A stretch of DNA of 64,000 bases, taken from positions 68,356-132,355 of the forward strand of contig JAUJNT010000002.1 in assembly GCA_030448005.1 (NCBI GenBank), written 5' to 3'. Numbering within the stretch: position 1 is the stretch's first letter; each line of letters starts with the position of its first letter. The DNA is from Thermoleophilaceae bacterium (lineage in GTDB: Bacteria; Actinomycetota; Thermoleophilia; Solirubrobacterales; Thermoleophilaceae). The notes under the pieces were generated by a model. That model was not told where the DNA came from. It made no database searches and saw only the letters and a list, made by a program, of their open reading frames with translations. Below are positions 1 through 64,000 of this stretch, one piece after another. The position numbers and the translations under genes are program-made.

Positions 1-31
1 CCCTGCGGGGCCACGGTCGCCCAGACCTGGC

Positions 32-49
32 CCCCGCGTTACCGCGGGG
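32..49 (-). terminator. GC hairpin downstream of the CAP gene
   Basis: CCCCGCG and CGCGGGG form perfect 7-bp arms around a TTAC loop, just past the stop codon of the leftward CAP gene. There is no clear U-tract, so termination is inferred from position and structure only. Confidence 0.4.
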
Positions 50-54
50 CGCGC

Positions 55-612
55 CTAGCGCCGCGTGCCGAAGGTGGTGGTGTAGGTGGCCGCCACCGGG
101 GCGCTGCTCGTGGGCGTGCTGAAGACCACTCCGATGCCGATCTCGCGGAAGCGACGGTTGAGCATGTTGCGCCTGTGGCCGGGACTGTTCATCCAGCCGA
201 CCACTGTCTCGCGGGGCGTGCTGCGGGACCCGATGCCCCAGGCCAGGTTCTCTCCCACTAGCCAGTTCCTGACCCCTCCCAGGTAGCCGGTCGAGGTCAG
301 CCGGTCCACCACGTCGAGACCTGCCTTCGAGACGTGCTCGAAGTAGCGCTCCTCGATCATGTCGCGCGTGTGGGAGAGGGCGGCTCCGGAAAGGCGCTGG
401 TTCACCCGCAGTGGGCGCATGTCACGCCGCGTGCGCTCGCGGTTGATGAGGCAGACGGTGGCCTTGGCGAGCGCCGCCTCGGAGCCGGTGCCCGGTCGGG
501 TGTTGGCGTCGGCGCAGCCGGCGGGTGCGGCTGACGCAGTGCCTGGAATGGTCGTCAGGGCGACGCATGCCAGGAGTGCCAAAAGGAGTGTGTGGAGGCG
601 GAGGGTGCGCAT
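55..612 (-). CDS. Secreted CAP-domain (SCP/PR1-like) protein
   Basis: 185 residues. Residues 1-29 form a signal peptide: two Arg near the start, a Leu/Ala-rich core and a TASA-A cleavage motif, so the protein is probably exported. The rest is one CAP domain: a helix with NRER and LSxxALSHTRDM (H81), H93 in YFEHVS, the GENLAWG strand (E121), and SPGHRRNML (H146). These are the family's usual His/Glu cleft residues. C33 and C54 could form a disulphide. Bacterial CAP proteins of this size are widespread and their substrates are mostly unknown. The ATG start is chosen because the signal peptide begins there. It is divergent from ku with a spacer of about 190 bp. Confidence 0.85.
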   Translation of the reverse strand: MRTLRLHTLLLALLACVALTTIPGTASAAPAGCADANTRPGTGSEAALAKATVCLINRERTRRDMRPLRVNQRLSGAALSHTRDMIEERYFEHVSKAGLDVVDRLTSTGYLGGVRNWLVGENLAWGIGSRSTPRETVVGWMNSPGHRRNMLNRRFREIGIGVVFSTPTSSAPVAATYTTTFGTRR

Positions 613-766
613 GCTCCATGTCTCGCCCTCCGGACCCGGTCCTTCGTTCTCGGAGCGCCGGATTTAGACGGATGGCCGAGCGCGCCGGCGTGGGCACTGC
701 TGGACGCCGTTCCCCGAGCGGTGGTCCGAGAGATCTGACGGCCCCGCGCAATTTCTCTCTCTCGGG

Positions 767-794
767 TTGCCCGAGCGTCCATCCCCGGTACCTT
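767..794 (+). promoter_or_regulatory. Candidate ku promoter, near-leaderless
   Basis: TTGCCC (767-772), a 16-bp spacer and TACCTT (789-794), with only six bases from the -10 box to the ATG at 801. This spacing would place transcription start at or next to the start codon. No Shine-Dalgarno sequence is seen. Inferred by pattern only. Confidence 0.3.
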
Positions 795-800
795 GCACTC

Positions 801-1745
801 ATGCCGCGCGCGATCTGGAGTGGCGCTATCAGCTTCGGCCTGGTGAACATCCCGGTGAAGCTCTACAGCGCCGCCAAGAAGAAGACGGTGCGCTTCCACC
901 AGCTGGACAGCGCCGACAACTCCCGCATCCAGCAGAAGCGGGTGAACCCGAACACGGGTCAGGAGGTCCCCTACGAGCAGCTCGTGAAGGGGTACGAGCT
1001 CAGCCCCGACCGCTACGTGGTGGTGCGCCCCGAGGAGCTCGAGGCCGTGGAGGCCAAGAAGACCCACACGATCGACATCGAGGACTTCGTCGAGCTGGAC
1101 CAGATCGATCCGATCTACTACGACCACCCGTACTACCTCGCCCCGGCCGAGGGTGCCGCCAAGGCGTACGCCCTGCTGCTGCAGGCCATGAAGGACGCCG
1201 GCAAGGTGGGGATCGCGCGAGTCGTGATCAGGTCGAAGGAGCAGCTGGTGGCCATCCGCCCCCGGGACAGCGTGCTCGTGATGGAGACGCTCCTCTTCGG
1301 GGACGAGGTGGTCTCCCCTTCTGATCTGGGCGAGCTTCCGGCGGTGGAGGAGCTGAAGGCCGGCAAGCGCGAGGTGGACATGGCGCGTCAGCTGATCGAG
1401 TCGCTCTCCACCGACTTCGACCCCGACAGCTACCGGGACGAGTACCGCCAGGCCGTCCTCGACCTGATCGAGCGCAAGGCGGAGGGGCATGAGGTGGCGG
1501 TCCAGGCCACCCCCGAGGCACCCGAGGAGGTGCCCGACCTCATGGCCGCCCTCGAGGCGAGCATCGCCTCCGCGAAGCGACAGGGAGGTGCGGCAAAGGA
1601 GCCCGAGAAGCGCAAGCCCCGCGCCAAGGGCTCGTCGGGAGCGTCGGGGAACGGCTCGAAGCCGCGCCCGTCCGGCGCAAAGGGCTCGTCCGGCGCCAAG
1701 GCATCGTCCGGCGCCAAGAAGAAGCGCACCGCCGCGAAGAAGTAG
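801..1745 (+). CDS. ku: Ku, DNA end-binding protein of bacterial NHEJ
   Basis: 314 residues. It should form the homodimeric ring that threads onto double-strand breaks and recruits the LigD activities. The N-terminus (PRAIWSGAISFGLVNIPVKL, residues 2-21) is the bacterial Ku signature, followed by the beta-barrel core to about residue 230 with YYDHPYYLAP (107-116) and a Ku-typical helix near 190-225. Residues about 250-314 are a low-complexity Lys/Ala/Ser/Gly tail with repeated SSGAK units. Such basic tails in actinobacterial Ku help DNA binding. The ATG at 801 is chosen because the conserved domain begins there; the open frame upstream is not Ku-like. The LigD-type polymerase gene starts on the very next base, so the two are translationally coupled. 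Confidence 0.95.
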   Translation: MPRAIWSGAISFGLVNIPVKLYSAAKKKTVRFHQLDSADNSRIQQKRVNPNTGQEVPYEQLVKGYELSPDRYVVVRPEELEAVEAKKTHTIDIEDFVELDQIDPIYYDHPYYLAPAEGAAKAYALLLQAMKDAGKVGIARVVIRSKEQLVAIRPRDSVLVMETLLFGDEVVSPSDLGELPAVEELKAGKREVDMARQLIESLSTDFDPDSYRDEYRQAVLDLIERKAEGHEVAVQATPEAPEEVPDLMAALEASIASAKRQGGAAKEPEKRKPRAKGSSGASGNGSKPRPSGAKGSSGAKASSGAKKKRTAAKK

Positions 1746-2651
1746 GTGGCCCGGGAGGCCGTCGAGGTGAAGGTCGAGGGGCGCCGTCTCCGGCTCTCCA
1801 ACCTCGACAAGGTGCTCTACCCGGCCACCGGGTTCACCAAGGGCCAGGTCATCGACTACTACACCCGGGTGGCGCCGTACGTGCTGCCCCACCTGAGCGG
1901 CCGGCCGCTGACGCTCAAGCGGTACCCGAACGGCGTCGAGGGCGGCCACTTCTACGAGAAGCAGCGGCCGTCCCACGCCCCGGAGTGGGTGCGCTCGGTG
2001 CCGGTCGTGGCCGGCGGGCGCACGATCGACTTCGTGGTCTGCGACGACCTCGCCACCCTGGTCTGGCTCGCCAACCTCGCCGACCTGGAGCTCCACCCCT
2101 CGCTGTCGCTGGCCGAGGAGGTGGAGCGGCCGACCGTCGTCGCCTTCGACCTCGACCCGGGTCCTCCCGCCACGATCGAGCAGTGCTGCACCGTGGCGCT
2201 GCTGCTCCGCGACACCCTCGGCCAGCTCGGGCTCGAGTGCTTTGCCAAGACCTCGGGGTCGAAGGGGATGCAGGTGTACCTGCCGCTGAACACGGAGACC
2301 ACCTATGACGAGACGAAGCCATTCGCGCACGGACTCGCCCGCCTGCTCGAGAGCCGCGAGGAGGAGCTCATCGTCTCCGTCATGCGCAAGAGCGAGAGGC
2401 ACGGGAAGGTGTTCATCGATTGGAGCCAGAACGATTCTCACAAGACCACGGTCGGGGTCCACTCCCTCCGGGCGCGGGAGCACCCGACGGCTTCGACGCC
2501 GCTGCGGTGGGGGGAGGTCGAGGAGGTAGCCGGCGGGGGAGATCCTGAGGCGCTCGTCTACGAGTCCTCCCAGGCGCTCGAGCGGCTGGAGCGCCACGGC
2601 GATCCCTTCGCCCCCGTGCTCGGGCTGAAGCAGCGCCTGCCGGATCTCTGA
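1746..2651 (+). CDS. LigD-type polymerase/primase domain protein (PrimPol), stand-alone
   Basis: 301 residues starting with GTG directly after the ku stop codon. It matches the polymerase module of LigD, which fills gaps and adds nucleotides during end joining; there is no ligase or phosphoesterase domain. Visible landmarks: LSNLDKVLYPATG (18-29), LKRYPNG (57-63), the metal-binding pair D135/D137 in FDLDPG, and the third acidic residue D225 in FIDWSQN. The loop that reads SGSKGLH in M. tuberculosis LigD reads SGSKGMQ (170-176), so the nucleotide-contacting His is Gln. A second LigD-type polymerase at 49757-50824 keeps the His. Whether this one is catalytically altered is inference. Confidence 0.9.
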   Translation: MAREAVEVKVEGRRLRLSNLDKVLYPATGFTKGQVIDYYTRVAPYVLPHLSGRPLTLKRYPNGVEGGHFYEKQRPSHAPEWVRSVPVVAGGRTIDFVVCDDLATLVWLANLADLELHPSLSLAEEVERPTVVAFDLDPGPPATIEQCCTVALLLRDTLGQLGLECFAKTSGSKGMQVYLPLNTETTYDETKPFAHGLARLLESREEELIVSVMRKSERHGKVFIDWSQNDSHKTTVGVHSLRAREHPTASTPLRWGEVEEVAGGGDPEALVYESSQALERLERHGDPFAPVLGLKQRLPDL

Positions 2652-2678
2652 GCGTCCCCAGCTAGCTTTACGTTCCGG

Positions 2679-3731
2679 ATGGTGGACTGGACCCTGGCGC
2701 GTCAGATCGCTCGCTTCGCGGCGCGCTCCGACGACGTGCCCGCCCTAGGCCTCGACCTCCCCGCACTCGCGCGGGAGATCGAGCCGGACGTAATCGCCCA
2801 TGCCAGGCTCCAGCCCGCCGGGGCGGCGCCGAGTGCCGAGGTGGTCGGCAGGGGCGCCTGGGCCGAGGCCAACCTCTCCTCGCTCTCCACGCTGCTCGAG
2901 CCGGTCACCGGGCGCCTCGAGGACAGGCTGGCACGCGCGGGCCCGTTCGCCGGAGCGCTGCACCTCGGCACAGGGGTCGCGCTTGCCGCCGAGGTGGGCC
3001 TCGTCGTCGGGTACATGTCCCAGCGGGTGCTCGGCCAGTACGAGCTCGCGCTGCTGGCGCCGGACACCCCGCCGCGGCTGCTCTTCGTGGCCACCAACCT
3101 AGAGCGCGCAGTCGCCGAGCTCGACGTGGATCAGGACAGCTTCCTGCGCTGGGTCGTCATCCACGAGCTCACCCACGCTCTCCAGTTCGGGAGTATTCCG
3201 TGGCTGCGCGGCCATCTCGGCGGCCTGCTGCGTGACTACCTGGAGACCGTGGACGTGCGCATCGAGCGCGGAGCCACGGGAGGGCTTCCCTCTCTGCCCG
3301 ACCTCACGGATCTTGTCGAGCGCTTCCGCGAAGGTGGTCTGGCCGCCCTCGTCCAGACCGGGGAGCAGCGCGCCATCGTGGAGCGGATGCAGGCGGCGAT
3401 GGCGCTGATCGAGGGCCATGCCGAGCACGTGATGGACGCCCTCGCCCCCCACCTCGTGCCGGAGCACGAGGGCCTGCGTGAGGCGATGTCGCGGCGTCGG
3501 GCCAGCCGGTCGGCTCCGGAGCGGATCCTCGGACGCCTCCTCGGTATGGACATGAAGCTGCGTCAGTACGAGCTCGGCAAGTCCTTCTGCGACGCCGTGG
3601 TCGCCGAAGGCGGCATCGAGGCGCTCAACCGGGCCTGGGCGGCGCCCCACGCGCTGCCGACGCTCGAGGAGATCGAGCAGCCGGTCATGTGGCTGGGTCG
3701 CACCGAGGCGCCCGCCGCGCCCGTTCCCTGA
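2679..3731 (+). CDS. Zinc-dependent metalloprotease, DUF2342 / F420-biosynthesis-associated (zincin_2)
   Basis: 350 residues. Belongs to the actinobacterial DUF2342 family often annotated as coenzyme F420 biosynthesis-associated. The zincin motif is HELTH (H162, E163, H166), followed by ALQF and a long helical C-terminal half with DPLAPH-type residues and LGMDMKLRQYE. No signal peptide or transmembrane segment is visible, so it is probably cytoplasmic. It lies 27 bp after the LigD-type gene and could be part of the same transcript, but TAGCTT at 2663-2668, ten bases before the ATG, could also be its own -10 box. The link to F420 is a family annotation; nothing around it here makes F420. Confidence 0.85.
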   Translation: MVDWTLARQIARFAARSDDVPALGLDLPALAREIEPDVIAHARLQPAGAAPSAEVVGRGAWAEANLSSLSTLLEPVTGRLEDRLARAGPFAGALHLGTGVALAAEVGLVVGYMSQRVLGQYELALLAPDTPPRLLFVATNLERAVAELDVDQDSFLRWVVIHELTHALQFGSIPWLRGHLGGLLRDYLETVDVRIERGATGGLPSLPDLTDLVERFREGGLAALVQTGEQRAIVERMQAAMALIEGHAEHVMDALAPHLVPEHEGLREAMSRRRASRSAPERILGRLLGMDMKLRQYELGKSFCDAVVAEGGIEALNRAWAAPHALPTLEEIEQPVMWLGRTEAPAAPVP

Positions 3732-4307
3732 GTGCCCGCGCGCGGCTCCGTCCAGGGAACGACCGACCCTGGGAAGAGATTCCTGATTCATGGACGAGGA
3801 CTCAGAGCACCTCTGTCCGGCGACGTTGAAGTGGATGAGACCTACCACGGTGGCAAGCCGCGAGCGAAGGCCATGCGGGAAGGCACCGCCCACCGCGACA
3901 AGACCCGCCGTGCGGTCGTGTTCGGGATGGTCGAGCGTGGCGGCAGAATTCAGGTCACGCACCTGCCGAACGCTGGCGGGGCGGCGATCAAGCGCACGAT
4001 GGGCCAGCACATCCTCCCCGAATCGATGATCTTCACGGACGAGTGGCCGACCTATCGAGGCCTGCACAAGACCTACATCGGGCATCGCCGCATCCGCCAC
4101 AAGGAACGCATCTACGTGGACGGCGACACTCACACCCAGACGGTCGAGGGGTTCTTCGGTCTGTTCAAGAACGGCGTGCGGGGCACCTACCACGCGGTCT
4201 CGCACAAGTGGCTACAGGGCTACCTGAACGAATACGCATGGCGCTACAACCGCCGCAACGACCGTCGCGCCATGTTCCGGTCGCTGATACTTCGCGCTGC
4301 CCTCTGA
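3732..4307 (+). pseudogene. IS1595-family (ISXO2-like) transposase, 5'-truncated
   Basis: The open frame begins with a GTG abutting the zincin stop codon, but the first 25 or so codons are not transposase. Similarity starts at about residue 30 with the DDE domain: VDETYHGG (D35), FTDEWPTY (D103), then TVEGFFGLFKNGVRG and the terminal YNRRNDR/FRSL motif. The N-terminal zinc-ribbon and DNA-binding part, roughly 100 residues in intact relatives, is missing. The catalytic half looks intact to its end. The element was therefore cut at its 5' side, probably when it joined the ku operon end. A 3' scrap of a related transposase lies at 47292-47422. Confidence 0.8.
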
Positions 4308-4331
4308 AAGCTCTCGGTCCGCCGAAGCCAC

Positions 4332-4734
4332 CTAAGACTTGGGCGAGCGGACCCGGTTGCGGCCCCGCAGCGGGCCGGCGATCTTACGGAAGTCGCGCAT
4401 CACGTCATCGCGGCTCTTGGGGGTCTCGCCCATAGGGGCTTTCGTCCCCTTGGGCAAGGGCGAGCCGTTGCGCTTAGACGTGGGCTTGCTGGCCACGATC
4501 CTGAGCGACGGGAGGGTTCTCCGACCACGGGGGCAGCGGGTCTGCGACCTTCTGGCCGGGCACCAGCGGACGCTCGCCAACTTCGCAGTGGTAGCAGAGG
4601 GCGGTAGCGGCATCTTCGCGGTACCACTGGTGGTTGCCGCAATCCTGCTTGCCCTTCGGAGCGAGAGCGGTCAACGCGTAGGGGAGATTGCCCCGAACCC
4701 AGGTCCGTACGCGATATCTACCGGTTTGCTTCAT
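4332..4734 (-). pseudogene. Small zinc-ribbon-like protein beside the IS remnant, frameshifted
   Basis: Two leftward frames join into one plausible protein. It starts at an ATG at 4734 (MKQTGRYRVRTWVRGNLPY), carries a possible metal site (CGNH...CYHC), and after a frame change near 4505-4520 continues to a basic tail with PKGTKAP, RDDVMRDFRKIAGPLRGR. The tail resembles the small protein at 47555-47716, which also sits just downstream of an IS1595-type transposase fragment. This suggests a conserved passenger or neighbour gene. No known family is recognised. The frame change could be decay or an assembly error. Confidence 0.4.
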
Positions 4735-5282
4735 GCCGTCCGCTTCCGATACTAGCCCCGGCAGCACAATTTTGCCTCGGCTGGCTAGTCGCTGTGGCGC
4801 TTCTGCTTGTTGCGACGCATACCGCATTTTCCTCCTTCGCGTACCGACGACGTACCGCCTTCGGTAACGCGGGATCTCTCGCCCTCCTTGAGACTTCCGC
4901 AGTGGGCAACTCTTGAAACTCCGTATCTCGCTGTCGGCCCTTCCGGTGCATGGCTCCTGGCCTCAGCTTCCTTTCTTCGTCTGAGCCCCATGCCATACTC
5001 CGGACTGGGTGTAGTTCCGTTTCCGGCTTCGGGGTCTGCAGACTTCGACAAAGGGCTCGCTCGGGTTTGGCGACCTGAGCGGGCCATTTTGCCATTCTGC
5101 TCCGAAGTCCGGACCGATTCGCCGCTTTCAAGCGGTTTGCGGGCCTTTTCCGTACGACTTGCCTCGCAAAACGCGGGGTCTTTGTCGGCGCGGCGCAGAA
5201 GAACGAGTACGACCCTCGCGCAGACCCGCTCTCGATGTGTTCTCACGTCATACCCCCCTTGAAGGGATACTTGCCATCGAGG
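4735..5282. other. Low-GC gap without a convincing gene
   Basis: Visibly poorer in G+C than the flanks. Open frames exist on both strands (4807-5262 plus; 4785-5339 and 4718-5131 minus), but none shows a recognisable domain, a good ribosome-binding site or third-position GC bias. It sits between an IS remnant and a promoter, so it is most simply imported or decayed DNA. Confidence 0.5.
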
Positions 5283-5310
5283 TTTACAAACGTGTGTTCG
5301 CTGGTATAGT
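5283..5310 (+). promoter_or_regulatory. Sigma-70-type promoter with embedded LexA-like box
   Basis: TTTACA (5283-5288), a 16-bp spacer and TATAGT (5305-5310) make one of the best promoter matches in the window. Between them, CAAACGTGTGTTCG (5287-5300) reads on the other strand as CGAAC-N4-GTTTG, one base from the core of the actinobacterial SOS box CGAAC-N4-GTTCG. A repressor bound there would cover the space between -35 and -10. The next gene is the H1-like protein at 5373, preceded by GGGAAGGAG. SOS control is inference. Confidence 0.5.
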
Positions 5311-5372
5311 CCTACTGAACTTAGAACTAATAGGATCAACTACCTCCGGCAAACGCCGGGAAGGAGCGACAC

Positions 5373-6035
5373 ATGGCCACCCAGACGCCCACAGACCGCA
5401 AGGCCGCCGCCAAGAAGGCCGCCGAGACCCGCCGGCGCAACCAGCGCAGCGCCACCGCCAAGAAGGCGGCAGCCACGCGCAAGCGCAACACCACGGCAGC
5501 GCAGCGCAGCGCGCGCGGCAAGCAGTCCGCCGCCACGCGCAAGGGCAATGAGGCCTCTCGCGGCGCCCAGACCACCCAGGCTCAAGCCAAGCGCACCGCG
5601 ACCAGCGGGCTGCGCACGGTGCAGGCAGGCGCCGAGGCCGGGAAGTACACCCTCGATGTCGTCGCCACCCAGGCTCAGCGCGCCGCGCTCATCCCGGTGG
5701 GCGCCGCCCTCAGCGCGCGTGACAGCGTGGTCGACGCGGTCAAGCCCTACACCAGCCGCGACAAGGCCGAGAAGGAGCTCTCCCGGCTGCGCCGCGACAT
5801 GAGCCGCGACCTCACCAGGTTCGAGCGTCGTGGGACCACGGCTCGCAACCGGGTACAGCGGGAGGTCAAGCGCACCCGCACGCGCGTCGAGCGAGAGCTG
5901 CGCCAGCGTCGCACGCAGGCCGAGCGCGTCGTGAAGCGCAACCGCCGCGACATCGAGAAGCAGGTCAACGGCGTGCAGTCGGGCGCCGAGGGCCTGGCCA
6001 AGCGAGTCCAAGAGCGGGTGGCGAGCTTGGCGTAG
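5373..6035 (+). CDS. Lys/Arg/Ala-rich histone H1-like / HBHA-like protein
   Basis: 220 residues. Residues 1-60 are made of repeated AAKKAAxTRK(R)N-type units, like histone H1 tails and the basic tails of mycobacterial HupB/HBHA. Residues about 75-120 are less basic, with a short hydrophobic stretch (ALIPVGAALSARDSVVDAV). The rest is a long charged coiled-coil helix (RLRRDMSRDLTRFERR, then VKRTRTRVEREL and on). No signal peptide is seen. Binding to DNA or another polyanion is inferred from composition alone. The start is well supported by GGGAAGGAG seven bases before the ATG. Its promoter carries a LexA-like box, which would fit a role in chromatin after DNA damage. Confidence 0.7.
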   Translation: MATQTPTDRKAAAKKAAETRRRNQRSATAKKAAATRKRNTTAAQRSARGKQSAATRKGNEASRGAQTTQAQAKRTATSGLRTVQAGAEAGKYTLDVVATQAQRAALIPVGAALSARDSVVDAVKPYTSRDKAEKELSRLRRDMSRDLTRFERRGTTARNRVQREVKRTRTRVERELRQRRTQAERVVKRNRRDIEKQVNGVQSGAEGLAKRVQERVASLA

Positions 6036-6064
6036 TCAAGGGACCCCGGGGACGCCGCGCCGTT

Positions 6065-6094
6065 GACAAATTCGGCAGGGAAGCCGAATTCGTC
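6065..6094. repeat. Palindromic repeat, copy 1
   Basis: GACAAATTCGGC, a six-base spacer (AGGGAA) and GCCGAATTCGTC form 12-bp arms with one mismatch. The same element recurs at 8868-8897 with perfect arms and shared flanks (CGTTGACA before, GTCGCACC after). Here it follows the H1-like gene by 30 bp. Confidence 0.8.
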
Positions 6095-6101
6095 GCACCA
6101 A

Positions 6102-6224
6102 CTTCCCCCGCCCGGCAGGAGAGACCGGAGGCGGGGAAGGACTGCCGACCCATACCCCCGTCGGCAGTAGCAGTATCTCTCCTCCTCCTCCCCAGCCGGC
6201 GGCGCCACGGCGGCGCCGCCGGCT
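6102..6224. other. Cluster of three further hairpins upstream of mrp
   Basis: After palindromic copy 1 come three more inverted repeats in 123 bp: CTTCCCCCGCC/GGCGGGGAAG (6102-6112 with 6130-6139, one bulge); ACTGCCGAC/GTCGGCAGT (6141-6149 with 6160-6168, perfect); and AGCCGGCGGCGCC/GGCGCCGCCGGCT (6194-6206 with 6212-6224, perfect, 5-nt loop). No open frame explains them. They could be stacked terminators for the H1-like gene or a structured leader or small RNA ahead of mrp. Confidence 0.6.
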
Positions 6225-6272
6225 CCTCCTTGCCTCCGGGCGCACGCCGCCCCCTCTGCCACAATCTGAGCG

Positions 6273-7474
6273 ATGCCCACGGAGGAACAGATCAGGGACG
6301 CTCTCACGAACGTCATCGATCCCGAGCTGCGCAAGAACATCGTGGAGCTGGGGATGGTTCGCGCGATCGAGCGCCGCGAGGGACGAGCGCGTCCACGTCA
6401 CCGTCTCCCTGACCACGGCCGGCTGTCCGATCCGCTCCCACTTCCAGACCGCGGTGTCGGACAACGTGATGGCGCTCGGCGGTGTCTCCGCCGTGAGCGT
6501 CGACTTCGACGTGCTCTCCGACGGCGAGAAGAAGTCCCTCCAGCAGCGCCTGGGCCGGGGCGGGCTGCCCCAGGGCGCCCTCGCGCGGGTCAAGAACGTG
6601 ATCTGCGTCGGCTCCGGCAAGGGGGGGTCGGCAAGTCCACGGTGACCGCGAACCTGGCGACGGCGCTTCAGCTCGAGGGCATGCAGACCTCCGTCATGGA
6701 CGCCGACGTGTGGGGCTACTCCATTCCGCGCATGCTCGGGGTGCACGGGCGCCCGATGGTCAACGGCGAGCGCAAGATCATTCCTCTTGACGCTCCGGCG
6801 GGCGTCAAGGCCATCTCGATCGAGTTCTTCCTCGAACAGGAGGACCAGGCCATCACCTGGCGCGGTCCGATGCTCCACAAGGCCATCCGCCAGTTCCTCG
6901 AGGACGTGGACTGGGGGTGAGCTCGACTACCTGCTCATCGACCTCCCGCCGGGCACCGGCGACGTGTCGATGACCCTTGCCCAGCTGCCGCAGGCGCGCT
7001 TCGTGATCGTGACCACCCCGCAGCCGGCGGCGCAGAAGGTGGCCAAGCGCGCCGCCGACACCGCGCTGCGCTACGACCTCGAGATCGCCGGCGTGGTCGA
7101 GAACATGTCCGGCTTCACCACTCCCTCCGGCGAGCGCTTCACGATCTTCGGCGAGGGCGGAGGCCAGGCGCTGGCCGACGAGCTCGACGTGCCGTTGCTC
7201 GGCAAGGTGCCGCTCCAGGAGGAGCTTCGCCTGGGAGCCGACGAGGGCCTGCCACTGGTGCTGACCGACCCGGACGCGCCCGCGGCCCAGGCGCTCTTCC
7301 ATGCCGCCCGCGGCCTGATCGCGGCCACCCCGCAGGAGCTGCCGACGATGCAGGAGCCCTCTGGCCCGCCGCTACCCAAGATCACCGGCACCGAGCTGCC
7401 GATGGCCGCCGGTCGAGCCATCAAGCTCGGCGCAGGATCCGCCCGACGACGAGCAGGCCAGACCGGCCGCCTAG
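6273..7474 (+). pseudogene. Mrp/NBP35-type P-loop Fe-S carrier ATPase, broken by several frameshifts
   Basis: Joining frames gives a normal Mrp of about 400 residues: a DUF59/MIP18-like N-terminus (DALTNVIDPELRKNIVELGMV), SLTTAGCPIRSHF, the deviant Walker A GKGGVGKST, DADVWGYSIPRMLG, LLIDLPPGTGD and ENMSGF. In Mrp proteins this ATPase loads Fe-S clusters onto client proteins. The reading frame breaks at about 6380; at the G-run 6621-6627 (seven G where eight are needed, inside Walker A); at the G-run 6913-6917 (five where four are needed); and at about 7431, before an ending DDEQARPAA and TAG at 7472. All are single-base changes in otherwise intact sequence, so sequencing or assembly error is as likely as true decay. 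Convergent with ferredoxin. Confidence 0.85.
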
Positions 7475-7497
7475 GCCGAGCCGGCGGCCGCGGCTGC

Positions 7498-7764
7498 TCA
7501 GGCCTGGTTCTTGAAGTACTCCACGTTGATCTCGGTGAACTTGGTCCACTCCTCGGGGAGCTGGTCCTCGGCGAAGCAGGCATCCACGGGGCATGCCTCC
7601 ACGCAGGCATCGCAGTCGATGCACTCCTCGGGGTCGATGTAGAGCTGCTCGACCTTGTCGTAGTCGGGCTCGTCCGGCGTGGGATGGATGCAGTCGACCG
7701 GGCAGACCTCGACGCACGAGTTGTCCTTCTGGCCGATGCAGGGCTCTGCGATGACGTAAGCCAA
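7498..7764 (-). CDS. fdxA: Ferredoxin with two clusters (7Fe/8Fe FdxA type)
   Basis: 88 residues starting with TTG. The start is set by the family N-terminus AYVIAEPCIG; the open frame extends upstream but that part is not ferredoxin-like, and GAGGA lies about 11 bases before the TTG. Cysteines C9, C17, C21 and C25 (CPVDC) form the first set. C48, C51, C54 and C58 (CIDCDACVEACP) form the second. This is the arrangement of actinobacterial seven-iron ferredoxins that carry electrons for P450s and other oxidoreductases in the cytoplasm. It ends 24 bp from the mrp stop, tail to tail. Confidence 0.9.
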   Translation of the reverse strand: MAYVIAEPCIGQKDNSCVEVCPVDCIHPTPDEPDYDKVEQLYIDPEECIDCDACVEACPVDACFAEDQLPEEWTKFTEINVEYFKNQA

Positions 7765-7891
7765 TGGGTTCGGTTCCTCAGCGAGTTCGGTGTCGGGGCG
7801 GCCGCCGGGCCGTGGACCCGAGCGGACAGGCATTCTACGGGACCCACCCTGTGGGGACCTTGCGCCGCCCGGCGACGGCCAGCGCGTGAAC

Positions 7892-7897
7892 TACGCT
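7892..7897 (+). promoter_or_regulatory. Candidate -10 box, leaderless start of the SDR gene
   Basis: TACGCT lies seven bases before the ATG at 7905, and no ribosome-binding site is visible. The spacing is that of leaderless actinobacterial transcripts. No convincing -35 box is seen. Confidence 0.3.
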
Positions 7898-7904
7898 GCT
7901 GGCG

Positions 7905-8783
7905 ATGATCCTGCTGACGGGGGCCACCGGCACGGTGGGCGCGGCGCTGCTTCGCCGCCTGACGGCCCGCTCGACACCGGTTCGCTGCCTCGTGCGCGAC
8001 CCTAGGGGCCTCGGCGCGCACCGCGTGCGCGTGCAGATCACCCTTGGCGACCTCGCCGACTCGGCGTCGTTTCGCAACGCCCTGCGCGGAGTCGAGACGG
8101 TGGTGCACCTGGCGGCTTCGATCCGCGACCAGCCGCGGGCCTCGATCGAGGAGTTGAACGGCATGGCCACCCTGCGGCTGGTTCGTGGCGCCGAGCGAGC
8201 CGGCGCGCGGCGCTTTGTCTTCATCTCCGCGCTCGGCGCGAGCCTGCAGTCGCCCACCCGCTTCTTCCGGTCCAAGGCGCTGGCGCGCGCCGCCGTCGAG
8301 AAGGCCGACCTGCAGACCACCGTGTTCGCGCCCTCGATCGTCTACACGCCGGGCGATCCGTGGCTCACGCTGCTGGAGCGCCTGACGCTGCTTCCTGTGA
8401 TGCCCATCTCCGGCTCGGGGCGCTCCCTGTACCAACCGATCTGGGCCGAGGACGTGGCCGATTGCGTGGTGGCGGCACTCGACCTGCCCGGTGACGGGCG
8501 CCGCTCCTTCGACCTGGCGGGCCCCGAGATCCTGTCCTACGAGGAGATCGTCCGCACCGCGCTACGGCCGCTGGGGCGCCGGCGCCCGCTCGTGCACGTG
8601 CCGCTCCCGGTGGTGCGGGCATCCCTGCGCGGGCTCGAGCGGGTCACTGGTCACTCGGCCTTCGCCACCTGGGAGGAGGCGGAGCTGATGGAGGAGCCGA
8701 TGACCACCCCGCGCGGCACGGCCGACGCCGAGGCCCTCGGGGTAGCTCCGCTTCGGATGAGCGCGGTGCTGGGAGGGCCCTGA
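7905..8783 (+). CDS. NAD(P)-binding atypical SDR (NmrA / NDUFA9-like)
   Basis: 292 residues. Rossmann fold with TGATGTVG (residues 5-12) at the N-terminus, then CLVRDPRG, a DL acidic patch and VVHLAASI (NADB motif). It lacks a clean YxxxK pair, as is usual for the complex-I NDUFA9-like and NmrA-like atypical SDRs. The YQPIWAEDVADCVV segment is typical of that group. It is probably a cytoplasmic NAD(P)-dependent oxidoreductase or redox sensor; the substrate cannot be told. Monocistronic, and convergent with groEL across a spacer with two hairpins. Confidence 0.8.
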   Translation: MILLTGATGTVGAALLRRLTARSTPVRCLVRDPRGLGAHRVRVQITLGDLADSASFRNALRGVETVVHLAASIRDQPRASIEELNGMATLRLVRGAERAGARRFVFISALGASLQSPTRFFRSKALARAAVEKADLQTTVFAPSIVYTPGDPWLTLLERLTLLPVMPISGSGRSLYQPIWAEDVADCVVAALDLPGDGRRSFDLAGPEILSYEEIVRTALRPLGRRRPLVHVPLPVVRASLRGLERVTGHSAFATWEEAELMEEPMTTPRGTADAEALGVAPLRMSAVLGGP

Positions 8784-8817
8784 GAAGGTCGCTGCGGAGC
8801 TCGCCCGGTGACAACGA

Positions 8818-8850
8818 CCGAGGACCCGGCTGACTGCGCCGGGCCCTCGG
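8818..8850 (+). terminator. Hairpin after the SDR gene
   Basis: CCGAGGACCCGGC and GCCGGGCCCTCGG pair over 13 bp with one mismatch around a 7-base loop, 35 bp after the SDR stop. No T-tract follows. A terminator is the simplest reading between convergent genes. Confidence 0.4.
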
Positions 8851-8867
8851 GAAACTGCTGCGGCGTT

Positions 8868-8897
8868 GACAAATTCGGCAGGGACGCCGAATTTGTC
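8868..8897. repeat. Palindromic repeat, copy 2
   Basis: GACAAATTCGGC, spacer AGGGAC and GCCGAATTTGTC: perfect 12-bp arms. It matches copy 1 at 6065-6094 across stem, spacer and flanks. It lies between the convergent SDR and groEL genes, nested in an outer GGAAAC (8850-8855)/GTTTCC (8905-8910) pair. It could serve as a bidirectional terminator, but the conservation of both sequence and flanks points to a family of repeats. Confidence 0.8.
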
Positions 8898-8916
8898 GCA
8901 CCCGTTTCCGGGCTGG

Positions 8917-10566
<1,650 letters not shown>

Positions 10567-10582
10567 TTAAGGCTTAGTGGGT

Positions 10583-10876
10583 CTAGCCGGCGACTTTTGC
10601 GAGCACATCGGATTCGCGCAGCACGAGGAGATCCTCGCCGTCCACGCTGATCTCGGTGCCGCCGTACTTCGAGTAGAGGACCTCGTCGCCCTCGGCGACG
10701 TCGAGCGGGATCCGCTTCTCCCCGTCCTCGTCGTACCGGCCTTCACCGACGGCGAGAACCTTGCCGCGCTGTGGCTTCTCCTTTGCCGTCTCGGGGAGCA
10801 CGATGCCGCTGGCGGTCGTCTCCTCTTCCTCGATTGCCTGGACGATCACACGATCGCCAAGAGGCTTCAGCTTCAT
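10583..10876 (-). CDS. groES: 10-kDa co-chaperonin GroES
   Basis: 97 residues. Caps the GroEL ring. The start at 10876 is set by the family N-terminus [12 protein letters not shown]; the open frame runs further upstream into the CIRCE operator but that extension is not coding. The mobile loop reads [18 protein letters not shown], followed by GKVLAVGEG and the conserved [13 protein letters not shown]. First gene of the groES-groEL operon. Confidence 0.97.
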
Positions 10877-10912
10877 CGCAACCTCCGTCTGTGACTGACA
10901 TTCCTGGTTCGC

Positions 10913-10939
10913 TTGGCACTCTAGCAATGCGAGTGCCAA
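10913..10939. promoter_or_regulatory. CIRCE operator (HrcA binding site) for groES-groEL
   Basis: TTGGCACTC, nine bases, GAGTGCCAA: perfect 9-bp arms at the canonical spacing. The classic consensus is TTAGCACTC-N9-GAGTGCTAA, so one symmetric position (A/T to G/C) differs on both arms and symmetry is kept. It lies 36 bp before the groES ATG. HrcA should repress here until heat shock; hrcA itself is not in the window. Confidence 0.93.
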
Positions 10940-10971
10940 ATAGCCCGCCGGCGCGAGCCCTGCCTGCCTGA

Positions 10972-11370
10972 TCAGTTTTGCGAGGGGGCCGTAGGCCGCA
11001 TCCGCTCGGTGATCTCCGACGGACGCTCGGAGATCTGCGAGAAGCGCACCACGGTGATGAGGTCGTCCTCGTCGATGCCGCGTCCGTAGATCTGCTCGAG
11101 GAAGTGGACGGTCTCGTCCAGGCGGCGGAACTCGGGGTTGTCGTGCTCGATGTCCCTCGGCGAGAGCTCCTTGACCGACTTCACCTGGACGTCGTCGATC
11201 ACGGCCTCGAAGAGGCGCTCACGCGGAGAGTGCTGAAACCCGACGGTTACCAGCACCACCTCGCCCTTGCGGTACTTCTTGCTCTTGTCGCCCAGGCGGA
11301 TCGTCGCGGTCTTGCGGCCGCGCTTGAGCTGGTCGATGAAGATGGCGGAGTAGAAGTTGAGGGCGAACAC
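10972..11370 (-). CDS. ASCH-domain protein
   Basis: 132 residues from a GTG at 11370, chosen because [20 protein letters not shown] is where the ASCH fold begins; the upstream open frame overlaps the NUDIX gene. ASCH domains are PUA-related beta-barrels thought to bind RNA. The GRKTATIR motif and the [13 protein letters not shown] strand are the family's conserved core. It follows the NUDIX gene by 10 bp, as the last gene of a PCMT-NUDIX-ASCH run, so a role in RNA or nucleotide housekeeping is possible but not shown. Confidence 0.8.
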
Positions 11371-11380
11371 GGGCCGCAGT

Positions 11381-11791
11381 CTACGTGCCGCCTCGCGCGA
11401 GCGCCTTCGTGGCCATCTCCCGCTCTCCCTCGTAGGACAGTTGCTCAACCGCCTGGTCGAGTGGCACCCATCCGGCCCAGAGCACCTCGTCGTCGTGGTC
11501 GGCCACGCTTCCCGAACGGAACCGGAAGAGGAAGAAGGTCACGGTCTTCAGGACCCGCTCGCCGCCGAACCGGTACCAGTAGCTCACGTCGCCGAGCTTC
11601 TCGACCGGCTCGGCCACGAGGCCGGTCTCCTCCCGGACCTCCCGGGTAGCCGCAAGCTCCAGCGTCTCGCCGGCGTCCGGATGGCCCTTGGGCAGGGCGT
11701 AGATGCCCTTACGTGGCGACACGAGCGCCACCTCTGCTCCCTTTCCGGCATGGCGGATGACAACGCCACCTGCGGAGAGCTCCCGTCTCAA
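11381..11791 (-). CDS. NUDIX hydrolase
   Basis: 136 residues. The NUDIX box is complete: GHPDAGETLELAATREVREE plus TGL, matching G-x5-E-x7-REUxEExGU, so it should hydrolyse a nucleoside-diphosphate-linked substrate with Mg2+. The RRELSAGGVVIR start and PKGIYALPKGH are typical of the MutT/Ap4A-type branch. The start is TTG at 11791 in a 4-bp TTGA overlap with the PCMT stop, which implies translational coupling. Substrate unknown. Confidence 0.9.
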   Translation of the reverse strand: MRRELSAGGVVIRHAGKGAEVALVSPRKGIYALPKGHPDAGETLELAATREVREETGLVAEPVEKLGDVSYWYRFGGERVLKTVTFFLFRFRSGSVADHDDEVLWAGWVPLDQAVEQLSYEGEREMATKALARGGT

Positions 11792-12444
11792 CTTCCGCCC
11801 TCGACCAGCGGCACGAAGCGCACGGGGGCGATCGTCTCCTCGATCCCGTCGCGGATCCTCACCAGTCGCTCGTGCCTGCGGCGCTCGATCGGGCAGACGA
11901 GGGGAGCGCCCGGAGCGAGCTGCCGGAGGAGCGCCGGGGGAGGGCCCGCCTCGGCCGCGGCGGTCACCACGATGGCATCGAAGGGCGCGCGGTCGCGCAC
12001 CCCCGCGGAGCCGTCGCCGGTGCGGATCTCGACGTTGCGGATGCCGAGCTCTCCAAGGGTGCGCTGCGCGGCGCGCGCGAGTGGCTCATGGCGCTCGATC
12101 GTGACCACGTGCGAGCAGAGCCGGCTGAGCACGGCCGCCGCGTAGCCCGAGCCCGTGCCAACCTCGAGGGTCCGCTCCGGACCTGTCAGCTCCAGTAGCG
12201 CCGCCATGCTCGCCACGATCCACGGCTGGGAGATCGTCTGCCCGTCGCCGATCGGCAGCGCGCGGTCATCGTAGGCGCGAGCCCGCTCGGACTCCGCGAC
12301 GAACCGCTCACGCGGTATCTCGCCCATCGCCTGCAGCACCCGCTCGTCATCGATGCCGCGGGAGCGCAGCTGTCGCTCCACCATGCGCACGCGCATCGCC
12401 GCGAACTCCTCAGTGGATGAACCCTCGAAGCTTCTCCGGCTCAT
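11788..12444 (-). CDS. pcm: Protein-L-isoaspartate O-methyltransferase
   Basis: 218 residues. Repairs isoaspartyl residues in aged proteins using SAM. Motifs: RMVERQLRSRGIDDERVL, PRERFV, GDGQTISQPWIVA, then the SAM-binding TLEVGTGSGYAAAVLS and DAIVVTAAAE. Length and motif order are normal for the family. The ATG at 12444 overlaps the end of the upstream Crp-type gene by 35 bp; a start at the internal Met of AAMRVRMVERQ would reduce the overlap. Probably cotranscribed with the NUDIX and ASCH genes downstream. Confidence 0.92.
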   Translation of the reverse strand: MSRRSFEGSSTEEFAAMRVRMVERQLRSRGIDDERVLQAMGEIPRERFVAESERARAYDDRALPIGDGQTISQPWIVASMAALLELTGPERTLEVGTGSGYAAAVLSRLCSHVVTIERHEPLARAAQRTLGELGIRNVEIRTGDGSAGVRDRAPFDAIVVTAAAEAGPPPALLRQLAPGAPLVCPIERRRHERLVRIRDGIEETIAPVRFVPLVEGGS

Positions 12445-13102
12445 GCACGGTCACCTTTCCTCTTCCGAGCGCCACCACGCCTTCCCGCTCGAGTGTGGCA
12501 AGGAAACGGCTGGCGCTCTCCCTGGAGGTGCCGGCCAGCTGGGCGATCTCGGCCTGGGTGGAGCGGATGAGCACGTGCTTATCGGGGGCCCCCTCCGTCT
12601 GTCGGGCGCTGACCTGGGTCAGCAGGGCGCTTGCCACCCTGCCCGCCACGGTCTGGAAGGACTGTTGCAAGAGGCGCTCGTTGGCGCGCCGCACGCGGTT
12701 GGCAAGCGCTTCCAGCATGGTGAGGGCGATATCGGGGCTCGACCTGATCACGCGGCGGAAGTCACCGCTCAGGATGGCCACGAGCGCCGTGGGCTCGAGC
12801 GCTTCCGCGGTGGCCGAGCGGGTCTCGCGGGCGAGCATCGACAGCTCGCCGAAGATGGCTCCGGGGCGCAGCTCCGCGAGGGCCAGCGTACGACCGTCCA
12901 GGTGCTCGCGACGGATGCTCACGGACCCGGATCGGACGACGTAGCAGGTATCTCCGGAATCCCCCTCGCGAAAGATCACCTCGCCGCGGTCGAAGCTCCG
13001 CGGCACCGCCACCCGGGCCACCTGCTCGAGCTCCCGCGACTCGAGGCCGGAGAACGGCTCGACGGTCGTCAGGAGCTCCGCTGTCTCCTCGCCGCTCGGC
13101 AC
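12410..13102 (-). CDS. Crp/Fnr-family transcription regulator
   Basis: 230 residues, GTG start. Residues about 15-130 form the cyclic-nucleotide-binding beta-roll with GDSGDTCYVV and the phosphate-cassette-like GAIFGELSMLARETRSATA (81-99). A long dimerisation helix follows (126-150), and the C-terminus is a winged helix with TQAEIAQLAGTSRESASRFL (182-201) as recognition unit. This is close to the actinobacterial GlxR/Cmr layout, so cAMP is the likely ligand. A TGTGTGATCA half-site-like sequence lies 10-25 bases upstream of the start and could allow autoregulation. Its 3' end overlaps pcm. Confidence 0.92.
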   Translation of the reverse strand: MPSGEETAELLTTVEPFSGLESRELEQVARVAVPRSFDRGEVIFREGDSGDTCYVVRSGSVSIRREHLDGRTLALAELRPGAIFGELSMLARETRSATAEALEPTALVAILSGDFRRVIRSSPDIALTMLEALANRVRRANERLLQQSFQTVAGRVASALLTQVSARQTEGAPDKHVLIRSTQAEIAQLAGTSRESASRFLATLEREGVVALGRGKVTVHEPEKLRGFIH

Positions 13103-13146
13103 GTTCCAATGATCACACAGCGGGGGGAGTGGACTTGCACCCGGGG

Positions 13147-14358
13147 CTATCCGAGCGCGGCCTCGCGCTGACGCCGGCGAACGCTGCGCGCCGCGAGGGT
13201 GAGCCCGCCACCGAGCAGGGCCAGTGGCAGGATCAGGCCGAGCGCGCGGATCGCGATCTCGACCGAGTCGCTGAGGGAGTGCAGGGCGTCGTCCAAGGCG
13301 CCGCCAAGGCCCTCGCCCGCACCGGGGGAGGAACTTCCGCCGTCTCCGTCCTCGGCCTGCAGGGTCACGGTCACGCTCGCGTAGTTGGTCCGTGTCCTCA
13401 GCTCGCGCACCTGCCCGCGAAGGCCGCGGATCTCGCCGGCGTTCAGGTCCAGACGGCGGCGGATGGACTCGACCGCTGAGTCGCTCGGCGCCCGCTCGAG
13501 CCGCCGCAGGAGGCTCCGGCGCTCCGCGCGCGCGGCCTGTAGGCGGTCTTCTGCCGACACGAGCTGGGGTGTCACATCCCGGCCCTCCTGGGTCCGCGCA
13601 CGAACGTCCGCGAGCTTCGACAGCCCGGTTACGGCCGCCCCGAGCCGGTCGGCCGGGATCCGCAGCTCGAAGTCGCCGCCCGTGGTGCCCTCGTCGCCGG
13701 TGCTGAGCGACGAGCGCAACACGAAGCCCTCGTGGCGCTCGGTCAGGCGCACCACGCCGTCGGCCACGCGGTCGAGGCGCTCTCCCGGCGCGGCGAGGGT
13801 GAGCGAGGCCGAGCGTTCGATGCGGCGCTCGCGCTCGCCCGGTGCAAAGCCGCCGCTGCCGGGCGGCGGCTGCGGGGGGATGCCGGGGGCCGGGGCGGCC
13901 TGGGTGCCCGCCAGGTCCTTGCCCGCGCGCGCCCGGCCTCGTCCCTCCAACTTCTGTACGGCGCCTTCCGGCGCGAGGGGCGACTGCACCGCGGCATCTC
14001 CGCCGCCGGCGTGGTCGTCTCCGCCCTGGTCGATCAGGGAGACGGCCACCGCCACGCCCACGAGCAGGGAGGCCACGCCGCCCAGGACCGGCAGCGCCGG
14101 TCGCCGCAGTCGCGGGCGCCCGGGCAGTCGCAGGCGGGGGAGGCGGCGCTCGCGCGGAAAGCCGCCTCGGACGCGGCCCCGCAGCTCCGCGCCGAACTGC
14201 GCGGAGGGCTCCTCGGCCTCTGCCTGGAGCGCCAGGGCCAGCTCCTGCAACTCCCGCTCGTGTGGATCCGCGGAGCTGACAGCGCCGAATGCAAGCGCCT
14301 CGTCCATCGCGCGCAGCTCTGCTGCGGGCGTCGTGGTGTTGTCCTCAGACCCGGTCAT
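13147..14358 (-). CDS. DUF4349 membrane protein in the anti-sigma position
   Basis: 403 residues from ATG 14358, overlapping the sigma gene by 14 bp. Residues 1-85 are cytoplasmic and acidic then basic. A membrane helix follows at about 95-115 (PVLGGVASLLVGVAVAVSL), then a Pro/Gly linker, then the extracytoplasmic DUF4349 domain. That domain has RRIERSASLTLAAPGERL, the RIPADRLGAAVTGL strand, a coiled coil of about 60 residues and TNYASVTVTL. A C-terminal helix (IRALGLILPLALLGGGLTL) and a basic tail end the protein. Position and topology fit a membrane anti-sigma factor whose outer part senses something, but there is no classic zinc anti-sigma motif. The anti-sigma role is inference. Confidence 0.75.
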   Translation of the reverse strand: MTGSEDNTTTPAAELRAMDEALAFGAVSSADPHERELQELALALQAEAEEPSAQFGAELRGRVRGGFPRERRLPRLRLPGRPRLRRPALPVLGGVASLLVGVAVAVSLIDQGGDDHAGGGDAAVQSPLAPEGAVQKLEGRGRARAGKDLAGTQAAPAPGIPPQPPPGSGGFAPGERERRIERSASLTLAAPGERLDRVADGVVRLTERHEGFVLRSSLSTGDEGTTGGDFELRIPADRLGAAVTGLSKLADVRARTQEGRDVTPQLVSAEDRLQAARAERRSLLRRLERAPSDSAVESIRRRLDLNAGEIRGLRGQVRELRTRTNYASVTVTLQAEDGDGGSSSPGAGEGLGGALDDALHSLSDSVEIAIRALGLILPLALLGGGLTLAARSVRRRQREAALG

Positions 14359-14911
14359 GGCACGCCTCCCGGAGCTTGGTGATGGCACGGTGGAGCTTGG
14401 TCCCGGCGTTTGACTCGGAGACGCCGAGCACGCGGGCGATCTCGGCGTTCGACAGACCGCCCATGAACTTGAGCGCGACGACCTCGCGCTCGCGTGCCTC
14501 GAGGGTCGCGAGCGCCGAGCGCACCGTCTGGCGGCGCAGCGCCAACTCGGCGTGGTCGTCAAAGGACGGCGCGGACAGGTCGGCAGGGTCCCCCTCGAGC
14601 CGGGCCCCGCGCCGGCGCCGGCGCAGCTCATCGAGCGCGGCGTTGCGTGCGATGCCGAAGATCCACGCCTCCCGGCTACCGCGAGAGGGACGGTAGGTGC
14701 GGCGCCTGCGGTAGGCACGCTCGAAGGCCTGCGCTGTCACGTCCTCGGCCGCGGCACGGTCCCCCAGCAGCGAGGCCACATACGCGTAGAGCTTGGGAAA
14801 GGTGCGCTCGTAGAGAGACTCGAAGCTGTCCGCCTCGGGTCGGGCCAGTGTCTGCACAGGCTCTGCGATCGCCTCGTTCACACACCCATTACGCCGGAGG
14901 GGCCACTCCAT
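14345..14911 (-). CDS. ECF-type RNA polymerase sigma factor
   Basis: About 188 residues. Region 2: FESLYERTFPKLYAYVASLLGDRAAAEDVTAQAFERAYRR, with RSREAWIFGIARNAALDELRR. Region 4: ALATLEAREREVVALKFMGGLSNAEIARVLGVSESNAGTKLHRA. Spacing is normal for ECF factors. ATG 14911 is preferred; a longer GTG form to 14953 exists but would overlap the divergent secreted-protein gene. It is coupled to the downstream DUF4349 membrane gene by a 14-bp overlap, the usual sigma/anti-sigma arrangement. Confidence 0.92.
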   Translation of the reverse strand: MEWPLRRNGCVNEAIAEPVQTLARPEADSFESLYERTFPKLYAYVASLLGDRAAAEDVTAQAFERAYRRRRTYRPSRGSREAWIFGIARNAALDELRRRRRGARLEGDPADLSAPSFDDHAELALRRQTVRSALATLEAREREVVALKFMGGLSNAEIARVLGVSESNAGTKLHRAITKLREACHDRV

Positions 14912-14955
14912 CACACCGCTCAAGCGGATCGCCGCCGGCGCCGATGAGGGCACTG

Positions 14956-15442
14956 ATGCGCCGAGCCCTCCCGATAGCCGTTCTCCTCCTCGCGCTGATG
15001 GCGCCGCCGGGGCGCACAGGCGGGCGAGTCAAACCTATGGGCCACGGTGAACGTCTGCGACCCCCCGAGCGCGCGTAACGTGGTGGGCATCCGGGCGAGC
15101 ATGCCGGGCAACGGCACGAGCCAGGGAATGTTCATGCACTTCTCGGCCCAGTGGTACAGCCCCGCCAAGAAGCGCTGGCTTGCCACCGGGTCATCCTCGC
15201 CCTGGGTGCGCGCGGGCAACGCCCGACACGTGTCCACCCAGCGGGGCTACAGCTTCCGGTTCGCCGATCCTCCCCGGGGCACGGAGTTCCTGATGCGGGG
15301 CGTGGTGCGCTACCAGTGGCGCTCGCGGCGGACGGGCCGGGTGCTCAAGCGCCGCACGCGCCTGACGCGCGGCGGCATCGAGGGCGTCGCGGGCGGGATT
15401 CCGGCCCGCAAGTCGACCGCCTTCTGCCTCGTCGCCTTCTGA
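14956..15442 (+). pseudogene. Small secreted protein of unknown function, one-base frameshift
   Basis: The frame at 14956 gives a clear signal peptide (MRRALPIAVLLLALMAPPG). The rest is in another frame: AQAGESNLWATVNVCDPPS, RASMPGNGTSQGMFMHF, then RGVVRYQWRSRRTGRVL and a C-terminal CLVAF. The two join if the GGGG run at 15009-15012 has one G too many. The joined product of about 160 residues resembles short exported proteins common in Thermoleophilia; two Cys could pair. No function is known. It is divergent from the ECF sigma gene and might be a target of it, but no promoter evidence supports that. Confidence 0.65.
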
Positions 15443-15472
15443 GGCGCGTACCCCGCGGGCGCGACAGCAGGG

Positions 15473-16183
15473 CTACCTCGGCACCCCGAACAGCCGCGGG
15501 TCGTTTGAGATCACGCCGTCCACGCCGAGCGCCTCGAGTCGGGCGATCTCCTCGCCGTCGTCCACGGTCCACACGAACAGGCGCCCGCCGGCCTCGTGCA
15601 CGCGCCGCACGAGCAGGCCGCTCACGAGCAGTCGATGTGCCATGAGGGCCTCGCAGTCGCCCCTCCGGATGGCCTGCTCCGCCTGGGAGGGCAGTCCGGC
15701 GCGCCACCAGCGCAGGATCGCGTAGGCCGGCAGGGCCAGCACCAGGCTCTTGGTGTAGTCGCGGGTGGCGCGGGGCACCGACCAGCCCCGCTCGATCGCG
15801 GGATCGAGCTCGTGGACCAAAGCCAGGCTCTCCGGATAGGTCGAGGATATGAGCGCTCGGTGGGAAAGGCCGCGCTCCCGGAGTCCCTCCACCACCTCAC
15901 GCTCGTAGCCCGGGATCTTGAGGTCCACGCAGAGGGAGACGCCCTCATAGGCGGTGCCCGCGAAGATCTCGAGCCCTTCCTCCAAGGTGAGCGTGTCACG
16001 CGCCAGGGCATCGGCTGGGTCGTGTGCCAGCACGAACCTGCCGTCGCGGGTCGGAAGCACGTCGAACTCGATCATGTCGACGCCGCAGCGCAGCGCTGCC
16101 TCGAAGCTCCCCAGCGTGTTCCCCGGCGCAACGTGGTCGGCGCCCTTGTGGCCCACGCGGATCAGTGCTGACACCCCGGACAC
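15473..16183 (-). CDS. Glycerophosphodiester phosphodiesterase (GDPD) family
   Basis: 236 residues. TIM-barrel GDPD: VGHKGADHVAPGNTLGSFEAAL carries the first catalytic His and Asn, then D-x-IEFDVLPTRDGRFVLAHD supplies the metal-binding Glu/Asp and the second His. LCVDLK and FVWTVDDGEEI are the later strands. It splits glycerophosphodiesters to glycerol-3-phosphate and an alcohol. No signal peptide, so probably cytoplasmic; phospholipid head-group recycling is the usual role. The start overlaps the end of the nei-type gene by 22 bp, suggesting one transcript. Confidence 0.9.
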   Translation of the reverse strand: MSGVSALIRVGHKGADHVAPGNTLGSFEAALRCGVDMIEFDVLPTRDGRFVLAHDPADALARDTLTLEEGLEIFAGTAYEGVSLCVDLKIPGYEREVVEGLRERGLSHRALISSTYPESLALVHELDPAIERGWSVPRATRDYTKSLVLALPAYAILRWWRAGLPSQAEQAIRRGDCEALMAHRLLVSGLLVRRVHEAGGRLFVWTVDDGEEIARLEALGVDGVISNDPRLFGVPR

Positions 16184-16938
16184 CAGTAGGTGGTGCGGTT
16201 GTCATCCCCCTGACCGCGGGCGCGGACGAGGGCCCCGCAGCGCGGGCACGGCAGGCCGGCCCGGTCGTAGACCCGCGGACGGTTCCTGGTGCCGCCGTGC
16301 TCGGCCGAGGCCTGCATCAACGGCCGCGCCTCGCGCACGATGGCGAGGATCTCGGTGTCGCTTGTGTCGGCCAATCGCCGCCATGGGTCGATCTCTGCGG
16401 CGAAGCAGGACTCGGACTTCCAGATGTTCCCGATGCCCGCGACGTTGCGCTGATCGAGCAGCGCATCGCCGATGCCGCGCGTGTGGTCATCCTCTCGCAG
16501 CCTGCGCAGGAACGTAGGCTCGTCGAAGCGCTCGGCGAGTATGTCTGGGCCCAGGGCGGCCAGCCGCTGATCGAAGCGCGTGCGGGACTCGGTCATCAGC
16601 TCGAGCACGGGGCCGTCGAACTGGACCACCTCGTGCTCGGCCGTGCGAACCACGAGCCACGCGCGCCGCGGGGATCGCCGCCAGCGCTCGCCGCGCCGGT
16701 AGACCCCCCACTTGCCCGTCATGCGCAGATGGGAGTGAAGGGTGATGTCGCCCTCGAATCGCAGGAACAGGTGCTTGCCGTGGGAGTCGACCGAGCGAAC
16801 GGCTCGGTCCGCCAGCCGCTCCGGCCACCGCTCGCGCAGGTGGCGGGGCTGAGGCGCCTCGATGGCCACGATCTCCCTGCCCACGAGAGCGGCGGCCACC
16901 CGTCGCGCGGCATGCAGGATCGTGTCGCCTTCGGGCAC
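16162..16938 (-). CDS. nei: Endonuclease VIII / Fpg-family DNA glycosylase (Nei-type)
   Basis: 258 residues. The N-terminus PEGDT is the family hallmark: Pro2 is the Schiff-base nucleophile and Glu3 the acid. HGKHLFLRF and LHSHLRMTGKW follow, the H2TH region has LLDQRNVAGIGNIWKSE, and the zinc finger is CPRCG with CPGC near the end. GDT rather than GELPEV marks the Nei branch. It removes oxidised pyrimidines and nicks the strand. Divergent from the ABC exporter by 46 bp. Confidence 0.93.
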   Translation of the reverse strand: MPEGDTILHAARRVAAALVGREIVAIEAPQPRHLRERWPERLADRAVRSVDSHGKHLFLRFEGDITLHSHLRMTGKWGVYRRGERWRRSPRRAWLVVRTAEHEVVQFDGPVLELMTESRTRFDQRLAALGPDILAERFDEPTFLRRLREDDHTRGIGDALLDQRNVAGIGNIWKSESCFAAEIDPWRRLADTSDTEILAIVREARPLMQASAEHGGTRNRPRVYDRAGLPCPRCGALVRARGQGDDNRTTYWCPGCQH

Positions 16939-16971
16939 AATACGGATCGTACGGAGCCGGCAGGTCGCAGC

Positions 16972-16977
16972 TACCTT
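16972..16977 (+). promoter_or_regulatory. Candidate -10 box of the ABC exporter, leaderless spacing
   Basis: TACCTT lies seven bases before the GTG at 16985, the same arrangement as at ku and the SDR gene. No ribosome-binding site is visible. Confidence 0.3.
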
Positions 16978-16984
16978 CTACGAC

Positions 16985-17887
16985 GTGGCGGAGCCTGTGA
17001 TCAGCGCAAGCGGCCTCCGCAAGTCCTACGGGGGAGTCGAGGCCGTGAAGGGGGTCGACCTCGAGGTCCGGGCGGGCGAGGTCTTCGCCTTCCTAGGCCC
17101 CAACGGCGCGGGCAAGACCACGACCGTCGAGATCCTCGAGGGCTACCGGGACCGTGACGGCGGCGAGGCGCGTGTGCTCGGCGTGGATCCGGTGCATCCG
17201 ACTCGCCGCTGGCGCAGCCGCATCGGGATCGTGCTCCAGAGCTCGAAGCCGGACGCCTATCTGACCGTTCGCGAGACGCTGGCGGAGTACGCGGGGTTCT
17301 ACCCTGAGCCTCGCCCCGTGAACGAGATCGTGGAGCGCGTCGGGCTCGCCGACTCCGCCGACAAGCGCGTTGGCAAGCTCTCCGGCGGGCAGCAGCGCCG
17401 GCTCGACGTGGCGCTGGCCCTGGTGGGCGATCCCGAGCTGGTCTTCCTCGATGAGCCCACCACGGGCTTCGATCCGTCCGCGCGCCGCGGCGCCTGGGAG
17501 CTGATCGCGGCCCTGCGGGAGCTCGGCAAGACGGTGTTCCTGACCACCCACTACATGGACGAGGCCCAGGAGCTGGCGGACCGCGTGGCGATCATCCGGG
17601 ACGGTGAGATCGTGGCCCAGGGACCGCCGGGAGAGCTGGGAGGTCGCAGTGCGCGGCATCGGATCCGCTTCCTCCTCCCGCGCGGCGTCGCCGCTGCCGA
17701 CCTGCCGTTGCGTCCCACTGACCTGCGGGACCGGCGCGTTGTCATCGAGGTCGAGCGCCCCCTCGAGCCGCTCAACAGGCTGACCACGTGGGCGATCGAG
17801 AACGGGCACGACCTGACCGACCTCGAGGTGGAGCGCCCGAGCCTCGAGGACGTCTACCTCGAGCTCACGGAGGCGCCCGGTGAGTGA
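16985..17887 (+). CDS. ABC transporter ATP-binding protein (DrrA-like exporter)
   Basis: 300 residues from a GTG, chosen because EPVISASGLRKSYGGVEAV is the start of the nucleotide-binding fold. Walker A GPNGAGKTT, Q-loop VLQSSKPD, signature LSGGQQRR, Walker B LVFLDEPT and switch TTHYMDEAQEL are intact. The C-terminal part (VIEVERPLEPLNRLTTWA) is the DrrA/ABC-2 regulatory extension. It powers the permease encoded by the next gene, which overlaps it by 8 bp. Substrate unknown; relatives export drugs, lipids or polysaccharide precursors. Confidence 0.93.
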   Translation: MAEPVISASGLRKSYGGVEAVKGVDLEVRAGEVFAFLGPNGAGKTTTVEILEGYRDRDGGEARVLGVDPVHPTRRWRSRIGIVLQSSKPDAYLTVRETLAEYAGFYPEPRPVNEIVERVGLADSADKRVGKLSGGQQRRLDVALALVGDPELVFLDEPTTGFDPSARRGAWELIAALRELGKTVFLTTHYMDEAQELADRVAIIRDGEIVAQGPPGELGGRSARHRIRFLLPRGVAAADLPLRPTDLRDRRVVIEVERPLEPLNRLTTWAIENGHDLTDLEVERPSLEDVYLELTEAPGE

Positions 17888-18653
17888 GCTGCGGATCGCG
17901 ATGGAGCAGGTCCGCTACTCCACCATCTCCACGCTTCGCAACCCGGCCGCGGTCTTCTTCGGACTGATGCTCCCGGTGGTCTTCCTGCTGATCTTCGCGA
18001 CCATCTTCGGCAACGAGACGATCGAGGCCCGCGGCGGCATCAAGACGTCCACCTACTACGTGCCGGGGCTGGTGGCGCTGGGGATCGTGTCCACCACCTT
18101 CGTGAACCTCGCGATCACGCTCGTGGTCTTGCGCGAGAACAGGGTGCTGAAGCGCCTCCGGGGAACGCCCCTGCCGGTGCCCGCCTTCATCGCCGGGCGG
18201 GCGTCCAGCGCGTTTGGGATGGCGATCGCGCTCACGGTGGTGCTGCTCGCCGTCGGGCGGCTGGCCTACGGTGTCTCGCTGCCCGGCAACACGATCCCGG
18301 CCGTCGTTCTCGGCCTCCTCGTGGGGTCCGCGGCCTTCTGCTGCCTCGGCTTCGCGGTCTCGAGCCTGATCCCGAACGAGGACGCCGCGCCCGCGGTCAT
18401 CAACGCGATCGTGCTCCCGCTCTACTTCATCTCCGGTGTCTTCTTCCCCACCGACGATGCGCCGGCGTGGCTCAACAACCTCGCCTCGGTGTTCCCGATC
18501 AAGCACCTCGCGGAGGCGCTGCTGAACGCCTTTGAGCCCTCGACCACCGGCGCCGGGATCGAGTGGGTCGACCTCGCGGTCGTGGCCGCGTGGGGGCTGG
18601 CCGGCCTCGTCGTGGCCGCGCTGAGCTTCCGCTGGACGCCGAAGGGGGAGTGA
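17880..18653 (+). CDS. ABC-2 type permease, partner of the preceding ATPase
   Basis: 257 residues with six predicted membrane helices: FFGLMLPVVFLLIFATIFG, YVPGLVALGIVSTTF, SSAFGMAIALTVVLLAV, IPAVVLGLLVGSAAFC, VINAIVLPLYFISGVFF and a last one near 225-245. ENRVLKRLRGTPLP is the conserved cytoplasmic loop of ABC-2 exporters, and NNLASVFPIKHLAEALL precedes the last helix. Overlap with the ATPase gene shows they form one unit. Confidence 0.92.
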   Translation: MSELRIAMEQVRYSTISTLRNPAAVFFGLMLPVVFLLIFATIFGNETIEARGGIKTSTYYVPGLVALGIVSTTFVNLAITLVVLRENRVLKRLRGTPLPVPAFIAGRASSAFGMAIALTVVLLAVGRLAYGVSLPGNTIPAVVLGLLVGSAAFCCLGFAVSSLIPNEDAAPAVINAIVLPLYFISGVFFPTDDAPAWLNNLASVFPIKHLAEALLNAFEPSTTGAGIEWVDLAVVAAWGLAGLVVAALSFRWTPKGE

Positions 18654-18755
18654 GGCCCGGCAACCGGCGGCGGATCACCCTGCCGACGCTTCGGCTCCCA
18701 TAGCCGGTGCAATCCGGAACGGTGCGGGCGCCGGCGCCGGTCTCCCCCCTTGCGG

Positions 18756-21700
18756 CTACACGCTGAGGGTCAAGCGGCGCGGGCCCTGACGGAAGCCGAC
18801 CTCCACCAGAAGCGCCTCGTACGGCGAGCCGACGATCGGCTCGCCGTCGAATCGCTCGATGGCCAGGCGCCCTATACGTCCGCGCCGCACGTGGTCCGCC
18901 AGCGCTTCGAGCGCCTCGCCAAGCCACGGTGCGATCGCCCCGGTGGCCGCTCCGGCGGAGGTCGTACCCGCCGCTGCGCTCGGCTCGCGCAAGGCAAGGA
19001 GGCCCTTGCCGCCACGCTCCACGTAGAGCACGGGCTCCGCGTCCAGGGTCACGAGGTATGCCCCGGGCACGCGACTCGGCCTGCGCCGGTTGTCCGCCTC
19101 CCCGCGCTTGGGCCAGGGGAGCGTCGCGCCGAACGGGTTGGCCGGATCGGTGGCCGCCAGCACGAGCGGTCCCGCGGTCTCGCCGGCCCGCAGCCCCGCG
19201 CGCCGGGCCGTGCCCGTGGCTTTGACGCTGCGCAGCCGCTCGATCGCCGCGGGCAGTGCGAACTGCGCGCCGCCGAGGCCTTCCACGAAGTAGCCGCGTC
19301 GGGCGGTGCCCAGGGTCTCCAGGTTGGCGAGCTCCCCATAGACGGTGGAGAAGCCACCGGGGATGCCCTCGGCAAGGACCGTCTCACGCGTGATGATGCC
19401 GTGGCGCTCGAGCAGCAGCTCGCAGAGCGCCCGGGTACGCGGCCCGTGCGCCGGCGGATCGGCGAACAGCGCCGCCGTCAATGACCACCTGCCCTGCACG
19501 CGCGGCGCGCCGGGACGTCGGCGGCGCGCAAAGCGCCGGCCGGCATCACCCGCGCCGCGGGCCAAGGAGAGGCTCGGGGCACGCAGCGGGGCGAAGGCGT
19601 CGTTGGTGACTTCGCCCGCCCAGACCAGGTCCCACAACGCCTCCTGCAGCCTGTGCCCTTCAGGGTGCTCCGCGGGCTCCGGGCCGCCGGCGAGCGCAGC
19701 CGGCTCATCGGACGAGCGCGGCACGGACATGGTCACGTCGGCAAGAAGGTCGCTCCAGAACGACGCGCCGGCGGTCAGCCGGGTCCTGATGGCCTCGTGG
19801 AGCGGCCCTTCGGGGCGGTCCTGCCTGTTCGGCGGAGCACCGAGCCAGCGGGCGTCCTCGCGGAAGAGGAGCGCCACCTTGCCGGAGTTGCGCCCGAGCG
19901 AGCCGGCACCCACCCACACGAGCTCCCCGGCGGCGCACAGCTGGTCGATCCACGCGGGCGAGTAGGCGCCCGCCCTCCTCGGCAGCACGTCGCGCTCCCA
20001 CACCTCCGGGGCGAGCGCCACCCCTTGCAGCGGCACTAGCACCTCGCGCAGGCGGTCCACGCCCGCGCCGCCGGGGGGCGAGGCATCGACGCCCTGCCAC
20101 GCCGGCAGGAACCGGGCCAGCGCTTGCTGCTCGGCGGGCTCGACCTCCTTGCGCAGTGAGGCCAGCGACGCCCGGCGCAGCCGCCGCAGCACCTCGGCGT
20201 CGCACCACTCCCTCTCGGTGCCCCCGGGGCGCAGCTCACCACGCACGAGGATTCCCTCGCGCTCCATCTCACGCAGCACCGCCCCCGTGTCCACGAGGTA
20301 CCGGTCCGAGAGTGCGCGCGTGGTGAACGGGCCGTGCGTGCGCGCGTAACGGCGGACGATCCGCTCGAAGGGGTTATCGACAGCGGTGAGAAATGCGTCA
20401 GGTAGGCCACCCGGCGGCACCGCGCCGAAGGCGTCGCGGTAGACCCCGGCGTCCTCGGCGGCCAGGAAGCGGCCCTCGCCGCCGACTCGCATCTGGACGG
20501 CGCGGCGCTCCTTCTCGAGGTCGGCGAGCATGCGCTTGGCCGACACCTCGCCGAGGCAGCGAGCCTGAGCCTCGTCCACCGTGAGGTCGCCCACCGCGCG
20601 CAGCACGTCGTGCAGCGAGTCCGAGTTGGCCGCCCGCGTCCGGTCGCTTCGCCGCTGGAGGTCCGCCTCCACCTCCTCGAGGGCCACCGGGTCGATCAGC
20701 TCGCGCAGCTCCTCCTGTCCCAGCAGCTCGCGCAGCAGGTCGCGGTCCAGCGAGAGCGCCGCCGCGCGGCGCTCGGCGTTGGGCGTGTCGCCCTCGTACA
20801 TGTACGTGGCCACGTAGTCGAAGAGGAGCGAGGAGGCGAAGGGAGATGCCCTCTGGGTCTCGACCTCCACGAGCGAGAGCTCACGCGTGTGCAGCCCACG
20901 CAGCAGCTCCTGGAGGCCGGGCACGTCCAGCACATCGCGCAGGCACTCCCTGTAGGTCTCGAGCACGATCGGGAACTGCCCGTAGCCCTTGGCCACCTCG
21001 AGCAGCGACTGCGCCTTCAGGCGCTGCTGCCACAGCGGCGTGCGCCTGCCCGGGTAGGCCCTCGGCAAAAGGAGCGCGCGGGCGGCGTTCTCCCTGAAGC
21101 GCGCGCCGTAGAGGGCGCTCGACGAGAGCTCACGCACCACCATGTCCTCGACTGCGTCCGGCTCAACCAACACGAGCTCGGCGCCGGGCGGGGTACCCGC
21201 GTCCCCATGGGCATCCGCATCTGGCAGGTGCACGATGATCCCGTCGTCCGACCAGATCGCGTCGGACTCGAGGCCGAACTCGTCGCGGATGCGAGCCGAC
21301 AGGGCGAGCCCCCAGGCCGCGTGCACGCGCCCGCCGAAAGGTGAGAGCACGCACAGGCGCCAGTCGCCGATCTCGTCGCGGAAGCGCTCCACCACGATCG
21401 TGCGATCCGAGGGAACGACGCGCGTCGCCTCGCGCTGCTCGCGCAGGTAGCTCACGAGGTTGCTTGCCGCCCGCTCGTCGAGGGCGTAGTCCGCCGCGAG
21501 CTGCGCGGGCTCACGGTCGACCGCCCAGCGCGAGAACTCGCCGATCGCGCGACCCAGCTCGAGGGGCCTGCCCACGCCGTCCCCGCGCCAGAACGGGATG
21601 GCGCCCGGCGCGCCGGGCGCCGGGGTCACGATCACCCGGTCGCGGGTGATCTCCTCTATGCGCCAGGTGGAGGCGCCGAGCAGGAAGGTCTGCCCCGGAC

Positions 21701-23405
21701 GCGCCTCATAGACCATCTCCTCGTCGAGCTCTCCCACCCGCCGGCCGTCGGGCAGGTGCACGCCGTAGAGGCCGCGATCGGGGATCGTGCCCGCGTTTGT
21801 CACCGCCAGCTGAAGGGCTCCCCGGCGCGCCCGGATCGTGTCCTTCACGCGGTCCCAGACGATCCGCGGCCGCAGCTCGGCGAACTCGTCCGAGGGGTAG
21901 CGGCCGTCGAGCATGTCTAGCACGCTGTCGAGCAGCTCCCGCGACAGCTCCGCATAGGGGTAGGCGCGCCGCACCAGCTCGTGCAGCTCGGGGACCGCCC
22001 AGTCATCGCCGGTGGCCACCATCGCCACGATCTGCTGGGCGAGCACGTCGAGCGGGTTGCGCGGGACCACGGTCGACTCGATCTCACCTGCGTGCATCCG
22101 CTCGGCCACCACCGCGCACTCGAGCAGGTCCGCCCGGAACTTGGGGAAGATGCGCCCCTTCGATACGTCGCCCACGTTGTGCCCGGCTCGGCCGATGCGC
22201 TGGAGGCCCGCCGTCACGGACTTCGGCGACTCCACCTGGACGACGAGGTCGACGGCGCCCATGTCGATCCCCAGCTCGAGCGAGGAGGTGGCCACCAGGC
22301 AGGGAAGCTCCCCCGACTTCAGCAGATCCTCGACCACCAGCCGCTCCTCGCGGGCAAGCGAGCCGTGATGGGCGCGCGCGATGATCGGGGGAGAGTGATC
22401 GGTGCGGTGCTCGCCGGATCGACGATCCGGCTGCGCTCCTCCCGCGGCGGCGTGCTCCTCGATGCGGTCGGCCGCCAGCTCGTTCAGGCGCATCGCCAGG
22501 CGCTCGGCGCCGCGGCGCGCGTTCACGAAGATGATCGTGGAGCGGTGGCTCTGAACGAGGTCGAGCAGCTCGGGGTAGATGGCGGGCCAGATCGAGCGGC
22601 GGGTGGCGGAGCTGTCCTCGACCGTCTCGAGCGCCTCGGGCGCCACGCCGCCGTCCGGCTCGCGCATGTCCTCCACCGGCACGTGGATCTTTAGGTCGAG
22701 CGGCTTGCGCACGCCCGTGTCCACGACCCGGCACGCCCGCCCGGCCCCCACGAGGAAGCGCCCGACCTCCTCGAGCGGCCGCTGGGTGGCCGACAGACCG
22801 ATCCGCTGGACGGGGTGCTCCGAAAGGTGCTCCAGGCGCTCGAGCGTGAGCGCCAGATGTGCGCCCCGCTTCGTGCGCGCCACCGCGTGAATCTCGTCAA
22901 CGATCGCCCACTCCACGCAGGTGAGGATCTCCCGCGCCCTCGAGGTGAGCATCAGGTAGAGCGACTCGGGCGTCGTGATCAGCACGTCCGGCGGCTTGCG
23001 CAGCATCGCCTGGCGCTCCTTCTGCGGCGTGTCGCCGGTGCGGATGGCCACGGTGATGTCACTGCCGGGGGTGTCTCCAGAGGGGGCCACCCCACCGCCG
23101 GCGATTCCCTTCAGCGGCGCGCGGAGGTTCTTCTCGACGTCATACGAAAGTGCCTTGAGCGGCGAGATGTAGACGAGTCGCGTGTGTCGCTCGCCCTCCG
23201 GAAGCGGGTTGGCGGCCAGGCGGTCGAGCCCCCAGAGGAACGCGGCAAGCGTCTTCCCTGATCCGGTCGGAGCCGAAACGAGCACGTGCTCGCCGCCCGC
23301 AATGGCAGGCCAGGCCTTGGCCTGGGCCTCGGTGGGACGCTCGAAGGAGCGGGTGAACCAGTCACGGACCTGCCCGGTGAAGGAGAGGAGGGGATCCGGA
23401 CTCAT
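18756..23405 (-). CDS. lhr: Lhr-family large helicase
   Basis: 1549 residues, the usual size for bacterial Lhr. Start at ATG 23405: motif Q and motif I follow at once (RPTEAQAKAWPAI, APTGSGKT at 45-52). Motif II is DEIH, motif III LSATQRPLEEV, and motifs V/VI are SSLELGIDMGAVD and QRIGRAGH. Then come the winged-helix and beta-barrel domains and the large C-terminal domain, which in E. coli Lhr is linked to uracil-DNA repair. It translocates 3'-5' on ssDNA. Residues about 321-336 (GGAQPDRRSGEHRTD), between motifs III and IV, are encoded by a dispersed palindromic element. The region 22398-22444 is almost identical to non-coding DNA at 36911-36957. The insertion falls in a linker that varies in length among relatives, so it probably does not abolish activity. 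Divergent from the SGNH lipoprotein gene by 28 bp. Confidence 0.95.
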   Translation of the reverse strand: MSPDPLLSFTGQVRDWFTRSFERPTEAQAKAWPAIAGGEHVLVSAPTGSGKTLAAFLWGLDRLAANPLPEGERHTRLVYISPLKALSYDVEKNLRAPLKGIAGGGVAPSGDTPGSDITVAIRTGDTPQKERQAMLRKPPDVLITTPESLYLMLTSRAREILTCVEWAIVDEIHAVARTKRGAHLALTLERLEHLSEHPVQRIGLSATQRPLEEVGRFLVGAGRACRVVDTGVRKPLDLKIHVPVEDMREPDGGVAPEALETVEDSSATRRSIWPAIYPELLDLVQSHRSTIIFVNARRGAERLAMRLNELAADRIEEHAAAGGAQPDRRSGEHRTDHSPPIIARAHHGSLAREERLVVEDLLKSGELPCLVATSSLELGIDMGAVDLVVQVESPKSVTAGLQRIGRAGHNVGDVSKGRIFPKFRADLLECAVVAERMHAGEIESTVVPRNPLDVLAQQIVAMVATGDDWAVPELHELVRRAYPYAELSRELLDSVLDMLDGRYPSDEFAELRPRIVWDRVKDTIRARRGALQLAVTNAGTIPDRGLYGVHLPDGRRVGELDEEMVYEARPGQTFLLGASTWRIEEITRDRVIVTPAPGAPGAIPFWRGDGVGRPLELGRAIGEFSRWAVDREPAQLAADYALDERAASNLVSYLREQREATRVVPSDRTIVVERFRDEIGDWRLCVLSPFGGRVHAAWGLALSARIRDEFGLESDAIWSDDGIIVHLPDADAHGDAGTPPGAELVLVEPDAVEDMVVRELSSSALYGARFRENAARALLLPRAYPGRRTPLWQQRLKAQSLLEVAKGYGQFPIVLETYRECLRDVLDVPGLQELLRGLHTRELSLVEVETQRASPFASSLLFDYVATYMYEGDTPNAERRAAALSLDRDLLRELLGQEELRELIDPVALEEVEADLQRRSDRTRAANSDSLHDVLRAVGDLTVDEAQARCLGEVSAKRMLADLEKERRAVQMRVGGEGRFLAAEDAGVYRDAFGAVPPGGLPDAFLTAVDNPFERIVRRYARTHGPFTTRALSDRYLVDTGAVLREMEREGILVRGELRPGGTEREWCDAEVLRRLRRASLASLRKEVEPAEQQALARFLPAWQGVDASPPGGAGVDRLREVLVPLQGVALAPEVWERDVLPRRAGAYSPAWIDQLCAAGELVWVGAGSLGRNSGKVALLFREDARWLGAPPNRQDRPEGPLHEAIRTRLTAGASFWSDLLADVTMSVPRSSDEPAALAGGPEPAEHPEGHRLQEALWDLVWAGEVTNDAFAPLRAPSLSLARGAGDAGRRFARRRRPGAPRVQGRWSLTAALFADPPAHGPRTRALCELLLERHGIITRETVLAEGIPGGFSTVYGELANLETLGTARRGYFVEGLGGAQFALPAAIERLRSVKATGTARRAGLRAGETAGPLVLAATDPANPFGATLPWPKRGEADNRRRPSRVPGAYLVTLDAEPVLYVERGGKGLLALREPSAAAGTTSAGAATGAIAPWLGEALEALADHVRRGRIGRLAIERFDGEPIVGSPYEALLVEVGFRQGPRRLTLSV
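22398..22444 (-). repeat. Dispersed palindromic element inside the lhr coding region
   Basis: On the minus strand it begins CGGGAGGAGCGCA, has a stem-loop GCCGGATC-GTC-GATCCGGC, and ends GAGCACCGCACCGAT. It is read in frame by lhr. 45 of 47 bases match the copy at 36911-36957; the two differences sit opposite each other in the stem and keep it paired. Confidence 0.85.
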
Positions 23406-23433
23406 GCGACACGCCAGCGTACCGCCCGCGAAG

Positions 23434-24144
23434 ATGTCCGTGGTGCGCCCGTTTGCCCTCGCCATCGCCCTCTGCCTCGCCGCGCTCGCGATGGCGGGGT
23501 GCGGCGAAGAGGAGACCGCCGAGGAGCCGCGCCTCCGCGGCGCGGCGCCTGGGCAGCCCACCCGGACCGTGGTGGCCGCCCTCGGGGACTCGATCACCGC
23601 AGGCTCGCCGGCCTGGGACCCGGATCCGGGTGCTCGCCGGCCCATCGGTGAGGCCGTCGACCCGGAGAGCCAGTACGAGTACTGGGCGCAGTTGCGTTTG
23701 AGGGGCACGAGGTTCCGCAACTGCGGCGTCCCCGGCGAGCGCACGGACGAGATCGCCCAGCGGCTTGAGCGGTGCGCCAAGGGGGCCGACGTCCTCTTGA
23801 TCCAGGGCGGGATCAACGACATCGCCCAGATGCGCGAGGTCGCATCCGCCGCCGGCGACCTCCGGGGGATGGTCAAGCGCGGGAAGAGCCTGGGGCTGCG
23901 AGTAGCGCTCGTCGAGGTCCTCCCCTGGAACAACGGCTACCCCGCGGCGGCCGCACCAATCCGGGAGCTCAACCGGCTGATCAGGGGAATCGGCCGAGAG
24001 GAGAACGCCCCCGTCCTTCCCTGGTACCGGCGACTCGAGGACCCGGGCGCGCCCGGGCGTATGAAGCCCGAGTGGACCGCCGACGGCGACCACCCTTCGG
24101 TCGAGGGCTACCGCCGCCTCGCCGACGTGGTCAGGCTGCCCTGA
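23434..24144 (+). CDS. SGNH/GDSL-hydrolase lipoprotein
   Basis: 236 residues. MSVVRPFALAIALCLAALA with lipobox AMAGC marks a lipoprotein anchored outside the membrane. The catalytic blocks are block I ALGDSITAG, block III GGINDIAQ (Asn) and block V DGDHPSVEGY (Asp/His). This is the layout of TesA-like lysophospholipase/esterases. The acyl or acetyl substrate is unknown. ATG 23434 is chosen because it starts the lipoprotein signal; an ATG at 23404 would add ten residues. The FkbM gene follows within 3 bp, so they are likely cotranscribed. Confidence 0.88.
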   Translation: MSVVRPFALAIALCLAALAMAGCGEEETAEEPRLRGAAPGQPTRTVVAALGDSITAGSPAWDPDPGARRPIGEAVDPESQYEYWAQLRLRGTRFRNCGVPGERTDEIAQRLERCAKGADVLLIQGGINDIAQMREVASAAGDLRGMVKRGKSLGLRVALVEVLPWNNGYPAAAAPIRELNRLIRGIGREENAPVLPWYRRLEDPGAPGRMKPEWTADGDHPSVEGYRRLADVVRLP

Positions 24145-24146
24145 CC

Positions 24147-24983
24147 TTGGCCGGCCTTCGCTCCCGGGCCTTCAAGGCTCTCATCCGCTACGGCGGCTGG
24201 CCGCCCACAGCCAGGACGCTCGAGCGCGTTCGCAACATCGCCACCTACGCGTTGGGGGCTGGAACGGCCTCCCTCCACGTGGAGCAGAGCGGCGAGGGGG
24301 CCCTGCTGCGTCGGCTGGCCACACATTGGACCGACCGAGAGGTCACGGTGGTGGACGTTGGCGCACATACCGGGGAATACGCCATCGCGGCACGCTCTGC
24401 GTTCGGCGACGGGGCCATCCTTTATTGCTTCGAGCCCAACCCCGAGACCTTCGCCCTGCTCGAGGCCCGGGTGGGCGCGCACGAGCGCACCCGCTGTCAC
24501 CCCTTCGCGCTCGGTGACCAGTGCGGCGTTGCGAGCCTCTTCAGCCGGGAGGCCTCATCGGCGTTCACCTCGTTGCACGCCGCCACCTTCTCCCTGGGCG
24601 GTCACCAGATCACACGCGTGGACGAGGTGGAGGTCAGGACCCTCGACGAGCTCGCCGGGCCACTCGGACTCCGGAATGTCGACCTGCTCAAGGTGGACGT
24701 CGAGGGGCATGAGCTCGCCGTGTTGAAGGGCGCTCGCCGATTGCTCGATGCCGGGGCGCTCAGCGTGGTCCAGTTCGAGTTCGGCGAGCGCAACCTGGCC
24801 TCGCGCTCGTTTCTGCTCGACTTCTTCGAGCTCCTCGGGCCGGGGTTCGACTTCTTCCGCGTCACCCCGTTCGGCCTTCGACCGCTCGTGTACCGCCCCG
24901 CCGAGGAGGTCTTCGTGCTAGAGGCCAACTACCTCGCGGTCTCAGGTGAGCTGCGCCGACTGCTGGACGGCCACCCCCACTAG
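24147..24983 (+). CDS. FkbM-family methyltransferase
   Basis: 278 residues from a TTG just after the SGNH stop; no ATG lies near. SAM motif I is VTVVDVGAHTGEYA, then YCFEPNPETFALL, VEVRTLDEL and the family's VDLLKVDVEGHELAVLKGA. FkbM enzymes O-methylate sugars or secondary metabolites. Being downstream of an extracellular esterase, it may act on an envelope glycan or lipid, but this is a guess. It ends in a 4-bp convergent overlap with the UDG gene. Confidence 0.88.
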   Translation: MAGLRSRAFKALIRYGGWPPTARTLERVRNIATYALGAGTASLHVEQSGEGALLRRLATHWTDREVTVVDVGAHTGEYAIAARSAFGDGAILYCFEPNPETFALLEARVGAHERTRCHPFALGDQCGVASLFSREASSAFTSLHAATFSLGGHQITRVDEVEVRTLDELAGPLGLRNVDLLKVDVEGHELAVLKGARRLLDAGALSVVQFEFGERNLASRSFLLDFFELLGPGFDFFRVTPFGLRPLVYRPAEEVFVLEANYLAVSGELRRLLDGHPH

Positions 24984-25681
24984 CGGGGGAGCCCGGCTAC
25001 CGCCCGCGCCCGCTCGAGCACCGCGTCGGTCATCTCCACCGTCAGGCGCCCGGTGAAGGTGTTCTGCTGGCTGGGGTGATAGCAGCCGAGCAGCAGGCGG
25101 CCTTGGGGCAGCGCGTGCTCAGCGGCGTGCCCGAAGCGCGGCCGCGGACGGGCGGCGGGGTCGAGCAGTCTCAGCGCGGCGTCCCAGGCAAATCCGCCGA
25201 GGCACACGATCGCCTTCACCGTGGGCATGAGCTCGAGCTCCTCGGCCGCGTAGGGAAGGCAGTTGTCGCGCTCGGCGGGAAGCGGCTTGTTGGCGGGCGG
25301 CGCACAGCGCACCGCGGCTGCCAGCCAAGCTCCCTCCAGGCGGAGGCCGTCGCCACGGCGCACCGACTGCGGCTGGTTTGCGAATCCCGTGCGGTGAAGC
25401 GCTGCGAACAGCCAGTCAGCCGAGCGGTCGCCGGTGAAGATGCGCCCCGTGCGGTTGCCGCCGTGGGCGGCGGGCGCGAGACCCAGCACGTAGACGCGTG
25501 CGGCGGGATCGCCGAAGCCCGAGATGGGCCTGCCCCAGTACTCCTCGTCGCGGAAGGCGGCCCGCTTCTCGCGGGCAACGCGCTCGCGCCACTCCACCAG
25601 CCGCGGGCAGCGGCGGCAGACCTCCACCCGCCGCTCGAGCGCCGCTAGGCCTTCAGCTTGCGCCCGCTGCTGAACAGCCAT
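24980..25681 (-). CDS. Family-5 uracil-DNA glycosylase (UdgB type)
   Basis: 233 residues. The family-5 motif GLAPAAHGGNRTGR (67-80) and the second motif CYHPSQQNTFTGRL are present. C22 and C25 (CRRCPRL) and later Cys in CAPPANKP and NC could bind the Fe-S cluster typical of the group. It removes uracil, and in relatives hypoxanthine, from DNA. The ATG at 25681 overlaps the end of the upstream permease gene by 37 bp, so it is probably translated from the ABC transcript. Confidence 0.92.
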   Translation of the reverse strand: MAVQQRAQAEGLAALERRVEVCRRCPRLVEWRERVAREKRAAFRDEEYWGRPISGFGDPAARVYVLGLAPAAHGGNRTGRIFTGDRSADWLFAALHRTGFANQPQSVRRGDGLRLEGAWLAAAVRCAPPANKPLPAERDNCLPYAAEELELMPTVKAIVCLGGFAWDAALRLLDPAARPRPRFGHAAEHALPQGRLLLGCYHPSQQNTFTGRLTVEMTDAVLERARAVAGLPR

Positions 25682-26409
25682 TGCGCCCACAGGTAAGCTG
25701 GGACGGCCAGCGCGGCGGTGACGCCGAGCGCAAGCCAGATGCTCACGTCGCTCTCGCCGAGGAAGCCGAACCGGATGGCCTGCACGAGGTAGAAGAGGGG
25801 GTTGAAGTGGGAGATCTCCTCCCACGGCGAGGGCAGCAGATCGATCGAGTAGAAGACGCCGCCGACGAAGGCAAGCGGCAGGATCACGATGTTGGCGATG
25901 AAGGTGGTGTGGTCCCAGCTGTCGGCGAAGATGCCCACCACCGTGCCGAGCGAGGCGAACAGCACCAGCCCCAGCGATACGGCCGCGATCAGGGCGACGG
26001 GCCGCTCCACCGGCACGGCGATCAGGGCGACGGCCAGCGCGAACAGCGCCAGCCCGATCGTGAAGGCGCGATAGAGGCCTCCGATCAGGAAACCGAGGGT
26101 CATCTGCCACGGGTGCATCGGCGAGGACAGGATGTCGTTCAGGTAGCGGTCATACCGGGCCTGGAAGATCGTCGAGGCGTTGTTGGCATAGGCGGCCTGC
26201 ACCATCGCCATCGTGATCAGCCCCGGCACGATGAAGACGTCGTACTCGACGGTGCCCACGTTCCTGATCCTGTCTCCAAGCGAGAGCCCGAAGACGAGGA
26301 TGAAGAGGATGGACGAGACCACGGGCGCCAGGATTGTCTGGGTCCAGAGCTTCGACACGCGCAGCGTCTCGCGCCGCGCCAGCCAGAGGAGCCCGCGGTA
26401 GCCGGTCAA
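25645..26409 (-). CDS. ABC-2 type permease of the second exporter
   Basis: 254 residues from a TTG overlapping the ATPase stop by 4 bp (TTGA). Six membrane helices are visible, for example TILAPVVSSILFILVFGLSL, VPGLITMAMVQAAY and LIAAVSLGLVLFASLGTVVG. The DRYLNDILSSPMHPWQ loop and LAFVGGVFYSIDLLP before the last helices are typical of the NodJ/DrrB branch. Substrate unknown; the adjoining dTDP-sugar genes make a glycoconjugate possible. Confidence 0.9.
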   Translation of the reverse strand: MTGYRGLLWLARRETLRVSKLWTQTILAPVVSSILFILVFGLSLGDRIRNVGTVEYDVFIVPGLITMAMVQAAYANNASTIFQARYDRYLNDILSSPMHPWQMTLGFLIGGLYRAFTIGLALFALAVALIAVPVERPVALIAAVSLGLVLFASLGTVVGIFADSWDHTTFIANIVILPLAFVGGVFYSIDLLPSPWEEISHFNPLFYLVQAIRFGFLGESDVSIWLALGVTAALAVPAYLWAQWLFSSGRKLKA

Positions 26410-27197
26410 CCCGCCATCGCCTTCACGTAGACGCCCTGAAGGGTGTCGGCGCCGAAGTGCCGGCGCAGGCCGTCGGCGGAGTCGCGCGCGATCAGCCGCC
26501 CGCCGCGGATGAGCGCTATCTCCTCGCAGAGCACCTCGGCCTCCTCGAGGTAGTGCGTGGTCAGCAGGATCGTCGTCCCGTCGGCGTGCAGCCTCCGGAT
26601 GGTCGACCAAAGCTCCTGGCGCAGCTCGAAGTCGACCCCCGCGGTGGGCTCGTCGAGAATGATGAGGCGGGGCCGGTGCATGAGCGCGCGCGCCAGCAGC
26701 AGCCGGCGGCGCTGCCCGCCGGAGAGCTTCGGCGCGACCACGCCCGCCTTCGCGCCCAGCTCGAAGAGGTCGATCATCTCGTCGGCCCGCCCTTCTGCGT
26801 CGGCGCGCTCCATGCCGAAGTAGCCCCCGTGGTAGAGCAGGGTCTCGCGCACGGTGAGGAACCGGTCGAGGTTGATGTCCTGCTCGGCCAGCCCGATCCA
26901 GCGCCGCGTCCGCAGCGAGCTGGTGGGCTCGCCGAATACCAGCACCTCGCCGGCGGTGATGCGGATGAGGTTGCACACCGCGCTGATCAGCGTCGTCTTC
27001 CCCGCCCCGTTGGGCCCGAGCAGCCCGAAGAAGGCGCCGTCGGGCACCGAGAGGTCGAACCGCTCGACACCGAGCGTGCCGTCGTCGTAGCGCTTGGTCA
27101 AGCCGCGCAGCTCGAGCGCTGGAGGATCGCCGCGGAACACCTCGATGAGGCTACTCGGGGCGCCTCGCGGGCTCCGCCGGCGGAGCCCGACAGCCAT
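26406..27197 (-). CDS. ABC transporter ATP-binding protein of the second exporter
   Basis: 263 residues if started at ATG 27197. Walker A LGPNGAGKTT, Q-loop LAEQDINLD, signature LSGGQRRR, Walker B LIILDEPTAGVD and switch H in TTHYLEEAEVL are intact. The first 19 codons contain a 22-bp perfect palindrome and are not family-like, so the GTG at 27140 (VFRGDPPALELRGL) may be the true start. Follows rmlB by 14 bp and is coupled to its permease. Confidence 0.9.
   Translation of the reverse strand: MAVGLRRRSPRGAPSSLIEVFRGDPPALELRGLTKRYDDGTLGVERFDLSVPDGAFFGLLGPNGAGKTTLISAVCNLIRITAGEVLVFGEPTSSLRTRRWIGLAEQDINLDRFLTVRETLLYHGGYFGMERADAEGRADEMIDLFELGAKAGVVAPKLSGGQRRRLLLARALMHRPRLIILDEPTAGVDFELRQELWSTIRRLHADGTTILLTTHYLEEAEVLCEEIALIRGGRLIARDSADGLRRHFGADTLQGVYVKAMAG
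27168..27189. repeat. 22-bp perfect palindrome at the start of the ABC ATPase gene
   Basis: CGGGCTCCGCCGGCGGAGCCCG equals its own reverse complement. It lies 23 bp after the rmlB stop (leftward) and inside the first ten codons of the annotated ATPase start. It could be an rmlB terminator or attenuator, with the ATPase beginning further in. Confidence 0.7.
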
Positions 27198-27211
27198 TGG
27201 GGCCCCGGCTC

Positions 27212-28198
27212 TCAGCGTCCGAGCACGCGCCCGTATTGACGCTCGTAGTACTCGCGGTACTCCCCCGAGCGGATCGGAGCCCACCACGGCTCGTTGTCGC
27301 GGTACCACTGAACGGTACGGGTCAGTCCCTCCTCGAAGTGGACCTGCGCCTGCCAGCCGAGCTCGCGCACGCGGTCTGAGCAAAGCGAGTAGCGGCGGTC
27401 GTGGCCGGGGCGATCGGTCACGTACTCGATCAGGGACTCGTCGCGGCCCGCCAGCGCCAGCACCCGCCGGACCACGTCGATGTTCTCGCATTCGTCCGGG
27501 CCGCCGACGTTGTAGACCCGGCCCGGCTCGCCCTCCTGGAGCACGAGGTGTATTGCGCGTGCGAAGTCCTCCACGAACAGCCAGTTGCGCACCTGCCGCC
27601 CGTCGCCGTAGACCGGCAGACGGTCACCTTGCAGCGCGTTCAGGGTGATCAGCGGTATCAGCTTCTCGGGGTACTGACGCGGGCCGTAGTTGTTCGAGCC
27701 ACGGCAGATCACCGCCTCGATCCCGTGCGTGTGCACGTGGGAGGACACGAGCAGGTCGCCCGCGGCCTTGGTTGCGCTGTAGGGAGATGACGGGTCTAGC
27801 GGCGAGCTCTCCGTGAAGGACCCGCTCGCGATCGACCCGTAGACCTCGTCTGTCGAGACCTGCAGGTAGCGGGCCACGCCGAGCTGGCGGGCTGCCTCGA
27901 GCAGCACTCCCGTGCCGATCACATGCGTCTCGACGAAGGGATCCTGCCCGGCGATCGAACGGTCCACGTGGGACTCTGCGGCGAAGTTGACCACCGCGTC
28001 GCAGCCCTCCATCGCCTTGCGCACGATGCCTGGGTCCGAGATGGAGCCGTGCACGAAGACGTGCTCGACCTCCTCGAGGTTCTCCCGCCGGCCCGCGTAG
28101 GTGAGCTTGTCGAGCACGGTCACATCGTGCTCGCCGGCTGCCAGCCGCGCGTAGGTCGAGCCGATGAAGCCGGCCGCGCCGGTTACGAGCAGTTTCAC
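27212..28198 (-). CDS. rmlB: dTDP-glucose 4,6-dehydratase
   Basis: 328 residues from a GTG. Extended SDR: LVTGAAGFIGSTYA (NAD site), NFAAESHVDRSI, STDEVYGS (catalytic Thr/Asp/Glu region), YSATKAA (Tyr/Lys), RGSNNYGPRQYPEKLIP and a GHDRRYS substrate site. It makes dTDP-4-keto-6-deoxyglucose, the branch point for dTDP-rhamnose and other deoxysugars. The start codon overlaps the stop of a 42-codon rmlD remnant (GTGA). rmlA lies at 32289-33020 on the same strand; no rmlC is in the window. Confidence 0.95.
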   Translation of the reverse strand: MKLLVTGAAGFIGSTYARLAAGEHDVTVLDKLTYAGRRENLEEVEHVFVHGSISDPGIVRKAMEGCDAVVNFAAESHVDRSIAGQDPFVETHVIGTGVLLEAARQLGVARYLQVSTDEVYGSIASGSFTESSPLDPSSPYSATKAAGDLLVSSHVHTHGIEAVICRGSNNYGPRQYPEKLIPLITLNALQGDRLPVYGDGRQVRNWLFVEDFARAIHLVLQEGEPGRVYNVGGPDECENIDVVRRVLALAGRDESLIEYVTDRPGHDRRYSLCSDRVRELGWQAQVHFEEGLTRTVQWYRDNEPWWAPIRSGEYREYYERQYGRVLGR

Positions 28199-28323
28199 CG
28201 CTCCTCCAGGTGGTCCTCGAGGCCTGTCTCCCAGTCGGGCAGGTGAACGAGCGCCGGCCCCGCCGCCCGCACCACGTCCCGCGCGAGCACGCCGGCCGCG
28301 CCACATACGAGGAACTCCACCAT
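28195..28323 (-). pseudogene. 42-codon rmlD-like remnant with internal deletion, coupled to rmlB
   Basis: The complete short frame reads MVEFLVCGAAGVLARDVVRA, then PALVHLPDW and ends DHLEER. The first part resembles the Rossmann start of dTDP-4-dehydrorhamnose reductase (GAAGxLxxDVV), and the last part resembles the usual RmlD C-terminus (LPxWxxALxxYLxxR). About 240 residues between are absent, yet start, frame and stop survive, and the stop overlaps the rmlB GTG. The remnant may persist because it delivers ribosomes to rmlB. The family assignment rests on short motifs. Confidence 0.5.
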
Positions 28324-28344
28324 GAGAGGGATACCAGGGTTAGG

Positions 28345-29889
28345 ATGGGTCGGGTGCTCAGGGCTCGACTCTCACGCGCGCTCGTCGGCGCCGCGCTCGC
28401 GCTGCCCGTGCCGCTCGTGGGAGGCGAGTGGCCCGACCCGTCCGTGATCTTCGAAGCCGGCGGCGGATACACCGCCGTCACCACCAGCAACGGCTGGGCT
28501 CCCACCTTCCGGATCCTGCAGTCGAATGACCTCAGCTCCTGGCGGATCACCGGCTCGGTCTTTCGGCGCCCGCCGCGCTGGGCCAAGACGGACTTCTGGG
28601 CACCCGAGGTCACCAGGCTTCGAAACGGCTATGCCGTCTTCTACAGCGCCCTGCCTCGCCGGCGCAGAGGAAGCTGGTACTGCCTCGGGGTGGCCACCGC
28701 CCCCGCCGCCAACGGGCCCTACCGCGACAGGGGACGGCCACTGCGCTGCAACCGGTACGGGTCGATCGACCCCTTCCCCGTCCGCGACGAGAACGGAGTG
28801 CTCCACCTCCTCTGGAAGGAGGACGGCAACGAGTTTCGGCGGCCCACCCCGATCTACGCCCAGCAGCTGAGCGAGGACGGGATGCAGCTTCTCGGCCGCC
28901 CGCTCGAGCTCATCCGCAACACCGAGGAGTGGGAGCAAAGCGTGCTCGAGGCGCCCTCCGTGATACGCCGGAACAACATGTTCTACCTCTTCTACTCCGC
29001 CAACTCGTGCTGTGGTCGCCCCTGTGCGTACGCGGTCGGAGTGGCCCGGTCGCCGACCCTGATCGGGCCTTGGGAGAAGTACCCGGGCAACCCGATCCTG
29101 CGCAGCGGCAACGGCTGGCGCTGCCCGGGCCACGCGTCCATCACCCCGGACAGCGGCGGCGGCTTCAACGCCTTCTTTCACGCCTACCGGGCGGGCGAGG
29201 GCTTCCTTGCCGGGCGCCAGCTGCTCTCCGAAGGCGTGAGCTTCGGTCCCGACGGGTGGCCGAGGATCGGCGCCGGCGTTCCCCCGAGTCCGCGACCGGG
29301 GGCCCGGTCGACCGCGTTCTCCGACTCCTTCAGCGGCCGGAGGCCCGCCCCGGAATGGGAGTGGCTGAACGAGCGCGCGCCGCGCATCCGGACCGGAAGC
29401 GGCCTGCGCATGACCGCCGCCGCGCGCACCGGAAAGCGACTCGACGCCGCGGTGCTGGCCCGCCGCGTGCGCACGGCTCGCTACGCGGCCACCACGGTCG
29501 TCGACCGCAGCTCCCTGCGCGGGGACGCGCTCGCAGGAATTGCCAGCTACCGCAGCGGGTTCGCCGCCATCGGCGGAAGCGGCTTCGAGGCCCTGGGCGC
29601 GGCGGCGGGCCGCGAGCGCCTTGTGGTCTGGCGCCGCTCGCGCGGCGGCACAAGGGTTCTCGCCACGGTCAAGGCGCCCTCCGCGAGGTTCCTGCACGTG
29701 CGCATGACCTCCCGCGGGCGCACCGTGAGCTTTCAGGTCAGCCGGAACGGGCGCAGCTGGAGGACGCTCGGCCGCCCGGTCCGCACTCCGCTCGAGGAGA
29801 CCGCGCGCCTGGCGCTCACCGTAGGAGGCCGGGTCGGCGCCGGCGCGCGCTTCACGCGAGCTGGGTTGACCGAGTCCTCGGTCCCGTAG
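28345..29889 (+). CDS. Secreted GH43-like five-bladed propeller protein, copy 1
   Basis: 514 residues. A basic N-terminus and a hydrophobic stretch (ALVGAALALPVPLVGG) form a signal peptide. The propeller carries the three GH43 acids: D31 in EWPDPSVI (base), D142 in GSIDPFPV (pKa modulator) and E202 in LEAPSVI (acid). WAPE, FYLFYSAN and CCGRPC (likely disulphides) lie between. Residues about 325-514 are a concanavalin-like C-terminal domain starting FSDSFSGRRPAPEWEW, as in GH43 beta-xylosidases. It probably trims an arabinan, xylan or envelope glycan outside the cell; the substrate is not predictable. The next gene is a tandem duplicate. Its ATG is only 21 bp from the divergent rmlD remnant. 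Confidence 0.8.
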   Translation: MGRVLRARLSRALVGAALALPVPLVGGEWPDPSVIFEAGGGYTAVTTSNGWAPTFRILQSNDLSSWRITGSVFRRPPRWAKTDFWAPEVTRLRNGYAVFYSALPRRRRGSWYCLGVATAPAANGPYRDRGRPLRCNRYGSIDPFPVRDENGVLHLLWKEDGNEFRRPTPIYAQQLSEDGMQLLGRPLELIRNTEEWEQSVLEAPSVIRRNNMFYLFYSANSCCGRPCAYAVGVARSPTLIGPWEKYPGNPILRSGNGWRCPGHASITPDSGGGFNAFFHAYRAGEGFLAGRQLLSEGVSFGPDGWPRIGAGVPPSPRPGARSTAFSDSFSGRRPAPEWEWLNERAPRIRTGSGLRMTAAARTGKRLDAAVLARRVRTARYAATTVVDRSSLRGDALAGIASYRSGFAAIGGSGFEALGAAAGRERLVVWRRSRGGTRVLATVKAPSARFLHVRMTSRGRTVSFQVSRNGRSWRTLGRPVRTPLEETARLALTVGGRVGAGARFTRAGLTESSVP

Positions 29890-29890
29890 C

Positions 29891-31402
29891 TTGGCGAGCG
29901 CCCGCCTCTCCCGTGCGCTGGTGGGTGCCGTCCTGTCCCTGCCGGTGCCGGTGCCCGTGCTCGCTGGAGACTGGCCCGATCCCTCCTTCATCCGCGACGG
30001 CGAGCGTTACGCCGCGGTCAGCACCAGCGGGGGCTGGGCGCCCAGCTTCAGGATCTTGCAGTCGAATGACCTGAGCGCCTGGCGGGTCACCGGCTCTGTC
30101 TTCCGGCGCCCGCCGCGCTGGGCAAAGGGCACCCTCTGGGCCCCGGAGCTCACGCGACTGAACGGCCGATACGCGATCTTCTACAGCGCAATGCCGCGGC
30201 GGAAGGGCTCCTGGTACTGCCTCGGCGTGGCCGCCGCGCCGGCCGCCGCGGGCCCCTACAGCGACAGCGGGCGCCCCCTGCGCTGCGGCCGGTACGGCTC
30301 GATCGACCCCTACCCGGTGCGAGACGAGCGCGGACGACTTCACCTCCTGTGGAAGGAGGACGGCAACGAGTTCCGTCGGCCCGCCCGGATCTTGGCCCAG
30401 CGCCTGAGCGAGGACGGGCGGCGGTTGCGGGGCCGGCCCCGCGAGCTCATCCGCAACCGGGCGCCTTGGGAGGGCCGCGTGGTGGAGGCGCCGACCGTGA
30501 TCCGCCGCGAGGGCTTCTTCTACCTCTTCTACTCGGCCAACCTGTGCTGCACAGAGGACTGCGCCTACGCAGTTGGGGTGGCGCGCTCGCCGACGCTCTT
30601 CGGGCGGTGGAAGAGGTACCCCGGCAACCCGATCCTGCGCGGCGGAAACGGCTGGCGCTGCCCGGGCCACGCCTCCGTGGTGCTCGATCCGGCGGGCGGC
30701 TACAAGGCGCTCCTTCATGCCTACCGGGAGCGCGCCGGGCTCCTCATCGGCAGGCAGCTGCTGGCGGACGAGGTGACCTTCGGACCGGACGGGTGGCCGC
30801 GGATCGGCACCGGGGTGCCCGCCCCGCCGCTGCCCGGGGCGGCCTCGACGGCCTTCTTCGATTCGTTCACCGCATCGGCGCTCGCGACGGAGTGGGAGTG
30901 GCCCGTGGAGCGGGTGCCCGGCATCCGCGTGGGCGACGGGCTGCGCCTGAGGGGTTCCGGCAAGAGCGGTCGCCGAGTCGACGCAGGGCTGCTCTCGCGC
31001 CGTGTGGGCACCGATCGCTACTCGGCAACTGCGGTCGTCGACCTGGGGGCACTTCGGGGCCGAGCGCTCGCCGGACTGGCGTCCTTCCAAAGCCCCAGAG
31101 TGGCCATCGGCGTGGCTGTCGGCAGGCGGCGGCTGATCGTCTGGCAGCGTCGCAAGGGGCGCTACAGGGTGCTGGCGCAGACCGCCGCGCCCGCTGGCCC
31201 GCTCGCCCACCTGCGGCTCACGGCACAGCGGCGCACCCTGCGATTCGAGTACAGCACCGATGGCTCGACCTGGACCTCGATCGGCGGCGAGCGGAGAACT
31301 CCCGTCGAGGAATCGGCGCGCCTGGTGCTCACGGTGGGCGGCGAGAAGCGGGCCGCCGGGCGCTTCACAGAGGCGAGGTTGACCGAGACGGCAGGACCCT
31401 GA
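29891..31402 (+). CDS. Secreted GH43-like propeller protein, copy 2 (tandem duplicate)
   Basis: 503 residues from a TTG one base after the stop of copy 1. It has the same architecture: signal peptide (LVGAVLSLPVPVPVLAG), base Asp in DWPDPSFI, GSIDPYPV, acid Glu in VEAPTVI, a Cys cluster CCTEDC and the C-terminal sandwich starting FFDSFTASALATEWEW. Long blocks match copy 1 closely (LQSNDLSxWRxTGSVFRRPP, LHLLWKEDGNEFRRP), while the C-terminal domains have drifted more. Both copies keep all catalytic acids, so both are likely active, perhaps with different specificity. A scrap matching its 5' end lies at 32120-32156. Confidence 0.8.
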   Translation: MASARLSRALVGAVLSLPVPVPVLAGDWPDPSFIRDGERYAAVSTSGGWAPSFRILQSNDLSAWRVTGSVFRRPPRWAKGTLWAPELTRLNGRYAIFYSAMPRRKGSWYCLGVAAAPAAAGPYSDSGRPLRCGRYGSIDPYPVRDERGRLHLLWKEDGNEFRRPARILAQRLSEDGRRLRGRPRELIRNRAPWEGRVVEAPTVIRREGFFYLFYSANLCCTEDCAYAVGVARSPTLFGRWKRYPGNPILRGGNGWRCPGHASVVLDPAGGYKALLHAYRERAGLLIGRQLLADEVTFGPDGWPRIGTGVPAPPLPGAASTAFFDSFTASALATEWEWPVERVPGIRVGDGLRLRGSGKSGRRVDAGLLSRRVGTDRYSATAVVDLGALRGRALAGLASFQSPRVAIGVAVGRRRLIVWQRRKGRYRVLAQTAAPAGPLAHLRLTAQRRTLRFEYSTDGSTWTSIGGERRTPVEESARLVLTVGGEKRAAGRFTEARLTETAGP

Positions 31403-31417
31403 CCCGGCCGAGCCGGG
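31403..31417. terminator. Hairpin between convergent GH43 copy 2 and the RmlA remnant
   Basis: CCCGGC-CGA-GCCGGG begins directly after the TGA at 31400-31402. Perfect 6-bp stem, no T-tract. It is well placed to end both convergent transcripts. Confidence 0.4.
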
Positions 31418-31423
31418 CCTCGC

Positions 31424-32224
31424 CTAGAGAATCGATATCTCCGAGTTGTCGCCCACCACGAAGCGGTAGGCTCGGGGCAGCGAAGGCCCCCGGCCGATGC
31501 TCACGTTACGGCCGATCAGGCTCGCCTCGATCCGGTACTCCAGGTCGCGCACGGTTGAGCCCGAGAGCACGATGGAGTACTCCAGCTCGGCCGCGGCTAT
31601 CGTGACGTGCTCGCCTACGGCCGTGTACGGACCGATGTAGGCGTCGGTGATCCTCGAGCCCGCGCCCACGATTGCCGGACCGCGCACGGTGGCACGTTCG
31701 AGCCGAGCGCCTTTCTCGATCACCACGCGGCCTTCCACGCGGGAGTCGATGCACTCGCCCTCGATTCTCTCCTGGAGGTCATCGAGGATCAGGCGGTTGG
31801 CGTCGAGCATGTCCTGCACCTGGCCGGTGTCCTTCCACCAGCCGTGCACGATGTGAGGGTCAACCCGCTTGCCGGAGTCCACGAGCGACTGGATCGCATC
31901 GGTTATCTCGAGCTCCCCGCGTCCCGACGGCTCGATCGCGCGGGCGGCCTCGAAGATCGCCGGAGTGAACATGTAGACGCCCACCAGGGCCAGGTTCGTC
32001 GTGGGATTCGGGGGCTTCTCCACCAATAGCGAGACACGGCCGTCCACCAGCTCCGCCACGCCGTAGTTCTCGGGGTCGGGCACGGGAGTGAGCAGGATGA
32101 GCGCATCGGGCGCCTCGGTGGCGAAGGCCCGCCTCTCCCGTGCGCGGGTGGGCGCCTCGAGGCGATCGGCGGGCGCCGATTGGTCGGGTGGTACCGCCGC
32201 GACGGCACACCAGCGCCTCGCCAA
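31424..32224 (-). pseudogene. Long-form glucose-1-phosphate thymidylyltransferase, N-terminus lost
   Basis: Residues from about 38 on are the C-terminal two thirds of a long RmlA-type nucleotidyltransferase: PDALILLTPVPDPENYGVAE, LVEKPPNPTTNLALVGVYMF, GRGELEITDAIQSLV, WWKDTGQ, and a left-handed beta-helix tail with GPAIVGAGSRITDAYIGPY. The first third, with the GGxGTRLRP nucleotide site, is missing. It is replaced by about 35 residues that read antisense through DNA resembling the 5' end of the GH43 gene. Without the nucleotide site it cannot be a working transferase. The intact short RmlA next door should cover the reaction. Confidence 0.85.
32120..32156 (+). repeat. Remnant of a GH43-like gene 5' end at the RmlA breakpoint
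   Basis: 33 of 37 bases match 29893-29929, the leader-peptide start of GH43 copy 2 (GCCCGCCTCTCCCGTGCGC shared exactly). In the plus frame it reads ARLSRARVGA against ARLSRALVGA. It ends where the RmlA similarity begins on the other strand, which marks a recombination junction. Confidence 0.7.
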
Positions 32225-32288
32225 ACCACGCCGCCGGCCGCCGTAGCCTTGGCGAGCAGCCCGCGCTGATCAAACCTTCCCTGCAGCG

Positions 32289-33020
32289 CTACAGCTTCTT
32301 CTGCCTCACCAGCTCGGCAACCGTGTTGTTGGCGGCCAACAGCTCGTCGAACGACACGCCGACATCGATCCAATAGCCGTCGATAATCTGCCCGTAGCAG
32401 GTGCCCTCCTTGACGTAGAAGTTGTTGAGGTCCGTGATCTCAAGCTCGCCGCGTCCCGAGGGCTTCTGCCGTTTGACGAAGTCGAACACCCGCTCGTCGT
32501 ACATGTAGATGCCCATCTGGGCGTATGGCGACTTCGGCCTTCGCGGCTTCTCGACGATCGAGACCACCTTGCCGTCCTTGATCTCGACGACACCGTAGTG
32601 CTGCGGCTCTTCGACTTCCTTGGCGAACGTCATCGCGCCGCGGTCGAGCTGGCTGAACTGGTCGACCGCGGGCTTGAGGCTCTGCGTGAAGATGTTGTCG
32701 CCCGCCAGCACCAAGACCTTGCTGCCGCGGGCAAATGGCTCGGCCAGGCCCACCACCTCGGCCATCCCGCCCGCCTCCTCCTGGATCTCATACGACAGGC
32801 GCAGGCCCCATCGTTGGCCGCTGCGCAGCAGATTCATGAAGTGGCCGGCGTGCTCGGGGTTGGTCACGATCAGCACCTCGGTGACGCCTGCATTCACCAT
32901 CGCTTCGAGCGGATAGAAGATCAGCGGCTTGTTGTAGACCGGCAGCAGGTGCTTGTTCGTGACCTCGGTCAAGGGCCGTAGCCGCGTGGCCTTGCCGCCG
33001 GCCATGACAATGCCCTTCAT
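32289..33020 (-). CDS. rmlA: Glucose-1-phosphate thymidylyltransferase, short form
   Basis: 243 residues from ATG 33020. Makes dTDP-glucose from glucose-1-phosphate and dTTP. Signature MAGGKATRLRPLTEVTNKHLLPVYNKP, metal-site VLAGDNIF, VEKPRRPKSPYAQMGIYMYD, GRGELEITDLN and the C-terminal WIDVGVSFDELLAAN are all intact. It supplies substrate for rmlB at 27212-28198. It follows the PPOX gene by 2 bp, implying one transcript. Confidence 0.95.
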   Translation of the reverse strand: MKGIVMAGGKATRLRPLTEVTNKHLLPVYNKPLIFYPLEAMVNAGVTEVLIVTNPEHAGHFMNLLRSGQRWGLRLSYEIQEEAGGMAEVVGLAEPFARGSKVLVLAGDNIFTQSLKPAVDQFSQLDRGAMTFAKEVEEPQHYGVVEIKDGKVVSIVEKPRRPKSPYAQMGIYMYDERVFDFVKRQKPSGRGELEITDLNNFYVKEGTCYGQIIDGYWIDVGVSFDELLAANNTVAELVRQKKL

Positions 33021-33022
33021 TA

Positions 33023-33517
33023 TCAAGGGAGCCCTCCCAGCTTCCGGTGGTCCCAGGTGACCGTACGCGTGGGGAGGAAGCGTAGCCCCACCCGTTTCGG
33101 TGCCTGCCTCTGCACCATCGCGCGGACCTCGGGCGCCAGGGCGTCGCCGCGGGAGTAGCGCTCGAAGAGCGCGACGCCATAGCCGGCAACTCGCTCGGTG
33201 TCCCGCTCCACCTCCACGTCGCACTCCATCATGACCCCGCGTAGCTCGTCGTACTGGATGCCATCGTCCACGCCCAACGTCGCGCGCGGATCGCGCTCGA
33301 GGTTCTTCGCCTTCTGCGAGGCGGCGTAGGTCCAGCCACGCAGCTCGAGCGTCTCATCGATCACATACCAGAGCGGCACGAGGTGCGGCCTTCCCTTCGG
33401 TCCCGCCGTGGCCACCTGCACGATCCACTGCTCGTCGAGAAAGGCCCGCAGCTCCTCCTCCGTCATCCGGATCTGGTCGCGACGCGAGCCCATCAGGGTG
33501 GGGAAGCCTAATGACAT
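33023..33517 (-). CDS. Pyridoxamine-5'-phosphate-oxidase-like (split-barrel flavin/F420) protein
   Basis: 164 residues from the first ATG; starting at MGSRRDQIRM (33493) would also fit. The split-barrel pattern is EELRAFLDEQWIVQVATAGPKGRPHLVPLWYVID, then SQKAKNLERDPRATLGVDDG and a Trp near the end. Such proteins bind FMN or F420 and reduce small molecules. The zincin at 2679-3731 hints that F420 may exist in this organism, so F420 is possible. The gene sits directly upstream of rmlA without a clear functional link. Confidence 0.8.
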   Translation of the reverse strand: MSLGFPTLMGSRRDQIRMTEEELRAFLDEQWIVQVATAGPKGRPHLVPLWYVIDETLELRGWTYAASQKAKNLERDPRATLGVDDGIQYDELRGVMMECDVEVERDTERVAGYGVALFERYSRGDALAPEVRAMVQRQAPKRVGLRFLPTRTVTWDHRKLGGLP

Positions 33518-33758
33518 CGGCGCAGTGCCAGCCGTGAACCGCAGCTACGGAGGAGCTCCAGAGCCCGAGCTCGGGTGCGGAGCTCTCGAGTCTGCTGTGC
33601 GCACCCATGGCGCGGTGAAGCGTTTGAGACCCCGAGTTGCCCGGGTGGACAGTGGCTTGCTCCAGGGGCAACGACGGCTACGAAACGTCCCAGTCCCCGG
33701 CCGGCACCTCGCACGACCGTTGGATGCCGCCCGCTCGGCCGCGCCCCTTCCCTTCTCG

Positions 33759-35798
33759 TCAGCGCTTGACGGCGCCCGCGAGCGCCTCTGCCGCGTCGAG
33801 CACCGCGATGCGCGCGGCCTCCGGCTCGAGGACGGCGGCGTCACCCGCCTCCTTGAGGATCTCGCGCGCCAGGTACTCGTGCCCACCGAAGGGCAGCTCG
33901 ACGATCACCGAGCCGTCCCGCAACTCCTCGACCACCCTCCGCCCCTCGCGAGCCCACCTTGCACGCTCCGGGGACACCCAGACGCGGGCGGTCTCCGAGG
34001 TGGGGACCTCACCGGTGGTGGGCCAGCCCTGAACGTCGGGCTCGACGCCCTCGCGGAACTCGAACGTCTCGTCGAGCACCCTGGCGGAGCGGATCCGGTC
34101 GAGCCTGAAGGACCGCGTCTGCCCCTTGGAGGGCTCGAAGGAGTGCACGTACCATCCCTCCGTGCCGTTCAAGAGCTGATACGGCTCGAGGGTTCGTGAG
34201 GTGAACTCGTCCTCGTCCTCTTTGTAGTGCTCGATCTCGAGCATCTTCCGCTCGGCGATCGCGCTGCTCACAACGCGGGCGATCTCCGAATCGTCGCCCT
34301 TGGCGGTGGTGATCTGCAGGCCGTCGGCCGCCGGGTCGCGCCCGAGCGCCTCCACGATCTTCTGCCGGGCGGAGGCCAGCGAGCCCTCCGGAAGATGCTC
34401 GCCTACCAGGTCGATGGCGGCCGCCAGCGCCTTCGCCTCCAGGGGCAGGAGGCGCGCGGGGCGGGCGAAGTTGTCGCCGTAGGGCTCGGGGTCCACCTCG
34501 ATCTGGTCGCCCTGCACTTCGGCGTAGAGCACGTAGCTGCCGCCGCCGAAGTTCACCACGTTCAACACGTCGATGTCCTGGCGCAGCTCCTGCTCGGACA
34601 TCTGAAGCGTCTCGCACAGCTGCCTCAGGTCGAGCTTGCCACCGCCCCGCGCCGTTTCGATCAGGATGCCGGCGAGCGTGACGAGGCGGGCAAAGCGCTC
34701 CGGGCGGATGCCCGTATCGCGGTTGCCGTCGTCCTCGGGCTCCTCCTCTCGCCTGCGGGTGTCCGGCGGCGCAAGCTCCATCGCGGAGGAGTGCCGTTCG
34801 GCCACCAGCCGGACCCGTTCCTCAGCCTCCTCTTGGAGCTCCGGCGGCCCGAGGATCCGCGCGCGCGGCCCGAGGCCCAGCACCCAGGACACGAGCTGCC
34901 GGGAGTCGCCGTAGGCGGTCTCGAAGACCACGCCGTCGTCGGCCTGCTCGATCGTCCCGACCTCCTCCCCGAGGTGCCGGCGGACCAGCCACTCGATCCG
35001 GTCTGAGAGCCAGATCCGCGCGGTGTCCCGCGTCTCGCCGAGTTGCCAGTCGGCGCGCGTGGCATAGGCCCGGGGGTCGAAGTCCTCCGGGCGCTGGAAG
35101 TCGTGCTCGGCCTTGGAGGAGTAGCCCACCTTGCCGCGGATTCGCGAGAGGCGAAAGACACGCACGGCATCCCGTTCGTGCGCGTATCCGACGAGGTAGA
35201 ACTGACCTCCGCGAAAGAGGAGGTGGTACGGGTCGACCTTGCGCCTCTCCTCCGCGTCGCGGCCCATCGTGTAGTAGTCGAAGATGATCGTCTTGCGGCG
35301 GAAGATTGCCGTCTCGATCTTCGACAGCCGCTGGGAGAGGTCCCGCCCCCCACCGCTCGCGGTCATCGCCAGGCGCACCGACTGGTGCTCCGGCGCCGAC
35401 AGCGGCGAGGGCTTTCCCCAGGAGAGCTGCTGCAGCGCCAGCCGCAGCGGCTCCGCGTAGGCGAACTCCCCGTCGAGCAGCGCCAGGGCGGTCCGGAGGG
35501 CACCGAGCTCCTGGTCTGAGAACTCGATGGCGGGCAGGTAGAAGTTCTCGGGAGGCAGCGTGTACGTCTCCGCCTCGAAGGAGCCCTCACTCGACTTCTC
35601 GACCTTCAGGTCGATGCCAAGCGACGACAGCTCCGCGCGGTCGGCGTAGAAGCGCCGGTTGAACGCCTCGTCGCTCGACATCTGCGCGTAGCCCTCCACG
35701 TCCTGGCGTATCTCGAGCGCCGAGACGGGGCGGCGCTCGGCCATCAGGAACGAGATCAGCGAGAGCTGACGGATGAGCTTCTCGGTGTCCTTGGCCAT
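33759..35798 (-). CDS. pafBC: Fused PafB-PafC-type WYL-domain regulator
   Basis: 679 residues made of two similar halves, each a winged helix plus a WYL domain. Half 1: KLIRQLSLISFLMAERRPVSALEI (HTH), then WYL with FDYYTMGRDAEERRKVDPYHLLFR and FRLSRI. Half 2 from about residue 375: RLVTLAGILIETARGGGKLDL, then EIEHYKEDEDEFTSRTLEPYQLL and FRLDRI. In mycobacteria PafB and PafC are separate and form the activator of the LexA-independent DNA-damage response; natural fusions exist in other actinobacteria. Fits the repair-rich window. The proteasome genes that usually neighbour pafBC are absent here. Confidence 0.88.
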   Translation of the reverse strand: MAKDTEKLIRQLSLISFLMAERRPVSALEIRQDVEGYAQMSSDEAFNRRFYADRAELSSLGIDLKVEKSSEGSFEAETYTLPPENFYLPAIEFSDQELGALRTALALLDGEFAYAEPLRLALQQLSWGKPSPLSAPEHQSVRLAMTASGGGRDLSQRLSKIETAIFRRKTIIFDYYTMGRDAEERRKVDPYHLLFRGGQFYLVGYAHERDAVRVFRLSRIRGKVGYSSKAEHDFQRPEDFDPRAYATRADWQLGETRDTARIWLSDRIEWLVRRHLGEEVGTIEQADDGVVFETAYGDSRQLVSWVLGLGPRARILGPPELQEEAEERVRLVAERHSSAMELAPPDTRRREEEPEDDGNRDTGIRPERFARLVTLAGILIETARGGGKLDLRQLCETLQMSEQELRQDIDVLNVVNFGGGSYVLYAEVQGDQIEVDPEPYGDNFARPARLLPLEAKALAAAIDLVGEHLPEGSLASARQKIVEALGRDPAADGLQITTAKGDDSEIARVVSSAIAERKMLEIEHYKEDEDEFTSRTLEPYQLLNGTEGWYVHSFEPSKGQTRSFRLDRIRSARVLDETFEFREGVEPDVQGWPTTGEVPTSETARVWVSPERARWAREGRRVVEELRDGSVIVELPFGGHEYLAREILKEAGDAAVLEPEAARIAVLDAAEALAGAVKR

Positions 35799-35864
35799 GA
35801 CGGGCCAGCATACGCAGCACGGCGCGGGGGCCGCGCGGGATAACCCCGCTATTTGCGGGGCGGC

Positions 35865-36869
35865 CTATGCAGCTTCGCGGGCGGCGTCGCCCTCGCGAGG
35901 GGCGAAGTACGCCGACCCGGCCAGCGCACGGTCGAAGCGCGTCCAGCACTCGCCGTCGGCGAGGCCCTTCTCGAGCCGGTCGAAGCTTCCGAGCGTTCCC
36001 CCCAGGTTGTCGATCATGTGCACGAGCGTGGCCTCCCGCGTGCACGGCACGACGGGGCTTCCGTGCTCGAGCTTGCCGTGGTGGCTCAGCACGATGTGGA
36101 GCACGGCCTGGGCGGTGTCGGGCGGGAAGCCCTCGATGCCCTCCATCGCTCGCCGCACGCGGAAGTAGCCGAGAGGGATCTCGCCCTGGAGCTTGCCGGC
36201 ATCCGAGAGCTCGATGGCCCCGCCCGTCTGCTCGTAGGCCTCGATCTTGCCGATGTCGTGGAGGAGCGCCCCCGTGACCGCCACGTCGCGGTCGATCCCC
36301 GGGAAGGTGGCTGCCATAGCGCTCACGCCCTGGGCCACCGACAGCGAGTGCTCGAGCAGCCCGTGGCGATATGCCTGGTGGTAGACCTTGGCGGCGGGTG
36401 CCCTGCGCCAGCGCTGACCGGTCCTCGTGTCGGTGCCAAGCAGCCGATCGAGAAGGTCGCGCAGACAACGACGCTGCACGGTCTCGATCAGCTCCTCAAG
36501 CGCCGCCACCATCTGCTCGTAGGGCAGAGGCGGCCCCTCCTGCAGCTCGGTGGGGTCGAACTCCTCGCTGCCCGCCATGCGGACGGTGCGCACTGTGATC
36601 GAGGCGCCGTAGCGCGGGTCGTTGCAGAAGCGCCCGGCCACCCGCATGGCGGCGCCGGGTCGGGCAATCGCCGCGATCTCATCGACCCCGTCCCAGACCA
36701 CCGCCTCGACGGCGCCCGTCACGTCACCGAGCTGCAACTTGAGGAACGCGTCCCCGTTCTTCTTCTGGCGCCGGGTGAGCGCTCGCACCTCGAAGACGGA
36801 GTCGACGGCCTGACCGTCCACCAGGTCCCGCACGAACTCCTTCGTGCCGATCAGCGTTGGCTGCTCCAT
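35865..36869 (-). CDS. YhaM-like 3'-5' exonuclease (OB fold + HD domain)
   Basis: 334 residues from ATG 36869. Residues 1-105 are an OB fold (FEVRALTRRQKKNGDAFLKLQLGD). Residues about 165-310 are an HD hydrolase domain with HGLLEHSLSV, ALLHDIGKIEAYE and IVLSHHGKLEHGSP, giving the His/Asp metal ligands. YhaM in Bacillus and Staphylococcus trims RNA or ssDNA from the 3' end. The upstream region carries two copies of the dispersed palindromic element. Divergent from the SDR gene at 37037. Confidence 0.9.
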   Translation of the reverse strand: MEQPTLIGTKEFVRDLVDGQAVDSVFEVRALTRRQKKNGDAFLKLQLGDVTGAVEAVVWDGVDEIAAIARPGAAMRVAGRFCNDPRYGASITVRTVRMAGSEEFDPTELQEGPPLPYEQMVAALEELIETVQRRCLRDLLDRLLGTDTRTGQRWRRAPAAKVYHQAYRHGLLEHSLSVAQGVSAMAATFPGIDRDVAVTGALLHDIGKIEAYEQTGGAIELSDAGKLQGEIPLGYFRVRRAMEGIEGFPPDTAQAVLHIVLSHHGKLEHGSPVVPCTREATLVHMIDNLGGTLGSFDRLEKGLADGECWTRFDRALAGSAYFAPREGDAAREAA

Positions 36870-36910
36870 GGGCCGACTGAAAGTAGAGATGGTTTCGGAC
36901 GTGATCGCAC

Positions 36911-36990
36911 CGGGAGGAGCGCAGCCCGATCGTCGATCGGGCGAGCACCGCACCGATGCCTTCCCGGGAGGAGCGCAGCCCGCTGATGCC
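36911..36990. repeat. Dispersed palindromic element, full copy plus internally deleted copy
   Basis: The full copy at 36911-36957 runs from CGGGAGGAGCGCA through the stem GCCCGATC-GTC-GATCGGGC to GAGCACCGCACCGAT. A second copy starts at 36965 with the same 18 bases (CGGGAGGAGCGCAGCCCG) and then jumps to the distal CTGATGCC, as if the middle were deleted. It lies in the divergent yhaM/SDR spacer. The full copy matches 22398-22444 inside lhr. Confidence 0.85.
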
Positions 36991-37036
36991 CTAACGTCCA
37001 TGGGGATGGGGTCGCAAAGCTCCTGCACGGTCTGAC

Positions 37037-37693
37037 ATGGCGGCCGCGCTGGTGGCCGGAGGCACCGGCGCGCTCGGCCGCGCCGTGGTAGGCGAGTTGC
37101 GGGACTCGGGTTGGGCGGTGACGGTGGTCAATCGCCACGCCCGTCAGGTGGAGGGCGTCGCGGTCCTAGAGGCAGATCTCCTCGACCCCGACGCCGCCGG
37201 AATGGCCGTCGAGGGCGTGGAGGATCTCCGCGCGGTGGTGAATCTGGTCGGCGGGTTCTCGATGGGGCCAAAGGTCGAGGGCGTTCGCCTCGCCGACTTC
37301 GAGCACATGCTGCGCCTGAACCTGGTGCCCGCGTTCAACCTCGCGCGCGCCGCGATGCCGAGGCTCGCCGCCGCGGGCGGAGGGGCCTTCATCTGCGTGT
37401 CCGCCCGTGCGGCCCTGCGGCCGTTTGCCGGTGCCAGCGGCTACATCACCGCGAAGGCAGGCGTGCTAGCGCTCGTGCAGGCCCTCGACGCCGAGTATCG
37501 CGGCGCCGGAGTGCGATCGAACGCCGTGCTGCCGAGCGTGATCGACACCCCCGCGAACCGTGAGTCGATGCCGGACGCTGACCCCTCGAAGTGGGTGCCG
37601 CCCGCGGAGATCGCGCGAGTGATCCGCTTTCTCTGCTCGGAGGACTCGGCGCCCACTTCAGGCGCGGCCGTGCCCGTGTACGGCCGCGCGTGA
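37037..37693 (+). CDS. Short-chain dehydrogenase/reductase
   Basis: 218 residues. Classical SDR: AAALVAGGTGALGRAVVGEL (cofactor site), NLVGGF in place of NNAG, catalytic Ser in ICVSARAALRPF and YITAK (Tyr/Lys). The NRHARQ segment after strand 2 suggests NADP preference. Complete but short for the family. Substrate unknown. Convergent with the EcsC gene. Confidence 0.87.
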   Translation: MAAALVAGGTGALGRAVVGELRDSGWAVTVVNRHARQVEGVAVLEADLLDPDAAGMAVEGVEDLRAVVNLVGGFSMGPKVEGVRLADFEHMLRLNLVPAFNLARAAMPRLAAAGGGAFICVSARAALRPFAGASGYITAKAGVLALVQALDAEYRGAGVRSNAVLPSVIDTPANRESMPDADPSKWVPPAEIARVIRFLCSEDSAPTSGAAVPVYGRA

Positions 37694-37718
37694 CGGGTCA
37701 GTCCCGGCCGGGCTGGGC

Positions 37719-38360
37719 CTAGCCGCCGTAGTAGGCGAGTGCCCGGCGCCCGAGGTCCTTGGTCGAGCCGCCGTTCTGGACCGCGCTGATCGGCGCGCCG
37801 AGCAGCGGTACGAGCCGCCCGACGCTGCGCTTGATCACGCGCTTGCCAACGAAGCGCATGAGACGCTCGGTGAGGCGGCGCTCACCGCTTCGGGACAGGC
37901 GGTTCTCCACGAGGGTCTGTGCCATCGGCTTGCCCAGGCCGTCGAGTGCCGCGCGGGCCTCGGCGGGCGTGTCATAGACCCCCCAGAGCGCCAGCAGCTC
38001 CGCGGGGCGCATCGGATGGCGCGGGTCATAGCCGTGGGCCGCCGCGATGTAGAAGACCATCCTCGCCTGGATCCAGGCGAGTCCACCGAGGTTGGCGGCG
38101 CCGGTCACGATCCCACCAAGGCCGAGCGCGAGCCCCTCCACGCGCGCAAGGCGCACGTGCTTGCGATGGGCGGTCTGCGCGAGGGAGCGGGGGGAGTGAC
38201 CAGGACCGGCTATCTGCACCCACCGCTCCGCCGGCCCGGCGAAGCGCTCCGCAGCCGCCGCGGCAATCAACTCGAGCGCGCGCTCGGGCTGGGCGAGGAC
38301 GCGCTTCCAGATCGGGTCGGGGACCCCCCCGACCGGCTCGAGCTCGGTTTCACTTGCCAC
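37719..38360 (-). CDS. EcsC-family protein
   Basis: 213 residues from a GTG. Matches the EcsC family of unknown function: HVRLARVEGLALGLGGIVTGAANLGGLAWIQARMVFYIAAAHGYDP, then LLALWGVYDTPAEARAAL and GKRVIKRSVGRLVPLLGAPISAVQN. The Gly/Ala-rich segment near 75-105 is amphipathic and may associate with membranes. Its start is only 20 bp from the divergent ferritin-like gene, so the true start may lie further inside. Confidence 0.82.
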   Translation of the reverse strand: MASETELEPVGGVPDPIWKRVLAQPERALELIAAAAAERFAGPAERWVQIAGPGHSPRSLAQTAHRKHVRLARVEGLALGLGGIVTGAANLGGLAWIQARMVFYIAAAHGYDPRHPMRPAELLALWGVYDTPAEARAALDGLGKPMAQTLVENRLSRSGERRLTERLMRFVGKRVIKRSVGRLVPLLGAPISAVQNGGSTKDLGRRALAYYGG

Positions 38361-38380
38361 GAAACGGCAACCATACGGGC

Positions 38381-38869
38381 ATGGGAATACTCAGCGACGA
38401 CATGACGAGCGAGCGCGAGCAGGTCATTCAGATGCTCGAGAAGGCATATTGGATGGAGATCGAGACGGTGATGAGCTACATCGCCAACTCGATCAACCCC
38501 GACGGCGTCCGTGCCCAGGAGGTGATCCACAGCCTCGAGAAGGACATCCAGGAGGAGCTCGGACACGCCCAACTGTTCGGGAAGCGCATCAAGGAGCTCT
38601 ATGGCGTGGTCCCCGGCTCCGCCGACTTCCAGCCGGAGCAGACATACCTTCAGCCGCCGGCCGAGCAGGCCGACATCGTGCACGTGATCAAGGGAGTGAT
38701 CGAGGCGGAGAAGGGCGCGATCGAGCACTACAACGAGCTCATCGAGCTCTGTGACGGCAAGGACCCGGTGACCGCCGACATGGTCACGACGATCCTGGCC
38801 GACGAGGAAGGCCACCGCCGCCTCTTCGAGGGGTTCCTGAAGGAGTACGAGGGCGCCCGGGCCGCCTAG
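38381..38869 (+). CDS. Ferritin-like (bacterioferritin-type) di-iron protein
   Basis: 162 residues. A four-helix bundle with the expected ligands: E27-type in YWMEIETVMSY, the ExxH pair in QEELGHAQLF, then IEAEKGAIEHYNEL and ADEEGHRRLF. This fits ferritin/bacterioferritin-like proteins that oxidise and store iron or protect DNA from peroxide; a haem-binding Met is not obvious. The stop overlaps a GC-rich hairpin and the end of a convergent membrane-protein gene. Confidence 0.87.
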   Translation: MGILSDDMTSEREQVIQMLEKAYWMEIETVMSYIANSINPDGVRAQEVIHSLEKDIQEELGHAQLFGKRIKELYGVVPGSADFQPEQTYLQPPAEQADIVHVIKGVIEAEKGAIEHYNELIELCDGKDPVTADMVTTILADEEGHRRLFEGFLKEYEGARAA

Positions 38870-38881
38870 GGCCGCGGCCCG
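38858..38881. terminator. Bidirectional hairpin between ferritin-like and membrane-protein genes
   Basis: CGGGCCGC and GCGGCCCG are perfect 8-bp arms with an 8-base loop. The loop contains the overlapping stop codons of both convergent genes. Confidence 0.5.
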
Positions 38882-39093
38882 AACCCCACGAGCATTCCCG
38901 CCGTCGACACGAGCACGAGCACGATCAGCGCCAGGATGGCTATGAACGGCACGCGCGGCTCCCGCTGACGTATGCAGACCGTCACGGCCACGCAGCCGAG
39001 CACCAGCACCCCGGCGGCGGGGCCGTAGCTCGCAAAGGGCGAGCCGTCGCCGGCCGCGGTGAATATGGAGGTGGCTATGGCTAGGTTCTGCAT
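38866..39093 (-). CDS. Small two-helix membrane protein
   Basis: 75 residues from ATG 39093 (MQNLAIATS); an upstream GTG/ATG would add a poorly hydrophobic 20 residues. Two membrane segments, AAGVLVLGCVAVTVCI and PFIAILALIVLVLVSTAGMLVG, are joined by a basic loop (RQREPRVP). No known family. It ends within the shared terminator. Confidence 0.6.
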   Translation of the reverse strand: MQNLAIATSIFTAAGDGSPFASYGPAAGVLVLGCVAVTVCIRQREPRVPFIAILALIVLVLVSTAGMLVGFGPRP

Positions 39094-39180
39094 CGAACCG
39101 GATACGACTCGTGGTGGTTGGTGACGATGAGCGTGCCGAGACACATCTAACACGACCGCCGTCCGTCGCGGCAGTCAGGC

Positions 39181-39510
39181 TCAGGCGGCTGGGTCCTGGC
39201 TCTCAGAGGTCTCCAGCGCATCGGTGACCGCGTGCAGCAGCGCGACGAGCTTCCCTGCGCCACCGCCGGGTAGCGCGCCTGCGATCGTGCGCTCGACCTC
39301 ATCGACGGAATCGGCGGCCGTTCGCCGGCGCCGCAAGCCCGCCTGGGTCAGCGTGAGCTGCGAGCGCTGCCCGAGCGTGGGGTGCGGACTGGGTGACGAG
39401 GCTCTCGTCGACGAGCGTCTTGAGCACCTGATGTGTCGCTTGGCGCGTGACGAACGCCGCGCGTGCCAGCCGCGCCCAAGGTCGACGGCGAAGCCGCGGC
39501 GCGAGCTGTG
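39181..39510 (-). pseudogene. MarR-family regulator remnant
   Basis: The end (SQLTLTQAGLRRRRTAADSVDEVERTIAGAL) is a MarR dimerisation tail. The HTH part is in another frame (ARLARAAFVTRQATHQVLKTL, DESLVTQ), so a frameshift lies near 39385-39400. Everything before the HTH, about 45 residues, is missing at the border with the GDSL gene. Not functional as read. Confidence 0.7.
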
Positions 39511-39511
39511 A

Positions 39512-41140
39512 CTAGAGCAGCGTACGCTTGACCCAGTCGATGGTCTCATCGGCCCAGCCGAGGATGTCCAGACCTGGCTTGAGGTTCTGCGGCGGCTGCC
39601 TGACGAGCGAGTCACGGAGGATCAGGCGATCGAAGTCCACTGTGACCGGGTCCGAGCGAAGTGCGCCGCTGCCGTGGGTGAACTCGACGCCGGCCAGTCG
39701 CATCACGTTGATCATCTCCTGGGCGATGAGCCCGTACGCGACCGTCGTGGGGTGCACTCCGTCCAAAGAGAACAGGCCCCCGCTGGCGCGGCCACCGTTG
39801 CCGTCGCTGGTCAGGAACCTCGAGTCGGGTACCGGATCGAGCGCGTTCAGCGCCGGGGGGAGGGGGTATGGCGTCCACCAGGCCGGGCGCGCATTGGGGT
39901 CTGTGGCGAAGCGGCGTGAGGCAAGCCGGTCGAGGAGGCCGGCGATGTCCAGCAGGTACCAGTCCCGCCTGGTGCCGCCCGCCCCGTCCCGGGCCTGCTC
40001 GACCAGGTGCTGGATCTCCTCGTTGTACATGTCGATCGCACAGTCGACAGCGCGAGCCTCTTCCCCGGTTATGTGCTTGTCCTCGGTGGGAGAGAAATCG
40101 ACGTCGTCCACCCACGGCCGGCAGTAGTAGGGGAAATAGGGCGAGCCGGGGGCGACCTTGCCCCCGATCCCTCTGGCGATCGGAACAATCGTCACGTGAG
40201 GCACCGTGCACCAGATGACGTGGCGGGCTTCGATGGTCTTCACGGCCTCCTGTATCTCGGCGAGCTCTGCCTTGAAGTGCTCGGGGCGCCATACCGTGTA
40301 GTCCTCCTTCTGCTTCAGGTCGCGGAAGCCGTCTCCACTCCAGGCGACCCGTAGGTCGGTCACCGCCTGCAACGCGTTGTTGGCGCCGAGGAACACGATG
40401 AGTGTCTCGATCCCGCAGTCGGTGGAGTCGTCGTGGTCCTTGCCGAGTTCGGCGGCGGCTTGGAAGAAGTTCATCCGCCTCGCTTCCCGCCATTGGGGGT
40501 AGACCCGCAGCGCGGCGCGATCGCCGTTGTTCTGCACGACCTGGCTGAGCAGGTCGTCGTTGGGGGCGGCGATCGCCTCCTCACAGATCGCCGCGGTCTT
40601 GCCCAGAGCATCGCGGAGGTCCCAGCCATAGACCGCCAGGCAGTGGTGGTATGCGGAAAGGAGTGGGGCCGTCTGACCCGGTCCGCGCTCCCAGTAGTCC
40701 TCGATCTCGTCCATGAGCTGCCTGGCCCGGAACAGCGACAAGGGCAGCTCCCAGGCGCTCACCTCCGATCCGAAGCGTCCCTCGAGGTCCCGTAGCAGGA
40801 ACTCGATGTTGAGCGGCAGCCCCCCGTGACCGCCATAACGGGGATACCGGTACTCGTCGAACCAGCCGAGCTCCTTCGCGATGATCGCGGGATAGGAGAG
40901 ATCGGTGTTGAACACAGCCCCGCTCTGAAAGCCGTGCGTCAGCGAGTCGCCGATGGCGACCAGCCGGTGCCGCGGTGTGCCCTCGGTGTCCACCGAGAAG
41001 GATCGCCCGAGCGTTGGGTCGAACACCGGGGTCCGTGGAGCATCTACGACGCGCCTCTTGACCTCCTCAGGCGTATCCGCTGGAACTAGGTCGTCGGCGC
41101 TGCCTGGCACGTGGTGCTCCCCCAAACAGGGCCGCCTCAA
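39512..41140 (-). CDS. Large SGNH/GDSL hydrolase
   Basis: 542 residues from a TTG; a shorter GTG start at residue 11 is possible. Block I is VAIGDSLTHGF (Ser66), block III GANNAL (Asn), block V SLDGVHPTTVAYGL (Asp/His), all in order. Between blocks I and III about 180 residues are inserted, rich in aromatic and acidic residues (SAYHHCLAVYGWDLRDAL). This makes it much larger than common GDSL esterases. No signal peptide, so it may be intracellular. The substrate is unknown; I know of no well-described family with this insert. Confidence 0.8.
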   Translation of the reverse strand: MRRPCLGEHHVPGSADDLVPADTPEEVKRRVVDAPRTPVFDPTLGRSFSVDTEGTPRHRLVAIGDSLTHGFQSGAVFNTDLSYPAIIAKELGWFDEYRYPRYGGHGGLPLNIEFLLRDLEGRFGSEVSAWELPLSLFRARQLMDEIEDYWERGPGQTAPLLSAYHHCLAVYGWDLRDALGKTAAICEEAIAAPNDDLLSQVVQNNGDRAALRVYPQWREARRMNFFQAAAELGKDHDDSTDCGIETLIVFLGANNALQAVTDLRVAWSGDGFRDLKQKEDYTVWRPEHFKAELAEIQEAVKTIEARHVIWCTVPHVTIVPIARGIGGKVAPGSPYFPYYCRPWVDDVDFSPTEDKHITGEEARAVDCAIDMYNEEIQHLVEQARDGAGGTRRDWYLLDIAGLLDRLASRRFATDPNARPAWWTPYPLPPALNALDPVPDSRFLTSDGNGGRASGGLFSLDGVHPTTVAYGLIAQEMINVMRLAGVEFTHGSGALRSDPVTVDFDRLILRDSLVRQPPQNLKPGLDILGWADETIDWVKRTLL

Positions 41141-41182
41141 GTGGCGACCTAGCGCGATTATCGCTGCGCTGGCCAGATGGTG

Positions 41183-42521
41183 TCAATCATGGATCGGTCG
41201 CGATGCCGAGATCGATACGGGGTGCGTTGTGGCGATCGACCGCTCGGCGAAGATGATCGCGATGGCGACGAGCAGGAACCGCGAGCACATCGCGTCCGGC
41301 CGGGCGACGTTCGAGACGGCTTCTATCGAGCGTGCACGCTTCGGCTTGAGCGGCGCTTCGACAAGGTGTTCGGAGTCCACGTCGCCGCACTGTGGCGGTC
41401 GATCGACCACTCCGGCAAGCGACTCAGCGGCCGGGCGTGGCGCCCAGGCGAGCTCCGCGGTCTCGGCGCCGCGGAAGGGCGCGAGGCGGGCCGCTTCGGC
41501 GGCCACCGCGCCCTTCATGGTCTTGCTCAGCCTCCCGAGCGGCTCGACGGTGACGATGAGCTTCTTGCCCTTCTTGGTGGGGCGCCACAGGCCGGCGACT
41601 TCGCCCTCGGCGAGCACCATGCCCGGGCCACCGAGGGCGGTCCAGATCTTCTTGTGGACGGCGGGGTCGGCCACGAGCAGCTCGCGGTCGTGGCTTGCCC
41701 CCAGCGGGTCGCGGTTGGGAAACAGCCGGGCACCCTGCGCAACTGGCGGTTCGGCCAGCGCCGTCACGTCTTCGGCGAGCACCCACGCCTTGCCGCCGTC
41801 GAGCTCCACCTGAGCGAGCTCGCCGGCACGCTTCCAGAGCGCGTTGGCGTGCGAGGTCGCGATCCCGGCCCAGTCGGCGAGGAGCTTGGGACGAGCCGGT
41901 CCGTACGCGTGCAGGAAGCGCCGAGCCAGCTCCGCACCCGGATCTGCAAGCGCCTCCGCGTGCGGCGGCGCGCCGAACACCGCGCCTGCGTCCCTCGCGA
42001 CCGACGATCGCCAGGACGCCGCGAATCCCTGTCGCGCGCCACAACGACGGATGCACGTGGTGACTGCCACAGCCCCGACACCACCACAGGAGCTCCCTCG
42101 GAAGCCGTTCGCGCAGCGCCTGATGGAACTCGTCGCGCGGCAGCGGCCCGCTGCTGAGGCTGTCACGCACGGCGTCGCTGACGCGGTCCAGCGCCTCCAT
42201 GGCGGTCATGGTCTCCAGCGACTGCCACGCGTTGCCGACCACGACCTTTGCCGCCTCCTCGTCGGGTGGAGACAGGCCGGCGGTGAAGACGGCGAGGTCG
42301 CGACCGGCAACCGCCAGCGGCGCGCCTCGCACGCTCGGCACCAAGACCAGCTCATCCAGCGCCTCGGGCGCCACGTCGGCGCGCGCCGCGAGCGCGAGCG
42401 CCGCGGTGCCAGGCGGCGTGTCCCGCAGCCCCACCACGGCCGCCGCCTCGGCATCGCCGGCCCGCTCTCGCAGGTGGTGACGCTCGACGCGGAAGGCGAG
42501 CGCCTGCGCCCGCGTGACGCT
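41183..42521 (-). pseudogene. YcaQ/AlkZ-like winged-helix (HTH_42) protein, frameshifted
   Basis: N-terminal part: VTRAQALAFRVERHHLRER, VGLRDTPPG, LVLVPSVRGAPLAVAGRDLAVFT and a winged helix near LPRDEFHQALRERLP. After a frame change near 41985-42000 the rest follows: VFGAPPHAEALADPGAELARRFL, ARPKLLADWAGI, LFPNRDPLG, GLWRPTKKGKKLIVTVEPL. This is the layout of the HTH_42 family, which includes the AlkZ interstrand-crosslink glycosylase. The catalytic QxQ expected near the N-terminus reads LRDT here, so glycosylase activity is doubtful. No good start codon is seen. Confidence 0.7.
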
Positions 42522-42589
42522 GACTAGCGGACGCCCGGCACCGGCTCGCGATGGGACATGAATTCACCGTACCCGGGTGCCACACCCGC

Positions 42590-42618
42590 TTGACAAGAAG
42601 TTGTCATATCGACATCAT
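42590..42618 (+). promoter_or_regulatory. Promoter with palindromic operator ahead of the DJ-1/MarR pair
   Basis: TTGACA (42590-42595), 17 bp, CATCAT (42613-42618), then seven bases to the ATG at 42626, so the transcript may be leaderless. TGACAA-GAAG-TTGTCA (42591-42606) is a perfect 6-bp-arm palindrome over the -35 box, and TTGTC recurs just downstream. This is a natural operator for the MarR-type regulator encoded by the second gene. Confidence 0.5.
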
Positions 42619-42625
42619 GTTGTCT

Positions 42626-43245
42626 ATGCCTACCGCACACATCGCCATCTACGACACCCTCGCCGATTGGGAGCCGGGTCACCTGCTCGCCGAGTTGCGC
42701 ACTGGTCGCTTCACCGGCAAGCCCTTCAAGGTGGTGGCGGTCGCCAAGTCGCTCGAGCCGGTCATCACGATGGGCGCCTACGTCTCCTCCCGGACGCGCC
42801 GATCGCCGACATCGAGCCAGCCGCGAGCGACCTGCTGGTCCTGCCCGGCGCCGAGCTGTGGGACGCGGGGGCGGCGCGGCCTTCGCCGACGCCGCCGCGC
42901 GCTTTCTCACCGCCGGAGTTCCCGTCGCGGCGATCTGCGGCGCGACGGCCGGGCTAGCCCGCGCCGGACTACTCGACCAGCGGCCACACCAGCGCGGCCG
43001 CCGAGTACCTTGCCGCGACCGGGTATGCGGGCGGCGCGCGCTACGTCGAGGCACGGGTAGTCGCCGACGAGGGCCTGGTCACCGCCGGGCCCGACGCGCC
43101 CGTCCAGTTCGCACGGGCGACGCTCGGCCTTCTCGGACTCATGCCCGAGGCCGCGCTCGACGCCTACGAGGGCGTCTTCGCCCGCGGCGAAGCTGGGTGC
43201 TTCCCCGCGCTCATGGAGGCCGCCGGCTCGCGGGCGGCAGTGTGA
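42626..43245 (+). pseudogene. DJ-1/PfpI-family protein, several frameshifts
   Basis: Pieces in three frames make one DJ-1/PfpI protein: PTAHIAIYDTLADWEPGHLL and PFKVVAVAKSLEPVITMG; then LLPDAPIADIEPAASDLLVL, PGAELWDA; then ADAAARFLTAGVPVAAICGA, with the nucleophile Cys in AICGAT; then AAAEYLAATGYAGG and LVTAGPDAPVQFARATL. Breaks fall near 42772 (GGG run), 42867-42871 (GGGGG run) and 42965-42980. If real, the gene is dead; if assembly errors, it is a normal type-1 glutamine-amidotransferase-like protein. Its stop overlaps the MarR GTG. Confidence 0.75.
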
Positions 43246-43748
43246 GCGGCGACACCGCGGAGCGCGTCGCGATCCCGCCGCGCGCGGACTGGCCCGAGCC
43301 CGAAACCGCCACGCCGGCGGGAGAGGCCCTGACTGACGTCATCCTCGCCACCTTCCGCCTCAACGGGCGCCTGATGGAGGCCGCGCAGGGGATGGCGGCC
43401 GAGGGCAACCTCACCGCCGCGTGGTGGCAGGTGATCGGCGGCGTCCTGGACGAGCCGCGCACCGTCGCCGAGATCGGACGCCGGATGGGCATGACCCGCC
43501 AGGGCGTCCAGCGAACCGCCGACCTGCTCACCCAGCGCGGCCTGACGGAGTACCGCCCCAACCCCGCCCACCGCCGTGCCAAGCTGCTGGCCTGCACCGA
43601 GGCCGGCTACTGGGCCGTGCGCCGAATCTCACTCGCCCAACACCCGTGGGCAAACCGCATCGGCGCCGCCGTCGGCACCGAGGACCTGCGCGACGCGCTG
43701 GCGACGATGCAACGCCTGATCGCCGTGCTCGAGGCCGAGACCGCGTGA
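43242..43748 (+). CDS. MarR-family transcription regulator
   Basis: 168 residues from a GTG overlapping the DJ-1 stop (GTGA). Winged helix: TAEIGRRMGMTRQGVQRTAD-type helix-turn-helix (EPRTVAEIGRRMGMTRQGVQ) and wing LTEYRPNPAHRRAKLLACTEAG. The flanking helices for dimerisation are present. A likely repressor of its own operon through the TGACAA/TTGTCA palindrome at 42591-42606; the ligand is unknown. Confidence 0.87.
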   Translation: MSGDTAERVAIPPRADWPEPETATPAGEALTDVILATFRLNGRLMEAAQGMAAEGNLTAAWWQVIGGVLDEPRTVAEIGRRMGMTRQGVQRTADLLTQRGLTEYRPNPAHRRAKLLACTEAGYWAVRRISLAQHPWANRIGAAVGTEDLRDALATMQRLIAVLEAETA

Positions 43749-44051
43749 CCAGAGCGGTTCGGTGCTCGTCCGCCGCCGCAGCGTGCTCACGGAGCAGTTC
43801 TCCTCAGCCGGTCTGGCTGACCCCACCGCGCTCGACGACCTCGACCGCCAGACTCAGGCAGTCACCGGAGCAGGGGCCGGTACGAGTCGAAGTCCGCCAG
43901 AGGTGATCACCGCCAGGGTGTCGTTCTCGACTTGTTCGGCGACCCCCGGCAGGTTGTTGGTGGCACAGATGAGCACGCGCGCTGGGACTCGGAGCGGTTG
44001 AGAGAATCTGGGGAGTCCCGGCGGGGCCGATCGGGAAGGCCACGGCCGTAA
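43749..44051. other. Gap with a possible leftward coding scrap
   Basis: No intact gene. On the minus strand (about 43875-44000) a short open stretch ends ENDTLAVITSGGLRLVP followed by a stop, which looks like the tail of a real protein, but it cannot be assigned. The rest shows nothing. Confidence 0.4.
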
Positions 44052-44291
44052 GTGAGCACCTCACCGACGACGGACTCGTCGTGGGGACACGTCGCTCTAC
44101 GCGAGAACCTCCCCGAGGTGTTGACAGCTGCCGAGGCGGCGTCGCTTCTTCGAGTCGACGAAAGCCAACTCCTAGATGCAGCAGGACGGCGCGAGCTCCC
44201 GGGCCGCCTGATCGCCAACGATTGGCGGTTCTCGCGCACAGCGCTCCTATCGTGGCTGCGCGGAGATCAAGGGTCTGACTGCCGTCCGTAG
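44052..44291 (+). CDS. Excisionase-type helix-turn-helix protein
   Basis: 79 residues from a GTG. LTAAEAASLLRVDESQLLDAA, then GRLIANDWRFSRTALLSWLRG is the HTH_17/excisionase (MerR-like wing) pattern: N-terminal helix-turn-helix, then the WRF wing. Such proteins act as recombination directionality factors or small regulators. The nucleotidyltransferase gene begins 5 bp downstream, so they form an operon. No integrase is adjacent. Confidence 0.75.
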   Translation: MSTSPTTDSSWGHVALRENLPEVLTAAEAASLLRVDESQLLDAAGRRELPGRLIANDWRFSRTALLSWLRGDQGSDCRP

Positions 44292-44296
44292 TCTCC

Positions 44297-45042
44297 GTGC
44301 CCGTGTTCTCCGCCGAGGATCGCGAACGGCTGCGGGATGAGCTCGTCTCGGTAGCCCGGACCGATGGTCGCATCTGCGGCGCTGCGCTGACCGGGTCCGC
44401 CGCGCTCGGTCGCGAGGACCGGTGGTCGGACATCGATCTCGCCTTGTGCCTCGCCGCCGACGCCGACCGTGCGCAGGTGATCGCCGACTGGACCGAGGTG
44501 ATGTATGGCGAGCATGGTGCCGTCCATCACCTGGATGTGAGCCATGCTGAGACCCTCTATCGGGTCTTCCTTCTCCTCAGCACGCTCCAGGTCGACATCT
44601 CGTTCTGGTCGCCGGCGAAGTTCGGCGCTCTCGGCCCAAGCTTCCGCTTGCTGTTTGGAACCGCCGCGAAATCGCCGGCCGCAGCTGTGCCTAATGCCGT
44701 CGAGCTGATCGGCATGGGCTGGCTGTATGCGTTGCACGCTCGCTCGAGCATCGCACGCGGGCGTGTGTGGCAGGCGGAGTACATGGTGAGCGGCGTGCGA
44801 CCAGGTGCTCGCTCTTGCGTGCCTGCGCTACGGCGTGCCCGCGGTCCAGGCGCGCGGAGTGGACAGCCTTCCGCGGGAGGCGAACCGCGGGTGTCGCGAA
44901 GGCGCTGGTCCGCTCGCTCGACATTCCCGAGCTCAAGCGCGCCTTCACTGTGACCACGGAGGCCTTGCTAGTTGAGATCGAACGGAGCGATCCTGGACTG
45001 GCCGGCCGCTTGGCGGGGCCGCTCAGGGAGCTGGCCAGGTGA
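44297..45042 (+). pseudogene. Nucleotidyltransferase-domain protein, two frameshifts
   Basis: Starts VFSAEDRERLRDELVSVA; the catalytic core is ALTGSAALGREDRWSDIDLAL, with GS and the DxD pair of the Pol-beta-like superfamily (MNT or aminoglycoside-adenylyltransferase-like). The C-terminal helical part continues in other frames: DQVLALACLRYGVPAVQARG, then GVAKALVRSLDIPELKRAF. Breaks lie near 44795-44800 and 44885-44893. Complete as a protein if the bases are corrected. Target unknown. Confidence 0.75.
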
Positions 45043-45173
45043 GCATCATCTCGTGTCACCGCGACTGCGACGAGCTCCGGCGTTCACGTAACTTCGCCGT
45101 GAGCGCTCGGCATCGGGGAGCCGGCGCGAGTCAAGTGTTACTGCCCGGCCGGCCCGGACGGGCGGGCTGTCGC

Positions 45174-45830
45174 TCAGCCCTCCGATCTCCTCGCACGCAG
45201 CCACGCCATCGAGCCCGTCCGATCGACCGCGGCCGAGTCCCCGAACGCTTGGCGTGCAGTGGCCGTGAGCTCGGCAAGGCTCACTGGTGGCCCCACCTCG
45301 CCCGCGCGATGCAGGACTCGCAGGTAAGCGCCGCCGAGGGCGCGGTCGCGGATGAGCATCGACGCGAAGATCCGGCCCCCGGGCGCAACCTGCCGCCACA
45401 GTGCGGCGAGCGCAGACCAGGGGTCCTCGAGGACGTGCAGCGTCGCGAAGCAGCCGACGGTCGTGAAGCTCCCAGGCGCGAAGGGCAGGTCGCTCAGGTC
45501 GGCCTGAACGAGCGCCGCTGAAGCGCCTTCGAGGCGGCCGCTCGCGCGCGTGAGCATCCCAACCGACCGGTCGACGAGCACCAGAGCCCGCGACGCCCGG
45601 CGGTAGACGCCGGCGGTGAACACAGCGCTCCCACATCCGGCGTCGAGCATCGGGCCAGTACCGCTGGCGAGCGCCTCGGACGCAAATTCGCGATAGGCCG
45701 CGGTGCTCGTGCCCCACACGGCTCGGTTGTAGGCCTGGGCGCCCACCACGCGGTCGTAGACCGCCGCCTTGCGGTCGTACGGCGCCCCCTCATCGCCTGC
45801 CGGCAGCGCGCGCTGACCACGCCGTGCACC
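45174..45830 (-). CDS. Class-I SAM-dependent methyltransferase (Methyltransf_11 type)
   Basis: About 200 residues. KAAVYDRVVGAQAYNRAVWG, motif I MLDAGCGSAVFTAG, acidic VLVDRSVGML, then ADLSDLPFAPGSFTTVGCFA and LWRQVAPGGRIFASMLI. The core is complete; the small-molecule substrate is unknown. The start is unclear: the frame stays open into the CARDB protein remnant upstream and no good ATG/GTG lies at the domain edge. It may be a gene whose promoter end was lost when the two became joined. Confidence 0.75.
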   Translation of the reverse strand, partial: GARRGQRALPAGDEGAPYDRKAAVYDRVVGAQAYNRAVWGTSTAAYREFASEALASGTGPMLDAGCGSAVFTAGVYRRASRALVLVDRSVGMLTRASGRLEGASAALVQADLSDLPFAPGSFTTVGCFATLHVLEDPWSALAALWRQVAPGGRIFASMLIRDRALGGAYLRVLHRAGEVGPPVSLAELTATARQAFGDSAAVDRTGSMAWLRARRSEG

Positions 45831-46039
45831 GGGCGGAGGGTGCGCCCGGCGGCGAGAAGCGAACCAGGATCCGGGCCATCGACCACGACTCGCACCATCG
45901 CAAGCCATCGGGCCCCCGGCCCCGTCCAGGACCCAACCGGCCGGCCGGGGGAGTGCTTCGTGGCGCGGGTCGAAGGCGGTGAGAGGTAGCGGTATGGCCG
46001 CGCTCCCCGACCTTGGTGGCCGCGGACCCCGGCGTGGAA

Positions 46040-46784
46040 CACTACGTTCGAAGGTGTGCGGGCCGTCTGTGAGCGGCGCGGTCGGGGTGAACGTCCAGCC
46101 GGCGGCTGCGGTGCCGCACGCCGAGCAGGCGACTCCGGTGGTCGATGATCCGCCGCTGTCGACCTTCGCCTCGATCCGCGCGATGACGCTCCCGAACGCC
46201 TGCGCAGTGCCGGAGTAGGTCGGAGTGGTATCGGAAGTCACGCTCCCCTCTGGAAGGCCGCTGAGCCGAAGCGCTGGCGCTGCGGAGGTAGTGCTCGGCG
46301 GCGGTGGCGCCGGCGTGGGAGGGACCCCGGCCGGCACGACGATCCGGATCCGCCGCCTCGCCGACCCGCAGTTGTTGCGCTCGCGTTGCTCTCGCACCCG
46401 GCGGGTGTCGTCTGCGCGCGCGAGGAGGGCGTAGTTGCCGGTAGGGACGCCGGCAGGGACCCTGAGCGTCCGGAGCAGCCGCGCCCGCGTGCGCGGCCTG
46501 CGCGTACCGAGCCGCGGCCGGGGCTGAAGGCGGAGGTCCCCCCTTCCCTTGCGCCGGTCGCGCGAGAGATAGAAGCCGACACTTGACGGGCGTGCCGTGC
46601 CGGCGCCGCGGTTTCGCACGGTCACTGAAGCGGTCATCCGCGAGCCGGGCGCCTCCTTGGACGACGGGCTGCTCACCGCCCGCACCTGAAGATCCGGCTT
46701 CGGCGCGACCTCGCGGCTGCCGGGAGGGCGAGGACGGTACAGACGGCGGCGATGAGAACCCGCGTTCTCATCGAAGGCGGGCAA
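46040..46784 (-). pseudogene. CARDB plus Ig-like secreted protein, both ends lost
   Basis: CARDB domain: KPDLQVRAVSS, MTASVTVRNRGAGTARPSSV, GFYLSRDRRKGRGD, VPAGVPTGNYALLARADD and EQRERNNCGSA. Then a Pro linker and a bacterial Ig-like domain (LSGLPEGSVTSDTTPTYSGT, WTFTPTAPLTDGPHTFE). Such repeats occur in exported proteins of Thermoleophilia. No signal peptide precedes it (TTG start), and after the Ig domain the frame runs into non-family sequence and then the methyltransferase. A truncated fragment. Confidence 0.7.
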
Positions 46785-46819
46785 GTGGTCATTCTCTGTA
46801 GAAACGGCTTAGCAAAGGC

Positions 46820-47308
46820 CTAATTCGGCTCGTCGGGTGCTGGCGGAAGCTCACCCAACGGCAGCTGTGTTGCACACTCGATATGCCGAAGGACCTGGGT
46901 GACGTAGTAGTCGGAGTGAAGACCGTCGTCCTGGCGGGACTGCTCGACGCGGATTCGACACTCCAAGAAGTCGCCTTTGTGGAACGCCTCGCCGTGCTCG
47001 ACGCGAGCTAAGAACGCGTCGTCCTCGATGGTCGCCCAGAAGGTCGATTCGCCTTCGGTGAGCCGCCATTTGTTGCCCTCGATGAAGTTCGCAGCTGCGA
47101 TGGCGACCACCGTTTCGCACTCCCGCGATCCAAGGTCCTCAATCGTTTCCTCCGGGAGTTCAAAGGCGGGAACGTCGTCACTGCGAACGCTCACCGTGAT
47201 CTGATTCTCGCGGCGAAAGTCCAGCCGCTCGACGCCGGGTCGGCCCAGCGGTTCAACGACCGCCCGGGCCTTCTTGCGCACCTCGATCTTGCCCGAGGCA
47301 CGTATCAC
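46820..47308 (-). CDS. Hypothetical protein, N-terminus cut at an IS remnant
   Basis: 162 residues read from a GTG that lies inside the plus-strand transposase scrap, so the native start is probably lost. The sequence looks like a real protein: VVAIAAANFIEGNKWRLTEG, FWATIEDDAFLARVEHGEAF and a beta-rich KGDFLECRIRVEQ with HIECATQLPLG. No family is recognised. No membrane segments or signal peptide are seen. Confidence 0.5.
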   Translation of the reverse strand: MIRASGKIEVRKKARAVVEPLGRPGVERLDFRRENQITVSVRSDDVPAFELPEETIEDLGSRECETVVAIAAANFIEGNKWRLTEGESTFWATIEDDAFLARVEHGEAFHKGDFLECRIRVEQSRQDDGLHSDYYVTQVLRHIECATQLPLGELPPAPDEPN

Positions 47309-47422
47309 TCCGTGTCCAGCAAGTGGCTGCCCTCCTATCTTGCGGAATTCTGCTTTCGCTACAACGAGCGCAGCAACCCCAAGCCGATGTTCGACACGCT
47401 CCTAGAGAGGGCCGGATCATGA
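47292..47422 (+). pseudogene. 3' fragment of an IS1595-type transposase
   Basis: Plus-strand translation gives RGTYHSVSSKWLPSYLAEF, then CFRYNERSNPKPMFDTLLER and a TGA. This aligns with the C-terminus of the transposase at 3732-4307 (GTYHAVSHKWLQGYLNEY, YNRRNDRRAMF). Only about 42 residues remain; the catalytic part is gone. Its stop overlaps the ATG of the HTH gene at 47419. Confidence 0.75.
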
Positions 47423-47631
47423 ACGACCGAAGCCAGTACGTCCGCGAGGTCCGGAAGGCGGCCAACCGCCGCCAGAAGGCCGACGACGCTCGCCGTAAGG
47501 CGACTGCGGGCCTACGTGATTGGTGCCGCCAGGCTCACGAAGCCGGCGTGTCAATCACTGAGATCGCCGGGGTGGCGGGTCTTTCTCGTCAGGGTCTTTA
47601 CGACCTCTTGCGGGACCCGCGACCTTCTTAA
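47419..47631 (+). CDS. Small helix-turn-helix protein
   Basis: 70 residues. A charged N-terminal helix (EVRKAANRRQKADDARRKA) is followed by a resolvase/Hin-like HTH: VSITEIAGVAGLSRQGLYDLL. The ATG overlaps the transposase stop (ATGA), so it was probably translated with the transposase. It may be an IS accessory gene. The 3' 77 bp overlap a convergent small gene. Confidence 0.6.
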   Translation: MNDRSQYVREVRKAANRRQKADDARRKATAGLRDWCRQAHEAGVSITEIAGVAGLSRQGLYDLLRDPRPS

Positions 47632-47716
47632 CGAGGTCTACGAACTCGCTTCGCTTCGGAACAGGGATTTCCAGACCCTTCGGCGTCCTTTGCTTTGGCT
47701 CTCGCTGATCGCTCAT
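47555..47716 (-). CDS. Small basic protein next to an IS1595 remnant
   Basis: 53 residues from ATG 47716. TPKGLEIPVPKRSEFVDLVK with KVAGPARGRKD matches the pattern PKG-x-(I/A)P-x-PK-R-x-D/E-F/V...KxAGPxRGR seen in the tail of the remnant at 4332-4734. Both lie just after an IS1595-type transposase end and run towards it. Function unknown. The overlap with the HTH gene on the other strand lowers confidence. Confidence 0.45.
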   Translation of the reverse strand: MSDQREPKQRTPKGLEIPVPKRSEFVDLVKKVAGPARGRKDPDEKDPPPRRSQ

Positions 47717-47825
47717 CCCGTCCGAAACCCACTCTACCTTGCAGCTTCGGCCGCAGGCCGCCGTCCCTGATCCCTGCAAAGAAACGGGACGACGACCCTA
47801 GGCGAAACCACTACCGGGAGGGCAA

Positions 47826-48029
47826 ATGCCCATCCTGCGTTACAAGCCGGGGGATGAAGCCCCCGCCAGCACGACGTACGCCCTGGTCGGCCACTACGGC
47901 GAGTCCACGGACTTCGTCATGTGGCTCAACCAGGGTGAGCGGTTCCCGTTCGTGACGGTTGCCGCTGACTACGGGCCGTTCTGGTACGTCCGCGTGGACA
48001 TAGCCCACGAGAGCACCAGAGCCGCCTAG
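47826..48029 (+). CDS. Small conserved-looking protein (YjzC-like pattern)
   Basis: 67 residues; GGGAGGGC five to ten bases before the ATG is a good ribosome-binding site. RYKPGDEAPASTTYALVGHYGE resembles the KPGxxAPxSGxYxxxG opening of small YjzC-like proteins. It is followed by LNQGERFPFVTVAADYGPFWYV. No Cys or membrane segment. Function unknown. A hairpin follows the stop. Confidence 0.55.
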   Translation: MPILRYKPGDEAPASTTYALVGHYGESTDFVMWLNQGERFPFVTVAADYGPFWYVRVDIAHESTRAA

Positions 48030-48036
48030 ACAGACC

Positions 48037-48073
48037 GTCCGCGGCCCTCGGCCTTCTGTCGGGGGGCGCGGAC
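48037..48073 (+). terminator. Hairpin after the small protein gene
   Basis: GTCCGCGGCCC and GGGGCGCGGAC pair over 11 bp with one mismatch and a 15-base loop, beginning 8 bp past the stop codon. No T-tract. Confidence 0.4.
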
Positions 48074-48454
48074 ACAATCCATCCGCCGCTCGGTCGGAAA
48101 CCGGGGCCGTCGCGTACCTATCCAAACGCCTAGCAAGCGGGAACGCGGCGGCTCCGGCTATTTCCGGGGTGGCGATCATCTGATTGGTGGGGTGCTGCTG
48201 GCTGACAGTGCTCGCCGCTGGTTGCCCCTCAGCGGCCAAGTGTCCGACGTCTGCCCGGACGCCGGACACCATGCTATCCGCATCGGACGGAACTAGCCGC
48301 AGCACGCCGGAGCGCGCCGCTTCAAGCCGCATAGAGCCGAACGAAGGGATCGGCCTTGGCGGGTGGTGTGGGATTGGGGCTGCTTATACATCGAATGACC
48401 ACTTGCCCGAAGGCGAGAGTACGACCGATGCTGCTCCGCCCGGATGCGGCCGCC

Positions 48455-48700
48455 GTGGAGTCCACCATCCAGCGGGCGATGGCCAGCCCGAGACCGGTCC
48501 CGCCGTCCGATGCGTGGGCGGAGTCTGACCGGTAGAAGCGCTCGAAGACGCGGTCCTCCGCGGGGATGCCCGGTCCCTCGTCCGCCACGGTCAGCTCGAC
48601 GGGTCCGTCATCGGGCGCGAACGCGCCGATGGCTACTCGCCCCCCACCGGGGCGAGTGGCGGATCGCGTTCTCGAGCTTGGTCTTGATCGACCCGACTCG
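48455..48700 (-). pseudogene. Sensor histidine kinase ATPase-domain fragment
   Basis: Only the HATPase core is left: N box LENAIRHSP, then in a shifted frame GRVAIGAF, D box VADEGPGIP, FERFYRSD and G box GGTGLGLAIARWMVD. The frame breaks at a G-run near 48640-48655. The upstream HAMP/HisKA part and the final strand are missing. The flank 48074-48454 holds no recognisable gene. Confidence 0.75.
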
Positions 48701-48871
48701 GAGGGTGTGAGGTCCGGGGCGAGGGTTATGTGGAGGTTCTGTGCGGGCCGGCGGGGCCGCGTCAGGCGTTTCAAAGTGGCGCCTCGTTGCCAAACCCGCA
48801 CGCCGTGGTCCACTCGCTCGCTGTCCGGAAGCGAGGCATTCGAGAGCCGAGGGTCCCGCTACGGTGGGTCG

Positions 48872-49735
48872 GTGCGACTAGCGACCTGGAACGTCAACTC
48901 GGTCAAGCAGCGCGTGCCGCGGCTGCTGCCGTGGCTGGATGAGCGACAGCCGGACGTGGTCTGCCTCCAGGAGACCAAGCTCACCGACGAGGCGTTCGCC
49001 GAACTGCTCGGGGCCGAGCTCGCCGATCGCGACTATGCGGTGGCAGCTCACGGGCAGGCGACGTGGAACGGGGTGGCGATCCTCTCGCGTGTGGGGCTGG
49101 ACGACGTGTCGCCGGGGCTCGCCGGTGCGCCGGGGTTCCCGCATCCGGAGGCGCGCGCGGTGTCCGCCATCTGTGGCGGGATCCGGGTGGTCTCGGTGTA
49201 CGTGCCGAACGGGCGCGAGCCGCGCTCCGAGCACTACGCGTACAAGCTCGCCTGGCTGGCCTCGCTGCGGGAGGCGGTCGCCGCAGACCCGGACGCCACG
49301 GTCGTATGTGGGGACATGAACATCGCGCCGAGCGACGACGACGTGTTCGATCCGGACGCCTACATCGGACAGACCCACGTCACGCCGCCCGAGCGGGCGG
49401 CTCTGGCGGAGCTTGAGGCCGTCGGCTTGCGAGACGTCGTGCGCGATCGCTGGCCGTGCGAGCGCGTGTTCACCTACTGGGACTACCGGGCTGGAATGTT
49501 CCACCGGGACCTCGGGATGCGGATCGATCTGGTGCTGGCCGGCGCGTCGGTCGCCGGCCGTGTTCGGGCGGCATGGGTGGACCGGCAGGCCCGCAAGGGC
49601 AGCGGGCCGAGCGATCACGCGCCTGTGATCGTAGATCTGGACGAGGCGCCGGACGGGGACATCGGCCCAGTCGTGCCGCCGCCCTCCGCTCCGGCGGCCA
49701 GGCGCGGCTCTCGGAAGCTGCCGCAGGCTCCGTAA
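48872..49735 (+). CDS. xth: Exodeoxyribonuclease III / AP endonuclease
   Basis: 287 residues from a GTG (RLATWNVNSVKQR). Metal-site residues: N in WNVNS, E in CLQETKL, Y in SVYVPNG, D/N in CGDMNIAPSD, D in RIDLVLA and the terminal SDHAPVIVD His. Cuts abasic sites and degrades 3' ends, in step with Nei and UDG. A Pro/Ala/Arg-rich tail of about 30 residues is extra. TACGGT at 48860-48865 is six bases before the GTG, again a leaderless-type -10. Convergent with the second LigD-type gene. Confidence 0.95.
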   Translation: MRLATWNVNSVKQRVPRLLPWLDERQPDVVCLQETKLTDEAFAELLGAELADRDYAVAAHGQATWNGVAILSRVGLDDVSPGLAGAPGFPHPEARAVSAICGGIRVVSVYVPNGREPRSEHYAYKLAWLASLREAVAADPDATVVCGDMNIAPSDDDVFDPDAYIGQTHVTPPERAALAELEAVGLRDVVRDRWPCERVFTYWDYRAGMFHRDLGMRIDLVLAGASVAGRVRAAWVDRQARKGSGPSDHAPVIVDLDEAPDGDIGPVVPPPSAPAARRGSRKLPQAP

Positions 49736-49756
49736 AGGGTGCGTCGCAGGCAGCCG

Positions 49757-50824
49757 TTATTCCCGCGGGCGGTCCCGGTCGCGCGAGGGTTGAACGCGCT
49801 TTGGCTCTCCCGGCATCTTCGGGTAGTCGGGCGGATAGGGCATGTCCCCCTCTCCCTCCGAGGCATCGTTCTCGTACATGTCGAGCAGCGGCTGAAGCGA
49901 GTGCGCGGCGTCGTCGATCGCGGCGTGGCGATCGCCGACCTCGGCAAAGCGGGCGGGCATCGTCGCCACCGTGAAGTCCTCGGGCGCGACCTCGGCGAGC
50001 TCGTCCCAGGTCACCGGTGCCGACACCGGCGCGCCGGCCTTCGGGCGCACGCTGTAGGCCGAGGCGATGGTGCGGTCGCGCGCATTCTGGTTGTAGTCGA
50101 CGAAGATGCGCTCGCCGCGCTCCTCCTTCCACCACTTGGTCGTCACCTGGCCCGGGAGACTCCGCTCGAGCTCGCGCCCGAAGGCGATCGCGGCGTGCCG
50201 CACGTCGGTGAACGTCCAACGGGGCTCGATCCGGACGTAGATGTGGACACCTCGGCCTCCGGAGGTCTTCGGAAAGCCGACGTAGCCGAGCTCGTCGAGA
50301 AGCACGCGCGCCTCGGCGGCGACACGCACGGCGTCGGCGAAGTCGGTGCCCGGCTGCGGGTCGAGGTCGAGGCGCAGCTCGTCGGGATGGTCGACGTCGT
50401 CGTCACGCACCGGCCACGGGTGAAACGTGATCGCACCCATCTGGGCGGCCCAGCCGACGACGGCCACCTCGGTGGGGCAGATCTCATCCGCGTGGCGACC
50501 CGACGGGAACTGGATCCGCGCGGTCTGCACGTAGTCGGGAGCGCCGCGCGGGATGCGCTTCTGAAAGAAGGCGTCGCCCCCGCCTTTCTCGCGCGTCGAG
50601 AGCGCGATGCCGGGGTGCACGCCCTTGGGCCAGCGCTCGAGCGTCGTCGGCCGCCGCTCGAGCGCGCGCATGATGCCCTCGCCGACAGCGAGGTAGTACT
50701 TGACGACGTCGAGCTTGGTGAGGGCGCCCGAGCGGCCGGTCTGGGGAAATATCACGCGATCCGGGCTCGACACGCGCAGGTCGCGCCCGCCGGCGTCGAC
50801 GATGGTGGCCTCGGACGGCGGCAT
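49757..50824 (-). CDS. LigD-type polymerase/primase domain protein, second paralogue
   Basis: 355 residues. Landmarks: SSPDRVIFPQTG, TTLERWPKGV, FFQKRIPRGAPDYVQT, catalytic LRLDLDPQPG (two Asp), TSGGRGVHIYVRI with the nucleotide-binding His intact, and FVDYNQNARDRTIASAYSVRP. The C-terminal 50 residues are a Pro/charged tail (YPPDYPKMPGEP). It belongs to a different LigD-polymerase subgroup from 1746-2651. No ligase or phosphoesterase domain is attached. It may serve NHEJ gap filling or excision repair next to exonuclease III. Confidence 0.92.
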   Translation of the reverse strand: MPPSEATIVDAGGRDLRVSSPDRVIFPQTGRSGALTKLDVVKYYLAVGEGIMRALERRPTTLERWPKGVHPGIALSTREKGGGDAFFQKRIPRGAPDYVQTARIQFPSGRHADEICPTEVAVVGWAAQMGAITFHPWPVRDDDVDHPDELRLDLDPQPGTDFADAVRVAAEARVLLDELGYVGFPKTSGGRGVHIYVRIEPRWTFTDVRHAAIAFGRELERSLPGQVTTKWWKEERGERIFVDYNQNARDRTIASAYSVRPKAGAPVSAPVTWDELAEVAPEDFTVATMPARFAEVGDRHAAIDDAAHSLQPLLDMYENDASEGEGDMPYPPDYPKMPGEPKRVQPSRDRDRPRE

Positions 50825-51021
50825 GCGCCCGGAGTTCTACGGCAACGCCGTCAGGGGCACCAGGCCCGACCCATGATGCCGCCCTGGCTTGGCCAGCCGG
50901 CGCTCAGCGTGGAGGCTCAGGTCAACGCGGCTCGAACCGGTGCACCTCAGGTGGCCCTCTTCGGGGGAAGAGACTGCTAGACGACCAGGGCTCCAAGCGG
51001 AAGGAGACCTGCGATCACGAG

Positions 51022-51068
51022 ATGGCGAGGGCCGGAATCGAACCGGCGACACCACGATTTTCAGTCGT
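51022..51068 (-). repeat. Left attachment-site repeat (3' part of tRNA-Phe)
   Basis: Identical over 47 bp to 61710-61756. Covers the anticodon arm from ACGACTGAAAATCGT through the T arm and the acceptor 3' strand. The 5' half of the tRNA is absent, so this is not a tRNA gene. Confidence 0.9.
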
Positions 51069-51431
51069 CCCCAGGGGTTCAAAGGGGGTCGCCACGAGTC
51101 CTCGTGAGTAGACGAATCCCTGCAATCCTCCGAAATCAGGTTCGTGCGCATCAGCACGTGGTAACGCGCTTGCCGGATCCCCGTGGACCTCTGGTGGCCC
51201 ACGCCAGACGATGGCTGGGCGGACGCGCTGATGCTCGGAGGCGATCGAGACGAGCCACCCGTGTGTCTGCGGAGCGGGCGGCACCCGCCCAGCGAGGCGA
51301 CTACTCACACCTTTGGACGTAGGGCGGGCGCGGGGAGCGGCTGGATAGCTTGAGGCGACGATCGCCGCGGTACGCGAGCGGACGCCGGCCGGGCGTCCGC
51401 GTCCGCAGCGGGCACTAGCTTCGAGGCGACG
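51069..51431. other. Gap inside the left island edge
   Basis: No gene is convincing on either strand. The long minus-strand frame here is only the shadow of the toxin-like gene to its right. No repeat or hairpin stands out. Confidence 0.5.
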
Positions 51432-51713
51432 ATGGCGGACGTCGTTCACGAACTGCTCGCCACCGAGGCTGCGATCGAGAAGCTCGGCGCCCGGAGCATC
51501 AACGGCAGAGGAAGCCGGACAGGTGCCGCGGAACCAACACGTCACCGTCCGCAACCCCCACGGAGGCGCACGGCCAGCTAAGCGTCGGCCCTCGGGGGTC
51601 TCACCGACGGCGTGGGGGAGCTCACGCTCGTTATCGAGCAGACGATTGACCCAACGACGTGGCTGGTCATCACCGGCTGGCACTCGACGGACACCGAGCG
51701 TAACCTGCTCTGA
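51432..51713 (+). pseudogene. Toxin-like small protein, frameshifted
   Basis: Frames join to ADVVHELLATEAAIEKLGAR, then EEAGQVPRNQHVTVRNP, then LTLVIEQTIDPTTWLVITGW ending DTERNLL. This is the shape of short actinobacterial proteins resembling BrnT/DUF4258 toxins: about 90 residues, beta-rich core, ending next to an antitoxin-like gene. Breaks lie near 51495 and 51590. The next gene starts 6 bp on. The toxin assignment is tentative. Confidence 0.5.
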
Positions 51714-51719
51714 GAACCC

Positions 51720-51962
51720 ATGGGCACCGATCCTTGGACAGCAGACGATCCGCAGACGGGCGACTTCGACGCCGAGCTAGTGACGATCGACTCCGCCTAC
51801 GTCGATCGTCGCGACGGCGACCCCCAGGCAAAGCTGCGAATCCTCGACAGCGTGGAGGGCGACGACGCCCGTCGACTCGAGCGGATCGCCGAAGCCCGCG
51901 GCAACACTCCGCACGAAGTCGTCGCCGAGCTCCTGCGCGACGCCGACCGCCCGGCCGCCTGA
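51720..51962 (+). CDS. Antitoxin-like small acidic protein
   Basis: 80 residues, acidic N-terminus (DDPQTGDFDAELVTID), then a helical end RRLERIAEARGNTPHEVVAE, which resembles the ribbon-helix-helix or helical segment of type II antitoxins. It overlaps nothing and follows the toxin-like gene by 6 bp. The order toxin-antitoxin is the BrnT/BrnA order. Function inferred only from layout and size. Confidence 0.5.
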   Translation: MGTDPWTADDPQTGDFDAELVTIDSAYVDRRDGDPQAKLRILDSVEGDDARRLERIAEARGNTPHEVVAELLRDADRPAA

Positions 51963-52284
51963 ATCCGGCCAGTCGCGGAACGCGACACACCCTGGCCACT
52001 CGATGAGCCGCAGCAGCGCAACCGCAAAGCCCTGACAGACCAGATGCACTGTGTGCCGCTGTCACAGTTCGCGCGAGACGGCTCCTCGGGACCCGCCAGC
52101 GGTCGGGCCGCCCGCGAAAGGCAGCGCATCGCCCGGTGTAGCCGCGGCTACCGCAACCACGCCGAAGCAGGAGCGAGAGGGGAGATCAGCCGGACGAAGC
52201 GAGAGTCCCCGATTCGTCGAAAAGCGGCAGCGCCCGACACGTGTGGTCGGACTAACCCGTCTCTGCCATCTACGTTGAGGGGCC
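51963..52284. other. Gap, nothing recognised
   Basis: Frames are short and without bias. No hairpin with long arms is seen. Confidence 0.5.
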
Positions 52285-52944
52285 ATGAATGGGTCCGTGA
52301 ACGAGAGCAGCGACGACCGTGCGCGACTAAAGCAAGCCCTCGTCGATTACCAGGCCGCACTCTTGAGTTCCCAGGCCGCACTCTTGAGCACTGCCTCGTC
52401 GTTCAACGCGCCGCCTTTCCGCCCGGTCGGCGGGGCCACCCGACCGATCGTGGCGGCGCTCCGGACTGTGCTCGACAAGAAGGGCATGGAGGCCTCGCTT
52501 CGACCGATCAGAACCGCCTCGGAAGAGGTAGTCCGGTGCTTCGCGACCGCCGCTGGCGTTGACGAGCAAACGGCCAAAGCGAACGTGCAGCCGCTGCGCA
52601 AAGAGCTAGGAGTCTTGGCTGTCGCGGGGAATAGCCCGTTCCCCGCGACCATGAGCTGGAACAGGACGGCTGACGGTGAGGCCGTCAAGCAGACTGGGGA
52701 CTCGGCTGCGGAGCCGCTCGCACGGCGCTCGGAGCGACTGAACGCCGCCGCAGTGGATGCTCTGCTGCGGTTCTACCTCGAGGGTCGGCATCCTCCGCAC
52801 GATGAACCGTTCGCGGAAACGCGCCGGGCATGGGATGCCTACGAGTCGGTGCGGCTACGGCGCTTTCGAAGGCGTGCGCGCGTAGCGGCTTCCGAGCGCC
52901 ACCAGGCGGCATGGAAGCGCTGGGCGGCCGCCCAGCAAGTCTGA
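52285..52944 (+). CDS. Hypothetical helical protein
   Basis: 219 residues. Near the N-terminus a 21-bp tandem duplication gives LSSQAALLS twice. The middle (IVAALRTVLDKKGMEASLRP, VVRCFATAAGVDEQTAKANV) is helical, and the C-terminus is very basic (RLRRFRRRARVAASERHQAAW). No family recognised, no membrane segment. The basic tail could bind nucleic acid. Confidence 0.5.
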   Translation: MNGSVNESSDDRARLKQALVDYQAALLSSQAALLSTASSFNAPPFRPVGGATRPIVAALRTVLDKKGMEASLRPIRTASEEVVRCFATAAGVDEQTAKANVQPLRKELGVLAVAGNSPFPATMSWNRTADGEAVKQTGDSAAEPLARRSERLNAAAVDALLRFYLEGRHPPHDEPFAETRRAWDAYESVRLRRFRRRARVAASERHQAAWKRWAAAQQV

Positions 52945-53018
52945 CCGCCACTCCCGCCTTCGTCGAACAGCAGGAGCCGCCTTCGGCCGTGGTTGCCTGA
53001 GACCGTGAAGGCGTCGAC

Positions 53019-53771
53019 TCAGGCGTCTGCCAACAGCTCTCTCAGGAAGCGCTCAGGGGCCTCGAGAAAGGCACGTGTGAGACGGGTTGGGTCGGCGGTT
53101 TCCCAGGTGACGAGCTCGGCGCCCGTGTCGTCGAGCTCATAGATCCGCGCCCCCGGGACTGCCAGTAGGATCGGCGAGTGCGTGGCGACGATGAACTGGG
53201 CGCCGGTGCATGCGGCGCGGTGCATCACGCCTAGAAATGCGAGCGCGCTCGTGACCGAAAAAGCCGCCTTGGGCTCGTCGAGCAGGTAGAGGCCCTCACC
53301 CCCGAATCGGTTCGCGGCAAGCGCGAGAAACGACTCCCCGTGTGACTGCTCGTGCAGTGGCGTCCCACCGTAGACCGCCTCGAGGCCCGCCGAATCGATC
53401 TCCCGGGCGGCGTTGAAGAAGCTCTCCGCCCGCAGGAAGAAGGCACGCTCGGGCTTGTGCGGGCCGAGCTCAAGTTCGAGAGTGCTTCCGAGCGGATCGT
53501 GGGCAAAGCGCTTTGGTTTCAGGAGGTCACGGCCCTCACTGCCTCCCTGAGCATCGAAGCGAAGCGCCCGCGCCAGCGCCTCGATCAGGGTTGACTTGCC
53601 GCTTCCGTTCTCCCCGATGAAGAAAGTGATTGGTGCGGCGAACTCCAGGGCCTCAAGCGCGCGTACCGCCGGCAGCTCGAAGCGGAAGTCCCTGTCATCG
53701 ACGCCGGGTGCAACGCGTGCAGAGAGGATGTAGGGCCCCGGTCCGAAGGGCCGGCGATCCGGTCGCGCCAT
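53019..53771 (-). CDS. AAA-family ATPase (ABC/SMC-like head, AAA_21)
   Basis: 250 residues. Walker A ITFFIGENGSGKSTLIEALA, a Q-loop region, signature-like HEQSHGESFLALAANRF, Walker B LYLLDEPKAAFSV and H-loop IVATHSPILLAVPG. This is the compact ABC-type ATPase of the RecF/AAA_21 branch, without coiled coil. Relatives in islands pair with a nuclease or other effector, but none is adjacent here. Probably a chromosomal-type ATPase of unknown role. Confidence 0.85.
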   Translation of the reverse strand: MARPDRRPFGPGPYILSARVAPGVDDRDFRFELPAVRALEALEFAAPITFFIGENGSGKSTLIEALARALRFDAQGGSEGRDLLKPKRFAHDPLGSTLELELGPHKPERAFFLRAESFFNAAREIDSAGLEAVYGGTPLHEQSHGESFLALAANRFGGEGLYLLDEPKAAFSVTSALAFLGVMHRAACTGAQFIVATHSPILLAVPGARIYELDDTGAELVTWETADPTRLTRAFLEAPERFLRELLADA

Positions 53772-54029
53772 CGCAAGAGACTAGATCCGCAAGCCACCCG
53801 GGCGGAATCCGTGCCTGATTCGCCGGCCAAGCGAGCTCGACGGCCTTCGCCGGCGATCGAGGTGTGCCGCTCTCGTGGAAAAGCAGGAGCCTGTGGACAA
53901 GGCGTCCGGTGGAGGAGGGGCGGCTCCGGCGATGGAATCATCGACTCAGCCGAAGCCGGCCGCCGTGATGAGGAGCAAGCTAGACGGTTACGTTCTGCGT
54001 CCGGAAGGAGAAGACCGGATGACCCTTCT

Positions 54030-54299
54030 TCATTCGAATCTCGAGAGCCTTGGTCCGGTCTGCCGCTGGCAGCCAGTCGGCTGCACCCCATGTTCTTCCG
54101 TGACCTGGAAGCCGCCGCCTTCTCCCTCGGGCCTTTTGATCCAAAAGGGGATCTCGCCAGGCTCAACGTGCCGCTCCTCCACCAGGAGCGTGCCGCTGAG
54201 TTCGAGGATCGGGAGGTCGCCCACCTTCATGACGAAGTCCGTCTGTCCTCGCTCGGCTGAGAGCTCGGTCATCGCTTGGACAAACTCGGCCCAGGTCAC
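54030..54299 (-). CDS. Hypothetical small protein
   Basis: 89 residues from a GTG. TWAEFVQAMTELSAERGQTD, FVMKVGDLPILELSGTLL, then GEIPFWIKRPEGEGGGFQV. It reads like a small alpha/beta protein, but the last 20 residues are unlike a folded domain. No family recognised. Confidence 0.45.
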   Translation of the reverse strand: MTWAEFVQAMTELSAERGQTDFVMKVGDLPILELSGTLLVEERHVEPGEIPFWIKRPEGEGGGFQVTEEHGVQPTGCQRQTGPRLSRFE

Positions 54300-54449
54300 C
54301 GCCAGAGCTTACGGCCAGCGCGCTAGCAAGAGACCGGCCTGCTGAGGGCAGCGTTTCGCAGATGCCGGTTCGTCGAGAAGGAGGAGCGACGCCGCGTTCG
54401 GACGTAGCTTTGCTTTCTGTGTCGACGAGGCCCTGGTTACTGTCTTGCC

Positions 54450-54983
54450 ATGGATGACGTTCTTGCGGCCGAACTGGCAGGGATGGCCGCGGAGGATCGG
54501 CGGGTCCGCCAGCCGCCGGCAGGAGCTGAACGCGAGTTCGTCATTCGCGTCGATCCTCGAACCCGGATGGAGGGGCAGCGAGTCGATGTCGCGAACACCG
54601 CCGGGCTGCGCGAGATCATCTCTCAGCACGGCTGGCCGGGTCGATCGTTGGTGGGGGAAGACGGTTCCCATCACGCGTGGTTGATCGCTCAGCACGCCGA
54701 CAGGCAACTTGACTTTCAACGCGAGGCGCTCGAGGCGCTCGCGGACGCGGTCAGCCGCGGCGACGCAGCTCAGCGCGACCTGGCGTACCTGACGGACCGG
54801 GTCCGCATGAACGAAGGCCCCGAACAGGTCTTTGGGACCCAGATCGCTGAAGTCAAGGACGGGAACGGAGTGCCCTGGCCAGTCGAGGACCCCGCCAAGC
54901 TCGACGCCCGCCGAGCTGCCGTCGGCCTGCCACCGTTCGAGGAGTACAGTCGTGATTGGCTCAGCCCGGGTCGGCGGGGCTAG
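54450..54983 (+). CDS. DUF6624-like protein
   Basis: 177 residues. The conserved run LVGEDGSHHAWLIAQHAD, FQREALEALADAVSRGDA, LAYLTDRVRMNEGPEQVFGT and the terminal PxxVGLPPFEEY are the pattern of the DUF6624 family of unknown function, whose QHAD and DRVR residues suggest a conserved site. Complete as read. Soluble, probably cytoplasmic. Confidence 0.65.
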   Translation: MDDVLAAELAGMAAEDRRVRQPPAGAEREFVIRVDPRTRMEGQRVDVANTAGLREIISQHGWPGRSLVGEDGSHHAWLIAQHADRQLDFQREALEALADAVSRGDAAQRDLAYLTDRVRMNEGPEQVFGTQIAEVKDGNGVPWPVEDPAKLDARRAAVGLPPFEEYSRDWLSPGRRG

Positions 54984-55112
54984 CTGACAAGCCGCTGCGA
55001 GGCACTCCCTATGCCGGATTCAATGGCGGCGTGTCGGGCGCCATGCTTGTGGCCTAAGCAATCATGCGGTGCGCTGCGCTGGCGTGATCGCTGCAGCGCG
55101 TCCGGGGGGCGC

Positions 55113-56405
55113 TCAGCCGCCCTGGGTCTGACCCGCAAAGCGATAGCCGAGGGCACCGAACGCGAGCCAGCTGAGTCCGCCGGCGGTTCCGTCCGCGCCG
55201 CTGGCGACCAGGAGGACGGCGCAGGCCAGGAACGCGAGCGGCAGTATGAGTCGCGGCATGGGGGTTCTAAACGCCGACGCGCCGAGGGCGCCGCGCCGCC
55301 GAAGTGCGATCAGAGCGACGAGTGGGACGACGAAGTGCAGCACGTACAGGAAGCCGCCCGCGGCGGCGGCGAACGCAACCGAGCCGGTGGCAGCTACGAC
55401 CGCTAGCAGGAGGGCGCTCAGGACGAGCGCGGCCCAAGGGGCGCCCGCACGGCTGTTGACGAGGGCGAGTGCGGTCGGCAGCAGGCGGTCGCGGGCCATC
55501 GCGAAGGAGATGCGCGAGGTGACGACGAGCACGGCGTTGGCGGTCGCCGCCGTGGTGAGCAGCGCGGTGAAGACGACGACGCCGCGCGCTTGGGCGCCGC
55601 CAAAGCGCTCGGCGGCGTCAGCCAGCGGGGCCGACGATGCTCCTAGCTCGTCGCTCGGGAGCGCGCCGAGGGCAACGAAGCAGACGAGCAGGTAGATGCC
55701 GAACACCGCGCCGAGTGTGATGAGGATCGCTCGTGGGAGATTGCGTTCGGGGTGCTCGATCTCCTCGCCGGCGGCGGCGACCATGTCGAAGCCGCCGAAG
55801 GCGAGGAAGGCGAGCAGTGACGCGAGCAGGACGCCCTCGAGCCCGCTCGGGAAGAACGGGTTCAGCCGCTGCAGGTCAACGCTTTGTAGGCCCCAGGCGG
55901 CGAACGCCAGTAACCCGGCGAGCGCGACGGCGATGACCACGGTCTGCGCCGCGCCGGTGACGCGGACGCCGAGAAGGTTGAGCGCCAGGCAGGCGGCGAT
56001 GAGAGACAGCGCGCCAGCGATGGTCGGTAGTCCGGTCACGGCCTCGAGGTAGCCGCCGAAGCCGAGCGTCACATAGCCGGAGATGAACAGGTAGGCGCCC
56101 CAGAAGCCCCAGCCCATGAGAAAACCGATGTGGGGTCCGAGCACCGCGCGCGCGAAGGCGTAACCGCCGCCCGCTAGTGGGTAGCGGCAGGCAAGCTCAG
56201 CGTATGGGAGCGCGATAAGTAGCGACGCGAGAAAGGCGAGAGCGAAGGCGAGCAGGGCTCCCGGGCCCGCATCGCCGGCCGCGGCTCCTACCAGGACGTA
56301 GATGCCGCCGCCGACGGTCCCGCCGATCCCGAGCGAGACGGCGCCGCGGAGGTCGAGCTCACGCCGCAGCGCAGCCCGCTGTGTCCCCTCAGTTCCAGAA
56401 GTCAC
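55113..56405 (-). CDS. APC-family amino-acid permease
   Basis: 430 residues from a GTG; upstream frame is spacer. Twelve hydrophobic segments begin with LDLRGAVSLGIGGTVGGGIYVLVG, the APC helix-1 substrate motif (GxGGxxGxGIYVL). GEEIEHPERNLPRAILITL is the conserved loop between helices 6 and 7. It exchanges or imports amino acids or amines. Divergent from a LysR-type regulator, with a perfect 8-bp-arm palindrome between them, so it is the likely target of that regulator. Confidence 0.92.
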   Translation of the reverse strand: MTSGTEGTQRAALRRELDLRGAVSLGIGGTVGGGIYVLVGAAAGDAGPGALLAFALAFLASLLIALPYAELACRYPLAGGGYAFARAVLGPHIGFLMGWGFWGAYLFISGYVTLGFGGYLEAVTGLPTIAGALSLIAACLALNLLGVRVTGAAQTVVIAVALAGLLAFAAWGLQSVDLQRLNPFFPSGLEGVLLASLLAFLAFGGFDMVAAAGEEIEHPERNLPRAILITLGAVFGIYLLVCFVALGALPSDELGASSAPLADAAERFGGAQARGVVVFTALLTTAATANAVLVVTSRISFAMARDRLLPTALALVNSRAGAPWAALVLSALLLAVVAATGSVAFAAAAGGFLYVLHFVVPLVALIALRRRGALGASAFRTPMPRLILPLAFLACAVLLVASGADGTAGGLSWLAFGALGYRFAGQTQGG

Positions 56406-56422
56406 TGCCAGAGGGTGACCAG

Positions 56423-56446
56423 GCGGAGTCTGAAGAACGACTCCGC
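56423..56446. promoter_or_regulatory. Palindromic operator between permease and LysR regulator
   Basis: GCGGAGTC, eight bases, GACTCCGC: perfect arms in a 69-bp divergent spacer. Dyads of this kind are the usual LysR-type binding site. TATGCT at 56451-56456 could be the regulator's -10. Confidence 0.6.
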
Positions 56447-56474
56447 ATTCTATGCTCGCCCGTAAGCTGTGCTC

Positions 56475-57431
56475 ATGCTCGATAGCCGCCGGCTGCGCGT
56501 GCTGCTCGAGGTGGCGCACTCAGGTTCGTTGGCGGCGGCCGCCGACGAGCTGGGCTACACGCCCTCGGCCGTCTCCCAGCAGATCCGCGCGCTCGAGCGC
56601 GAGGTGGGGACCGTGGTGCTCGAACGGCGCGGCCGCGGCGTTGCGCTGACTGAGCCAGGCCGCGCGCTGGCCGGACACGCGCAGCGGATCGTCGACGCGC
56701 TCGCGGCCGCCGAGGCCGAGGTGGAGGCGATCGCCGGTCTGCGCGCGGGCGGCTTGCGCTTCGGCTGGTTCTCGACCGCCGGGGCGATCGTCGTCCCGCG
56801 CGCGATCGCGCGCTTCCGGGAGAGGCATCCCGAGATCGAGCTGCTGCTCGAGGAGGCCGATCCCGACGAGTGCGCGCACCGCCTAGCCGAGGGCGAGCTC
56901 GACCTCGCTGTCGTCTACGAGTTCGCGCTCGACGAGCCGCTGCCATCCGAGCTGCGGCTGATGCGGCTGCTCGAGGACCGGCTGCACATCGCACTGCCTC
57001 CCGACCATCGCCTTGCGGACCGCCGGCGGATCCAGATGGCGGAGCTCAGCGACGAGGCGTGGATCCAGGGGGTACGTCACGGCTCGACGCTCGCGACGCT
57101 GCCCGCCGCCTGCCGCGAAGCGGGATTCGAGCCCCACATCGCGTTCAAGACGGACGACCCGATGGCCTGGCAGGGGCTCGTCGCCGCCGGCGTAGGCGTC
57201 GCCGTCATCCCGCAGCTAACGCTTCCGACCGCCCGTCCGGACATCGCGGTCCGAGAGCTCGACGCCCCGAGCCTCGTGCGCAACGTCAGCGTCGCCATGC
57301 CCCGTGGGCGCTATTGCCCGCCGGCCGTGGACGCGATGGCCCTCGCGCTCCGCGAGGTCGCCGCCGAGCTCCTCTGCGAGGCCTCGCGTGCCCTCGCCCG
57401 TCCTGCCAGCAACGAGCATGACGCCGCATAA
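56475..57431 (+). CDS. LysR-type transcription regulator
   Basis: 318 residues. N-terminal HTH: LDSRRLRVLLEVAHSGSLAAAADELGYTPSAVSQQIRALE, ERRGRGVALTEPGRALAGHA. The effector domain starts near residue 90 (GGLRFGWFSTAGAIVVPRAI), with LEEADPDECAHRLAEGELDL and GLVAAGVGVAVIPQL. Start at ATG 56475; a GTG at 56469 is an alternative. Likely controls the divergent permease in response to its substrate. Confidence 0.93.
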   Translation: MLDSRRLRVLLEVAHSGSLAAAADELGYTPSAVSQQIRALEREVGTVVLERRGRGVALTEPGRALAGHAQRIVDALAAAEAEVEAIAGLRAGGLRFGWFSTAGAIVVPRAIARFRERHPEIELLLEEADPDECAHRLAEGELDLAVVYEFALDEPLPSELRLMRLLEDRLHIALPPDHRLADRRRIQMAELSDEAWIQGVRHGSTLATLPAACREAGFEPHIAFKTDDPMAWQGLVAAGVGVAVIPQLTLPTARPDIAVRELDAPSLVRNVSVAMPRGRYCPPAVDAMALALREVAAELLCEASRALARPASNEHDAA

Positions 57432-57612
57432 AAGCGCGCCACGGCGAGCACTCACGCGTCATACCGCTGGTGGCGGCGGCTCCGCTACTGCGACTGCTCG
57501 GGGTGATCAACTTCGACTGAGTCGCCCTAGCCGCACCCGCTAGCTCCGCTTCGTTGCGCGCGCGCTCTCCGGTGGATCCGGCGGGCTGCAAAGGGGGCTA
57601 TATGGTTGATGA

Positions 57613-58350
57613 ATGGCGCTTATCGCCCATCGCGCGCACCCGCTCGCAAAGGCCCGCTTCGCGGGCCTGCCCCCACGGACCGGCCGGCATCCGCGTGCGC
57701 TGGTCGCGGGTGGCGTCCTGGGAGTCGGCGGACTCGCCACCGCCATTCACCTTGGGCGGATCTGGCGTCGAGGATCAGCACCGAATCGGCCCCGACCGCG
57801 GCAGATACCGCTGGCGAGCAAGCAGGCGGTCGTTGAGGCCGCCATAGTCGCCCGTCGAGGCTACGAAGAGGCTCCCCGCAGGGAGCGGATTGCGCTCAAC
57901 ATGCTCGGGTCGTTCGGAGCAACGGTAGCCCTCAGCAGAGCCGTGACCTACGTGCAGACCCAACGTCAGCCGGTGCTGTCCGTGAAGAAGGTGCGCCAGC
58001 GGCACCACAGCAACCCTCGCGTGCACCACTATGTCCCCGGCATAGCGCTTGCGTTCACCGCAGGCGGGCTCGCGATCCTGATCGAGGAAGACAGGGCCGC
58101 GCCATGGCTCGCGCTCCCGTTCGGGGTGGGAATGGGGCTGACGCTAGATGAGACAGCTCTGCTGCTCGAGCTCCCTGTCAGCTACTGGACGCAGGAGTAC
58201 CAGTCTGCCATCAAGGCCGTGCTCGCTCTGGCAGGCGCAGCAGCACTCGCCTTTCGCATCTCTCGCCACGGCGAAAAAGCAGTGCTCACCGACGAGCAAC
58301 ACCCCGGGTCAGACATCCACGAAAGCGGGTCGAGCGCCGACGCGTGCTGA
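57613..58350 (+). CDS. Hypothetical integral membrane protein
   Basis: 245 residues. Four to five hydrophobic stretches, among them LVAGGVLGVGGLATAIHLG, YVPGIALAFTAGGLAILI and AVLALAGAAALAF. Conserved-looking motifs HHYVPG and LTLDETALLLELPVSYW recur in actinobacterial membrane proteins of unknown function. AAAGGGGGC precedes an ATG 11 bp upstream, so the start could also be 57602. Confidence 0.65.
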   Translation: MALIAHRAHPLAKARFAGLPPRTGRHPRALVAGGVLGVGGLATAIHLGRIWRRGSAPNRPRPRQIPLASKQAVVEAAIVARRGYEEAPRRERIALNMLGSFGATVALSRAVTYVQTQRQPVLSVKKVRQRHHSNPRVHHYVPGIALAFTAGGLAILIEEDRAAPWLALPFGVGMGLTLDETALLLELPVSYWTQEYQSAIKAVLALAGAAALAFRISRHGEKAVLTDEQHPGSDIHESGSSADAC

Positions 58351-58383
58351 AGCCGCGCCAGCAGTTCGAGCGGATCACCGATC

Positions 58384-58770
58384 GTGACCAAACAGCTCTC
58401 GCCGTGTCCGAGAGATCGTGCGCTCGCGCTGGCCGATGTGCACAAGGCGCCGCGAACGGTCACCAGCCTCCACCGGCCGGTCGGCGAGGACGGCAGCACA
58501 GAGCTCGGCGACCTGCTGCCAAGCGATGAACGGGGACCCGGGGAGGAGATCGACAGTGCCCTCCAGGGGAATGCCCTTCGATCCGCACTGGCGCGGCTCC
58601 CGGAGCGCGAGCGAGCGGTAATCGAGCTGCGGTTCGGCATCGGCGATCAAGAGCCGGCTACCCTGCGCGAGACAGGCTGGGTGGTCGGCCTCTCGTCGGA
58701 GGGTGTTAGGCGCCTGGAAGCGCGTGCGCTCAAGCGCCTGGCGGGCGAGAGCGAGCTCGAGGCGGCCGCA
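58384..58770 (+). pseudogene. Primary-sigma-like factor, only regions 3.2-4 left
   Basis: Residues 24-121 match the C-terminus of RpoD/HrdB-type sigma factors: VTSLHRPVGEDGSTELGDLL, LRSALARLPERERAVIELRF, GI, and VGLSSEGVRRLEARALKRLA. Regions 1-3.1, which melt DNA and read the -10 box, are absent. The frame stays open well past the domain into sequence antisense to the next gene, so the stop has also been lost. A truncated -35-binding fragment, perhaps non-functional. Confidence 0.65.
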
Positions 58771-58864
58771 GTGCCGCTTGACAGCCGAGCCACGGGGCTA
58801 CTTTTGTTGTCTCGTTGTCAGACGACAAGGTCGAGCGGATTAGCGGTACGCACCCGAGGGCAAG

Positions 58865-59278
58865 CTACGGCGCGCCCATCATGGCCCCGGCGCCGCCCAT
58901 CGCCCCCCGGGTGGGCATCACAGGCGCCTGCGGCGGCTGTAGCGACATGGAGCGCTGTCCCATGCGGGCCTGCCGCTGCTGTTGGGCCATACGCTGCTGG
59001 CGCATCGACTGCTGTTGGCGAAGCTGTTCCTCAAGCGCCGCCTCCTCCCGTCGCTCCTCCCGGCGCAGCCGCACCGCTTGAGCCCTGCGAGCCCGTTGAC
59101 GGCGGCGGCTCGCCCGATCCGCCCGTGCACGCTCCAGGCGAGTCTCCCGCGCAACAAGCGCCTGCTCGGCGCGCCTCTCCGTCGCCGCCTGCCGCTCGTC
59201 GCTCTGCGCCGAGTCGTTGCCACAGGCCGTCGGCGCCAAAGCGATTACCGCCGCAAGTCCCACAAACAGACCCCGCAT
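58865..59278 (-). CDS. Arg/Gln-rich coiled-coil lipoprotein
   Basis: 137 residues. Signal MRGLFVGLAAVIALAPTAC with Cys at the lipobox position, then a charged helix of about 85 residues (ERRAEQALVARETRLERARA, EEAALEEQLRQQQSMRQQRM), and a Met/Gly/Pro-rich end (GAMGGAGAMMGAP). A surface-anchored coiled coil of unknown role. Confidence 0.6.
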   Translation of the reverse strand: MRGLFVGLAAVIALAPTACGNDSAQSDERQAATERRAEQALVARETRLERARADRASRRRQRARRAQAVRLRREERREEAALEEQLRQQQSMRQQRMAQQQRQARMGQRSMSLQPPQAPVMPTRGAMGGAGAMMGAP

Positions 59279-59494
59279 CCGCGCGAGCCTACAGACCGCC
59301 GAGATTGCCGGCGCCAGCGCAACCCAACATCACGCAATTTGGCGCGACGGCGTCTGCGGGTGGTGGTGCCCCGTAGTGTTTCGGAGCAGGCACCGGCGCC
59401 CCGCCGTCCTTTCCGTCGAGAAGCAGCACTGGGCGGATTGAGCAGGGGCTCCCTGTGGCGATGACGAAGGTCCGTGACGCGGGGTAGCTGGTCT

Positions 59495-59800
59495 AGGCCA
59501 TGGATGCTGCGCCTCGGCCCCGAATCGCCTGAATACCGACTATCCCGAGGGTGGCCGCAGCGGCTATCAGCACGAGCTGCTCGTCGCCCCGCTCGGAGCG
59601 CTCCGTCCGAGCCGCTCGGCAAGGCCGCAGCCGACGACGGCGTCGATGCACGTCGCGCCGACGCCGTCTCGCTCGAGCGTCCGCGAGAGCTCCGCGAGCG
59701 AGGCGCCAAACGCCGCGCTGGCGAGCGCCGCGCTCCTGCGCAGCCCGGGGAGCTCTGCTGCCTGCTCGCACGCCGCCACCAGGTCGCCCCCGTGACGCTC
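59495..59800 (-). pseudogene. Possible small membrane protein, frameshifted
   Basis: Two minus-strand frames can join: AACEQAAELPGLRRSAALAS, then ATCIDAVVGCGLAERLGR, and after a shift near 59600 ERGDEQLVLIAAAATLGIVG with a short tail. The last part could be a membrane helix. No family. Weakly supported. Confidence 0.3.
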
Positions 59801-59849
59801 TTGATGCCGCGATAACGCGAGCGACGGTGATCGCCCCGACGCCGGGCTG

Positions 59850-61024
59850 GGCCCCGAGCGTGCGATCGAGCGGGCGTGTGTTGAGGACGTCGCCTACCGC
59901 GTGATCGCAGCGAACCAGCGTCCTGATCACTCGACGATCGCGCGCTTTCGCCGGCGCCACCAGGCCGCGCTCGCGGAGCTCTTCTCGGAGGTGCTCTGGC
60001 TCTGCGGCGAGGCGGGGCTGCTGCAGAGCGAGGTGATCGCCGTTGACTCGACGAAGCTGCACGCGAACGCGAGCCGCGACCAGACCTCAGACTACGAGCG
60101 GATCGCGAAGGAGATGCTCGCCGAGGCGGACGCGGTTGACCGAGAGGAGGATGAGCGCTATGGCGAGGCGCGTGGCGACGAGCTGCCGCCGGAGCTCTCG
60201 ACCCGCCATGGCCGCCAGGGGTGGCTGCGCGATGCAAAGCGCCGGCTCGACGAGCGCCGCGCCGAACAGGCAAAGCCGATTCCCCGCTCGCGTCCTGAGC
60301 GGCTGCGGGAGGCAAGGCGCCGGCTTGACGAGGAGCTCGCGACCGAGCGCGCCGCGAACGCCGCCTATGAGGACTACCGCGCGCACGGGAGGATGAAGAA
60401 CGGGCGCCGTTTGGGAGCGCCACCAAAGCCCTACAAGGCGCCTGCCATCCCGCAGGGAAAGATCAACCTGACCGACCCCGACTCGCGCTTGGTCAAGGCG
60501 ATCCGCGGCTACATCCAGGGCTACAACGGACAGGCCGTCACAAACGAGCAGCAGATCGTGATCGCAGCAGAGCTCGCGCTCGAGTCGCCCGACTTCGGAA
60601 AGCTCGAGCCGATGGTCGCCACAGCACAGTCAGAGCTCGAGCGGGTCGGGGTCAGCGGCCCACCCGAGGTCGTGCTCGCAGACGCCGGCTACTGGCACCA
60701 TGACCAGATCCAGGAGATCGTCAGCCGCGGCTCAACGGTGCTCGTCCCGCCCGACGCTCGCAACCGCAAGGGGCCTCGGCCGGGCTGGCTCGAAGGTCAC
60801 TACGCGTTCATGCGCCGCGTGCTCGATACCGACGCAGGCAAGGCGCTCTACCGAAAACGGTCGGCGATGATCGAGCCCATATTCGGATAGACGAAGTTCA
60901 ACCGGCGGATCGACCGCTTCCAACGCCGCGGAAGATCGGCGTGCCGCTCGGAATGGCGGCTAATCACCGCCACCCACAACCTCCTGAAGCTCCACCGCCA
61001 CCAGATCGACCTAGCGGCCGCCTG
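59850..61024 (+). pseudogene. IS1182-family transposase, 5'-truncated with an amber codon
   Basis: Similarity begins at GPERAIERACVEDVAYRVIA, RPDHSTIARFRRRH; then VIAVDSTKLHANAS (first Asp), LTDPDSRLVKAI, VLADAGYWH (second Asp) and KRSAMIEPIFG. There TAG (60888-60890) replaces the Gln normally found in PIFGQ/VFGQ. The same frame continues TKFNRRIDRFQRRG, EWRLITATHNLLKLHRHQ and ends at 61024. The N-terminal third is absent. Inactive. Confidence 0.8.
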
Positions 61025-61329
61025 AGCGGTCGCGGCCGACCCACCTCGCTTTCTTCGCCGAGCTGTTTCTGCTGTCGGGGCGACGACCGCACCGAGGTCA
61101 GATCCCTTTGCGCAACAGCCACGTGCAGGAGGAGGAGCGACGCCGGGCGCTCCTGCTTGCGCGAAGAAGAGCACTCCGCGTCGACGGCGGCCGACGACGC
61201 GGAGGCACGGGAAGCCGCCGGAACCCGGCGTACTAGCGACCGCTCGCTTCGCGGCCGCCCCGGAGCCCGGCCGCAGCGCCCCCATACCCATCGGTCGCCC
61301 CAACAGCAACCCATTTCCGCCCACGCGCG
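61025..61329. other. Gap between the transposase and integrase remnants
   Basis: No gene recognised; probably the eroded 5' part of the integrase region plus the IS flank. No terminal inverted repeat was recognised. Confidence 0.4.
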
Positions 61330-61680
61330 GTGGACCTGATCCGGCCGCTCAAGCAGGACCTCGCCGAGTACCGCCTCGCGATGGGCCGCCCGAGCTGGGG
61401 GCCGCTGTTCGCGCGCCGGGACGGCGAGCCGTGGCGGATCACCGACGTGAACAACTGGCGCCGGCGCGTCTGGCACCCCGCGCGGGAGCGCGCGGGCGTC
61501 GAGCTGCTGCCGCCCTACGACCTCCGGCACGCCTTCGCGTCGCTCCAGATTCGCGCCGGAATCTCGCTCCCCGAGCTGGCCGAGCAGATGGGTCACTCGC
61601 CGCAGATGACCCTCTTGACCTACACCCATGTGATGCGCGAACTGAAGAGTCAACCGGCGTTTCTGAGAAGCGAGCGCAGA
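61330..61680 (+). pseudogene. Tyrosine recombinase (integrase), C-terminal fragment
   Basis: PLKQDLAEYRLAMG, GPLFARRDGEPW, then the box II region YDLRHAFASLQIRAGISLPE, MGHSPQMTLLTYTHVM with HxxR, the second His and the nucleophile Tyr. The N-terminal core-binding domain and the first catalytic Arg are missing. It lies 30 bp from the tRNA-Phe repeat, as expected for the enzyme that inserted the island. Its frame runs on through the tRNA, which is not coding. Confidence 0.8.
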
Positions 61681-61709
61681 AACGTCAGACATCCCTGCAA
61701 ACAGCGACA

Positions 61710-61756
61710 ATGGCGAGGGCCGGAATCGAACCGGCGACACCACGATTTTCAGTCGT
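61710..61756 (-). repeat. Right attachment-site repeat within tRNA-Phe
   Basis: The 47 bp identical to 51022-51068. It makes up the 3' part of the intact tRNA gene, so insertion left the tRNA functional. Confidence 0.9.
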
Positions 61757-61783
61757 GTGCTCTACCAACTGAGCTACCTCGCC
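61711..61783 (-). tRNA. tRNA-Phe (GAA)
   Basis: 73 nt on the minus strand: acceptor GGCGAGG pairs with CCTCGCC, D arm with AGCTCAGTTGGTAGAGC, anticodon arm ACGA-CTGAAAA-TCGT (anticodon GAA), T arm CCGGTTCGATTCCGG and discriminator A. CCA is not encoded. The 3' 46 nt are duplicated at 51023-51068 as an island attachment site. Confidence 0.97.
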
Positions 61784-61840
61784 GAGGGCGGGGGATGCTA
61801 GCGCCGAGGGCCAAAAACCTCCGCTAGACTGCCGCCGCCT

Positions 61841-63346
61841 ATGCGCCAATTGCCTGCGAAGGTCACGGTCCTGGGCGTAGCCTGCGCCTGGCTTCTGGCG
61901 CTCGGCGGTTGCGGCGGGTCTGGCGACGACGCCGCAAGCCCGCTGGACAACGCCCTCGGCTACCTGCCCGAGGACGCGCCGCTCGTGGCCGCCATCGACA
62001 CGGACGTCGAGGGTGACCAGTACGAGGCGATCGGCAAGATCGTGGACAAGTTCCCGTTCAGGGATGCCGTCAGGGATGCGGTCAGGGAGCTCGTCGAGGA
62101 CGAGGGCGGGGACTACGAGGACATCAAGCCCGTGCTGGGCAACCAGTTCGTGGTGGGGGCGAGCGACACGCGAGCACTCACCGGCGGCTCCAGGGACGAG
62201 GACTTCGTCGGGGCGCTACAGGCAAAGAGCCAGGAGAAGCTCGAAGAGGCGGTGAAGGCCGACAAGTCCAAGGCGGACGGCGAGAAGAACGGCGCGAAGC
62301 TCTACAAGGACGACGACGGCGACGCCTTCGCCATCAAGGAGGACGTACTGATCGTGGCCGGCTCCAAGCGGCTCCTCGAAAAGGCGCTCGAGCAGCGCGA
62401 GGCCGATGATCGCCTGACCGAGGACGCGTTCGACAAGGCCACGGAGGAGCTTCCCAAGGACGCCCTGCTGCGGGTCTCCGGGGATCTCCGGGAGCTGCTC
62501 ACCTCCGACCCGGAGACCAAGGAGGCGCGCAGGGTGAAGTGGGTGGATGCCCTGCGCACCTTCGGTGCCACGGTGTCCTTCGAGGACGACGAGGCCAACG
62601 TGGACTTTCGCCTGAGGACCGACTCGGACGAGCTCACCGAGAAGGACCTGCCGCTCGCCGCCGGCTCGCAGAGCCCCTCAATCGTGGACCGGGCCGGTGA
62701 GATCGCGGCGTCTGTCAGGGACCCCACGCAGATCGTCGACTTCGCCGAGAGGGCCGCGCAGGCGATCGACCCGAGCGGCTTCGGCGACTACGCCCAGGCC
62801 AAGCGGACGATCGAGAAGCAGCTTGATCTGAGCATCGAGAACGACCTGCTCGACCAGCTCGAGGGCGACCTGGCCGTCACCTTGCGGGTGGATGGCAAGT
62901 TCGGCGCCCGCTCGAAGGTCAAGGACCCCGGCCGGTTCGACAAGACGCTGGCCAAGCTGGGCAAGGTGCTCCCCGACGTGGCCAAGAGCGCGACGGGCGG
63001 GTCGGTCGGCTACGCCAAGCCCAAGCGGGGCGGAGACTTCTACGCCCTGGCCACCGCGGACGGGGACAGCGTGGTCTACGGGGTGGTCGACGGCGTGTTC
63101 GTGCTGGCCAACGACCCGAGGACGGCTGGGCAGCTCTCGACCGCGGACACGAAGATGGTGCCCGGCGCAGCGGGCTCGGTCGTGGTGAACGCCGACGCCG
63201 CCCAGCTGGTGCAGCAGCTTCTCGGCCAGCTCGGAGGATCAGGGCTGGCGGGCGCGGTCGTGACCGGCCCGCTCGGAGATCTGACCGGCTCGATGTCGGC
63301 GGAGACCTCGGGCCTGACCGGCAACTTCACGCTCAACTTCAAGTAG
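61841..63346 (+). CDS. DUF3352-type lipoprotein
   Basis: 501 residues. Signal peptide with lipobox LALGGC (Cys24), then Gly/Ser/Asp linker and DUF3352 hallmarks: LGYLPEDAPLVAAIDTDVEG at the start, repeated beta-alpha units, LEGDLAVTLRVDG in the middle and a Leu/Gly-rich end (QQLLGQLGGSGLAGAV). Very acidic overall. These actinobacterial lipoproteins have no known function. TAGACT at 61825-61830 may be its -10. Convergent with the M23 peptidase, overlapping by 8 bp. Confidence 0.82.
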   Translation: MRQLPAKVTVLGVACAWLLALGGCGGSGDDAASPLDNALGYLPEDAPLVAAIDTDVEGDQYEAIGKIVDKFPFRDAVRDAVRELVEDEGGDYEDIKPVLGNQFVVGASDTRALTGGSRDEDFVGALQAKSQEKLEEAVKADKSKADGEKNGAKLYKDDDGDAFAIKEDVLIVAGSKRLLEKALEQREADDRLTEDAFDKATEELPKDALLRVSGDLRELLTSDPETKEARRVKWVDALRTFGATVSFEDDEANVDFRLRTDSDELTEKDLPLAAGSQSPSIVDRAGEIAASVRDPTQIVDFAERAAQAIDPSGFGDYAQAKRTIEKQLDLSIENDLLDQLEGDLAVTLRVDGKFGARSKVKDPGRFDKTLAKLGKVLPDVAKSATGGSVGYAKPKRGGDFYALATADGDSVVYGVVDGVFVLANDPRTAGQLSTADTKMVPGAAGSVVVNADAAQLVQQLLGQLGGSGLAGAVVTGPLGDLTGSMSAETSGLTGNFTLNFK

Positions 63347-64000
63347 CGGGCTCCCACGCACGCAGCAGCGGCAGCGGGTCCACCGGCCGGCCGCCGCTGT
63401 ACCAGCCTGCGCCCGTCCACACCTCGAAGTGCAGGTGGGCTCCCGAGGAGCGGCCGGTGTTGCCCACCTCCCCGATCCGCTGCCCCGTGTGGACGGCCTG
63501 GCCCTCGCGCACGGGGATCGAGCCGGTTCGAAGGTGCATGAAGACGTAGTCACGCTGCTCGCCGGCTCCGTCGAGCACCACGTAGTGCCCGGCGCCGGCA
63601 GCCTGATACTGCACCGCCTTCACCACCCCGCCCCGCGGCGCGAGAACCACGGTTCCCTCTTCGGCCGTGAGGTCCTGGCCCTGATGGGTGTGGCCCTTCC
63701 GCCCGGCGCCGAAGCGGGCGCCGGCGCCGCCGTAGCTGAACGGGCCGGCGAGCGGGAAGCGGTGGTGGAGCACCAACAGATCGCCGGTCGAGCTGATTCC
63801 CGCCCCGCGGCGAAGGCGCCGCCCGCGGGCGTCCCGGGCTGAGATACGAAGGCGGTAGGAGCCCTCGGGCAGGATGCCGGCCTCGCGCCCGGTCATCAGC
63901 ACGGCCTCATCGCGCCCCGCCGGGCGGGGGCCGAGCCGGATCCTGCCGGCCGGCTTCCGGACGCCGCGCGGGGTGATCGTGATGCGCACGTCGGCAAGTC
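63339..64000 (-). CDS. M23-family metallopeptidase, 5' end outside the window
   Basis: At least 216 residues; the ATG at 63989 is probably internal because the frame stays open to the window edge. An N-terminal beta-rich domain (GSYRLRISARDARGRRL) precedes the LytM/M23 domain: HTHQGQDL, APRGGVVKAV, HYVVLDG, YVFMHL and HLHFEVW give the zinc ligands (His, Asp, His). It cuts peptidoglycan cross-bridges outside the membrane, or activates amidases if degenerate; here the ligands look intact. Confidence 0.88.
   Translation of the reverse strand, partial: LADVRITITPRGVRKPAGRIRLGPRPAGRDEAVLMTGREAGILPEGSYRLRISARDARGRRLRRGAGISSTGDLLVLHHRFPLAGPFSYGGAGARFGAGRKGHTHQGQDLTAEEGTVVLAPRGGVVKAVQYQAAGAGHYVVLDGAGEQRDYVFMHLRTGSIPVREGQAVHTGQRIGEVGNTGRSSGAHLHFEVWTGAGWYSGGRPVDPLPLLRAWEPAT

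What the first reader, a model, noticed from the sequence alone, without database searches (positions are those of the whole stretch)
5283..5372. LexA-like box set between -35 and -10 of a histone-H1-like gene
CGAAC-N4-GTTTG (minus strand, 5287-5300) lies inside an otherwise strong TTTACA-16-TATAGT promoter. An SOS-induced H1-like protein next to the Ku/LigD operon would be a chromatin response to damage.
Basis: partly seen in the sequence, partly recalled or inferred. Interest (0 to 1): 0.5.

Follow-up and report, generated by a model that had tools for sequence, protein, structure and literature searches.

The report
SOS-controlled basic H1-like gene
A gene for a very basic, histone-tail-like bacterial protein carries a DNA-damage (SOS) control switch in its promoter, and the switch has been kept beside this gene in most of the related species examined, so these bacteria probably make a DNA-coating protein when their DNA is damaged.

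Summary
CGAACACACGTTTG lies on the minus strand at 5287-5300, inside the only consensus-like promoter found nearby (TTTACA-16-TATAGT), overlapping the last two bases of the -35. It is not a chance match. In the same genome this box type sits before lexA, uvrA, dinB, a second Y-family polymerase gene, a dnaE2-like gene and a radical-SAM gene. Of 80 orthologous loci chosen by protein similarity alone, 70 carry a box with at most one mismatch. A matrix trained only on lexA boxes scores 12 bits or more in 60 of 80, against 11 of 1899 control windows. The exact composite GTTTACAAAC-N4-GTTCG occurs in 34 of 399 genomes of the class, once each, always at this gene. LexA control is strongly supported, though not measured. 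The Ku/LigD link is not: it is seen in 7 of 68 loci with enough upstream DNA; the usual neighbours are a zincin-like gene and mrp. The protein (pI 11.8) matches no Pfam or NCBIfam family; DNA binding is inferred. A second conserved element, TTAG-N2-STAA-YA-N2-CTTA, lies near the transcription start and persists where the SOS box is lost; its role is unknown.

The parts
5283..5288 (+). -35 hexamer TTTACA
   Evidence: conserved as (G)TTTA[CA] in most ortholog promoters
5287..5300 (-). LexA/SOS box CGAACACACGTTTG (CAAACGTGTGTTCG on the + strand)
   Evidence: conserved in 70 of 80 ortholog loci with at most 1 mismatch; matrix score 14.5 bits
5305..5310 (+). -10 hexamer TATAGT with extended TG
   Evidence: TAnnnT in most ortholog promoters by eye
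5320..5333 (+). second conserved element, here CTTAGAACTAATAG, near the expected transcription start; consensus [CG]TTAG-N2-[CG]TAA-YA-N2-CTTA; function unknown
   Evidence: kept in loci that lack the SOS box
5373..6035 (+). gene for a 220-aa basic protein (pI 11.8): Lys/Ala/Thr/Arg-rich N-terminal tail (about residues 1-92) and a conserved helical core with the motifs PVGAAL..RD, FERRG.TARNR, ERELRQRR
840..1745 (+). ku (neighbour, no SOS box found near it)
1746..2651 (+). ligD primase-polymerase domain gene (neighbour)
2679..3731 (+). zincin-like metallopeptidase PF10103, the commoner upstream neighbour in relatives
6273..7560 (+). mrp/ApbC-like gene (read in several frames here), the commonest downstream neighbour in relatives; end approximate
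   Evidence: name by recognition of the sequence, not by a profile search

Best explanation
The gene at 5373-6035 is a member of the SOS regulon of this actinobacterial order. A LexA dimer bound at 5287-5300 covers the end of the -35 and the spacer and so keeps RNA polymerase off. After DNA damage RecA-dependent self-cleavage of LexA frees the promoter. The product, a very basic protein with an H1-like tail and a long helical, probably self-associating core, then most likely coats and compacts or bridges DNA while it is repaired. LexA control is supported by comparative evidence (my estimate 0.9). The role as a nucleoid protein is inferred from composition and predicted structure (my estimate about 0.5).
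For: Box and promoter present. lexA in the same genome with a CGAAC-N4-GTTCG box about 50 bp upstream. 31 lexA loci examined, 30 readable, all 30 with a box, 26 exact and 4 with one mismatch to CGAAC-N4-GTTCG. Of 80 ortholog loci found by protein alone, 70 have a box; 60 of 80 score 12 bits or more with a matrix trained on lexA boxes, against 11 of 1899 windows elsewhere in the same loci; the strict composite is found in 62 of 80, against 2, 0 and 0 of 80 in three control placements. Core bases vary while half-sites stay. The composite GTTTACAAAC-N4-GTTCG is found in 34 of 399 genomes, once each, all 34 at this gene (32 by coordinates, 2 by reading the ORFs). Nine orthologs without the usual neighbours keep one or two boxes. 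Other boxes in the own genome precede lexA, uvrA, dinB, a Y-family polymerase, a PHP-domain dnaE2-like gene and a radical-SAM gene. The published Streptomyces venezuelae LexA motif tCGAAC-N4-GNNCGa (PMC9380542, passages read) and the Gram-positive consensus CGAACRNRYGTTYC (PMC2248561, passages read) fit closely. The protein is basic in all 72 orthologs measured, pI at least 9.75, median 11.7; all-helical model.
Against: No binding or induction was measured. 10 of 80 ortholog loci have no box within one mismatch, although lexA is found in most of their genomes that I tested. Five of 53 genomes gave no lexA match, and some of these still have the box (G064, G151, G202, G203), perhaps through incomplete assemblies. 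In the window's own genome lexA reads as two frames. The protein has no recognised DNA-binding domain, and its best weak profile hits are coiled-coil or lipid-binding families such as apolipoprotein. Foldseek found no match in the PDB.
Confidence: 0.72

Rival explanations
1. The gene is LexA-controlled, but the product acts at the cell envelope or on lipid inclusions, or as a division checkpoint protein, rather than on DNA: a basic coiled-coil protein of the HbhA/phasin type (HbhA recalled, not compared here).
For: Weak profile hits to apolipoprotein in 14 of 50 members, apolipophorin in 7, phasin in 1. Two long helices predicted. SOS regulons commonly include division inhibitors (general knowledge).
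Against: For the families with a listed cut-off the window protein's hit is far below it (19 against 90 bits), and such hits are typical of coiled coils. Net charge is about +25 at the median and the tail is Ala/Thr/Ser plus Lys/Arg-rich in the 72 measured, which suits DNA or RNA better. No signal or membrane segment was noticed (not tested with a predictor).
Confidence: 0.25
2. The conserved dyad is the operator of another repressor that shares a GAAC-N4-GTTC type site, not of LexA.
For: The left half-site here is usually CAAAC, not CGAAC as in the lexA promoters; no binding data.
Against: A matrix from lexA boxes alone finds it. The A at position 2 coincides with the last base of the -35 TTTACA, and where that base is G the half-site becomes CGAAC or CGTAC. 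Tandem and fully palindromic boxes occur at this gene in other genomes.
Confidence: 0.07
3. Chance match with no function.
For: Chance matches of this pattern do occur in the genome: several of the 16 places have no clear promoter context.
Against: Conserved place, spacing and half-sites in 70 of 80 orthologs, also where the neighbourhood differs.
Confidence: 0.01

Closest known systems
LexA/SOS regulon of Actinobacteria (Streptomyces, Mycobacterium)
   Same: Same box type (tCGAAC-N4-GNNCGa in S. venezuelae, PMC9380542 passages), lexA autoregulation, polymerase and excision-repair targets in the same genome.
   Different: The words histone and nucleoid do not occur in the main text of PMC9380542 or PMC8151990 (term counts). 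The target gene here belongs to a family that matches no curated profile.
Bacterial histone H1-like proteins Hc1/Hc2 (chlamydial)
   Same: Lys/Ala-rich, strongly basic tail.
   Different: Only 1 of 50 members has a weak hit to HC2 (E 0.009 Pfam; 0.0037 NCBIfam). This family adds a conserved helical core and appears damage-controlled.
Deinococcus DdrC, a damage-induced DNA-compacting protein (recalled); DdrO/IrrE regulon seen as start of abstract in PMC8533742
   Same: Proposed logic: a clade-specific DNA-coating protein switched on by DNA damage.
   Different: Different repressor; sequences were not compared here.
E. coli RecN-driven DNA supercompaction (PMC12462666, listing and start of the abstract only)
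   Same: SOS-linked compaction of DNA.
   Different: RecN is an SMC-like protein; this is a small basic helical protein.

Membership tests
LexA/SOS regulon | Box matching the clade's LexA motif in the promoter | tested here: met
LexA/SOS regulon | lexA in the same genome, with its own box | tested here: met
   (lexA reads as two frames in this assembly)
LexA/SOS regulon | Box conserved at orthologous promoters | tested here: met
   70 of 80 loci; controls
LexA/SOS regulon | LexA binds the site and the gene is induced by damage | not testable with these tools
   needs EMSA or ChIP and RNA measurements
Histone H1 / Hc1 / Hc2 | Basic Lys/Ala-rich tail | tested here: met
Histone H1 / Hc1 / Hc2 | Match to a curated H1 or Hc profile | tested here: not met
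   window protein: none; 1 of 50 relatives weakly matches HC2
Histone H1 / Hc1 / Hc2 | DNA binding and compaction | not testable with these tools
   inferred only
Ku/LigD end-joining operon | Conserved linkage to ku/ligD | tested here: not met
   7 of 68 loci with at least 2.2 kb upstream
Ku/LigD end-joining operon | Shared promoter or operator with ku | tested here: not met
   the H1-like gene has its own promoter; no box within one mismatch near ku

The most novel reading that the evidence does not exclude
An order-wide, SOS-induced bacterial chromatin protein: LexA directly commands a dedicated H1-like DNA-coating protein. The gene has a second, gene-specific operator at the transcription start, kept even where SOS control has been lost, which could serve feedback or a second stress input.
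Probability: 0.4. Interest if true: 0.75.

Novelty: new member of a known kind. Interest (0 to 1): 0.55.

Why it matters
SOS regulons are usually lists of polymerases, recombinases and division inhibitors. A histone-like protein under direct LexA control, kept across several families of deep-branching Actinobacteria, would make it directly testable whether bacteria remodel their nucleoid as a programmed part of the SOS response. It would also give a first function to a family without a curated profile.

Tried and rejected
Sigma-B/F type promoter: GGTTTA plus GGTAT looked possible by eye, but the ortholog -10 elements mostly fit TAnnnT, so a SigA-type reading was kept. PafBC-type (LexA-independent) control: the recalled motif (TTGTC plus TAnnnT) does not fit by eye; not tested further. 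Known RNA element in the leader: no Rfam match in 5200-5420 up to E 1. RNA hairpin for the second element: a by-eye check shows the inner pair (position 4 against 7) often broken (G against G), so a DNA site seems likelier; no formal test. Relatives outside the order: 4 of 34 genomes gave weak profile matches (E 3e-5 to 1e-3) that I did not accept as orthologs; the exact composite promoter is absent from the 223 same-class genomes outside the order among the 399 searched. Homologs in genome contigs: only one, L019. Solved structures: only weak hits, E 0.015 or worse; Foldseek none.

Literature: searches with LexA + Solirubrobacter + SOS; LexA + SOS box + Actinobacteria + histone; Thermoleophilia + LexA; LexA-binding motif + Actinobacteria + regulon; SOS response + nucleoid-associated protein + induced by DNA damage + LexA-regulated; histone H1-like + LexA + DNA damage + nucleoid listed nothing that describes this gene, as far as titles and starts of abstracts show. 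Papers opened, passages only: PMC4148983, PMC2248561, PMC9380542, PMC8151990. All other papers were seen as listings only.

Limits: 80 of the 186 genomes with a match were fetched, taken from the top's list in order of score. Left out were G000 itself, and G210 and G209 (contig starts at or inside the gene), and the lower-scoring rest. Start codons were assigned by script, and some starts (L091, L115, L120, L122) were wrong for the 200-bp matrix test; their boxes show, so undercounts.

Full report
What is there. At 5283-5310 the window holds TTTACA-16-TATAGT, the only consensus-like promoter in 4000-7000. On the minus strand 5287-5300 reads CGAACACACGTTTG. The box shares its first two bases with the -35 and ends 4 bp before the -10. 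The gene starts at 5373 and codes for 220 residues.

Is LexA plausible in this organism? The window is C1:68356-132355 of a 3.23-Mb, 9-contig genome. It has one lexA locus (two matching pieces in different frames, C5:28681-29276) with a CGAAC-N4-GTTCG box about 50 bp upstream. The pattern CGAAC-N4-GTTYG has 16 distinct places in the genome. Seven besides the present one lie just before or at an ORF start: lexA, uvrA, dinB (IMS domain), a second IMS-domain protein, a PHP-domain dnaE2-like protein, a radical-SAM protein and a helix-turn-helix protein. The other eight gave no clear promoter context. Across the order and own genome, 31 lexA loci were examined; in one (L134) my motif search did not find the gene; all other 30 have a box, 26 exact and 4 with one mismatch. 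LexA itself was found in 48 of 53 genomes tested. The window genome is probably a Thermoleophilaceae: the near relative L019 is titled 'Thermoleophilaceae bacterium isolate YX3bin21'; the order is then Solirubrobacterales by inference.

Is the box conserved at this gene? The protein was searched in 232 genomes of the order; 186 match. Eighty loci, chosen by protein score and not by promoter, were fetched. 70 of 80 have a site within one mismatch of the box at the promoter; the ten without are L056, L065, L066, L068, L069, L077, L097, L099, L109 and L111. Anchored on the box, most promoters read GGTTTA-CRWAC-NNNY-GTTCG-(N)-GGTA with a variable core and steady half-sites. A matrix trained only on lexA boxes reaches 12 bits or more in 60 of 80 upstream stretches and in 11 of 1899 control windows from the same loci. 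A strict composite test finds 62 of 80, against 2 of 80 on the opposite strand, 0 of 80 downstream and 0 of 80 further upstream. The exact string GTTTACAAAC-N4-GTTCG occurs in 34 of 399 genomes of the class, once in each; 32 lie at this gene by comparison's coordinates and 2 (G031, G045) precede a diverged ORF that the protein search had missed. Thirteen loci have neither zincin nor mrp nearby; four of these are the box-less genus g29 and the other nine still carry one or two boxes, so the box goes with the gene and not with the neighbourhood. Many genomes have two boxes: a tandem about 17 bp apart in genus g25 and its neighbours in family f2, or a second one 43 or 109 bp upstream in family f4.

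The neighbours. Of 68 loci with at least 2.2 kb upstream, 47 have the PF10103 zincin gene and 7 have ku or ligD; of 74 with at least 2 kb downstream, 64 have mrp. The Ku/LigD neighbourhood is therefore a local arrangement of near relatives, and the window shows no box near ku.

The protein. 50 proteins (the window's and 49 relatives) align with a conserved core (invariant G110, L113, E151, R153, G154, R169, R174) and a tail of variable length. All 72 measured have pI 9.75 or more, median 11.7; the window protein is 11.8 with net charge +35. KAAATR-like motifs recur. AlphaFold2 gives two long helices (6-121, with low confidence in its second half, and 129-219) with pTM 0.34; Foldseek finds nothing in the PDB. 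Pfam and NCBIfam give no family.

Mechanism. Shown by comparison: a LexA-type operator fused to a promoter and kept by selection. Inferred: LexA blocks polymerase there and cleavage after damage frees it; the product binds DNA through the basic tail and self-associates through the helical core, covering or compacting DNA during repair. Rival roles at the envelope or lipid bodies cannot be excluded.

A second element. 56 of 80 loci have a [CG]TTAG-N2-[CG]TAA site within one mismatch (a loose test: at least two of these, L090 and L091, look like chance hits), in most followed by a CTTA, just below the -10. The 18-base pattern TTAG-N2-STAA-YA-NC-CTTA occurs in 14 of 232 genomes, once each, all 14 at this gene (G211 by reading the ORF). 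The element is kept in g16, and in altered form in g29, where the SOS box is missing. It has no Rfam match. Its role is unknown; one site per genome suggests a gene-specific or autoregulatory operator.

Against the reading. No experiment; box absent in 10 of 80 loci; some genomes with a box had no lexA match (G064, G151, G202, G203); DNA binding only inferred.

Noticed in passing
window 5320-5333 and ortholog promoters L052-L131: Second conserved element [CG]TTAG-N2-[CG]TAA-YA-N2-CTTA near the transcription start; its strict form is found only at this gene in the genomes of the order, and it is kept without the SOS box.
   Followed up: partly
L065, L066, L068 (genus g16); L097, L099, L109, L111 (genus g29): SOS box lost from the promoter of the H1-like gene while the second element stays (altered in g29); lexA boxes remain in the g29 lexA promoters read.
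   Followed up: partly
L091, L107, L108, L115, L117, L120, L121, L131: Two LexA-type boxes about 15-18 bp apart at the gene in a different neighbourhood, the second one next to the -10.
   Followed up: no
window 3732-4307: IS1595-type transposase ORF (PF12762) directly after the zincin gene; similar ORFs upstream of the orthologs L057 and L061, perhaps a repeated insertion site.
   Followed up: no
window 6273-7560; own genome C5:28681-29276: The mrp-like gene and lexA are each split over several frames; probably assembly indels, but a real lexA break would leave SOS always on.
   Followed up: no
L010:767-1507 (minus): Helix-turn-helix protein gene starting at a CGAACACACGTTCG box in the own genome; a possible further SOS target.
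   Followed up: no
L051 around 1500: The only other TTAGAWSTAAYA site in the own genome, about 140 bp before an ORF that looks like a DUF892/YciE-type protein (by eye).
   Followed up: no
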